Source of the DNA: Rickettsiales bacterium
Lineage (GTDB): Bacteria > Pseudomonadota > Alphaproteobacteria > Rs-D84
Assembly (NCBI GenBank): GCA_031266915.1
Contig: JAISAB010000015.1
Location: forward strand, 1 to 36,421
Direction of reading: 5' to 3'
DNA: 36,421 bases
Shown here in pieces: positions 1 through 36,421 of this stretch. A program made the translations under genes and the position numbers. The notes under the pieces were generated by a model. It ran no database searches. It worked only from the letters and a program-made list of their open reading frames with translations, and was not told the DNA's origin. Numbering within the stretch: the first letter of the stretch is position 1; each line of letters starts with the position of its first letter.

Positions 1-1
1 C

Positions 2-1486
2 TACGTTTACGCCCGCCTCGCTTCCATGCGCGTCGACAGCTGCACTACCCAAGTCAAAGAATGCCTCCAATCCGAAGATCGATGCGGCGCCGATTACACG
101 CAGTGTGTCGGGCTGGATACAGACAGCATCATTCGTATGTGCCCATATGACAAGCTGGTCGGATGCCAGCAGGTATACAGCGCGGCCTCGGGCGAAAAAA
201 GCATCAAGGGCAACGAGGTTTATGACGAACTCTCTCGTATGGTCCAGGGCATTTTCCTGAACATCGACAACAACATGCTGACCGCGTGCCAGACCGCCGC
301 GAACGAGGCTATGGTCAAGGTCTGCGGCGGTACCGAAGACTGCAACGGACTGGCCGTCGATGAAGGCGTGGGCGGCCGCAGCGTGAAGTATCAGGTATGT
401 CCGTACACCGGCAATACATTGGAAAAGACGCAGTGTCGCAATTCGCTGGAAGAATTGACTGATAATCAATTGTTCGGCGTGATGGATATGCAGACCGGCA
501 AGGTAACCGAAGCGCCGTCTCAGTCATTCGCCGGCGCGATTGTGGGCGATATATATTGGTCAAATATAGATGTGAAAGACGACGGAACGCTGACCTCGGC
601 CGAGGAATATGCGACAAAATTGGGGCTGACGGCGGACAGCACCGATGTGGCGGCCGTGCGCGAAGAAGTTGCGCTGCTGACAAAATCAGTCAACAATGCT
701 ATAAAGACAATCGAGGCTGATCCGACCGTTCAGTACTGCATGACAGGGCGCGAGGTTCAGGGCATGAAGATAAAAGAAACGCGCCAGAAAGTAGGCTCCA
801 AGGATAAAGGTGCCGAGCGATTCCCGGAACTGACCAAGCAGATGAGGATGATTATCGCCCAGTACGCGCTGAAGATGGCCAAAGAAAATTACTATGCCAA
901 GTATGATGCGGCGAATGACAAGCTGATGAAGGATTACGTTGAGGTAGGAAAGCGTGCCGCCGCGCGCGACAAAGAATCCGGCGATGCAATAAAGCGCGAA
1001 TGGGGCCGCAGGGCATGCCTGGCGTTGCCCAGCGGAACGGTTTTGCCGATGTCGCCCGAACCGCCGAAAAATGCGTTTGGAAAAATACTATCCACGGTTG
1101 CTATTGTGGGTGCGGCTGTTGCAATTCCGTTTACTGGCGGCGCCAGCGCGTTCGCGATTGCTGGCATAGTCGGGGCCAGCTCTGGTGCGATTATTGCCGG
1201 TGCGGCGGTTGGTGTTGCAGCAATCGGTGTGCTTGGTAATGCCGGCAGCGGCAGCGCAAACGGTAGCGCGGCCAACTCTGTGCCGGCCGAACTGACCGCC
1301 AGCAGCAGCATGAACCAATGGAACTTCAAGCAGGTTGTAAACTCTGTGTACAATTGGGATACGCGCGTGTGCGAAGTGTGTACAAAATCACAGACCTGCG
1401 GCAAGACCAAGAATCCGGTATTTGGCAACAAGTATTGCGGCAACTGGAACGAAGAAACCAATAATTGCGCACCACGCCAGTTCTAA
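2..1486 (+). CDS. Cys-rich glycine-zipper envelope protein, 5' truncated
   Basis: The frame is open from base 2, so the true start lies upstream; the first Met in the window is at 26. I recognise no named family. Near the N-terminus four cysteines are each separated by six residues, ending in a CGADY-x2-C block, and the same pattern occurs in the products at 9906-11531 and 11569-12441. A long Gly/Ala-rich hydrophobic stretch at about residues 353-408 of the 486-residue piece looks like a glycine-zipper membrane hairpin. Four to six further Cys follow at the C-terminus, so at least that part probably lies in an oxidising compartment. A strong terminator follows the stop. Function is unknown; a periplasmic or outer-membrane role is inferred from the relatives, which have signal peptides. 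Confidence 0.75.
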   Translation, partial: YVYARLASMRVDSCTTQVKECLQSEDRCGADYTQCVGLDTDSIIRMCPYDKLVGCQQVYSAASGEKSIKGNEVYDELSRMVQGIFLNIDNNMLTACQTAANEAMVKVCGGTEDCNGLAVDEGVGGRSVKYQVCPYTGNTLEKTQCRNSLEELTDNQLFGVMDMQTGKVTEAPSQSFAGAIVGDIYWSNIDVKDDGTLTSAEEYATKLGLTADSTDVAAVREEVALLTKSVNNAIKTIEADPTVQYCMTGREVQGMKIKETRQKVGSKDKGAERFPELTKQMRMIIAQYALKMAKENYYAKYDAANDKLMKDYVEVGKRAAARDKESGDAIKREWGRRACLALPSGTVLPMSPEPPKNAFGKILSTVAIVGAAVAIPFTGGASAFAIAGIVGASSGAIIAGAAVGVAAIGVLGNAGSGSANGSAANSVPAELTASSSMNQWNFKQVVNSVYNWDTRVCEVCTKSQTCGKTKNPVFGNKYCGNWNEETNNCAPRQF

Positions 1487-1512
1487 AAAAACCGCCCTTT
1501 GGGCGGTTTTTT
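1487..1512 (+). terminator. Rho-independent terminator after the Cys-rich gene
   Basis: ACCGCCC and GGGCGGT pair around a TT-type loop just after the TAA stop. A-tract before and T-tract after make it potentially bidirectional. Confidence 0.9.
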
Positions 1513-1548
1513 AAGGCAGAAGTAATAAATAGCAAAATGTGCGCTGTG

Positions 1549-1685
1549 ATGTCTCCCCCCCTCGGGGGGGAGTACCGTTGCGCCGTAGTCTCGGCGCCGT
1601 GGCGACGGACGAAGGCGGACGGGGAGGGGGAGCCTCCCCCCAGTCACGCTTTGCGTGACAGCCCCCCTCAAAGAGGGTGGCACAA
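1549..1685. repeat. GC-rich palindromic dispersed repeat
   Basis: Blocks of C and G runs alternate with small hairpins, such as AGTCACGC-TTT-GCGTGACA. The stretch GGGGAGGGGGAGC..CCCCCCAGTC followed by a palindrome and CAGCCCCCCTC recurs in the opposite orientation at 32876-32972. It lies between genes and has no credible coding content. The rest of the 1513-1760 gap holds only one heptamer array. Confidence 0.75.
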
Positions 1686-1696
1686 GCGTTAATGAT

Positions 1697-1723
1697 AAAT
1701 AGCAATTAGCAAAGAGCAAATTG
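1697..1723. repeat. Heptamer array (AAATAGC type)
   Basis: Four degenerate 7-bp units run AAATAGC, AATTAGC, AAAGAGC, AAATTGG. The same unit type appears inside coding sequence at 12401-12435 and 20007-20039. Confidence 0.8.
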
Positions 1724-1759
1724 GTTTTTATTTGAAGATACATACCTGAAACTTGAGCG

Positions 1760-1806
1760 TTGATTTTCCTAATCGCTTTTCGTATAATTTCCGCAGAGGA
1801 AAATCA
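1760..1806 (+). promoter_or_regulatory. Sigma70-type promoter of bro-like gene with 10-bp inverted repeat
   Basis: TTGATT (1760-1765) and TATAAT (1783-1788) are 17 bp apart. A perfect inverted repeat, TGATTTTCCT (1761-1770) and AGGAAAATCA (1797-1806), brackets the -10 box and the likely start site; its right arm includes the ribosome binding site. Because one arm is upstream of the start site it cannot form an mRNA hairpin, so a DNA operator is the more likely meaning. Confidence 0.8.
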
Positions 1807-1808
1807 AA

Positions 1809-2660
1809 ATGCCGCAATCGACAGACATCAAACTTTTTGAAGACAGAAATGTTCGCACTCACTGGGACGATATGGCTGAAAAATGGTATTTCTCGGTGGT
1901 CGATGTTGTCAGCATTTTAACGGATTCTGTTAATCCGGGCGCGTATTGGCGGAAACTGAAACAGAGGCTGAAAGAAGAAGGAAATGAAACCGTGACAAAT
2001 TGTCACGGGTTGAAAATGCCTGCGCCCGACGGCAAAATGCGCGAAACCGACGTTGCCGATACGGAACAGGTTCTTCGCGTGATTCAATCAATCCCCAGCA
2101 AGCGCGCAGAACCTTTCAAACTGTGGCTGGCGCGGGTCGGCGCGCAGCGCGTCGATGAAATGATTGACCCGGAATTGGCGATAAATCGCGCAGTGCAAAG
2201 CTATCGTAAAATCGGATACAGTGAAAGTTGGATAAATCAGCGATTAAAATCAATTGAGGTCCGCAAGGCATTAACGGACGAATGGGATAAATCCGGCGTT
2301 CGCAAAGGCAAGGAATATGCCGAACTGACTGATTTAATGAGTCGTATTTGGTCCGGCATGACGACGCGCGAATATAAAAAATTCAAAGGTCTGCGCCAGG
2401 AAAACCTGCGCGATAACATGACCAACACTGAATTGGTTCTGAATATGCTGGCCGAGGTTGCCGCGACGGACGTCTCGGTGTCACGCAATCCAAAAGACTT
2501 TGAAGAAAGCGTCGATGCCGCTGCCGAAGGCGCCAAGGCCGCGCTGGCCGCCCGTCGTCAGATGGAACGCAGCACGGGTAAATCCCCGATAACCCAACTT
2601 AATGCAAAAAGTATTGGTGGCGCGCGACCGAAAAAAATAAACGAAATTAAAAGCGTATAG
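1809..2660 (+). CDS. Bro-N / phage antirepressor-type protein
   Basis: The N-terminal 110 residues match the Bro-N domain as I know it from phage antirepressors and stand-alone bacterial copies: the WYFSVVDVVSILTDS stretch, then YWRKLKQRL, a TNCH-LKM segment, DVADTEQ and the EPFKLWLARVG block. The remainder (WINQRLKSIEVRKALTDEW, SGMTTREYKKFKGL, NLRDNMTNTELVLNMLAE) is the conserved C-terminal half of this full-length family, related to DinD-like proteins. Bro-N domains bind DNA, so a regulatory or stress role is likely, though none is proven for this family. The ATG has a purine-rich AGAGGA site 8 bases upstream and its own promoter. The TAG stop belongs to a heptamer array. It may be a phage or mobile-element relic; no phage genes flank it. 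Confidence 0.9.
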   Translation: MPQSTDIKLFEDRNVRTHWDDMAEKWYFSVVDVVSILTDSVNPGAYWRKLKQRLKEEGNETVTNCHGLKMPAPDGKMRETDVADTEQVLRVIQSIPSKRAEPFKLWLARVGAQRVDEMIDPELAINRAVQSYRKIGYSESWINQRLKSIEVRKALTDEWDKSGVRKGKEYAELTDLMSRIWSGMTTREYKKFKGLRQENLRDNMTNTELVLNMLAEVAATDVSVSRNPKDFEESVDAAAEGAKAALAARRQMERSTGKSPITQLNAKSIGGARPKKINEIKSV

Positions 2661-2735
2661 TCATTAGTCTATAGTCGTTAGTGAATGTGTCGCGCAAAGC
2701 GCGACGGCTTTATTAACTATTGACTGGCGACTATA
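2656..2735. repeat. Inverted pair of heptamer arrays between convergent genes
   Basis: The left arm has units TATAGTC/ATTAGTC/TATAGTC/GTTAGTG. The right arm is its inverted, diverged partner (2712-2735). A GC hairpin GTCGCGC-AAA-GCGCGAC (2689-2705) sits at the tip. The TAG stops of both convergent genes (2658-2660 plus, 2731-2733 minus) lie in the array ends. The same centre (GAATGTGTC, GCG, then TTTATTAAC-like) recurs at 30603-30703. As RNA it would fold into one hairpin in either direction and may end transcription. Confidence 0.85.
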
Positions 2736-3675
2736 TGCTGGTCAAATCCATCAGCACCGTGACGCCCTGGGATTCCCAATCGGCGATGCGGCTGTCGATG
2801 TCCATAATGTTCTTTTCCGCCAGGTAAATCGCCGGCGTCGCGTTATGTTTCGCCGCGGTGGCGATGGCGGTCGCGATTGGCGACGCTTTTTGCTTGCCGG
2901 CCGCAAACCAATCATCGTTGTCCGCAATCCAAAAATCAGAATCGGCATGCGTGGCGATTGCCAATCCGTTCGCGACGACCACATCGCCTTCGACGATATA
3001 ATCATATTTCTTGCTTTCCAGATGCTCTATCAACTGCGTTTTCTGGGCGGTCATGGTTTCCGGTTTTTCTTCATCGTCGTCGGAACCGCCGAAATTGATT
3101 TCCCGGAACACAGGCGCGGCCGGACTTGGCGCGGATTCATCGGTCGCTGAAAAGTCAAAGTTATCCGGTATCGGCAGGCCGCCCTCTATTTCCGGCGTGA
3201 CGGATTCCGCAGACTTTTGCAACGTCGCGTCCGCGTCGTTGAAAACGCCTTTCATGTCGAACGCGGATTCAGTCCTGTTGCCGATGTTTTGGCGCGCGCG
3301 CAGGAATGCGCCGCGCAGCTCGGTCGGGATATCCTGGGGCAGGGGGGCGGCCGGTTCTGGCACTGGTTTTTCTTCCGCCGGTTTGTCTTCTTTTTCTTCG
3401 TCTTTCTTTGATGTGATTTTAAACAAGGGTTTCTTGGTGCGGACGATGACGGTCGTGCTGGCGATATACATCGGAATCGCGGCCAGCAGCAGAATGCCGA
3501 ACGCGAATCCGGCGAAACCATGCAGTCTGGCGTGCAGCAAAACCAACCAATCATGCGGCGAAAACAGATTGAACCCGAACAGCACCCGCAGGACAAAAAA
3601 CATTGCCGCGAAATAACAGACCGTCCAGATGACCGCGTGCCGGTGAGTTTTAAAAAAATTCTTTATCTTTTCCAT
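2731..3675 (-). CDS. Two-TM membrane protein with soluble C-terminal domain
   Basis: I do not recognise the family. Two hydrophobic segments at about residues 12-36 and 44-76 flank a short His/Arg-containing loop. A Lys/Glu/Pro-rich linker (about 85-130) and an acidic disordered stretch follow, then a compact C-terminal domain of about 100 residues from QKTQLIEHLESKKYDY. That domain has alternating beta and helix, ends in VTVLMDLTSI, and includes KQKASPIATAIATAAK. It vaguely recalls restriction-endonuclease-like folds, but I see no confident catalytic set. Translation probably starts at the ATG at 3675. The TAG stop is supplied by a heptamer array. Neighbours give no functional hint. Confidence 0.7.
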   Translation of the reverse strand: MEKIKNFFKTHRHAVIWTVCYFAAMFFVLRVLFGFNLFSPHDWLVLLHARLHGFAGFAFGILLLAAIPMYIASTTVIVRTKKPLFKITSKKDEEKEDKPAEEKPVPEPAAPLPQDIPTELRGAFLRARQNIGNRTESAFDMKGVFNDADATLQKSAESVTPEIEGGLPIPDNFDFSATDESAPSPAAPVFREINFGGSDDDEEKPETMTAQKTQLIEHLESKKYDYIVEGDVVVANGLAIATHADSDFWIADNDDWFAAGKQKASPIATAIATAAKHNATPAIYLAEKNIMDIDSRIADWESQGVTVLMDLTSI

Positions 3676-3723
3676 ATAGTTATATTATGTCAAATAATCA
3701 TATTTGTCAAGTTTTAATATGGG

Positions 3724-3853
3724 TATTGGTTACTAGGTACTTGGTACTAGTTGCTGGTAATTTAGAGTAAACCTGTTACTTGACCAAGTCTGGGGCAAAC
3801 AACAACCCGCCAGTACCCAATACCTAGTACCAAGTACCAAATAACTAGTACCC
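3724..3853. repeat. Inverted pair of heptamer arrays (GGTACTT type)
   Basis: The left arm (3724-3757) reads as 7-bp steps GGTTACT, AGGTACT, TGGTACT, AGTTGCT. The right arm (3810-3853) is the reverse complement type, CCTAGTACCAAGTACC and flanks. Between them lie about 50 bp with no repeat that I recognise. It fills the gap between divergent genes at 3675 and 3919. Confidence 0.85.
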
Positions 3854-3885
3854 ACCAAAAAGTCCTTTCTTTGCACTGCATTTGG

Positions 3886-3913
3886 TGATATAATCAACAC
3901 AGCAGAAAGGGAG
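3886..3913 (+). promoter_or_regulatory. Extended -10 promoter and ribosome binding site
   Basis: TGATATAAT (3886-3894) is an extended -10 box; no good -35 is present. The same TGATATAAT precedes the minus-strand operon at 12441. AAAGGGAG (3906-3913) is well placed for the ATG at 3919. Confidence 0.65.
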
Positions 3914-3918
3914 AAATT

Positions 3919-6150
3919 ATGCACAATTTGTTCAAGTCGATGGGCTTATTGCCGGCAGTATTCTGGGCTTTTTTTGTCATCAGCGGGGCGCATGCCGCCA
4001 CTGGACGCGACGGATATAACGTGAATTATGTCAGCGATACCAGCCGTGCGGGCATGCTTTCGGGCCAGCAACGCATGCCTACGATGCCGACATTGCCGGG
4101 CAACAGCGTCGGAAACATCAGCGTCAGCGTTCCCACCAGCACCAGTACCAGCGGCGGCGGAAATTCCGGGTGCACACCGGGCGCGGCGTGCCCATGTCCG
4201 ACTGGTGCCACCGGTGTTTGCAATGCGGGCGGAACATGCGATTGCCCGGTCAATCCAGGCACTGGATGCGCGGACGGGGGCGTGAAAGATTCTGACTATA
4301 CGGTTGAAAACTGTGTGAACGATGTTTTGGCATGCGTCAATAACGGCGCCTTGCCGGGCGGGTTAAACGATTTATTCAACGAAGATTTGCGCAATGCGAT
4401 TTTCAACGGAATGAGCCTTTGCTATATCCAGGTTGAAAAGTGCGTGACGGACGTCCGCCGCGATTGCCGCAATATTTACAATTCCTCATCGGACGTCTGG
4501 TGGGATTTCAATTCCCGCAAGGTTCAGCCCGAATACTACTCGTTCATTCTGCGCAGGACGGGCTTGACGCCGAACCAAGCGGAAAACACCTGTCTGTTGC
4601 TGGACAGAAATACCTATGGCTCTTCCTTTAACGCGGTGGCGGGCGACAATGGTGTGACTGCCGAATATGACAACCGCGTCGGCGCGTACAACAGCCAAGT
4701 GGGAAATACATTGGTCAAAACCAATCCCCAGGGCGTCGCCATCAACACAAACGGCAAGGTCGACGCCAACCGCGGCCACTATGCGCGCTGGGATGCGACG
4801 ACGGGCGAATGCCTGGTGCGCGTCGCCGCATATAACAAGGATTCGCATATCAAGAACAGCTGGCTGTTCGGCGCGCTGGGCGACGACAAACCTGCAGAGG
4901 TTTGGAAACCGGCCGGGGGGACTTTTTCCTGCAACAAGGATTTGTTCGGATTCTCGCTGTTGAATAACACCAGCACCGTCGCGGTCGTCGGTATCGGCGG
5001 CGGCACGTTGGCCGGCGCCGGTGTCGGCGCAATTGCCGGTCACGGCAAGCGCGAATTCGACTGCGGGCGCGAAGGGCACCTTGAAGAATTGACCAAGCAG
5101 ATTCGCACCGCCGGTCATGTCGGAACGTTGAACGAATTTATTGGCGAAGAGGTTGTCTCGAACAGTGGAAAAGAAATGACGCGCCAACAATGTGAAAAAA
5201 TCAAGAAGTTGTATGATGATTATATACAGGCGAAGTCGGTAGTTGAAACGTATAAGCATTGTTTGTCCGGTGGCAGCGCAGGCGGTGCTTCGGAAACCAC
5301 TTATGACACGTATGGCGTTCATGCCGAGAACTTTTTAGACCAAGCGGGAAATATTGATTTTACAAAAGTCAATGTCGGCGGGCAGTATGTTGAAATACAA
5401 AGTATCGACGATATTGCAGGTTTGAAAGAGTTCATAACAGAAGTTGTAACAGATGTAAAGAATAATGAAGAAGTACCGCCAGAGACACGTTACAAAGCGA
5501 TAACCGTTACATCAAAAACCCCTAAGTCGTCTGCGACATCGACGTCAAACAAGACGGATGCCAACGGTTGCCCGAAATTTCCGTCGCTGAATCAGGCCAG
5601 AATCACCGGCAGCGGTATCTGGGAATGCTCGCCTTTGGATAATAAGTGCGTCTCTGTATCCGATTTAAAAAGGGATGTCGACCGTATAAATTCGGTTATG
5701 GATTCTTTACCGATTATCCGTGAAGGCGAAGATTCAAACATGTTGTCTTCGACATTGATTGGCGCGGGCATTGGCGCCGGCGCGGGCGGATTGGCAACCA
5801 TGATTACGTCATTTGTGGAAAAGAACAACATCAACTGCCGCGTCGGCGATGGTTTGGAAAAAGTCAGCTATGGCAAATCGCACAGCCTGGGCACGCTGAA
5901 GGACTATTATGTGAAGTGGAATCTGCGCCTGCCCGACACGATTATGCCGACCGCGCAGGTTGTCGACTGCACGTCGTGGAAAAGCGCGTGCGGCACGTTG
6001 AAAGACTTGAACCAGTGCGTGAACGCGCAGATTAACTATCGTCCGGTCGGTGCGAACTTTACCACGCTGGTCAGCGGCGCCTGCGCGATTTCCGGCAGCG
6101 TGTGCATCGAAAATCATTCGGTGGCGAGTTCTCAGAACGCGTGCGAATAA
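3919..6150 (+). CDS. Large secreted Cys-rich protein with glycine zippers
   Basis: A signal peptide (about residues 1-26, ending SGAHAA) starts a 743-residue protein of no family I know. A Gly/Pro/Cys module at about residues 93-115 has the pattern C-x5-C-x-C-x6-C-x6-C-x-C. The same module, also ending GTCDC or GGTCDC, lies in the product at 14706-18503, so it is probably a small disulfide knot. Two glycine-zipper segments (about 350-372, GIGGGTLAGAGVGAIAG, and about 613-630, LIGAGIGAGAGG) could insert in or associate with a membrane. Many paired Cys and an N-terminal helical Cys repeat resemble the operon at 6817-12441. Bases around 5160-5560 are more AT-rich and low in Cys than the rest, perhaps a fast-evolving or acquired segment. 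Likely outer-envelope or surface; function unknown. Confidence 0.75.
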   Translation: MHNLFKSMGLLPAVFWAFFVISGAHAATGRDGYNVNYVSDTSRAGMLSGQQRMPTMPTLPGNSVGNISVSVPTSTSTSGGGNSGCTPGAACPCPTGATGVCNAGGTCDCPVNPGTGCADGGVKDSDYTVENCVNDVLACVNNGALPGGLNDLFNEDLRNAIFNGMSLCYIQVEKCVTDVRRDCRNIYNSSSDVWWDFNSRKVQPEYYSFILRRTGLTPNQAENTCLLLDRNTYGSSFNAVAGDNGVTAEYDNRVGAYNSQVGNTLVKTNPQGVAINTNGKVDANRGHYARWDATTGECLVRVAAYNKDSHIKNSWLFGALGDDKPAEVWKPAGGTFSCNKDLFGFSLLNNTSTVAVVGIGGGTLAGAGVGAIAGHGKREFDCGREGHLEELTKQIRTAGHVGTLNEFIGEEVVSNSGKEMTRQQCEKIKKLYDDYIQAKSVVETYKHCLSGGSAGGASETTYDTYGVHAENFLDQAGNIDFTKVNVGGQYVEIQSIDDIAGLKEFITEVVTDVKNNEEVPPETRYKAITVTSKTPKSSATSTSNKTDANGCPKFPSLNQARITGSGIWECSPLDNKCVSVSDLKRDVDRINSVMDSLPIIREGEDSNMLSSTLIGAGIGAGAGGLATMITSFVEKNNINCRVGDGLEKVSYGKSHSLGTLKDYYVKWNLRLPDTIMPTAQVVDCTSWKSACGTLKDLNQCVNAQINYRPVGANFTTLVSGACAISGSVCIENHSVASSQNACE

Positions 6151-6170
6151 ACAAAAGAATAAAGGAAGTA

Positions 6171-6194
6171 GGGGCGCATATTTGCGCTCCTTTT
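6171..6194 (+). terminator. Rho-independent terminator
   Basis: GGGGCGCA-TATT-TGCGCTCC followed by TTTT, 20 bases after the TAA of the 743-aa gene. Confidence 0.8.
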
Positions 6195-6196
6195 CA

Positions 6197-6260
6197 GTTA
6201 CCAATTAACAGAGCACAAATAACAATTGTTAATTAAGAATTAAAAAATAAGAATTAAGAA
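6197..6260. repeat. Heptamer array (AACAGAGCAC / AAGAATT type)
   Basis: Degenerate 7-bp steps TTAACAG, AGCACAA, ATAACAA and then AAGAATT units. It is nearly the same string as the left arm at 24819-24888. A second short array of AAAGAAT units lies at 6481-6518. Confidence 0.75.
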
Positions 6261-6276
6261 TATTATTCCAGAACTT

Positions 6277-6469
6277 GTCATTGCGAGGGGCGTCAGCCCC
6301 GCGGCAATCCAGATATAAAATTGTTCGCTCTGTGCACGAGTCTGATTAACCTGGGTCCCGTGGCTTGACTTACGGGACCCAGGTAGATTATGAGCCCATT
6401 GACGAACTGAAGCTCGGCTTTGCCGCACTTAATTTTTTAACTGGATTGCTTCGCTGCGCTCGCGATGAC
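6277..6469. repeat. GTCATTGCGAG palindromic repeat with nested palindrome
   Basis: The ends GTCATTGCGAGGGGCG..GCAATCCAG and CTGGATTGCTTCGC..CGCGATGAC are inverted relative to each other, the common BIME-like class of many proteobacteria. Nested inside is a 12-bp perfect stem, CCTGGGTCCCGT (6350-6361) and ACGGGACCCAGG (6372-6383), loop 10. Confidence 0.8.
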
Positions 6470-6480
6470 ACGGCGGTGTT

Positions 6481-6518
6481 AATAAAGATTAAAGAATAGA
6501 GAGTAAAGAATAAATAGC
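6481..6518. repeat. Heptamer array (AAAGAAT type)
   Basis: Units AAAGATT, AAAGAAT, AGAGAGT, AAAGAAT, AAATAGC follow each other in strict 7-bp register. Confidence 0.75.
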
Positions 6519-6556
6519 TCGCACAGTAGCAAGCCGCAATTTTTTATCCTTTCACT

Positions 6557-6728
6557 CAACCGACAGGAATGACAAAAACAACAAAGTTGTTTTTGTATAG
6601 GACGAAGTCCGCACTGTCATTCCATTGAAAAACGGAACCGGCCCCGGGTCACCGCTGCCCCCGGCCTTCGCCGGGATGACAAACCTCTTTCAGAGGTTTG
6701 TATAAAAAATATACATTTCTGTCAGTTG
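6557..6728. mobile_element. MITE-like element with CAACTGACAGGAATG-type ends
   Basis: The left end CAACCGACAGGAATGACA and the right end TACATTTCTGTCAGTTG are imperfect terminal inverted repeats. Inside are hairpins AACAAC-AAA-GTTGTT and GACAAACCTC-TTTCA-GAGGTTTGT and a CGCCGGGATGAC block. Right ends of the same kind occur at 24204-24220, 26896-26914 and 34628-34644. The remainder of 6729-6816 holds one GC hairpin (GACCCGGG..CCCGGGGC) and nothing else I can name. Confidence 0.7.
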
Positions 6729-6816
6729 GGCTCATAAATCTTTAATCTTAAACAACCGACCCGGGCGTAATCCCGGGGCAATTTATTTTATTGATGAACA
6801 AAGGTTATTTCAACCA

Positions 6817-8703
6817 TCAACCCGGACAAGAATCTGAATAGAAAGTCAGGTCAACGCGTCTGCATTTGGCGTCACTGGCCTTTTGAAAACCTTTTTCAAC
6901 CGTACATTCCGCGGGACCGACGCCATCGGCCTTGATTGTCGCATTTTTGATGACGGAACCGGACGACTTTAAGAAACTTTCAACGGCCGCCGCACGGTCT
7001 TTGGATAATTTATCATTGTCAAATTTACCATTCTTGCCCTTGGTTCTGTCCGTGTGCCCGACAACGGCAATACAGTATTCCACGTTGTCCAAGGTATCGA
7101 CACCCGCCGCCTTTAATTCTGCGGGCAAATCTTGCGATAGGAATTTGGTAATAGTTTTTTGCGCCTCAGCGGATAGAGTGCTCTGGCCAGAGGCAAATAA
7201 ATTCTCGCTGGGCAGGGAAACCGTTACGATTTCAACCTGCGGATTCACGATGACCGGTTTCTTTTTGCATTCATCCCCATCCGGATAAACATCATCGCCG
7301 GTACATTTGCATTCATTATTGGCATCCGGCTTCATATTAGTCGCGCAGGCGCACGTTTGCGCGGCATCACGCGGGCCCGTTAATTTGCACTCGGATTCAG
7401 CAGCTCCGCAAACGCCGCCCTTGTTCACAGGCAGACTGGTCGGACAGCCGCAATTATCGTTAGTATCATAAACTTGGTTATTCGGGCATTTGGCACATCC
7501 ATTGTCGGAAGAGAACCGTGCATCCGATTCAGTGCATATGCAATTTGGCCAAGTACCGGGCGCTTCGCCGGGACATATGTCTAGCACGGGGGTTTCTTGG
7601 ACCTGGGTTTCCAATTTTTTTACACCCTTGGCCAGCGCGGCATACTTCTGATTAATCTCGGCGGATTTTTCCTTGGCGACAAGCTTGCCGAAAATATTTT
7701 TGCCGTCCTTGTTCGCCGTGTTGATGGCCAGGTTGCCCAGGACGCCCACGCCGATGCCGGCGGCGGCGGTAATCATGCCAGTGTTGGTTTTGCTTTTGGC
7801 GTCGTCTTTCTGCTGGGCCCATGCGGCGGCGTCCGCACTGTTCGAATCGGACAGGGCGCGCGCCAGGCTGGTGTATGCGCCGCCGGTCTTGCCAATCGCG
7901 GCATTGTCGTACAGGCCGCTGTTCGCCTTGTCGATAATGGCCTCGGATTCAATGCCCGCGCGCAGATTCAGTGCAGTTTTCGTTTCTTTCAATTCATTGA
8001 CCAGCGCGACGTATTCGGTGTACAAAGGAATCATGTCGTTTCCGCCCGGCAGCATGACGTCTTTTTCGCCGCCGCGAATGTTCTGACCCGACCCATAATC
8101 GCACTTCATGGTGGCCAGATATGCGGCCATGTCTTGCTCGGCCGCTTTATCGGCGGATTGCTCGGCCATTCCCGACGCCAAGTTCATGCCGCCGATACCG
8201 GTCGCGCCAATCGCCGCCGCGCCCAGCATTTTATTTTCCGTGCTGTTTTCCTTGTCCTTCATGGCCTTGGCGTTGGCTTCCAGCTCTTTGATTTTCGCGG
8301 CGGATTGTTCTTCGGTTAATTCCGGTTCTTTTTTCTTGGGCTTGTCGTCAGATTTTTTGTCTGCTGTCGCGGATTCATTATTCTCATTATTTTCTGCATT
8401 GTCATCAGAGTCAGTCGTTGTGCTGGGATTTGTCGGAGTAGTAGCATCCGTATCGCCGTTTAATTTTGCCGTTTGACCCGCTATGGTTTGTTCTATATCA
8501 TCTTCCGCAGCTTTTGTCGTTTCCAGCGCCAGCGCGTCATTTGCCTTAAGCTGGGTCACCAGCCTTTCGCCGGCGGCTTTTACCGCTGCCTTGTATTCTT
8601 TCACCGCTTTGTCAAACGCGGTGTTGCCGGATTCGTCTGCCGCGAAAACCGCGCCAGACGCGATAACGGAGAATAACAGCAAAAATGCAAACACGCGCGT
8701 CAT
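6817..8703 (-). CDS. Secreted Cys-rich protein with C-terminal OmpA-like domain
   Basis: Signal peptide at residues 1-21 (SGAVFA), then an acidic, Lys/Glu-rich linker and two Gly/Ala membrane-like segments (about 158-180 and 308-328). Cys-x-Cys modules follow at about 375-480. The last 139 residues (from about 490) are an OmpA-family peptidoglycan-binding domain: NLFASGQSTLS, VVGHTDRTKG with the Asp, DKLSKDRAAAVESFL with the Arg, then a GVG segment and RRVDLTF. In this family the Asp and Arg hold the diaminopimelate of peptidoglycan; both are present. Two extra Cys flank the domain end. The start overlaps the previous gene's stop by four bases (ATGA), so translation is probably coupled. It likely anchors the operon's products to the cell wall. 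Confidence 0.85.
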   Translation of the reverse strand: MTRVFAFLLLFSVIASGAVFAADESGNTAFDKAVKEYKAAVKAAGERLVTQLKANDALALETTKAAEDDIEQTIAGQTAKLNGDTDATTPTNPSTTTDSDDNAENNENNESATADKKSDDKPKKKEPELTEEQSAAKIKELEANAKAMKDKENSTENKMLGAAAIGATGIGGMNLASGMAEQSADKAAEQDMAAYLATMKCDYGSGQNIRGGEKDVMLPGGNDMIPLYTEYVALVNELKETKTALNLRAGIESEAIIDKANSGLYDNAAIGKTGGAYTSLARALSDSNSADAAAWAQQKDDAKSKTNTGMITAAAGIGVGVLGNLAINTANKDGKNIFGKLVAKEKSAEINQKYAALAKGVKKLETQVQETPVLDICPGEAPGTWPNCICTESDARFSSDNGCAKCPNNQVYDTNDNCGCPTSLPVNKGGVCGAAESECKLTGPRDAAQTCACATNMKPDANNECKCTGDDVYPDGDECKKKPVIVNPQVEIVTVSLPSENLFASGQSTLSAEAQKTITKFLSQDLPAELKAAGVDTLDNVEYCIAVVGHTDRTKGKNGKFDNDKLSKDRAAAVESFLKSSGSVIKNATIKADGVGPAECTVEKGFQKASDAKCRRVDLTFYSDSCPG

Positions 8704-9392
8704 TTTTTCTTTCCGCTTGAGATTAATTTATCAGTCGCCGCAATGAATTCTTTTTTCGCCTTTTGAACTTCTTTATCGTATTCTTTCAGAAATTTTTCTT
8801 CGTCCTTGTTCTTGGCCTTATTGGTTGTGTTTTGCGCCGCGGTTGTGCCCGCATTTATCTGCAACTTGTCTGGCAGTGCGACCGTCGGCGCGGCCAAGGT
8901 CTGTACTTTTGGCTCGATCTTTTCAAGTTTTGGCGGGTTATTTTCTTTTGGTGTCGCAGGTGCGGCGGCCGCCGGAGTGGTGGCTGCTTTCGCCGTCGCT
9001 GGCGCGCCGGCTTTGTTCGAACATTCTTTTTCAATCCTGTCGGCTGTTTCTTTTTTAACCAGCCGGCGTTCTTCATCTTCCTTCAACATTAGCATAGTGC
9101 ACGTTTCGCATTCATTCGGCTTAGTTCCAGCATCACATGATAAAGTTTTGTTTGCGCAACTTCCCGTTGTCCACTTTCTAAGTCTTGGAACAGCAGCCAG
9201 CGGAGTATTCATATAACTATCCAGTTGTGCCTGATAAGATTCAGAGAGTTTAGGCCCCGATATTCCCCTTCGGAACATTTCTTGTTTCACACCTATCTCG
9301 CAGTTTTTATAATCAGAAATACTGGCGGCGTGGGCGCCTGTCATGCAAACGAGCGCGAAAACAGAAAAGAAAATAATCAATAATTTTTTCAT
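8700..9392 (-). CDS. Secreted protein with Cys-containing N-terminal half and coiled-coil tail
   Basis: Residues 1-23 form a signal peptide (CMTGAHAA). A 100-residue region with several Cys follows, including a CETCTMLM stretch, then an Ala/Pro-rich linker and a Lys/Glu-rich C-terminal helix (KEYDKEVQKAKKEFIAATDKL) that could form a coiled coil. I know no family. It is the fourth gene of the minus-strand operon, seven bases after the stop of the 169-aa gene and overlapping the OmpA-domain gene by ATGA. The tight packing suggests a joint envelope role. Confidence 0.75.
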   Translation of the reverse strand: MKKLLIIFFSVFALVCMTGAHAASISDYKNCEIGVKQEMFRRGISGPKLSESYQAQLDSYMNTPLAAVPRLRKWTTGSCANKTLSCDAGTKPNECETCTMLMLKEDEERRLVKKETADRIEKECSNKAGAPATAKAATTPAAAAPATPKENNPPKLEKIEPKVQTLAAPTVALPDKLQINAGTTAAQNTTNKAKNKDEEKFLKEYDKEVQKAKKEFIAATDKLISSGKKK

Positions 9393-9399
9393 TTTTTAC

Positions 9400-9909
9400 T
9401 TATTGGTCCGTCAGATATCGCGTGAATATATAACATCCGTGCTCGGTGGGCGCGTTTGACGGATTGTTGCGTCCATGCCAGGACACTTGGTCGCCGCCAA
9501 GACTTTTGTTCAATTCGTCGCAAAGTTTTAATAGTTTGTCAACGTTCGTCTGGCCGGAATTATTTGATTCCGTTAAATGCGCGAACCAGCAGGTGTGCGA
9601 TTCGCCGTGATATCCATGCCGTATATCTGTCTCGTTTTCGATTCTGCCGCTGTTGCCGGCGCATAATGTTTTAAACCTGTCGACAAGCGCCAAATCCGAC
9701 GGGCTCAAACCGCGGCTCTCCATGCCTTTTATCGTCGGGGTCTTGCTGGTATCAATTGTGCAGCCGCTGTCCGCGTCAAACGTTCCGCCCATGTTGTCGC
9801 ACAAGGCTTTTGTATCGGTCAAAAGGTCATTTATTATATAATCAATCTGGTCCGCGCGAACCGGCGCGCAAAACGTTGTCAATAAAGATAATATCAAAAG
9901 CTTTTTCAT
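9400..9909 (-). CDS. Small secreted protein, four-plus Cys
   Basis: A clear signal peptide (MKKLLILSLLTTFCAPVRA) is followed by about 150 residues with spaced Cys and a Trp/His-containing middle (YHGESHTCWFAHL). This resembles a compact disulfide-stabilised periplasmic or surface domain, but I cannot name it. The ATG overlaps the stop of the 541-aa gene by four bases, so it is probably translated by coupling. Length after cleavage is near 150 residues. Confidence 0.75.
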   Translation of the reverse strand: MKKLLILSLLTTFCAPVRADQIDYIINDLLTDTKALCDNMGGTFDADSGCTIDTSKTPTIKGMESRGLSPSDLALVDRFKTLCAGNSGRIENETDIRHGYHGESHTCWFAHLTESNNSGQTNVDKLLKLCDELNKSLGGDQVSWHGRNNPSNAPTEHGCYIFTRYLTDQ

Positions 9910-11531
9910 GATTTGTTCAATAATTGTTCCGCATATTTTATTTTTTGTTCAAGGTTTTTGCAACTTTCGCTATCGCAGTTGTTCGGAAGACTGCGCGCGG
10001 CCTTGACGGCCTGGCCCATTTTCGCGCGCTGGTCGGCCGTTAATGTAACGGACGTCTGTGGGTTTTCGCCTTGGCTACCGCCGGACAGAGAGCCCGCCAC
10101 CAGGTCAAGCGGGTTTGTGCCACCGCCGGTCAGCCCCTTTAACGCATCGCCCAGACCGCCGCTTGAACCAGTGGATGAACTGTTGTTGTTTTCCTTTGGA
10201 ACAGTTGTGCCGTAATCCGCCTCGTGCTCCTTTTCGGCGGTCTTCAGGGCTTTTTCAGCCTTGGAACGGTCAATCGCACGATCAATAGCACCGGACGTAA
10301 TCGCGCCTGCCGCAGTTCCCAGGCCTGCGCCCAGCATCGCCGAACTGGCCGACGATTGTTCGCGCGTCAGGCGGTACGCGTTTTCGCGATACGTCGTAAT
10401 GTCGACGCCAAACCAATTCTGAGTGCAGTCGAACGAATCGCCCGCGTACGCTTTTTTCGACGCGAACGGCGTCGCAGCGTTGTCCGCAAAGAAATTAACC
10501 GTAAAGACGCAATCCAGGCTGCGCTCGTCGAACATGGCGCCCAATCTTTTGCATTGCGCCGCCATCAGGTCGCGCAATTGGTACAAACGCTCTTCGTCCT
10601 TTTTAGCCTGAACCTCGGCGCCTTGGCGCAGCGTGCCGAATACCTGCATAAAGCGGCTGGCAAGCCCACTGTCCGCAGTCTGGCAATTCTTGGCAATCGA
10701 CGCGCAATCCGCGACGGCCTTGTCGCCGGCAGATTTGCCCAGGCACTTGTTAAAACTGACACCGCATTTTTCCACGATGCAGCTGTTGTATCTGTTGCCG
10801 CAATTCAGTGTTTCGGCATAAGAGGCCATTTTGCTGTTCAGGTCGCGGTCGGCCTTAATCTCGCGCGCGAACATTTGGAATTCTTCGCCGCTGCACTTCA
10901 AGTCGCGACGGCACCGGTCCAGTTTGTCACCCCAAATCGTGTCGCCGTCGCCCGCGCATTTGGAATAATCGTTTCCGCATGTCTGCTTCATACAATCGCG
11001 CAGCCCGGCATCGCACGCATTATTAAGGCCCGCCATGGCCGATTCCATCTGCCGATTCGCATTTGACGCCGCATCGGCAGAATCCAGCGCGGCGCGCTGG
11101 GCCCGAATCGCCGCCGCGCGCGCATCGGCCGCCATATCGGATGCATTCGCGCCGGCGCCGGTGGACCCCAGGACTTTGTCAAACTGCGACGATTTGTTTT
11201 CGATGACAACGGTTTCTTCGACGATTTCAGCGATAACTTCTTCGACCACCGGTTCGGCGGCAACGGGCGCGGCGACCGTTACGGTTTCGGTTTCCTTGGT
11301 CAGCAATGCCGGCATCGTTGCGGCGCTGCTGGGGCGCGCGGCCGCGGCGTTGGTGGCGGCGACAGAGCCGCGCTTGACAACCGCGGCCGCAGTGGCATTG
11401 TTGGCCATGCCGAACACCAATAGAGCGAAGAGCGCAGAGCACAAATAACAGTTAACAGAGCACAGAGCACAGCCAACAGATTTGGAACTGTTTGAAGATT
11501 TATTCTGTAAAAAGTTATTTATCCACTTCAT
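9906..11531 (-). CDS. Secreted Cys-rich glycine-zipper protein; signal core encoded by heptamer array
   Basis: The N-terminus has an 18-residue Ser/Asn-rich head, then a hydrophobic stretch (about residues 19-40) and an Ala-rich cleavage zone. Residues 19-37 are encoded exactly by eight 7-bp units at 11422-11477. The mature part has an Ala/Val/Glu linker and two Cys clusters of the form C-x6-C-x4-C-x6-C, one with CGNDYSKC and one with CGVSFNKC. A glycine zipper (MLGAGLGTAAGAI, about residue 400) and a Gly-rich tail follow. The clusters link it to the products at 2-1486 and 11569-12441. Second gene of the operon. Function unknown; envelope location inferred. Confidence 0.8.
   Translation of the reverse strand: MKWINNFLQNKSSNSSKSVGCALCSVNCYLCSALFALLVFGMANNATAAAVVKRGSVAATNAAAARPSSAATMPALLTKETETVTVAAPVAAEPVVEEVIAEIVEETVVIENKSSQFDKVLGSTGAGANASDMAADARAAAIRAQRAALDSADAASNANRQMESAMAGLNNACDAGLRDCMKQTCGNDYSKCAGDGDTIWGDKLDRCRRDLKCSGEEFQMFAREIKADRDLNSKMASYAETLNCGNRYNSCIVEKCGVSFNKCLGKSAGDKAVADCASIAKNCQTADSGLASRFMQVFGTLRQGAEVQAKKDEERLYQLRDLMAAQCKRLGAMFDERSLDCVFTVNFFADNAATPFASKKAYAGDSFDCTQNWFGVDITTYRENAYRLTREQSSASSAMLGAGLGTAAGAITSGAIDRAIDRSKAEKALKTAEKEHEADYGTTVPKENNNSSSTGSSGGLGDALKGLTGGGTNPLDLVAGSLSGGSQGENPQTSVTLTADQRAKMGQAVKAARSLPNNCDSESCKNLEQKIKYAEQLLNKS
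11422..11477. repeat. Eight-unit heptamer array inside a signal-peptide coding region
   Basis: On the plus strand the units are AGAGCGA, AGAGCGC, AGAGCAC, AAATAAC, AGTTAAC, AGAGCAC, AGAGCAC, AGCCAAC, with no slippage. Read on the minus strand they give a Cys/Leu/Val/Ala-rich hydrophobic peptide. Confidence 0.9.
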
Positions 11532-11541
11532 CCCCTGTCTA

Positions 11542-11571
11542 TTATCCCTTATCCATCATCCATTATCCCTA
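11542..11571. repeat. Heptamer array at an intra-operon stop codon
   Basis: TTATCCC, TTATCCA, TCATCCA, TTATCCC on the plus strand fill the gap between two operon genes. The TAG stop of the upstream gene (11569-11571, minus) is at its edge. Confidence 0.8.
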
Positions 11572-12441
11572 CTTCAGTCTGCTGCATGCAGTGTCGTGAA
11601 ACGCGCATAACAGGTTCGCCATGGATTTTTCGGATTCGAATCCAGCCTGGCACTTATTCCGCATATTCGTTTCGCAGACCATTTGAACACACGCAGTCTT
11701 GGCCTTGCCGTCTTTGCATGAATCCTGGGCCGATTTTAGTTTTGCCTCGCGCGCGGTCTGATAGGCCCCGACGATATTGGCTAGCAATGTGTCTTGGTTT
11801 TTAACCGCCATGGTACGCGCGTCGGCCAGGCCGGTGCGGATTGCGTTCATATGCTCGCCGCAACCAGACGCGTCAACTGCGCAGGCGGAAAAGAATTTAT
11901 CGAAATCGGCGTTGTCTTCGCACGACGCATAGTCCGCACCGCAGCGTTTGGCATCAGTCAGGCATGCGCGAATTTCCGTGTCGCAGCTGGTTTTTGTCTT
12001 GGTCTTTTTCGCCGCGGCGAATAATTCGTCGCGCGATGCAGCGATGCCGGCGGCCTTGCAGGATTGTTCGATTAACTGGTCGTATGCTTCGGACGCGTCG
12101 TCAGCTGTGCAGCCGGCGATTTTCTTAATGCACTCGCCCGTAGCCCAGGCATATCGCCCGCCCGGGTCGCCCGGGGCGGATTTCAATTCCTTGGCCGACA
12201 GGGTGTTTTTTGCGGATGCGCCGACGGAAAGACTTTTCAGGCCGGTATCTTCGGGTGCTGCGCCCGCCTGGGACGTACCGCACAGCTGGCATCGGGCGGC
12301 CGGATTGGCGCCGATATTCGTCGCGCAGGCGGAATCCAGACATCGCGTCAAATTCGCCCGCGAACACGACGCAGCGGCCGCCGGCGCGGTTGGTGCGGCA
12401 CAAATAGCAAATAGCAAATAGCAAACAGCAAATTTCTTCAT
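11569..12441 (-). CDS. Secreted Cys-rich protein; signal core encoded by heptamer array
   Basis: First gene of the 12441-6817 operon. After MKK, residues 3-14 (FAVCYLLFAIC) are encoded by five 7-bp units (12401-12435) and form the hydrophobic core of a signal peptide ending near PTAPAAAA. The mature part has about 18 Cys. One run has four Cys each six residues apart, ending CGADYASC, almost the same as in the 2-1486 product; a C-x2-C pair (RCQLC) sits near residue 50. I know no family. The start has AGAGAGA upstream and a TGATATAAT extended -10. The stop TAG lies in an array. A disulfide-rich envelope component is the best inference. Confidence 0.8.
   Translation of the reverse strand: MKKFAVCYLLFAICAAPTAPAAAASCSRANLTRCLDSACATNIGANPAARCQLCGTSQAGAAPEDTGLKSLSVGASAKNTLSAKELKSAPGDPGGRYAWATGECIKKIAGCTADDASEAYDQLIEQSCKAAGIAASRDELFAAAKKTKTKTSCDTEIRACLTDAKRCGADYASCEDNADFDKFFSACAVDASGCGEHMNAIRTGLADARTMAVKNQDTLLANIVGAYQTAREAKLKSAQDSCKDGKAKTACVQMVCETNMRNKCQAGFESEKSMANLLCAFHDTACSRLK
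12401..12435. repeat. Five-unit heptamer array inside a signal-peptide coding region
   Basis: CAAATAG three times, then CAAACAG and CAAATTT, in register. On the minus strand the GCTATTT unit reads as the cyclic peptide A-I-C-Y-L-L-F in every frame. Confidence 0.9.
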
Positions 12442-12458
12442 GTTCTCTCTGAATTCAA

Positions 12459-12466
12459 ATTATATC
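12459..12466 (-). promoter_or_regulatory. Extended -10 of the Cys-rich operon
   Basis: On the minus strand TGATATAAT lies about 18 bases before the ATG at 12441. No convincing -35 box is seen. Confidence 0.55.
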
Positions 12467-12537
12467 AAAAAACACAATAGTATAAAAGGAAAATATTAAG
12501 CCAAAAAAGACGGCAAATAAAAAATTTAACAAAACTA

Positions 12538-12565
12538 TTGACAATGTCATTATTTTGTCTATAAT
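12538..12565 (+). promoter_or_regulatory. Promoter TTGACA-16-TATAAT
   Basis: TTGACA (12538-12543) and TATAAT (12560-12565). The spacer contains ATTTTGT just before the -10, a block also found in the promoters at 18651, 24256 and 25253. Confidence 0.85.
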
Positions 12566-12604
12566 ATGATTCGTAATATAAAAAAATACCCAAAGGAGGG
12601 TGAA

Positions 12605-13633
12605 ATGGCTGTTGATAAAAAGATTTGGACTTATGGCGGGATTGGCTTGGGCGCGCTGATTGTCGGCGGGTTGATTTCTGCTTTTATCGTTAAAGGCAAA
12701 GCGACCGAAGCGCACGAAAAATCTAAAAAACATTCGGAAAGAATCATTGATAATGCCAATGGTATTATTTCCAGACAATCTGGCGAATTGAACGCTATTG
12801 GCCTTGAAAGCGATATGCGCCGCAAGCTGATTGAACATTTGTTGAGCTTTATCATGAAAAGGGACCCGCAGGTTCAAAATGCCGCTACCGAATATTTTGC
12901 TTTGAAAGACAAGCGCGCCGCGCTGCAGGATTCCATTAATAGTTCGCATAACCGGGCCGGCGTTGACAGTCTGTATGTTGCCGAATTTTTCAATCAACGT
13001 ACGGAAGTTGACAGCCTGATAAAAAAATACGACGGCATGTTGAACGATTTGTTCCGCGGTTACGCATCCCCGGAAAATAAAGCCTTGTTAAAAGGCTTGT
13101 TGGACAAAAATACGTTGGTTTTGCCGGATTCCGTCTGGATGAATTCAGAAAACTTTGACCAAAACAGATTGGCGAATGAATTGAAGGTCGCTTTGCAGGC
13201 GAATGATTCTTTGCGCACCGCGCTGGCCAATTGCGGTAAAAATACAGTCTTCGTAAAGCCTGGTGACAAAAGTAATACCAATTCCAACGAACCAAAAACA
13301 CCGGCGAATAGCGCGAAGGTCACAACTGTTGTTCCTGGTGCGGGCGGCGGTACAACGGTGATTGTCAACAACGGCGGAATATATCAGTCCGGCACAATCA
13401 CGAATAACTTTTACAATGGTGGTCAGGCGGCCAATGTGAACGGCAAGCCTGCGTCCAGTGTTACGGAAGTCGCGCCGACAAACGAATCGCCGAAACCAGC
13501 GACTGTTAACAGTAATCCAACGTCCGATGTGACGAAAGAAACCGTGCCCGTTGCAAAAGGCAAATGGGACAAGTATAAAAATTCTCAATTTTCCGGAACG
13601 GTAAAAGTAATCACGGAAAGCAATCAGCGTTAA
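12605..13633 (+). CDS. Membrane-anchored protein with coiled-coil and Thr/Asn-rich tail
   Basis: I chose the ATG at 12605, preceded by AAGGAGGG at the right distance, over the in-frame ATG at 12566, which overlaps the -10 box. The 342-residue product has one N-terminal TM (about 8-30, GIGLGALIVGGLISAFIV). Helical, charged segments with coiled-coil character follow (about 35-170), then a Thr/Asn/Val-rich low-complexity region containing GAGGGTTVIVNNGGIYQSG. No Cys-rich domain is present. Family unknown. It stands alone, divergent from the Cys-rich operon and ending at a shared terminator with the antiporter gene. Confidence 0.75.
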   Translation: MAVDKKIWTYGGIGLGALIVGGLISAFIVKGKATEAHEKSKKHSERIIDNANGIISRQSGELNAIGLESDMRRKLIEHLLSFIMKRDPQVQNAATEYFALKDKRAALQDSINSSHNRAGVDSLYVAEFFNQRTEVDSLIKKYDGMLNDLFRGYASPENKALLKGLLDKNTLVLPDSVWMNSENFDQNRLANELKVALQANDSLRTALANCGKNTVFVKPGDKSNTNSNEPKTPANSAKVTTVVPGAGGGTTVIVNNGGIYQSGTITNNFYNGGQAANVNGKPASSVTEVAPTNESPKPATVNSNPTSDVTKETVPVAKGKWDKYKNSQFSGTVKVITESNQR

Positions 13634-13634
13634 T

Positions 13635-13662
13635 AAAAAATCCGCCGCACGGCGGATTTTTT
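13635..13662. terminator. Bidirectional terminator between convergent genes
   Basis: AAAAAATCCGCC-GCAC-GGCGGATTTTTT. It serves the plus gene ending at 13633, and its T-tract reaches the TAA of the minus gene at 13661. Confidence 0.9.
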
Positions 13663-14569
13663 ACAGCAAAGACACCAGCAGAAACATTACGCCCAGGTAA
13701 CATATACCAGTCCATCGCCCCAATCGCCGAAAATGCAGCATCTGCCAGCAGAACAGGGCGGTCACGCCAATCAGTATCCAAATATCGACATTGACGATTT
13801 CCGGCGCGACGGCCAGCGGGGCGATTTGCGCGCCTCCCGCCACCGCCAGGCAGATGTTCGCCATGTTCGACCCCAGGATGTTTCCGATAATTATGCTGGC
13901 GCGCCGGCGCAGCGCGGCGATTATCGTAATCAAAATCTCGGGCGCAGAGGTTCCAGGCGCGACTATCAGGATGGCCGCCACGCGTTCGTCCAATCCATAG
14001 CTGGCGGTGATTTCCATCAGCGATTCCATGAAGTAATAACTGCCGAAATAAAGCGCGACGGCGCTGCCCGCGATAAGCGGAATTATTTTGCGCCAACTGA
14101 CATTTTGCCGGTGAATCCGATTCTTGGACGAAGCGCTTTTGATTCCGTATGCGACCGCATAGGCGGCGAATACTCCGAATAATACGATTCCATCAAACGC
14201 TGATACCGAACCGTCCGCAATCGTCCACGCCAGAACTATTGCCGCCAGCAGGACGAAGTATAAATCCAGCTTTCTTTTTTCGCCCCCGGTCGTCAGCGGA
14301 TGCAGCAGTGCCCCCAGACCCAAAACGCCCAGAATGCGGAACAAATTCGAAGCTACGGCGTTGCCGACAACCAGCGTGCCCATCCCCTGGGCGCTGGCTA
14401 TCAAAGACACTATGATTTCGGGCGCGGTTATTCCGACGCCGATGACGATTACGGAAACCAGAAATTCCGATACGCCGATTCTGTGCGCCAAACGGCTGCA
14501 GCCACGGACCAGCCAATCGGCGCCCAGGCCCATCGCAATCAAACCAGCAAAAGCAATTATCCAAGTCAT
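13661..14569 (-). CDS. Calcium/sodium antiporter, CaCA family (YrbG-like)
   Basis: About ten hydrophobic segments in two inverted halves, 302 residues, fit the bacterial CaCA exchangers. The first alpha repeat reads GVGITAPEIIVSLIAS and then VVGNAVASNLFRI. The second reads APGTSAPEILITIIAA and then IIGNILGSNMANI. The PE acid residues that bind Ca2+ in this family are in both repeats. The first repeat has GIT instead of GTS and ASNLF instead of GSN, a mild departure. It would exchange Na+ or H+ for Ca2+ across the inner membrane. It lies alone, convergent with the TM-anchored gene and divergent from the 1265-aa gene. Confidence 0.9.
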   Translation of the reverse strand: MTWIIAFAGLIAMGLGADWLVRGCSRLAHRIGVSEFLVSVIVIGVGITAPEIIVSLIASAQGMGTLVVGNAVASNLFRILGVLGLGALLHPLTTGGEKRKLDLYFVLLAAIVLAWTIADGSVSAFDGIVLFGVFAAYAVAYGIKSASSKNRIHRQNVSWRKIIPLIAGSAVALYFGSYYFMESLMEITASYGLDERVAAILIVAPGTSAPEILITIIAALRRRASIIIGNILGSNMANICLAVAGGAQIAPLAVAPEIVNVDIWILIGVTALFCWQMLHFRRLGRWTGICYLGVMFLLVSLL

Positions 14570-14651
14570 CGGACGAAATCATATCTTATCCGTCGCGGTT
14601 CGTTAATAGGACATGATTCGGAGTCATTTCGCCCCCTGATGTTTTTTTGTC

Positions 14652-14681
14652 TGGACAGATAAAAATAATTTGTGTTAACAT
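14652..14681 (+). promoter_or_regulatory. Possible promoter of the 1265-aa gene
   Basis: TGGACA (14652-14657) and TTAACA/TAACAT (14675-14681) have a 17-18 bp spacer; GAGAGAAAT precedes the ATG. Both boxes are imperfect. Confidence 0.4.
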
Positions 14682-14705
14682 CCCAGTCATAGAGAGAAAT
14701 TTAAT

Positions 14706-17700
14706 ATGAAACGCATCAGACTTTTTATACTCGCATTGTTTTTCGCACCGTCGGTACTGTTCGCCGCGAATGATTTTCAAGTCGCGGCCCAGCTGCTGTC
14801 GGCGGCGAAGAACGCCGATATACAACAGGTTCAGAACCTGGTCAATAACGGCGCGAACGTGAACTATACGGACGCCACTGGGCTGTCCATCGTTTGCACC
14901 GCGCTGATGAACAACGATGTCCGCGCGGCCCAGATTCTGCAGATGTACGGCGCGGACGCATCTAAGTGCGACCAGCAGATAAAGGCGTATAACAAGAAAA
15001 AGCCCAAAAAGGAATCCGGGGGGCTGTTCGGTGGGTTGTCATCTGCCCAAAGCATGGCATTGGCGGCGGCGGGGGCCGCCGTTGTTGTTGGCGGATTATT
15101 TCTGCTGACCGACGTTTTTGGTTCCAGTAAAGGCGGCGGCGGTGGCGGCGGCGGCGCCCAATGCCAGACGAATGCATCGTGCACATGCCGTAATGGGGCC
15201 GCTGGCACATGCAGGTCCGACGGCACTTGCGATTGTACTGGCAGTGGTGACGGCGGAACCTCTGGCGGCGGGACTCAGAAATTCGCGTTGCCGTATGGTC
15301 CGGCTTATTTCGACATCGGCGGCAAGGTTGTTTATTCCGAAACGGCGTATCTGAACAATCTGGCATACTGGAGTGACGAAGCCAACGCCGCGCCGCGCCG
15401 GGATTTCAACTATTTCCGCCCGCTTGAGCAGCCAACGAACAACTATTTCGTTGACGGAATCACGCAGTCGGTGCAAAATTATCTGCTGATGATGCACGGG
15501 TATTCGCCGCTGGCGCACGGATATTTGGGAAACGCGACCATTCGCGACTCGGCCACTTACGCGCCGGTCAAGCTGTCTAATTCCGCCGGCGGGGGCAAAC
15601 CTGTTTCCGTCGCGCTGATTACGGCCAACGGCGTGAACCCCACCGGCAGCGCCGGCCGCGGCGGTCCGGGCGGCGGCGTTTCATACGCGGACGGTGCGGG
15701 GGCGGTCGCCAACACTTATCTTGTGGATAAATATTTGAATTACGACAATCCCATCGCCGGCGTTTCGGGCGCCGAAAAGGACGGATTCGATTTGTCGAAC
15801 AGCGGCACCGCCATGAATCCGTACGCGTCCGCGTATGATTCCGCGCTGGCGAAGATTATCGCCGGGTGGGAGGCAGGCGGCCGCGCCGTCGGCGATTTCT
15901 TTGGATTCGTGCCGAACGGACGTCTGGCCGTGTACCGCACGGGCGGCGGCCGTGGAATGAAAAATATCGCGTCGCCTGGGGCGCCTGTCGGAACCGTGGT
16001 CGACAATAACACAAACTCGAAATGGGACACCGGCGATACAATAACGATTGCGGGTGTGCCGTATAAAATCACGTTGAATGACGGCATTTTCTCGGCTCAA
16101 TGCGATTCCACCGGGTTCAATTGCACAACGATTACATGGACTATTAAGGGTTATATCGGCAGGGACGGTGTTTTGTACGTCGACAGCGATTCGGACGGAA
16201 TCACGGATTCGGGATATTCGATAGCCGAATCTGGCGCCGTCACATTAATCAAGCAGTTGGGTGATATAGATTTCAAAAATTTCGAGGCGGCGTACGAAGC
16301 GCGCCGGACCACGGACGTCGACGCCATAGCGAATGCGTCGCTGATTGCCGAATCGCGGTCTTCGGGTTATTTGACTATGGACGGTTTAAAGGTGCTGGTT
16401 ACTGGCCTGGCCGACAAGCAGGCTGCGTATAAAGCATTTGTGAACGAATATTACAACAAAGACACGACCGACGATGCGTCAAACACCCAGGGTGATTACG
16501 CGAACAAACTGTTTAACGGATATAACAACGCGTCTCCGCTGATGGTGTTTTCCGCTGGGGAATTCGAATACGGCCTGGGGACGGGAAAGTCCTTGTCAGT
16601 ATTGGACGCCACGTTCGAAAATTACGCGCCGGTATTGTGGAATGATAACTTGAGGCATTTGTTCATGACCGTGGTTGCCGTCGCCCATTCCAAAGGCACA
16701 TCCGCGGCGACAAACATCGCCGATTACGGCAACGGCACAAACGACACGAAGTTCGGCAAAATCAGCCTGTCGGCATGGCGCGATGAAAACGGAACGACGG
16801 CGGCGGCGGCCTTGGCCGCGCTGGGGTCCAGCGCAACCGATACGCAAAAGACCGCCGCAATCGTCGCCGCGCAGGCGGACGATCATGTCTATGTGTCAAG
16901 AAAATGCGGCTCGGCCGGCAAGGGCGTCGGAGGCGTGGACCCTTGGTGTTTCGCGGCGGCCGGCGCCACAGCCGAGATGGCCACGTCCGCGGCGGCCGGT
17001 GCCTTTGCGTCGCTGAAAGGCGCGTTCAACTATATGACAAATTCCCAGTTGTTCGCGCTGATGGCGCTGACGGCGGACGGGTATCTGCGCGCTTATAGCG
17101 ATGCGGGCGTCAAGTTCACGACCGATACCCTGACGACGTATCTGAAAATCAAATTCGCCCTGCCGACAGAATATGACGAAGAGAATTTAACTGGTTCGGA
17201 TTACTTGAAGGCTTTTGCCGAAGTGTTCGGATACGGCCTGATAGATTTGGAACGCGCGACCAAGCCGACGTCTACGGTGTCGTATTTCAACGGCGACAAT
17301 ATCGTATCGGGCAGCGGAAACGCATATTGGCGCCGCGCGGGCAATACGATATTCAGTTCGTCCAGCGCACTGAATCTGGGCGGCGTGTCAATCAGCGCGC
17401 CGTTCTATGATATATTGGAGAGTCTTGACGGTGCGCTGGTTTTGCCGCGCATTTGGGCAAACGAATTTTCGATGGGATCGACAAGTTCGCGCGCGCTGTA
17501 TATGGGCGACGTGCTGGGGGAATTCAAAGTTCAAAATTCGAAATCCGGGGACGAAATTCAAATCGGCAATCTGTCGTTCAGTATCTCGATGTCTGAAAAA
17601 GCGTACGTCGACAACATGGGCGGTCTGGACAATATGCAATTCGGATACAGCGCTGGCGACCTGGGTTTTAAGGCAGGGTACCAGCGTCACTTTACAGACG

Positions 17701-18503
17701 GTGCGTCCAGGTTCAGTGGTGCCGCGAATCCGATTCTGTCTTTGGCCTCCAATGCGGTGGCCGGCGGCGCGGAATATAAAATCGGCGATTGGTCGTTCGG
17801 TGCGCGTGCGTTTTCTGGCGCGGTCACGGACGAATCGCTGTTGGAAAACGACCCGACTGTTTCCAGCCGGTACGAGCCTGCGAAACTAGGCCTGATGCAA
17901 GGCGCGCAGTCCAGCGTCGCATGGGGCAACGGCAAATTCGGAATCAGCGCATCGTTCGGCGCGGCGTATGAATCCGATACGGTCTTGGGAACATATACCG
18001 ACGGACTGTTGAGCATGGGCAGTGGCGACACGACTTATATCGACACAGTCGCAACATACCGTGCGGGCGACGATATTGATTTCTCGCTGCGTTCGACGTT
18101 TGCGAAAACAAAGGCGGACGCGTCCGGCGAATTTATCCTGGGGCTTAGCGATTTGGAATCCAACGCGTTTTCGGCCGGGGCGAATATCGGCAACTGGTCG
18201 TTCGCGGTGTCTCAGCCTTTGGCGGTGACCCGTGGGCGGATGCAGTACGCGCATGCCCAGTACGAGGTTGTCGAAGACGCGGATGGCAAATTCGATTTAA
18301 TTGTCAAAAACACCGGAATCAGGGATTTGGATTTGTCGCCGCGCGCGCGCGAGGTTCGCTTCAGCGGCGCATACAGAACGCAGTTTGGCCTGCATACGCA
18401 CGGCGCGTTTGGATTTATCTATCGCGTGAATCCAAATAACACCAAAGACTTTGGCAACGAATCCATCCTGATGATGAAGCTGAGCCACAAGGTCGGAATT
18501 TAA
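14706..18503 (+). CDS. Ankyrin / Cys-knot / degenerate subtilase autotransporter-like protein
   Basis: A 1265-residue mosaic. Residues 1-20 are a signal peptide; 24-90 hold ankyrin-type repeats (NGANVNYTDATGLS, MYGADAS). A hydrophobic segment lies at 115-138, a Gly run at 143-150, and a CTC..CDC Cys module at 153-177. From about 290 the order matches autotransporter S8 subtilases: VALITANGV where VAVIDTGV is expected, IIAG..FVPNGRLAVYR like GVAPNARLVAYR, VFSAGE like AAGN, KCG..PWCFAAAG, ATSAAAGAF like GTSMAAPHV, and GYGLIDLERAT. The aligned Asp is Thr306, His is Tyr377, oxyanion Asn is Glu619; Ser761 remains. The last ~300 residues look like amphipathic beta-strands of an outer-membrane barrel but end in Ile, not Phe/Trp. 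So this is probably a surface-exposed pseudo-protease. An insert with DSDSDGITD (about 495-505) may bind calcium. Confidence 0.75.
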   Translation: MKRIRLFILALFFAPSVLFAANDFQVAAQLLSAAKNADIQQVQNLVNNGANVNYTDATGLSIVCTALMNNDVRAAQILQMYGADASKCDQQIKAYNKKKPKKESGGLFGGLSSAQSMALAAAGAAVVVGGLFLLTDVFGSSKGGGGGGGGAQCQTNASCTCRNGAAGTCRSDGTCDCTGSGDGGTSGGGTQKFALPYGPAYFDIGGKVVYSETAYLNNLAYWSDEANAAPRRDFNYFRPLEQPTNNYFVDGITQSVQNYLLMMHGYSPLAHGYLGNATIRDSATYAPVKLSNSAGGGKPVSVALITANGVNPTGSAGRGGPGGGVSYADGAGAVANTYLVDKYLNYDNPIAGVSGAEKDGFDLSNSGTAMNPYASAYDSALAKIIAGWEAGGRAVGDFFGFVPNGRLAVYRTGGGRGMKNIASPGAPVGTVVDNNTNSKWDTGDTITIAGVPYKITLNDGIFSAQCDSTGFNCTTITWTIKGYIGRDGVLYVDSDSDGITDSGYSIAESGAVTLIKQLGDIDFKNFEAAYEARRTTDVDAIANASLIAESRSSGYLTMDGLKVLVTGLADKQAAYKAFVNEYYNKDTTDDASNTQGDYANKLFNGYNNASPLMVFSAGEFEYGLGTGKSLSVLDATFENYAPVLWNDNLRHLFMTVVAVAHSKGTSAATNIADYGNGTNDTKFGKISLSAWRDENGTTAAAALAALGSSATDTQKTAAIVAAQADDHVYVSRKCGSAGKGVGGVDPWCFAAAGATAEMATSAAAGAFASLKGAFNYMTNSQLFALMALTADGYLRAYSDAGVKFTTDTLTTYLKIKFALPTEYDEENLTGSDYLKAFAEVFGYGLIDLERATKPTSTVSYFNGDNIVSGSGNAYWRRAGNTIFSSSSALNLGGVSISAPFYDILESLDGALVLPRIWANEFSMGSTSSRALYMGDVLGEFKVQNSKSGDEIQIGNLSFSISMSEKAYVDNMGGLDNMQFGYSAGDLGFKAGYQRHFTDGASRFSGAANPILSLASNAVAGGAEYKIGDWSFGARAFSGAVTDESLLENDPTVSSRYEPAKLGLMQGAQSSVAWGNGKFGISASFGAAYESDTVLGTYTDGLLSMGSGDTTYIDTVATYRAGDDIDFSLRSTFAKTKADASGEFILGLSDLESNAFSAGANIGNWSFAVSQPLAVTRGRMQYAHAQYEVVEDADGKFDLIVKNTGIRDLDLSPRAREVRFSGAYRTQFGLHTHGAFGFIYRVNPNNTKDFGNESILMMKLSHKVGI

Positions 18504-18512
18504 CCAAAATAC

Positions 18513-18530
18513 ACGGCGCAGATGCGCCGT
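18513..18530 (+). terminator. Hairpin after the 1265-aa gene
   Basis: ACGGCGC-AGAT-GCGCCGT, with no clear T-tract; a weak terminator or mRNA 3' stabiliser. Confidence 0.5.
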
Positions 18531-18531
18531 A

Positions 18532-18586
18532 TTAGTCATTAATCTATAGTCAGTAGTCAATAGTTGTAATGACTATTGACTAGTCG
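18532..18586. repeat. Inverted heptamer arrays (TTAGTCA type)
   Basis: TTAGTCA, TTAATCT, ATAGTCA, GTAGTCA, ATAGTTG run left to right, then TGACTATTGACTAGTC runs inverted. It immediately follows the hairpin at 18513-18530. Confidence 0.8.
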
Positions 18587-18650
18587 TTTTCTCATGTTTT
18601 TTACGAATAAAAACCTACGAGGTCATGATATAGGTCTATTAAATTACTTA

Positions 18651-18678
18651 TTGACAAATACATATTTTGTATTAATAT
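18651..18678 (+). promoter_or_regulatory. Promoter TTGACA-16-TAATAT
   Basis: TTGACA (18651-18656), ATTTTGT in the spacer and TAATAT (18673-18678). The first 20 bases differ from the promoter at 24256 at one position only. Confidence 0.8.
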
Positions 18679-18709
18679 TGAACTTTTCAACCAAAAAGAG
18701 GTGTTAAAC

Positions 18710-18922
18710 ATGGATGACATAGAAGCAAACAAAATGGGCTTTGGATTTAAAAATGTCCCATTTATCATGGAAAAGAAAACCGTGGATTTTATCGTCGACG
18801 GCTATATCGTGGACACAAACGCCGCCCAGCCAGAGGCGCCGCAAGATGCGCGTGCGAAATTTACAGACGCGCAGAATATGCTAGGCAAGTATCCGCGCGG
18901 TATGGCTGTTAATGGAAAATGA
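18710..18922 (+). CDS. Small orphan protein, 70 aa
   Basis: The ATG at 18710 is preferred to the GTG at 18701, since AAGAGGTG lies 8 bases upstream of the ATG and overlaps the GTG. The product is soluble, with no signal peptide, TM or Cys. Its first half is mixed (FGFKNVPFIMEKKTVDFIVDGYIVD) and the rest is Ala/Gln/Pro-rich. Its own strong promoter and terminator support a real gene. No family recognised. Confidence 0.65.
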   Translation: MDDIEANKMGFGFKNVPFIMEKKTVDFIVDGYIVDTNAAQPEAPQDARAKFTDAQNMLGKYPRGMAVNGK

Positions 18923-18952
18923 GTCCAGTAACTATCTTGTAAACTTGACAGT

Positions 18953-18980
18953 AAAAACCGCGCCAATCGGCGCGGTTTTA
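18953..18980. terminator. Bidirectional terminator
   Basis: AAAACCGCGCC-AAT-CGGCGCGGTTTT between the 70-aa gene and the convergent secreted-protein operon. Confidence 0.9.
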
Positions 18981-18996
18981 GTAAAATGACAATACA

Positions 18997-19626
18997 TTAT
19001 TTTTTACAATCTTTGAAAGGTCCGCATTCACGTTCGTTTGAAAAACTGATTTTGCACGATGTATATTCATCTGTCGTTGTTGCCTTTACATTACCAAGCC
19101 AGAACGTAGCTTCGGAAATACGGGAACATTCCGAAGGGTTAATTGGGCACTCAATGGACATATATCCGTCGTAATTGTATTCTGGATTCTTTGATTCCTT
19201 AACGTTGAAAGCGGCGCATATTCCTTTCAGATAATTAGGCGCACTGCTGAATGTGGTCGTCGTAAGACCGCCAAATTTAGCCACGATATAATCATTGATA
19301 TAATTATTCTGGAAATGAGTATGATGTATATAGTTTGATTCAACACGGCCGATTAGATAATCATTACCATTGCCCCTCCACAGGGAGACCAGATTTTGCG
19401 CCAAAAAAACATCAATATCATTGATGGACGCAAAAGTTTTTTTATCGCAATATGCTGAAAATTTGATTTTCTTGCATGGATTTATTGGTATGCATGCACC
19501 TTTGGATTCAAGCCATACAACTCTGTAGGGATTAGCCAGGCATTTGTCTTTATCCGCCTGGTCGTACGCATATGCGCCGGATACGAACATAGCGGCGACC
19601 AATGCGCCCATCATAAGTTTTTTCAT
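18997..19626 (-). CDS. Secreted Cys-containing protein, 209 aa
   Basis: Signal peptide MKKLMMGALVAAMFVSGAYA, then about 190 residues with ten Cys, including CLANP, CIPINPC, CPINPSECS and CGPFKDC near the end. Aromatic and Asn/Tyr-rich middle (YIHHTHFQNNYINDYIV). I know no family; a disulfide-rich exported domain is likely. It is the last gene of the operon beginning at 20575, 35 bases after the preceding stop, with GGAAAG as ribosome binding site. Base composition is more AT-rich than its neighbours. Confidence 0.75.
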   Translation of the reverse strand: MKKLMMGALVAAMFVSGAYAYDQADKDKCLANPYRVVWLESKGACIPINPCKKIKFSAYCDKKTFASINDIDVFLAQNLVSLWRGNGNDYLIGRVESNYIHHTHFQNNYINDYIVAKFGGLTTTTFSSAPNYLKGICAAFNVKESKNPEYNYDGYMSIECPINPSECSRISEATFWLGNVKATTTDEYTSCKISFSNERECGPFKDCKK

Positions 19627-19661
19627 TTTTCTTTCCTTTTGATTGATTGTTATTTGTTTTA

Positions 19662-20048
19662 TTAGATTCCCAGTTCCGCGAACAGGTCTTGATTATCAGC
19701 CGCAACTTGTTCCGGTGAGCGTGTATCGGCTGCCGTGCCGCCCATTTTTGCCCCACCGCCGCCGCCGGCGTTCGCTGCGGCCAGCTTGCTGGCCAGGGCG
19801 ATGTTTATCCCGACCCCGACGCCGGTCAGTCCCAGCGTCGATATTCCGGCGATTTTAAAATTCTTCACCTCCTTTTCGCATTTTGTTAATTCCTTCATTT
19901 TTATCGCACGTTCCGATTCCAGCCGTTCCAATTGCTGCGTCAGCATTTCTATGCGCATATCCAAAGGCGAATATGCACTCTGCGCGTTCGCGCAGAGTGC
20001 ACATTCGCAAATAGCAATTAGCAAAGAGCAAATAGCAAGTTTTTTCAT
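19662..20048 (-). CDS. Short secreted glycine-zipper protein; signal core encoded by heptamer array
   Basis: After MKK, residues 4-14 (LAICSLLIAIC) are encoded by a 7-bp array (20007-20039). The next residues (CECALCANAQ) come from a perfect 13-bp palindrome (19974-20001), so the signal peptide is built from two repeat types. The mature part has a coiled-coil-like helix (MRIEMLTQQLERLESERAIKM region, about 31-60) and a glycine-type membrane hairpin (about 72-92, GISTLGLTGVGVGINIAL). A Gly-rich linker and a short acidic tail follow. This helix-then-hairpin plan matches the preceding product at 20045-20575, so the two are likely diverged paralogues. Translation is coupled by an ATGA overlap. 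Confidence 0.75.
   Translation of the reverse strand: MKKLAICSLLIAICECALCANAQSAYSPLDMRIEMLTQQLERLESERAIKMKELTKCEKEVKNFKIAGISTLGLTGVGVGINIALASKLAAANAGGGGGAKMGGTAADTRSPEQVAADNQDLFAELGI
19974..20001. repeat. Perfect 13-bp palindrome in coding sequence
   Basis: TGCACTCTGCGCG-TT-CGCGCAGAGTGCA, directly next to the heptamer array in the signal-peptide region. Confidence 0.9.
20007..20039. repeat. Heptamer array inside a signal-peptide coding region
   Basis: GCAAATA, GCAATTA, GCAAAGA, GCAAATA, GCAAG in register; nearly the same string as 1697-1723, which is intergenic. Confidence 0.9.
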
Positions 20049-20575
20049 TTTTGCGCGTTGTCCCCAGATTTGGTGTCTGATGCGGCGGTATCTGTGGCGG
20101 AAGAATCGTTTTCTTTCTTCGCCTTATTCAATTGCACTGTCTGGATAATCGCGCCTGTGGCCGTGCCCAGCACGCCGATGCCGCCGATAATCGTCGCAGT
20201 CCGCCAATCGGACCGACTGCGCCCGCAGCGCCGGATCTCCATATCCATTTGAAACAGGTCGTCTTGTAATTGTTTAACGGTTTTGGATAATTCGGCGATA
20301 ATCGCGGCCTTTTCAGATTCGGTTGGCCCGGTATCGGGTTCTGGTGCTGGTTCCGTCGGCGGCGTAACAGATTCAACCATTTCAACAACTTCGACAGCTG
20401 GCTGCGCGACCTCAGCTGGCGCCAAATTGCTATTTGCTATTTGATAATTGCTATTTTGATTTGTGGTTGTTCTGTTTAGTTTTGAATGAAAAGAAGAGGT
20501 TGGACGCGGTGTCGCGGCCGATGCGGACTGCGCCGCCATAAGAAAACAAATAAAAATAAACAACGTTCGTTGCAA
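20045..20575 (-). CDS. Secreted coiled-coil glycine-zipper protein; TTG start
   Basis: The frame gives a good signal peptide (residues 1-20, MAAQSASA end) only from the TTG at 20575; the next ATG would leave too short a signal. Residues 39-50 (NQNSNYQIANSN region) are encoded by a heptamer array read in the opposite sense from the signal-peptide arrays, with its TAG mutated to TAT. A Val/Glu/Pro linker, a heptad-patterned helix (about 87-120, ELSKTVKQLQDDLFQMDMEI) and a Gly-rich hydrophobic hairpin (about 129-148) follow. A charged, disordered tail ends the protein. First gene of a three-gene operon behind the attenuator-like leader at 20576-20878. No family known. Confidence 0.75.
   Translation of the reverse strand: MQRTLFIFICFLMAAQSASAATPRPTSSFHSKLNRTTTNQNSNYQIANSNLAPAEVAQPAVEVVEMVESVTPPTEPAPEPDTGPTESEKAAIIAELSKTVKQLQDDLFQMDMEIRRCGRSRSDWRTATIIGGIGVLGTATGAIIQTVQLNKAKKENDSSATDTAASDTKSGDNAQK
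20427..20461. repeat. Heptamer array inside mature coding sequence
   Basis: TTGCTAT, TTGCTAT, TTGATAA, TTGCTAT, TTTGATT on the plus strand. On the coding strand the unit would carry one TAG per 21 bases; the in-frame one is changed to TAT. Confidence 0.85.
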
Positions 20576-20878
20576 CTGAATTTATCCCATAACTCGCCGG
20601 CGCGAACGCGCCGATGCGACAAAAAACCGCCAAAGTGAATAGGCGGCCGGGGAGTTCAAAAAATCATAAACACAAATGACCCCGCTGGTCTTCGTCCGTC
20701 AGCGCAAGCGCAGCCGAGACTGTTTTATAACCAACGGCTCCCCGACCAAGCGGGGATAACAACAAAAATCGGGCTTTCGCCCGCTATTGTCGTGCGGGAT
20801 GTGACACGCGTTTTATCGTGCCATGTGTTTATGGTCTTTTTGAAGGACCCGAACCCATTCCCTTTGGATTCATTTTTA
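20576..20878 (-). promoter_or_regulatory. Structured leader RNA with attenuator architecture (copy c)
   Basis: Upstream on the minus strand is a TTGATT-17-TACTAT promoter. Several hairpins follow, including CGGGC-GAAA-GCCCG with ATTTTTG. P1 is CCCCG (20755-20751), loop CTTGGT, CGGGG (20744-20740). The P1 3' arm GGTCGGGGAG (20747-20738) can instead pair, with one G-U, with CTCCCCGGCC (20654-20645). The last GCC of that segment is also the start of the terminator stem GCCGCC/GGCGGT plus T6. The same three-part arrangement is in the leaders at 32609-32807 and 34702-34927. Formation of P1 would free the terminator; the alternative pairing would block it. Effector unknown. A 61-codon reading frame crosses this leader but shows no coding character. 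Confidence 0.7.
20620..20647 (-). terminator. Terminator of leader copy c
   Basis: On the minus strand GCCGCC (20647-20642), loop of ten, GGCGGT and a T6 tract, about 45 bases before the TTG start. Confidence 0.8.
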
Positions 20879-20907
20879 ATAGTATCAAGTTTTTGAACAG
20901 AAATCAA
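20879..20907 (-). promoter_or_regulatory. Promoter of the leader/operon at 20575
   Basis: Minus strand TTGATT (20907-20902), 17-bp spacer, TACTAT (20884-20879). Confidence 0.65.
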
Positions 20908-20917
20908 CATACTTTTT

Positions 20918-21014
20918 TAGTCAATAGTCAGTAGTCTTTAGTCAATAGTGTATAGTTAACTTAGTTTACTAATAACTAAACACTACTCACTATATACTAA
21001 TGACTATTGACTAG
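20918..21014. repeat. Inverted heptamer arrays downstream of grpE
   Basis: Left arm TTTAGTC, AATAGTC, AGTAGTC, TTTAGTC, AATAGTG, TATAGTT; right arm (20973-21014) is the inverted type and begins two bases after the grpE stop on the minus strand. Confidence 0.85.
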
Positions 21015-21015
21015 G

Positions 21016-21552
21016 TTACTTGCTGACCACAACCATTGCTGGGCGCAGGACGCTGTCGCCGAACATATATCCGGCCTGCAGTTCACCGACAACCGTGTTC
21101 GGCGCCGGCTTGGCCGCGCAGGGCTCGTCCGACTTTGTGGTTTCCGCAACCTGGACGGCGTTATGGAACTGCGGATTCAGGGGCTGGCCCAATGGTTCCA
21201 TCTTTACAATGCCGGTCTTGGCCATGGCGGATTCTACGGCGCGGGCCATGGCTTGGATTCCCGCATCATTCGGATTGTGCGCCAGCGCGGCGTCAATCGC
21301 ATCCGCTACGGGCAGAAAATTCCCCGCGACCGACATGACGCGGTTGCGCGCGGCGTTTTCCGTATCCAGCGCGGCGCGGCGGCGCGTGTTTTCCAATTCG
21401 GCGGCCAGCCGCAGATACTTGTCATTCAATTCCGAAATTTGCGCGTTCAGGGTATCGATTTGCGGCCCGTCCGATTCGGTCCCGGCCGTTTGGTTGTTAT
21501 TCGCAGCGTCGTCGGCATCGGCCGGTTTTATTTCTTCGATTTCATTTTCCAT
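21016..21552 (-). CDS. grpE: GrpE nucleotide exchange factor
   Basis: A 178-residue GrpE. An acidic disordered N-terminus (1-30) is followed by a long helix (about 32-70, LNAQISELNDKYLRLAAELENTRRR region), the dimerising coiled coil. The four-helix part contains NFLPVADAIDAAL and the C-terminal beta domain has FHNAVQVAET, NTVVGELQAGYMFGDSVLRPAMVVVSK-type residues. GrpE releases ADP from DnaK in the cytoplasmic Hsp70 cycle. Length is slightly short but complete. It lies 59 bases after tpiA on the same strand, so may share its transcript. No CIRCE-like element was noticed. Confidence 0.95.
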   Translation of the reverse strand: MENEIEEIKPADADDAANNNQTAGTESDGPQIDTLNAQISELNDKYLRLAAELENTRRRAALDTENAARNRVMSVAGNFLPVADAIDAALAHNPNDAGIQAMARAVESAMAKTGIVKMEPLGQPLNPQFHNAVQVAETTKSDEPCAAKPAPNTVVGELQAGYMFGDSVLRPAMVVVSK

Positions 21553-21611
21553 ATCTATTTACCCGTTCACAGATTATTGCAGGCGGTAGCGTCCGCATTA
21601 TTATAAGTTTG

Positions 21612-22316
21612 TCAGATACTCGTTATTATAGGTATGAAGTCGTCGGGTTTCAAGGATGCGCCGCCGACCAAGACGCCGCCGACATTCGGAATCGACATGA
21701 TTTCATGCGCGTTGGCGCCCTTGACGCTGGCGCCGTAGAGCACGGGCGTTCCGCCCAAGCCCATCGAATCCAGCGTTTTCGCAATCAATGCGTGCGCGGT
21801 CGCGATTTCTTCGGATGTCGGCGTCAGTCCCGCACCGATGGCCCAGCGGGGCTCGTACGCGACGATTATTTCGGTGTTTGCGTCATTTGGAATAGACTCG
21901 CAGACGCCAGATTCGATAACGTCCATCGTTTTGCCGGCGTTCTTTTCTTCCATCGTCTCGCCCACGCAGATGATTGGAATCAAGCCATGCGCCAGGGCCG
22001 CGGCGGCCTTTTGGCGAACGATGTCGTTGGTCTCGGCGTGATACTGGCGGCGCTCGCTGTGGCCGACGATAACGTATTTCACATCCCGGTCGGCCAGCAT
22101 TTTGGCGGATACTTCGCCGGTGTAGGCGCCCGATTCGTGCGCGCTGACGTCTTGGGCGCCAATTGCCATTTTGCCGGATTTCGCGCCCAGCATTGTAAAG
22201 GGCGCGCAGATAACGACGGTGTTTTTCGTATCCACGCCGTTCAAGGCGTTTGCCATCGCATCCAATTCGGCGGCGCTGCCGTTCATTTTCCAGTTTCCAG
22301 CGATAATCTTTGTCAT
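21612..22316 (-). CDS. tpiA: Triosephosphate isomerase
   Basis: A complete 234-residue TIM barrel, at the short end for the family. AGNWKMNG near the N-terminus has the substrate-binding Asn and Lys. VIVGHSERR carries the catalytic His and AYEPRWAIG the catalytic Glu. The flexible loop 6 (AIGAGLTPT) and the phosphate-binding VLYGASVKG and GGVLVGGASL segments are intact. It interconverts dihydroxyacetone phosphate and glyceraldehyde 3-phosphate in the cytoplasm, working with pgk (33089-34255) in glycolysis. It is divergent from the PpiD-like gene, an arrangement known from other Alphaproteobacteria. Confidence 0.97.
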   Translation of the reverse strand: MTKIIAGNWKMNGSAAELDAMANALNGVDTKNTVVICAPFTMLGAKSGKMAIGAQDVSAHESGAYTGEVSAKMLADRDVKYVIVGHSERRQYHAETNDIVRQKAAAALAHGLIPIICVGETMEEKNAGKTMDVIESGVCESIPNDANTEIIVAYEPRWAIGAGLTPTSEEIATAHALIAKTLDSMGLGGTPVLYGASVKGANAHEIMSIPNVGGVLVGGASLKPDDFIPIITSI

Positions 22317-22384
22317 AGTTTTCTTCCTTTTTTACGTTGATTTCCGTATGCGTGTTTTGCTAGGATAACCCAAAAGGTGAAAAA

Positions 22385-23800
22385 ATGCTAGAATATTTAC
22401 GCGATATGTCTGGGAAACCAGTCGCAAAGGTTTTAATTGCTATCCTGATGTTTTCGTTCGTCGGATGGGGCGCGGCCGAATGGATTCTGAACGGTTCTAT
22501 GCGCGAACCCGCGCTGCTTACTGTCGGCGGCGAAAGCATAACCGTCGGACAGTTTAATATGGAGCGCGGTCGCGAGATGGCAAAGCTGACGCGCGACCAG
22601 CAAAAGCAAATCTATACCGACCCCGAATACGCCAACGTGTTCTATAGCGGCGTTCTGACGACGATGACGAATAACCTGATGGTTGAAAACCGCGCGCGCG
22701 ATTTGGGATTCTATGTCACTGACAAGCGCGTCGCGGCCGAGGTTGGCGATTTCCCGGAGTTCCAGGACGGCGGCCGCTTTTCCGCGGCGAAGTTCGACGC
22801 GGTTCTGTCAAATTCCGGCTGGGGCGAGGCGGAATTCGCCAAATATCTGCGCGGACAGATTATGCGCTCGATGGTTCTGGGTGCGATGTCCGTGCCGGTG
22901 GCGGTCCCGGATTTTGCGGTCACGGCCGCCTATAATTCCAGATACGCGACCAGACAAATCGATTACAATGAAATAAAATTCAACCAATTCGCCGCCGGCA
23001 ATCCGACGGACGACCAGTTGCGCGAATTCTATGCCAAGAACCCGAAAACAAATCCTGAGACGCGCGCCGTGTCGTATGTGCTGGTGACAGCCGCGATGGA
23101 CAAGCCCGACAGCTATGACGCAGGCTATGATAGGGCGCAAAAGCTGGAGGACGCTATTATATCCGGCGAATCCATGTCCGCAGCGGCAACAAAAAACAAG
23201 GCAAAATTTGTGGCGCTGTCGGCCTTTGCCAAGGCGAGCCGTCCGGTCGACCCGTTGCTGACCGACGCCATGGTTAACAAAATCTTTGCGATGGAGCAGG
23301 GCATGGAATCCGAAGTCATCGAAACCAAGCAGGGCTTTGCGATTATCCGCGTTGAAAAAATAAACCCGACGCATACGGCGGAATTCGCGGCAGTCAAAAA
23401 TTCGCTGGTTGTAAACTGGAAAAAGGAAGAGCAGAAAAAGAAAGCCTATTTGGCCGCGAACGAGTCCCTGATTGCGCTTAACAAAAACGGCGGGTTCCAG
23501 GGCGCGCGGCGCGATGTCGCCGTGTCACGCGCCAACGGCGCGCCGGTGGATGTTCTGGTCGCCGCGTTCAAACAGGAAATCGGTGCCAATGCAATTGTTC
23601 CGGGACCGGACGCCTTTTATGTCGTCAGCGTCAAAAAGGAAGTCGCGCCCAAGGCCGATGCCGCGAAAATGACGGCATTGCGCAAAGAATTGCAGAACAT
23701 GACCGCGCGCGAAGTCATGGACGATTACAATTCATTCCTGATGCGCGAATATCCGGTAAAGATTAACAGAAAGGTCTTTGAAAAACTGTTCGCGAAATAA
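22385..23800 (+). CDS. SurA_N/PpiD-like periplasmic peptidyl-prolyl isomerase or chaperone
   Basis: One N-terminal TM anchor (about 13-36, VAKVLIAILMFSFVGWGAAE) places the rest in the periplasm, as in PpiD. A SurA_N-type helical chaperone domain follows (about 40-190), including GESITVGQFNMERGREM. A parvulin-like stretch (about 220-330) has VSYVLVTAA, a KNKAKF segment and SEVIETKQGFAIIRVEKI. The 471 residues are shorter than typical PpiD (about 620), with the second half condensed; catalytic competence is uncertain. It probably helps fold exported and outer-membrane proteins, which are many in this window. AAAAGGTG serves as ribosome binding site and TTGATT-18-TAGGAT is a weak promoter. Confidence 0.85.
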   Translation: MLEYLRDMSGKPVAKVLIAILMFSFVGWGAAEWILNGSMREPALLTVGGESITVGQFNMERGREMAKLTRDQQKQIYTDPEYANVFYSGVLTTMTNNLMVENRARDLGFYVTDKRVAAEVGDFPEFQDGGRFSAAKFDAVLSNSGWGEAEFAKYLRGQIMRSMVLGAMSVPVAVPDFAVTAAYNSRYATRQIDYNEIKFNQFAAGNPTDDQLREFYAKNPKTNPETRAVSYVLVTAAMDKPDSYDAGYDRAQKLEDAIISGESMSAAATKNKAKFVALSAFAKASRPVDPLLTDAMVNKIFAMEQGMESEVIETKQGFAIIRVEKINPTHTAEFAAVKNSLVVNWKKEEQKKKAYLAANESLIALNKNGGFQGARRDVAVSRANGAPVDVLVAAFKQEIGANAIVPGPDAFYVVSVKKEVAPKADAAKMTALRKELQNMTAREVMDDYNSFLMREYPVKINRKVFEKLFAK

Positions 23801-23820
23801 TTAAATATAACAGCACATTT

Positions 23821-23878
23821 GGTGGCTTTTGGGATGGCTCATGTACTATTTGTACACTTCGCCATCCCAAAAACCGCC
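23821..23878. repeat. Long palindrome
   Basis: GGTGGCTTTTGGGATGGC (23821-23838) pairs with GCCATCCCAAAAACCGCC (23861-23878), with an inner GTAC-TATTT-GTAC. It follows the ppiD-like gene and may act as its terminator, although no T-tract follows. Confidence 0.8.
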
Positions 23879-23904
23879 AACTACACCATTCTATTTAATT
23901 TATC

Positions 23905-24042
23905 AATTGCAAGGGATGTACACGTCGGGTCCACGAACACCACCATTCGCCTCACATAATTCAATTTCTTAACCTGGCGGCCATTTTACACCATCCACAA
24001 AACCACCAACTGTACCTTTATCGACATTCTTCTCACTTGCCG
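23905..24042 (-). pseudogene. Possible coding remnant with an in-frame stop
   Basis: The minus strand from 24042 reads 25 codons (TASEKNVDKGTVGGFVDGV..), one TAA, then 22 codons (EIELCEANGGVRGPDVYIPCN) to a TGA. The composition looks protein-like but short. It could be a broken gene tail or chance; no family recognised. Confidence 0.25.
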
Positions 24043-24220
24043 TCATACCTTTGAGATCCGGTATCTATTGTATTCAAGCAATGAACAATGCCCGTATGAT
24101 AAACACATTGGATACCGGCCACCGGGCCACACGAAAACCTACTGGATTTTCGTGGGTGGTCCAAGCCGGTATGACGAATCTTGAGGTTTTGGGGCTCAAA
24201 AAGTACATTCCTGTCAGTTG
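24037..24220. mobile_element. MITE-like element of the VIPAQ/TACATTCCTGTCAG class
   Basis: From GTCATACC..TCCGGTATC to GCCGGTATGACG, ending in TACATTCCTGTCAGTTG (24204-24220). The stretch from TCCGGTATC to TGATAAACA is close to 26790-26840, where the same repeat lies inside a gene. Confidence 0.65.
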
Positions 24221-24255
24221 CGCATAATTTAAAAAATGATATTACTAGAAATATA

Positions 24256-24283
24256 TTGACAAATACGTATTTTGTGATATTTT
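24256..24283 (+). promoter_or_regulatory. Promoter TTGACA-16-TATTTT
   Basis: TTGACA (24256-24261), AAATACGTATTT palindrome and ATTTTGT in the spacer, TATTTT (24278-24283). AAGGAG (24313-24318) serves the GTG at 24326. Confidence 0.7.
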
Positions 24284-24325
24284 AGGCCCGCACATATACA
24301 TATATTCTTTTTAAGGAGTTAAGAA

Positions 24326-24793
24326 GTGACTAAAATGCTAACGCATCATGCTTTGAAAGTAAGCCGATGGAAATATGAACAAACGATGACGGAGTTTATG
24401 GGTAAATTGGTCGAGAACGAATTGACGCCCCAGGACAGGGAATTAATCAAAAAAAACGACGCAAATATTAAGCGTGAAAATATACTGAAATGCTTAAAAG
24501 GCATGGGTGTCATGTCAGCCACGGTATACGGCGTATACAAGGTGATGCAGAATTTTGATAAATTGGGTTCTGCTGTGCGGGAATTTGCGGGCGTATACGA
24601 TTATACAGCGGACAAAATAGTTATGCTGGGGGCCGTTGCGGTCGGATTTGTCGGTTTTGCATACGGCATTTATTTAATGCCAAGCGGATTTGATAACCAT
24701 GATGGTACAAATTATAAACGTTCGATTTATATGAAGTATCGAACAGCCAGAGAGTTTATGGCAAAACAAGCTTCAAATCAAAATCAGATTTAA
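24326..24793 (+). CDS. Two-TM orphan membrane protein, GTG start
   Basis: GTG at 24326 is seven bases from AAGGAG; the next ATG (24335) would be too far. The 155-residue product has a charged N-terminal half, a hydrophobic segment at about 53-73 (CLKGMGVMSATVYGVYKVM) and a clearer one at about 92-114 (MLGAVAVGFVGFAYGIYLMP). It ends in a polar tail. No signal peptide, no Cys cluster, no known family. The promoter matches those of the orphans at 18710 and 25312. Confidence 0.65.
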   Translation: MTKMLTHHALKVSRWKYEQTMTEFMGKLVENELTPQDRELIKKNDANIKRENILKCLKGMGVMSATVYGVYKVMQNFDKLGSAVREFAGVYDYTADKIVMLGAVAVGFVGFAYGIYLMPSGFDNHDGTNYKRSIYMKYRTAREFMAKQASNQNQI

Positions 24794-24818
24794 AACGCTG
24801 GATTGCCGCCCCTTTTCA

Positions 24819-25140
24819 GTTAACAATTAACAGAGCACAGATAACAGTTAGTAAATAATAAAGAATAGAGAATAAAGAATAAATAAAAAGCTCGGTCTAA
24901 GTTCTCCTCCTGTGGAGGAGTACGGTCGAAGACCGGGAGGTGGTTAGAGAATCAGAGTTTAATCTCAAAATATCAAACCACCCCGTCATCCGCCTTCGTC
25001 CGTCGCCGCCACCGCGGCGTCCGGACTGCGGCGAGATGCCACCCCTCCATAGGAGGGGAACTTAAACTGAGCACATCCATTTATTCTTTATTATTTATTC
25101 TTTATTCTTTAATTAACTGTTATCTGTGCTCTGTTAATTG
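24819..25140. repeat. Inverted heptamer arrays enclosing a GC-rich palindromic repeat
   Basis: Left arm 24819-24888 (TTAACAG.. to AAAGAAT units) and right arm 25079-25140 are inverted copies. Enclosed are CTCCTCC-TGT-GGAGGAG, GGTCGAAGACC, CCGCGG hairpins and CCCCTCC-ATA-GGAGGGG. The nested layout implies insertion of one repeat into another. No gene is seen in 24794-25311. Confidence 0.8.
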
Positions 25141-25168
25141 AAAAAGGCGCAAATAATGCGCCTTTTTA
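25141..25168. terminator. Bidirectional terminator-like hairpin
   Basis: AAAAAGGCGCA-AATAA-TGCGCCTTTTT, next to the right heptamer arm. Confidence 0.75.
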
Positions 25169-25252
25169 TATTGTCTTTGGGTCCAGGCCCCAGTTAACAA
25201 ATAAAGGTTCTAGATAACATATAATTATAGTATTTAAAGTCATAAATAATAT

Positions 25253-25280
25253 TTGACAGATTATAATTTTGTATTATTTT
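25253..25280 (+). promoter_or_regulatory. Promoter TTGACA-16-TATTTT
   Basis: TTGACA (25253-25258), ATTTTGT in the spacer, TATTTT (25275-25280); aligns without gaps to 18651 and 24256. Confidence 0.65.
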
Positions 25281-25311
25281 ATCATAGTCAAACTAACCAA
25301 AAGGACAAAAA

Positions 25312-26019
25312 ATGATATTTAATAAAAAAACAATTGCGACATTGGCTTTGGCTGGATTGTCATTCGGTGCCGCAAAAGCTCAATCGAATACCCACCTGTC
25401 AAAGCCGTCGCATATCATAAATGCAACGGTGAATACAGAACCCCAGACAACGGACGAGCTTGGCAACAAAACTTCTCTGATTGGCGCAGGCATCGGATAC
25501 GGGAAAGATTTTGCTGTGTTTCCTTTGAACAATCGTTGGACGATTGAATATTTATGGCAAGCTGGATTAGATATAAACAAAATCCATTCTGAAAACACCA
25601 GACCTGATTTGTCGCGTCAACAAAGCGATATAGATATTACGCAGATTAAGGCTTCTGTGGCTCTTGTCCTTGGATTTCAATTTAAGATAAATGGTAATTT
25701 TGGGCTTGGTATTCGTATGCCATTGGGCGTCGGTTTAAATACTGGCGTCGCAAATGGAAGCTATAATTGGGAAACAGGTGATTTTGGAATTTATAAAAAT
25801 CATTTCCTTGTTCGTCCTTGCTTTTTCACAGAACCGCAACTGTTTATAAAACGCAAAAATTTGGAGGCTTTTGGTGGTTGCAGAATAAGCACAGGTCCTA
25901 TAGGTAAAACCAAATTGAATACGGGTGAAAAAGTATTTAATGAAGCGGGCTTTCATCTTAATAATCAGATGCACTTTATGGCTGGTTTGAGACTATATCT
26001 AAAATCTAAAGGCAAATAG
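25312..26019 (+). CDS. Predicted outer-membrane beta-barrel protein
   Basis: Signal peptide at about residues 1-23 (LSFGAAKAQ). The mature 210 residues alternate polar and hydrophobic positions in strands, such as KTSLIGAGIGYGKDFAVF, WTIEYLWQAGLDI, IKASVALVLGFQFKI, FGLGIRMPLGVGLN and the final MHFMAGLRLYLKSK. This is consistent with a small eight-strand barrel of the opacity/OmpW-like class, but I see no motif that fixes the family. Only two Cys. AAGGAC precedes the ATG. AT-rich codon use sets it apart from the core genes and suggests an accessory gene. Confidence 0.65.
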   Translation: MIFNKKTIATLALAGLSFGAAKAQSNTHLSKPSHIINATVNTEPQTTDELGNKTSLIGAGIGYGKDFAVFPLNNRWTIEYLWQAGLDINKIHSENTRPDLSRQQSDIDITQIKASVALVLGFQFKINGNFGLGIRMPLGVGLNTGVANGSYNWETGDFGIYKNHFLVRPCFFTEPQLFIKRKNLEAFGGCRISTGPIGKTKLNTGEKVFNEAGFHLNNQMHFMAGLRLYLKSKGK

Positions 26020-26048
26020 TACATTTAAATCAACCAGGCCGCATTAGA

Positions 26049-26155
26049 TACGGAAAGCCGATGTACGAACTGCTGAATGGTAAAATCTCGGAAAAGGCCG
26101 CCTGATTCAGGCGGCTTTTTTCATATCGCGCTTGACGCCGCGCAGGTATTTGCTT
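26049..26155. repeat. Left copy of duplicated ccrM 3' end and small-gene tail
   Basis: Plus strand: GK-x-MYEL-x-NGKISEKAA-stop, a paralogue tail of the 56-aa gene at 26941-27111. Minus strand: the last codons of ccrM (KYLRGVKRDMKKAA) are preserved with one synonymous change. The terminator hairpin GCCGCC..GGCGGC-T6 (26097-26121) is also copied. Matching right copy: 27055-27161. Confidence 0.85.
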
Positions 26156-26187
26156 GAATTAAATATCCAGATTGTTATAATTCAGGC

Positions 26188-26877
26188 ATGAAGCCGATTT
26201 TTTATCTTATCGCAGGTGCAAATGGCAGCGGGAAAACAACGCTGGGGCACGAGTTGTTGGATAAAGAAAAAGAGCTGATATATTTAAACGCCGACGAGCT
26301 TGCCGCCAAAATGGACGATAAAATAGGAATTTCTGCGGGAAAAATAATACATACGAACTTGAAAGAGGTTATTTCTTCAAGAAAATCCTTTGTATGGGAA
26401 TCCACTATTTCCGGCAATCATCATATCGGAATTTTAGAAAAGGCGCGCAAAGCGGAATACGAGATAGTTTTTGTATATATTTTCCTGGATTCGCCGGATG
26501 TGAATCTGGCACGTATAAAAAAGCGCGTGGCGTTGGGCGGGCATGACGTTCCCGCGTCGGACGTCATTCGCAGGTTTTATAAAAGTATGAAAAATTTTTC
26601 TGTGGCGGCCGGATTGGTTGACCGTTGGAAGCTGTTTTATAATGGCGATGACAATTTCGAGCTTGTCGCCGAAGGAAACAAAAGAAATATCGAAATTTTG
26701 AACGATGATTTGTGTAAAAAATTAGATGCTCAAGTAACAGGGATGCATCTTTTGGACTCAAAAAACTCAAGACTTGTCATACAAGCGCAGTCCGGTATCC
26801 ATTGTATTCAAGCTATAAATAATAACCGTGTGATAAACAAAATGGACCTTGGCCTTCGCCGGTATAACGGCAAGTGA
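26188..26877 (+). CDS. Zeta-toxin-like P-loop kinase, C-terminus extended by a repeat
   Basis: Walker A GANGSGKT (residues 10-17), LNADELA, SFVWESTISG and KKRVALGGHDVPASDVIRR-type residues, then NF..DRWKLFYN, are the hallmarks of chromosomal zeta-toxin/PezT-like kinases. Those toxins phosphorylate UDP-N-acetyl sugars; whether this small variant does is unknown. The family fold ends near residue 190. Residues about 195-229 (VIQAQSGIHCIQAINNNR region) are encoded by a VIPAQAGI-type palindromic repeat that runs past the stop. No antitoxin gene lies directly upstream; a remnant tail does, and an intact 56-aa gene lies downstream. Flanked by direct repeats at 26049 and 27055. Confidence 0.85.
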   Translation: MKPIFYLIAGANGSGKTTLGHELLDKEKELIYLNADELAAKMDDKIGISAGKIIHTNLKEVISSRKSFVWESTISGNHHIGILEKARKAEYEIVFVYIFLDSPDVNLARIKKRVALGGHDVPASDVIRRFYKSMKNFSVAAGLVDRWKLFYNGDDNFELVAEGNKRNIEILNDDLCKKLDAQVTGMHLLDSKNSRLVIQAQSGIHCIQAINNNRVINKMDLGLRRYNGK

Positions 26878-26914
26878 AGAAGAATGTCGAAAAATGTACA
26901 TTCGATGTCAGTTA
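26771..26914. mobile_element. VIPAQ-type palindromic element overlapping the toxin 3' end
   Basis: TGTCATACAAG..TCCGGTATCCATTG to GCCGGTATAACGGC, then TGTACATTCGATGTCAGTTA. It resembles 24037-24220 and the intergenic proteobacterial repeats whose reading frame gives VIPAQAGI..LRGNDG. Confidence 0.75.
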
Positions 26915-26940
26915 AGCCAAATTTAAAAAAGGTTTGAAAA

Positions 26941-27111
26941 ATGGATAAGTGGGATTACGAATTGACGATAAAACTTACGCGCCTGGGCAACCGCGGCGTT
27001 CGCAAGTCCATTGATTTGGCCAAGCAAAAGGGCGTCGCGAATCCGTTTGTCATAGATGGAAAGCTGATGTATAAACTGCCCAATGGCAAAATTTCCGACA
27101 AAGCCGCTTGA
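26941..27111 (+). CDS. Small protein, 56 aa; antitoxin candidate
   Basis: ATG at 26941 to TGA at 27111. The product is basic with a helix (GVRKSIDLAKQKGVANPF) followed by VIDGKLMYKLPNGKIS. That end resembles the short antitoxin-like ORFs that accompany chromosomal zeta-like kinases (an x-DG-x-L-Y-x-x-P-DG pattern), from memory only. A remnant with synonymous changes at 26049-26105 shows selection on the peptide. It ends inside the terminator shared with the convergent ccrM. Ribosome binding site is weak (AAAGG). Confidence 0.65.
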   Translation: MDKWDYELTIKLTRLGNRGVRKSIDLAKQKGVANPFVIDGKLMYKLPNGKISDKAA

Positions 27112-27127
27112 TTCAGGCGGCTTTTTT
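27103..27127. terminator. Terminator shared by 56-aa gene and ccrM ends
   Basis: GCCGC-TTGATTCAG-GCGGC followed by T6; overlaps the last codons of ccrM on the other strand. Confidence 0.8.
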
Positions 27128-28213
27128 CATGTCGCGCTTGACGCCGCGCAGGTATTTGCGCAATTCGTCAATTGCAATCAGCGAACCATCGCGCCTTTGT
27201 GCGGACCAATAATCCCAGCCGTTGAAACTGGCGCTGCGCTGCATCTTCGCCGCCATGACATGAATGGACGCCGTGCCGTGCATCGCGTGCGTCAGCCGGC
27301 CGTCGCGGGTAATCATGACACGCTCGCCGCGCGGGCTGACCAAGGTCTGGCCGATGTACAGCAGGCCGCCGTCGACCAGCTCGCCAAAGGCCACTTTGAT
27401 TTCGTCGCGTTTTGGGGCGCTGACCTCGGTATCTGACAAATCCGCCGGCGCGACGGATTCTACGCGCGCGCGCGCCGCCGCGACATAGGATTCATCCGCG
27501 TCGAATCCGATAAAATTCCGCCCCAGTTCCTTGGCCGCGGCGGCGGTCGTGCCGCTGCCCATAAACGGGTCCAGGATAATATCGCCGGGCTTGGTCGACG
27601 ACAGAATCACGCGGCGCAGCAAATCCATCGGCTTTTGCGTGTTGTGCAGGCTTTTGCCGTCTTGGCCTTTGACGCGTTCGTCCCCCAGGCAGATGTTGAT
27701 GTCCCAGTCGCTGCGCATCTGCTTGCCGCCATTCAGCTTTTTCATGGTTTCGTAATTAAAAGTGTATTTGCCGGTTTTCGACGGTGTCGCCCAAATCAGG
27801 GTCTCGTGCGCGTTGGTAAAGCGCGTGCCGCGGAAATTCGGCATAGGATTGGTCTTGACCCAGACGATGTCGTTCAGTATCCAGAATCCCAAATCCTGCA
27901 GGATGGCGCCCAGTTTGAAAATGTTGTGATAGCTGCCGATAATCCACATGGCGCCATCTGGTTTCAAAACGCGTTTACATTCCGCCATCCAGGCCCTGGA
28001 AAATTCATAATATTCGGCGGCCGATTCAAAACTGTCCCAGGAATCGCGCACAGCGCGGGCGGCGGTTTGGTCTTCGGGACGGTACAGGGTCTTGCGCCCC
28101 AGCTGCAGATTATACGGCGAATCAGCGAAGATTGCGTCGACCGAGGCATCAGGAAGCTCTCGCATCCGTGCAATACAATCGCCGACCAAGATTTTATTCA
28201 AGTATTTTTTCAT
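27113..28213 (-). CDS. ccrM: CcrM-type DNA adenine methyltransferase (GANTC)
   Basis: A 366-residue beta-class N6-adenine methyltransferase. Motif IV is DSPYNLQL (31-38), with Ser replacing the usual first Pro of DPPY. GSYHNIFK.., FWILNDIVWVKTNPMPNFRGTRF-type residues and HNTQKPMDLL follow; motif I is DPFMGSGTT (about 222-230). The C-terminal 100 residues, from about 265, are the CcrM-specific extension with MQRSASFNGWDYW. CcrM methylates GANTC after replication and times cell-cycle transcription in Alphaproteobacteria. Divergent from nrdR. Its 3' end overlaps a terminator and is duplicated at 26049-26155. Confidence 0.95.
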   Translation of the reverse strand: MKKYLNKILVGDCIARMRELPDASVDAIFADSPYNLQLGRKTLYRPEDQTAARAVRDSWDSFESAAEYYEFSRAWMAECKRVLKPDGAMWIIGSYHNIFKLGAILQDLGFWILNDIVWVKTNPMPNFRGTRFTNAHETLIWATPSKTGKYTFNYETMKKLNGGKQMRSDWDINICLGDERVKGQDGKSLHNTQKPMDLLRRVILSSTKPGDIILDPFMGSGTTAAAAKELGRNFIGFDADESYVAAARARVESVAPADLSDTEVSAPKRDEIKVAFGELVDGGLLYIGQTLVSPRGERVMITRDGRLTHAMHGTASIHVMAAKMQRSASFNGWDYWSAQRRDGSLIAIDELRKYLRGVKRDMKKAA

Positions 28214-28374
28214 TCTCTGCTAAATGTGATTTTATCATAAAACGGGCCTTAAAAAAAGCGTATGCGGCGGCGGCGCCCTAAAAAAAACTCCTTGCTTTTT
28301 ATAAAAACACGATTTTTTGGGTCGCAACTTTCCCCTTTACTCTTTAATTCAGGATTGCTACATTTACAGGTACC

Positions 28375-28875
28375 ATGAGATGCCCGTACTGCAATTCCAC
28401 AGACAGCCAGGTCAAGGACAGCCGTCCTGACACCGAAGACGCGATAATCCGCCGCCGGCGCGTGTGCAGCCAATGCGGCGCGAAATTTACGACCGTAGAA
28501 CGCGTGCAGATGCGCGACTTGTCCGTTCACAAAAGCAACGGCAAGGTCGAGCCCTTTGATCGCGAAAAGCTGAAGCGCAGCATCAAAATCGCCTGCCGCT
28601 ATCGCGAGGTCAGCGACGAGCAGATTGAAAAACTGGTGACGTCGATACACCGCCGCCTGGAGACCGAGGTTGCAGACGACCTGGTCGGCAGCGATGCCGT
28701 CGGCCGGATGGTGTCCGATTCCCTGATGAATCTGGATTCAATCGCGTTCATCAGATTTGTGTCCGTGTACCGCAAGTTCTCGAAAGTATCGGATTTCAAA
28801 AAAATCATAAATCAAATACCCGAGGCCGAGGACGGCGCCGCAGTCTGTCAATTGCCTAAAACATCGCTGTTTTAA
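28375..28875 (+). CDS. nrdR: NrdR transcriptional repressor
   Basis: Zinc-ribbon Cys at 3, 6, 31 and 34 (MRCPYC, RRVCSQCG), then an ATP-cone domain from about 48 (VHKSNGKVEPFDREKLKRS to FIRFVSVYRKF). The 166-residue length is usual. NrdR senses ATP/dATP and represses ribonucleotide reductase genes by binding NrdR boxes; no nrd gene is in this window. The start is fixed by the MRCPYC motif. The next gene starts three bases after its stop, so the two are likely cotranscribed. The 28214-28374 gap holds an A/T-rich leader; I see no clear NrdR box. Confidence 0.97.
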   Translation: MRCPYCNSTDSQVKDSRPDTEDAIIRRRRVCSQCGAKFTTVERVQMRDLSVHKSNGKVEPFDREKLKRSIKIACRYREVSDEQIEKLVTSIHRRLETEVADDLVGSDAVGRMVSDSLMNLDSIAFIRFVSVYRKFSKVSDFKKIINQIPEAEDGAAVCQLPKTSLF

Positions 28876-28878
28876 GAT

Positions 28879-30606
28879 ATGAAAAAAATACTACTTGTCG
28901 TTTGTTCATTGTTTTTTGTCCTAGGCGCCGCGGGCGCATCAGAGCCACCCGGCATTCTGTCAGACAATGACGCCGAAATTTACCAGCAGATATTTTCCCT
29001 GCAGTCCAAGGAAAAAATCGACGCAGCGATAAAGCTGGACAAGCAATTGACCGACGACCTGCTGATGAACGAGGTCTTGTATCAACGGTACACGTCAAAG
29101 ACGTATCGCACCAAGGGCGCCGAAGTCCAGGCTTGGATGACCAAGTATTACAACATGCCGGGCGCCGAGCGCATGGAAAAGCTGGGCAAGATTAAAAAGG
29201 TATCGACCCGTGGCGCGAAAATGCCCCGGACAATCAACGGAAAATCGATTGAAACCGCGCAAAGCGAAACCTGGACCGCCAAAAAGTACGCCGGCGACGC
29301 CGAAAAGAAAATTAACCAATTTAAAAAGGCGATTCGCACGGGCAGCACCAAGATTGCCCGGAATCTGCTGGAAGAACGCGCATTCAAAAGCAAGCTGACA
29401 GAATCGGACTACGGCCGTCTGGCCGGACGCCTGTCATTCATCTATTACACCAACGGCGAATACGAATTGGCCAAGAAATGGGGCTTTGTCGCGGCCGACG
29501 CGAAATCCGAATACGGCCTGTGGGCGATGGGCCTGCTGTATTTTAAAGAGGAAAAGTACAAGGAAAGCCAGAAATACTTCAGCGAAATCCTGAAGCTGGA
29601 GCAAATCAACGACGCGCGCAAGACCGAGGTCGCTTTCTGGGCCGGCCGCGCCGCCGAGCGCAACGACGACAAGAAAAGCGCGCGCAAATACTGGAAAATC
29701 GGCGCGGAACATCCGATGGCTTTCTATGGCGCGCTGTCTTCGGTCATGCTGGGCTATGTGCCTTATTATGAATTTTTCGAGGCTGATTCCACCGACGCCG
29801 ATATTGAAGAACTGCGCGGAACCAAGTACGGCCGGCGCGCTTTGGCCCTGCTGCAGGTCAAGCAAAAGGCCCGGGCCGAGGAATATATGAAACTGCTGAT
29901 TACATCCGGTGCGTCTGACAAGCTGCTGCATGCCGTAAATTCCGTCGCGGAAAATTATGCGTTGCCGCGCGTGTCCATGCAAGTCGCCGGCGTCGTCCGC
30001 GACCGCGGCATCATGGAAATCGACAGTGATATTATTTATTCGGCGCAATATCCGCTGCCGGACTGGGAGCCTTTGGGCGGCTGGTCTATCGACCGGGCGC
30101 TGCTGTTTGCGATTACGCGACAAGAAAGCGGCTTCAAGACCAACGCCAAGTCGGTCGTGGGCGCCAATGGCGTTATGCAGCTGATGCCGGGAACCGCGAA
30201 AAGGCTGGTCGCGCGCCAGCAGAACATGCGCATGTCCGACATCGACATGTCCAATCCGGAACACAACATGTTCCTGGGCCAGCAGCATATCGTGGACCTG
30301 TTGGCGCATCCGAACATCAGCAACAATATAGTCAAGATGCTGGCGTCATACAATGCCGGCATGGGCATGATGATAAAATTCGAAAAGGCGTTCGACACAT
30401 CCGATCCGCTGCTGTATATCGAGAGCTTCCCAGCCTACGAAACGCGCGGATATATCAAGCGCGTAATGTCGAATCTGTGGCTGTACCGCGCGAAATTGGA
30501 ACAGCCGCTGACCACGATGCGGGATTTGGCCGATGGAAAATGGCCGCTGTACAGCAGCGAAGACGACTATGTGCAAAAGCAGATTGCGGACAGGCTAAGC
30601 ATATAG
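28879..30606 (+). CDS. Soluble lytic murein transglycosylase (SLT family)
   Basis: Signal peptide (1-20, LGAAGASE). A long alpha-superhelical part made of TPR-like helices (about 100-330) is followed by the SLT catalytic domain (about 395-540). There TRQESGFKTNAKSVVGANGVMQLMP carries the catalytic Glu416, and LASYNAGMG and ETRGYIKRVMSNLWLY are intact family motifs. It cleaves the glycan strands of peptidoglycan, releasing 1,6-anhydro-muropeptides in the periplasm. It follows nrdR by three bases. The TAG stop lies at the edge of a heptamer array. Confidence 0.95.
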   Translation: MKKILLVVCSLFFVLGAAGASEPPGILSDNDAEIYQQIFSLQSKEKIDAAIKLDKQLTDDLLMNEVLYQRYTSKTYRTKGAEVQAWMTKYYNMPGAERMEKLGKIKKVSTRGAKMPRTINGKSIETAQSETWTAKKYAGDAEKKINQFKKAIRTGSTKIARNLLEERAFKSKLTESDYGRLAGRLSFIYYTNGEYELAKKWGFVAADAKSEYGLWAMGLLYFKEEKYKESQKYFSEILKLEQINDARKTEVAFWAGRAAERNDDKKSARKYWKIGAEHPMAFYGALSSVMLGYVPYYEFFEADSTDADIEELRGTKYGRRALALLQVKQKARAEEYMKLLITSGASDKLLHAVNSVAENYALPRVSMQVAGVVRDRGIMEIDSDIIYSAQYPLPDWEPLGGWSIDRALLFAITRQESGFKTNAKSVVGANGVMQLMPGTAKRLVARQQNMRMSDIDMSNPEHNMFLGQQHIVDLLAHPNISNNIVKMLASYNAGMGMMIKFEKAFDTSDPLLYIESFPAYETRGYIKRVMSNLWLYRAKLEQPLTTMRDLADGKWPLYSSEDDYVQKQIADRLSI

Positions 30607-30703
30607 TAGCTAGTCGTTAGTAGCTAGTAGCTAGCGAATGTGTCAGCGACTTGCCCACCGAAGCATTTTTAATAACCACTAGCTACTAACGACTAGCTAC
30701 TAA
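30603..30703. repeat. Inverted heptamer arrays between transglycosylase and rnhB
   Basis: Left: ATAGTAG, CTAGTCG, TTAGTAG, CTAGTAG, CTAGCGA. Right (30676-30703): inverted ACTAGCT, ACTAACG, ACTAGCT, ACTAAAA. The centre GAATGTGTCAGCG resembles that of 2656-2735. It leaves no visible ribosome binding site before rnhB. Confidence 0.85.
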
Positions 30704-30704
30704 A

Positions 30705-31370
30705 ATGACTAGACCAGATTTTTCTTTTGAAATCGAAAGTGGTGCCAAGTTGGTCGCCGGTGTGGACGAGGCCGGCCGCGGCCCATTATGTGGTCCCGTT
30801 GTCGCCGCTGCGGTCATCATTCCTTTGTCGTCGGGAATCCCATGCATTCCTGAAACGATAATAATTGCCGATTCGAAAAAGATGACGCGCAGGCAGCGCG
30901 CCATCGCGTACGAATGGATTATGGAAAATTGCAATGTTGGCGTCGGACAATGCAGTCCGACTGAAATCGACGAATTGAATATCCTGTGGGCGTCCATGCT
31001 GGCGATGCGGCGGGCGATTGAAAACCTGGCCGTGCGGCCGGACTTTGTGCTGGTCGACGGCAACAGATTGCCGGACATAATTGTCCCCTCTGTACAAAAG
31101 GGGGCGGAATTATACCCTGGCCTGGCAATCGTCAAGGGCGACGCGAAATCTTTGTCCATCGCCGCCGCGTCCATTATCGCCAAGGAAACGCGCGACAAAA
31201 TAATGACCGGACTGGCCGCGCAGTTTCCGCAATACGGCTGGGATAAAAACGCGGGCTATCCGACGGCGTTCCACCTGCGGGCGATTGAAGAGCACGGCAT
31301 AAACGAGCATTACAGAAAATCGTATGGACCCGTTAAAAGGCAGAAGTCAGAAGGCGAAAGGCAGAAGTAG
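30705..31370 (+). CDS. rnhB: Ribonuclease HII; C-terminal tail from a heptamer array
   Basis: VAGVDEAGRGPLCGP carries catalytic Asp21 and Glu22. The third acid is in FVLVDGNRLP, the fourth in SIAAASIIAKETRD, and the substrate-binding GYPTAFH segment follows. RNase HII removes ribonucleotides from DNA. The family normally ends soon after HYRKSYGPV; here the last eleven residues (KRQKSEGERQK) and the TAG are encoded by AGGCAGA-type 7-bp units. The start ATG abuts another array and has no obvious ribosome binding site, so translation may be weak or coupled. Confidence 0.95.
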   Translation: MTRPDFSFEIESGAKLVAGVDEAGRGPLCGPVVAAAVIIPLSSGIPCIPETIIIADSKKMTRRQRAIAYEWIMENCNVGVGQCSPTEIDELNILWASMLAMRRAIENLAVRPDFVLVDGNRLPDIIVPSVQKGAELYPGLAIVKGDAKSLSIAAASIIAKETRDKIMTGLAAQFPQYGWDKNAGYPTAFHLRAIEEHGINEHYRKSYGPVKRQKSEGERQK

Positions 31371-31720
31371 GCAAGCTTGCGCCAAATCATAAATCATCAA
31401 TCTTAAATTTCCTTTTGCCTTCTTCCTTCATGACCTACCTGCCCCATGCATGGGGCGGGATAGAAATTCTTGTGAACAATAGTGAACTAGAATTTCTTGG
31501 GTGGGGTTGAGATTGGGTTGATTGGGGAAAATACATTATTATAGTTTCTGCCTTTCCCCCACCCAAGAGTTGCCAAGCTCGTTACACTCGCAGGCCAACT
31601 CTTTCCCGCCCCGTAACCGGGGCAGGTAAAAAATATTTAAGATTTATGATTTGGCGCAAGCTTGCCTACTTCTGCCTTCTGCCTTCTGCCTTCTGCCTTT
31701 TGCCTTCTGACTTCTGCCTT
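31338..31720. repeat. Inverted heptamer arrays (AGGCAGA type) enclosing a MITE-like element
   Basis: Left arm AGGCAGA, AGTCAGA, AGGCGAA, AGGCAGA (31338-31365), plus AAGCTTGCGCCAAATCATAA; right arm (about 31640-31720) is its inverse with many TTCTGCC units. It links the stops of two convergent genes (31370 and 31721). Confidence 0.85.
31438..31626. mobile_element. MITE-like element, copy 1 (189 bp)
   Basis: Ends CCTGCCCC-ATGCAT-GGGGCGGGA and its inverse TCCCGCCCC..GGGGCAGG each form a hairpin, followed inward by TCTTGGGTGGGG in both arms. A second copy lies inverted at 34379-34569. No coding capacity. Confidence 0.75.
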
Positions 31721-32608
31721 TTATTCCCACTGGACGGCGCCGCCGACGGTGGCGAAATTGACGCGGTCCGTGCAGGCGGCCGCGCATGATGTCAGGCAAT
31801 TATCTGCGCTGGAATGGCCAGTATAATTATAACCCAGCACCCATGAAGACCATTTTCCGGTTACGAATGTTTCAGGCTCGGTGTCCGGGTCTTTGGAAAA
31901 TCGGCACCAGCAGAAAAGGCCGCCGTCGCATTCGGCCTCGCCCGAAGGCGCAGTGTTTGTCTGCCGACACGCCCATGTCAGCGCCCGGATGCCATAGTCG
32001 TTCGGTCTTGCCTTGTGTTCGACTTTGCCGTCAATGACCGTGTTTCCGCTTTTCGTGCCGTCCCAGGCTATATAACCGCCACTTGAAACATAATAACATG
32101 CGGCGCCCGCATTGCATAAATTCTTGTTCTCAGTCGCGCACAGCACCCGCGGCAGACAGCTTGCCGCGTCCGACGCGCCGGAATTTACCGTGACGAATTC
32201 CGCCCCGACCGTGTCGCAGGATATTTTTGTCTCCGTTCCCGCCGGACAGTAATAGTTCAGAGAACATATCGCGCATGCGCCGCCGCTTTTGTATCCGCCA
32301 GGTCCCAGGCAGTTATGAAACGCCGCGATTGCGCCAGGAACAGCGCTGGTCGCAACGATTCGTTGTTCTGATACCGTCGTGCCATAATTTGTCGCCACGG
32401 AATAGGGCGACACTTCGTTCAGTTCGTCTATGGCGCGCATCAGATATGAATTGCTGGCTGGTCCCGTGCCGTCCGCCGGGATGGAAACGCCTGTGATACT
32501 CAGAATCGATTCGCGAATATAATTCGCCGTGGCGATGTCCGCCGACGCGGGACAGGGCGACAATAAAAAAAAGACCGTTGAAATTTTAAAGAATGCGCGT
32601 CCTGACAA
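31721..32608 (-). CDS. Secreted Cys-rich protein with shared C-terminal CWCR domain; TTG start
   Basis: TTG at 32608, preceded by AAGGGGGT, gives a signal peptide ending near CPASA (about residue 23). A Cys-rich centre with CAICSLNYYCPAGT resembles ephrin-receptor-like Cys repeats. The C-terminal 80 residues have CWCRF, a W-x8-like stretch (KWSSWVLG) and SADNCLTSCAAAC. That domain (C[WY]CR, Trp, then C-x3-CA-x2-C[AT]) is shared with the products at 34928 and 35779. It stands behind an attenuator-like leader. Surface exposure is inferred; no enzyme motif is visible. Confidence 0.8.
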   Translation of the reverse strand: MSGRAFFKISTVFFLLSPCPASADIATANYIRESILSITGVSIPADGTGPASNSYLMRAIDELNEVSPYSVATNYGTTVSEQRIVATSAVPGAIAAFHNCLGPGGYKSGGACAICSLNYYCPAGTETKISCDTVGAEFVTVNSGASDAASCLPRVLCATENKNLCNAGAACYYVSSGGYIAWDGTKSGNTVIDGKVEHKARPNDYGIRALTWACRQTNTAPSGEAECDGGLFCWCRFSKDPDTEPETFVTGKWSSWVLGYNYTGHSSADNCLTSCAAACTDRVNFATVGGAVQWE

Positions 32609-32807
32609 TCCGACCCCCTTTGAGATTTGAAGAAACCACCTGCTAGGAGGTGGTCGGGAGTTTGTCAGTTATGTGCTAACTTCGCTGTCTTTGGCCGGGG
32701 CCTGTTATATAACAGCGACATCCCGACCTAATGTATGGCCGGGCATTATTAGTAGTGGCGCACATGGGTGACAAAACCCGTTACACGCTAACAAATGTCT
32801 ATAGACG
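32609..32807 (-). promoter_or_regulatory. Structured leader RNA with attenuator architecture (copy b)
   Basis: P1 is CCCGGCC (32743-32737) with GGTCGGG (32727-32721). The 3' arm GGTCGGGA (32728-32721) can instead pair perfectly with TCCCGACC (32659-32652). The final ACC of that segment starts the terminator stem ACCACC/GGTGGT. Between them lies TCGCTGT..ACAGCGA, a further hairpin. GTTATATAACAGGCCCCGGC resembles GTTATAAAACAGTCTCGGC of copy c. Confidence 0.7.
32629..32654 (-). terminator. Terminator of leader copy b
   Basis: ACCACC (32654-32649 region), loop TCCTAGCA-like, GGTGGT and TTTCTTC; the T-tract is interrupted, so moderate strength. Confidence 0.65.
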
Positions 32808-32836
32808 ATTTTAAGATATATCTTCGAATAAAGCAA
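32808..32836 (-). promoter_or_regulatory. Promoter of leader copy b
   Basis: Minus strand TTGCTT (32836-32831), 17 bp, TAAAAT (32813-32808). Confidence 0.65.
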
Positions 32837-32875
32837 AAGGAAAATGGAGCGGGGCGGTATTAAGCTCATCTCTAT

Positions 32876-32972
32876 TTGCCCCCCTTCTTGAGGGGGGCTG
32901 TCCGCGTAGCGGACTGGGGGGAGCTCCCCCTCCCCGCTCCGCGGGTACTCTCCCCCCAAGAAGGGGGAGACA
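32876..32972. repeat. GC-rich palindromic dispersed repeat, second copy
   Basis: Inverse of 1549-1685 over GAGGGGGGCTGTCCGC..GACTGGGGGGAGC..; ends CCCCCTTCTT and AAGAAGGGGG are inverted. Confidence 0.8.
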
Positions 32973-33030
32973 AAAAACGAGCTCCACAAAACAATTATCA
33001 ATCAAATGCCGCAGACGTCAATATTAAATT

Positions 33031-33060
33031 TTGACATATTCGGGAAAAACGGGTAATAAT
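33031..33060 (+). promoter_or_regulatory. Promoter of pgk
   Basis: TTGACA (33031-33036), 17-18 bp, TAATAAT (33054-33060). Confidence 0.8.
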
Positions 33061-33088
33061 TGTGCTGAAAAAGAAAAAAGGAAATCTT

Positions 33089-34255
33089 ATGCAAATTCGC
33101 ACGCTTGAAAATGTTGATGTAAAAGGTCGCTTCGTATTGCTGCGCGATGACTTTAATGTTCAGATTACCGACGGAAAAATTATGGACGCGTTCCGCATCG
33201 AACAGTCCATGCCGACGATTCGCAAACTGCAGGCCGCCGGCGCGAAAATCGCCATATGCGCGCACTTGGGCCGGCCAAAGGGAACGCGCGATATGGAATT
33301 TACTCTGGCGCCGATTGCAGAATACATGCATGTGCCGCTGATACCGGATTGCCTGGACAAGGGATTTATGGCGGGCATGAAAGACGGTGACGTCGTGCTG
33401 CTGGAAAATGTGCGCTTTTATGACGGCGAAGAAAAAAATGCGCCGGAATTCACGGCCAAACTGGCCGCCGGTTTCGACATCTTTGTAAACGACGCTTTTG
33501 CGGTCAGCCACCGCGCGCATGCGTCGACCGTCGGCGTGGCGGAAATACTGCCGTCTTATGCGGGCGAATTATTGGCGTTTGAAATCCATCATCTGACCAA
33601 ACTGATGGAAAACCCGAAACGCCCGCTGTTGTCGATTGTCGCGGGCAGCAAGGTTTCAACAAAACTGAACGTTTTGAAATCGCTGGTGAAAATGTCGGAC
33701 AAATTAATCGTCGGCGGCGCCATCGGGACCACATTCAACTATGCGATGGGAAAAAAGGTCGGAAATTCGTTGTACGAGGCGGATATGAAAGACACTGCGC
33801 TGGAAATCATCGAATTGGCCAGGCAAAATAACTGCGAACTGCTGGTACCAATCGACAAGGGCGTGGCCAAGGAATTCAAGCGCGACATCGAACGCACGAA
33901 CAAGGAATTCGGCGAAATCATAGACGACGACATAATTATGGACGCCGGAATCCGAACTACCGAGCGCAATATCAAAACAATCAAAAGCGTCAAAACGGTC
34001 CTGTGGAACGGAACTGTCGGCATGGCCGAATGGTTTCCGATTTGGTCATACGGCTCGTTTTCAATCGCGCGCGCATTGGCCCTGGAAACTGTCAAGGGCA
34101 ATATCACCAGCATTGTCGGCGGCGGCGATACCGTCGCCGCGCTGGAAGAAACCGGCGCCAAGGACGATATTACCTATGTGTCCACCGGCGGCGGAGCGTT
34201 CTTGGAATTTATCGAGGGGCGGGAACTGCCCGGCATAAAAATCCTGGAAAAATGA
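33089..34255 (+). CDS. pgk: Phosphoglycerate kinase
   Basis: ATG at 33089 has AAAAGGA upstream; the in-frame GTG at 33062 is too close to the promoter. The 388-residue enzyme has the N-terminal LLRDDFNVQ, HLGRPKG and LLENVRFYDGEEK blocks. The hinge and nucleotide part have VNDAFAVSHRAHAST, VAGSKVSTKL, GGAIGTTF, VLWNGTVGMAEW and the C-terminal GGGDTVAAL..STGGGAFLEF. All are family hallmarks. It makes ATP from 1,3-bisphosphoglycerate in glycolysis. It stands alone here rather than with gap or tpiA. Confidence 0.97.
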   Translation: MQIRTLENVDVKGRFVLLRDDFNVQITDGKIMDAFRIEQSMPTIRKLQAAGAKIAICAHLGRPKGTRDMEFTLAPIAEYMHVPLIPDCLDKGFMAGMKDGDVVLLENVRFYDGEEKNAPEFTAKLAAGFDIFVNDAFAVSHRAHASTVGVAEILPSYAGELLAFEIHHLTKLMENPKRPLLSIVAGSKVSTKLNVLKSLVKMSDKLIVGGAIGTTFNYAMGKKVGNSLYEADMKDTALEIIELARQNNCELLVPIDKGVAKEFKRDIERTNKEFGEIIDDDIIMDAGIRTTERNIKTIKSVKTVLWNGTVGMAEWFPIWSYGSFSIARALALETVKGNITSIVGGGDTVAALEETGAKDDITYVSTGGGAFLEFIEGRELPGIKILEK

Positions 34256-34378
34256 TTTTAAACGACACATCTGCTTGCTGTTGGCGCCGGTCATGTATGT
34301 CCAATATACTCCCGCCGCCAAGTGCAGCGTATTCATCTCATATAAATTCATTTTGTTCCAGGTTTTTGAGAGGTTTAG

Positions 34379-34569
34379 CCTGACCCGCTTGCGGGGCGGG
34401 AAAGAGTTGGCCTGCGAGTGCAACGAGCCTGGCAACTCTTGGGTGGGGTGAAGCGGTGTGTAGAAAATATAATTTCCGCCGATTTTTCTTTAGTAATCAA
34501 CCCCACCCAAGAAATTCTAGTTCACTATCGTTCACAAGAATTTCTATCCCGCCCCATGCATGGGGCAGG
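34379..34569. mobile_element. MITE-like element, copy 2 (191 bp)
   Basis: Inverse orientation of 31438-31626: CCTGACCC..GGGGCGGGAAAGAG left end and TCCCGCCCC-ATGCAT-GGGGCAGG right end, with TCTTGGGTGGGG and its inverse inside. It lies in the gap after pgk (34256-34672), followed by a TACATTCCTGTCAGTTG end at 34628-34644. Confidence 0.75.
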
Positions 34570-34672
34570 ACATTCCTCTCACCGCGATGGCGGGGGTGGC
34601 GAGTCTTGAAGTTTGTGTTTCAAAAGCTACATTCCTGTCAGTTGAACTAATTTTTCTACTAAAAAAATCGCC

Positions 34673-34701
34673 TTGCAAAAGACGCGTTGATTGGATATAA
34701 T
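34673..34701 (+). promoter_or_regulatory. Promoter of leader copy a
   Basis: TTGCAA (34673-34678), 17 bp, TATAAT (34696-34701). Confidence 0.8.
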
Positions 34702-34927
34702 TTTCTTGTCGCAGGGTGTTCCTGCGACGGAGTGTAGTAACTCCCTTATACTTGGCGTTGCGGATGCGTTCGCAATGATAAAAAGAACTCCTGACTTTAG
34801 GTCAGGAGGGCATGCGAATATATTGAATAAGCGGCACAATTCCAAGTAGTTGTTACTAACCTCCTGACCACCACATTAGTCGGTGGTTTTTCATTTGCTG
34901 AAAAGCTGAAAAATGGAGGTCTGTAAA
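34702..34927 (+). promoter_or_regulatory. Structured leader RNA with attenuator architecture (copy a)
   Basis: Hairpins GTCGCAGG-GTGTT-CCTGCGAC (34708-34728) and GGAG..CTCC come first. P1 is CTCCTGAC-TTTAG-GTCAGGAG (34788-34808). GGTCAGGAGG (34800-34809) is perfectly complementary to CCTCCTGACC (34861-34870), whose last ACC begins the terminator stem ACCACC/GGTGGT (34868-34888) with T5. GGAGGT (34915-34920) lies after the terminator. Termination would therefore prevent expression of the secreted gene at 34928. Confidence 0.75.
34868..34893 (+). terminator. Terminator of leader copy a
   Basis: ACCACC, loop ACATTAGTC, GGTGGT and TTTT, upstream of the coding start. Confidence 0.8.
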
Positions 34928-35467
34928 ATGAAAAAATCAACTATAGTCTTAGCCTTATTTGTCTGGGCGTTCGCGGTCCAAGGCGCTTTTGCTGATGTTG
35001 ATGGCGAGGATGATAGAGGATACTATAAAATTTCCGGTTTCAACGATACGGAACCGGAAACCGATTATGACAACGGCATATATACGACTTATAATACCGG
35101 GGCACAGTACTTGTCCTCTAATACATATAAAGGTCAGACAAATAGTTTTAATAATTATGTCGTTTATTCTGATTTAAATAGCTATCTTATGCAAAGCGTA
35201 TGCGCTTCTTCAGGCCCCACTAGTACCAATACGAGCTGTAGTATTACTACTAATAAGTCAAGTAGTATTCTCGGTAGTAACGAAATGCATTGCTGGTGCC
35301 GTTTGAAGAAAGAAAATGGTTATTTAGCCTATGACGGTTGGGTTTTCAGCGGCTCGTTCACCCCAGCCAGCTATTGCGCGCGGTCCTGCGCGGGCCATTG
35401 TGCGCTTAACGCCAACAGCGAAAATTCCGCCTTACGGTCGAAATTGCTCGCACCGTTTGAGCAATGA
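34928..35467 (+). CDS. Secreted mosaic paralogue A with CWCR domain
   Basis: ATG at 34928 is seven bases from GGAGGT; the ATG at 34913 overlaps that site. Signal peptide MKKSTIVLALFVWAFAVQGAFA. The middle (about 24-110) is Asn/Thr/Tyr/Ser-rich and AT-rich at DNA level. The C-terminal domain has CWCRLKK, WVFSGSFTPAS and C-x3-CA-x2-CA. Both the signal peptide and the SGSFTPAS block are nearly identical to paralogue B at 35779-36366, but the middles hardly align. Likely a surface-exposed protein under diversifying change; function unknown. Confidence 0.85.
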   Translation: MKKSTIVLALFVWAFAVQGAFADVDGEDDRGYYKISGFNDTEPETDYDNGIYTTYNTGAQYLSSNTYKGQTNSFNNYVVYSDLNSYLMQSVCASSGPTSTNTSCSITTNKSSSILGSNEMHCWCRLKKENGYLAYDGWVFSGSFTPASYCARSCAGHCALNANSENSALRSKLLAPFEQ

Positions 35468-35559
35468 TGCCTGTCCGCATGGGTGGTGTGCCGTGGTTGC
35501 TCGCAATGATGCGGGTGGGTAGTCCGCTCCTCTTGTTTCACACTTGTTCCATACACCTG

Positions 35560-35660
35560 GCACTGGCCCCTCTTGTTAAAGAGGGGAGAATTTTCCGGCA
35601 ACTTGTTGCCAATGAAAATTCGGGGAGATTACCCGGGATACTGGGTATTGGGCGTTGAAT
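35560..35660. repeat. Palindromic repeats between convergent paralogues
   Basis: CCCCTCT-TGTTAA-AGAGGGG, then GAATTTTC..GAAAATTC around GGCAAC-TT-GTTGCC. The 35468-35778 gap also has CAATGC-GAA-GCATTG at about 35709. No gene or clear T-tract terminator seen. Confidence 0.6.
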
Positions 35661-35778
35661 CCCAGCTTTGTCACGCCTAGCGCAGGCAGGAATAGGGCCT
35701 GCTAACCGCAATGCGAAGCATTGCCATAGTTTATATTATTAGTTCGCTTCGCTCACGATTTATAGACCCACTCCGGCA

Positions 35779-36366
35779 TCAGGACCCAAACGCCGCCAGC
35801 AACGCATCCCGGAAGGCGGAATCGCTGTAGTAGTATGGGGAAGTGTCGTAGGCGCTGACCGCGCAATCGCGCGCGCAGTTCCGTGCGCAATCGCTGGCTG
35901 GGGTGAACGAGCCGCTGAAAACCCAACGGGCAAGACCTACATTACCATCTTTTTTTCTCAAGCGGCAATAGCAATGATTTTCGTTATTAGCAAGGGTATT
36001 ATTTCTATTAACCCTTCCAATATTATCATCAGTACTTATCGTAGTATAAGTGCTTGAAACTGAAGCGCACACACCTTGAAGATAATATTCACGCAATACA
36101 TCAGGAACAGCACAAGTATAAGAATCAACGTCATTATGTTTATAGCCGTCATAATAATTACCAACAGTTTGGTACCATGGAGAACCACTTTTATCTATTT
36201 CTTCAATTGTAAATATACCTACTTCATAGTCATCGACACTTATATTACAGTAGGTATCGGTATATTCATAGCGTCCATTATTATCCATATAAGCGGCCGC
36301 GTCAAAAGCGCCCTGGAACACGAACGCACAGACAAGCAATGCTAAGACTATAGTTGATTTTTTCAT
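35779..36366 (-). CDS. Secreted mosaic paralogue B with CYCR domain
   Basis: Signal peptide MKKSTIVLALLVCAFVFQGAF, nearly the same as paralogue A. A Tyr/Asp/Asn-rich, AT-rich middle with a few Cys follows (about 25-125). The end has CYCRLRKKDG, WVFSGSFTPAS and CARNCARDCA, then a Tyr-rich tail and DALLAAFGS. It faces paralogue A tail to tail. GGAGGT precedes the ATG, and the upstream bases match leader copy a up to the window end, so expression is probably attenuated the same way. Confidence 0.85.
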   Translation of the reverse strand: MKKSTIVLALLVCAFVFQGAFDAAAYMDNNGRYEYTDTYCNISVDDYEVGIFTIEEIDKSGSPWYQTVGNYYDGYKHNDVDSYTCAVPDVLREYYLQGVCASVSSTYTTISTDDNIGRVNRNNTLANNENHCYCRLRKKDGNVGLARWVFSGSFTPASDCARNCARDCAVSAYDTSPYYYSDSAFRDALLAAFGS

Positions 36367-36421
36367 TAAAGACCTCCATTTTTCAGCTTTTCAGCAAATG
36401 AAAAACCACCGACTAATGTGG
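36367..36421 (-). promoter_or_regulatory. Leader copy d, cut by the window end
   Basis: On the minus strand CCACATTAGTCGGTGGTTTTTC is the terminator half of copy a, followed by the same TTTGCTGAAAAGCTG segment and GGAGGT. The P1 part lies outside the window. Confidence 0.7.

Follow-up and report, generated by a model that had tools for sequence, protein, structure and literature searches.

Probable trans targets of a DGR among dispersed secreted-protein genes of a small alphaproteobacterial genome, and a switch-like leader RNA that precedes them

A facing gene pair and its family

The window analysed here is an entire contig of 36,421 nucleotides (C23 of genome G000, an assembly of 1.09 Mb in 26 contigs that is 95% complete). 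Near its end lie two ORFs that face each other, as the first-pass annotation of this DNA had described: gene 1 (34928..35467, plus strand), encoding a secreted protein of 179 aa, and gene 2 (35779..36366, minus strand), encoding one of 195 aa. Judging by their sequence and family matches, both are probably remote targets of a diversity-generating retroelement (DGR). The contig end (36421) falls within the leader of gene 2, of which only the 3’ part is present (36367..36421, minus strand; leader-model match L221 3085-3136), so that the full extent of the inverted identity between the two genes is not visible.

In a head-to-head alignment of the pair, leader and signal peptide are identical at 39/39 and then 53/60 positions, and identity falls to 23-39/60, with indels, in the middle. 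Over gene 1, the GC content drops from about 0.52 to 0.44-0.45. The near-identical 5’ ends and the strongly diverged, AT-rich middles that had been noted earlier are therefore both present. The WVFSGSFTPAS region, which had been taken for a second constant end, is indeed near-identical in the pair (35/36 positions of the roughly 35-nt shared stretch GTTGGGTTTTCAGCGGCTCG, beginning GTTGGGTTTTCAGC), but it is alike in the window pair only: this segment is the start of the variable repeat (VR), the element in which the family varies most.

A search with the protein of gene 1 found 23 matching loci in the same genome, the strongest 11 of them at E<=1.8e-29, which excludes a chance resemblance of the pair. 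These comprise 13 close members, about eight more distant ones and one odd C-terminal match. Eleven of the close members, the window pair among them, are full-length and intact; the two defective ones are split by a frameshift (C2:4897-5432) or truncated by the start of contig C6. Wherever the assembly includes the DNA upstream of a full-length copy, that copy has a leader, ribosome-binding site, start and signal peptide of its own, and contigs C14, C19, C23 and C6 start or end within family copies. The odd match (C14:51321-51452) consists of the family C-terminus only, reading GWVFNNSNSTAANCANNCANNCANNANNNSDFRSALLAAF, with asparagine codons exactly at the positions that vary among the paralogues.

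The picture of a repeated, variable, secreted family with strongly conserved 5’ ends thus held, and neither a want of further cassettes nor purifying selection over the full length was found. The signal peptide has a pN/pS of 0.31, compared with 0.81 for the middle and 0.75 for the VR, so that rapid evolution of the middle proceeds with no template.

Two further sets of sequences touch on this family. In the window, the gene at 31721..32608 (minus strand) encodes a secreted protein with a related C-terminus (CWCR...SSWV...CLTSCAAAC) and is a possible distant relative of the target domain. Elsewhere in the genome, a second, more distant paralogue set has VR-like C-termini (CVR.G..SCSRAALFAAP; C1:143925, C15:24650, C12:34929, C9:5983, C10:39887, C1:77065, C13:19112 and C1:38886). 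We sought a template repeat (TR) for this set in the genome and found none; a template in the relative G022, NCANCVQNGTNNSCARSAVLALP, resembles it.

A DGR and its dispersed variable repeats

The odd C-terminal match lies beside a reverse transcriptase (RT) gene. A profile search identified a DGR-clade RT of 337 aa (PF00078; C14:49820-50830, minus strand), and a 99-aa accessory ORF (C14:50827-51126), conserved at 72 of the 83 RT loci examined, separates it from the TR (C14:51321-51452), which lies about 0.5 kb from the RT and carries AAC or AAT at the variable codons. In PDB the best match to the RT profile was 8ub7 (9e-63), an entry labelled 'Reverse transcriptase' that we take to be the BPP-1 DGR enzyme; the next was a group II RT (1e-28). 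The protein also carries the motif IGNLCSQ, presumably a mark of DGR RTs as a general rule. Pfam and NCBIfam searches with the target and accessory proteins returned nothing meaningful. In the cis target (C14:47952), 16/29 TR adenines and 0/92 other bases are changed (P=2e-12). A DGR-clade RT, a nearby TR, an adenine-only cis VR and an accessory gene thus occur together, as in a DGR. The same genome has a second DGR with a different template (L059, L301; TR C25:30677-30808, RT C25:31067-31876), and relative to that template its target VR (C25:38852-38945) has changed 15/34 adenines and 1/60 other bases (P=2.5e-7).

As comparison with the C14 template shows, no fewer than 13 dispersed genes end in a VR of ~40 codons. 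Both window genes are among them (gene 1, 35336..35460, plus strand; gene 2, 35791..35928, minus strand, with an insertion relative to the TR). When all 13 VRs are pooled, 58% of the template’s adenines are changed versus 21% of other bases. For gene 1 the counts are 18/29 adenines and 17/92 other bases (P=1.7e-5), and for gene 2 they are 19/29 and 14/85 (P=1.7e-6). Each of the 12 VRs beyond the cis target shows this adenine bias (P<0.02) plus changes at other bases; outside adenines, perfect agreement with the present TR is confined to the cis target. The remote VRs moreover share states that the present TR lacks (G at position 48 in 10/12, C at position 54 in 11/12), so that their last donor was not the current TR but may have been an older or undetected one. 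A leave-one-out consensus rebuilt as such an older TR was rejected as the full source of the non-adenine changes, since it lowered them only from 240/1094 to 220/1094; drift or selection therefore contributed to them.

Within the pair, the first 36 nt of the VR agree at 35 positions and carry the same base at 8/8 TR-adenine positions (other pairs, mean 2.1, maximum 5), and agreement past these 36 bases is 48/64. A single event of duplication or gene conversion between the window genes is likely from this pattern, and its simplest reading would be that the 3’ part of the VR was re-diversified afterwards, as might be expected if the cDNA is copied from a 3’ anchor.

The same arrangement recurs among related genomes. 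We found the RT in 17/60 relatives and target homologues in 23/60, with up to 27 matches in one genome (G020). There, 17 dispersed VRs compared with one TR differ at 272/458 adenines (59%) and 80/1442 other bases (5.5%), each at P<=1.1e-5. No RT was found in G020, whose TR sits at a contig end, so that one could be located past that end; the same genome has another TR-like copy (G020:C13:158-277, L122), shortened by one CANN repeat. TR/VR pairs in G009, G021 and G022 show zero non-adenine changes (0/87, 0/92 and 0/99 among the pairs), and a pair in G001 shows 2/80. RT loci of related gut alphaproteobacteria have nearby TRs of the same kind (WVFNN.NSSA.NCANNCANNCANN). The relatives that carry names are gut alphaproteobacteria and assemblies labelled 'Rickettsiales', including rumen and horse-gut assemblies and 'Candidatus Enterousia', and the isolate labels of some appear to resemble those of termite-gut bins.

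The predicted fold of the target domain differs from that usual for such proteins. The model of the window protein was good in its C-terminal half only, and the low confidence of the N-terminal half made a fold search with it uninformative; a compact homologue (L147) was therefore folded instead. In its AlphaFold model (pLDDT 86, core >90), a beta sheet precedes two helices, and the VR makes up the last strand and the first helix. The TR/VR comparison for L147 places AAY codons at residues 104, 105, 107, 116, 119, 120, 123, 124, 127 and 128, and the variable residues of the helix cluster on one of its faces with modest significance (P=0.025), which is suggestive of a helix face presenting most of the predicted variation. 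A PDB fold search with the model gave no match at E<=0.001, and no Pfam family matched the domain. A C-type lectin fold is thus not supported, and the domain is predicted to be a new, non-C-type-lectin variable scaffold. In a large DGR survey, the annotated VR regions were systematically C-type lectins; its authors state that their approach would miss remote targets and raise the possibility that VR domains of uncharacterised type represent new variants of the C-type lectin (PMC8144416).

An abundant leader RNA with alternative pairings

The leader of gene 1 follows a predicted sigma70-like promoter (TTGCAA-17-TATAAT, 34673..34701, plus strand), and similar -35/-10-like pairs precede many other leader copies. 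All elements of the leader are on the plus strand. Hairpins P1 (GTCGCAGG/CCTGCGAC) and P2 (GGAGT/ACTCC) lie at 34708..34744, both supported by covariation (two-sided changes in 4/8 and 3/5 pairs, respectively). Arm A (CTCCTGAC, 34788..34795) can pair with arm B (GGTCAGGAGG, 34800..34809), which can pair instead with arm C (CCTCCTGACC, 34860..34869); arm C in turn can pair with B or with the ribosome-binding site (GGAGG, 34915..34919). Hairpin P6 (ACAATT/AGTTGT, 34836..34853) lies between arms B and C, and a terminator-like hairpin (ACCACC/GGTGGT, 34867..34887), followed by TTTTT, keeps six of six pairs in all sequences. An antisense match to the leader model at 34643-34810 (minus strand) is weak (E=0.1) and probably due to palindromic hairpins.

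The leader is a structured RNA with 95.6% of cells paired, versus 37-59% when slid, a fold z of -6.3 and two-sided compensatory changes in 13/36 pairs. Both A:B and B:C are possible in 61/64 leaders, through many arm variants, while arm B pairs with C arms taken from other copies just 35% of the time. RNAalifold paired the ribosome-binding site with arm C in 9/9 leaders. Taken comparatively, the leader shares with riboswitches a conserved structure and a switching helix that reaches the ribosome-binding site; it matched no Rfam entry or known aptamer family and is for that reason not filed as one. It looks like a covariation-supported, switch-like bistable RNA for which Rfam has no entry.

With a model built from the leaders of 10 DGR targets, the 1.09-Mb genome gave 70 copies at E<=1e-4, or 55 under stricter filters, and 48 of 68 copies stand directly before an ORF of at least 60 aa (mirrored control, 1). 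Among the downstream ORFs scored, a simple rule assigns a signal-peptide-like start to 39/53, and many are cysteine-rich. The leader occurs in 34 of the 35 listed same-family relatives and in none of six other-family genomes of the class, on rough E-values. By coordinates compared by hand, it precedes the matched segment by a few hundred bases in 11/12 targets of G030 and in 7/9 targets of G035, a member of another genus. G020 has only two or three leaders, which makes DGR diversification and the leader separable.

Other copies have different surroundings. A weak member (model R1, E=0.004) lies at 32611..32747 (minus strand), directly before the gene at 31721-32608, and HTH regulators of XRE type follow the same leader at L243:738-965, L289:548-898 and L275:683-898. 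Copies without an ORF are sRNA-like in one group (L241 2111-2231, L247, L248, L249, L263 and L264), where a hairpin with a GGGAG loop and a GGGGGG...CCCCCC terminator lie downstream. In another group of ORF-less copies (L265, L266, L268, L273, L276, L279, L280, L285, L294 and L298), most are followed by a hairpin whose loop bears a TTTCTCTCTCC-like, anti-Shine-Dalgarno-like sequence.

Origin of the variation and relation to known systems

That the family originated through a DGR is all but certain. We consider it highly probable (about 0.87) that the window genes are remote, trans targets of a DGR, combining mutagenic homing with leader-gated translation. TR RNA would be reverse-transcribed with random bases placed at adenines, and the cDNA would replace VRs genome-wide, such that each gene displays its own C-terminal surface on a secreted protein. 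The mutated 5’ half that the pair’s VRs have in common would stem from duplication or gene conversion, the 3’ half having been re-diversified later. Translation would be gated by the shared leader: in the off state arm B would be taken up by A, so that C could cover the ribosome-binding site, and in the on state B would pair with C and free that site. The likely role would be varied contacts with host, prey, phage or neighbours.

The first-pass annotation had instead proposed antigenic variation by recombination, in which inversion or gene conversion between facing, constant-ended copies would swap cassettes. Three observations speak for such exchange: leader and signal sequences are inverted and almost identical, the pair have in common a VR 5’ half that was mutated beforehand, and several contigs break inside family copies. 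We nevertheless judge it improbable as the engine of variation, because variation at the 3’ end tracks TR adenines in a genome that has both RT and TR, and because the copies are not silent cassettes serving a single expression site, full-length ones being equipped with their own expression signals. Still further from the evidence is the view that diversifying selection acted on a cysteine-rich family that had expanded in the ordinary way, with the TR a mere gene fragment. The middles do vary without a template, at a pN/pS near 0.8; even so, we give this reading hardly any credence, since four independent TR/VR pairs show no non-adenine changes (0/92, 0/87, 0/92 and 0/99) and the TR adjoins a DGR-clade RT in an arrangement that many relatives share. 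For the family as a whole, the adenine-specific pairs refute it.

A sub-case of the DGR explanation, compatible with it, is harder to set aside: the remote VRs, including the window pair, may be DGR-derived fossils on which rewriting has ceased and whose present divergence comes from point mutation and selection. Non-adenine changes in every remote VR, shared states missing from the present TR and a pN/pS of 0.75-0.81 across VR and middle would all follow from this, yet the adenine bias of the window VRs is still strong (P ~1e-5 to 1e-6), 11 ORFs are intact, and the remote VRs of G020 differ little from their TR in sequence, so that trans action does occur in the family. We put its chances slightly below even. 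The most comprehensive statement, which we regard as evenly poised, is that reduced-genome gut alphaproteobacteria possess a one-template, trans-DGR repertoire of secreted proteins on a non-C-type-lectin helix-face scaffold, its expression gated by an undescribed bistable leader common to dozens of secreted-protein genes. Such a family would offer many remote targets of one TR together with a predicted new variable scaffold, in a genome compact enough for its protein repertoire and regulation to be studied side by side, and the leader would represent a new and unusually abundant RNA family.

In Bordetella phage BPP-1, the target Mtd has a C-type lectin fold with the VR at its 3’ end. The BPP-1 DGR (bRT, Avd, TR, Mtd) resembles the present one in its same-clade RT, the TR near the RT and an adenine-specific 3’ VR; it has one cis target, a C-type lectin, in a phage, whereas here many remote targets of a different predicted fold lie on a bacterial chromosome. 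Closer in layout is the TvpA DGR of Treponema denticola, in which one TR and RT serve several remote surface-protein targets, some extra-mutated, numbering two to seven per isolate (PMC4891356), compared with 13 close members in 1.09 Mb here and 17 tested remote VRs (27 matches) in the relative G020. Thiohalocapsa PB-PSB1 likewise combines genome-wide trans targets with coexisting degenerate loci. In its 7.95 Mb, nine DGR loci serve 15 targets, which are conflict-system proteins bearing CLec domains (PMC10907252); here the targets are small, secreted, cysteine-rich proteins that mostly rely on one TR. The leader shares with riboswitch-type and attenuator leaders in Rfam its mutually exclusive helices reaching the ribosome-binding site and its terminator-like hairpin, and differs from them in matching no Rfam entry, in its 55-70 copies in one small genome and in the ORF-less state of some of these. 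DGR action in trans on several genes is already known (PMC4891356, PMC10907252), so that trans targeting itself is not new; what sets the present system apart is the number of targets in a small genome, the predicted scaffold and the leader RNA.
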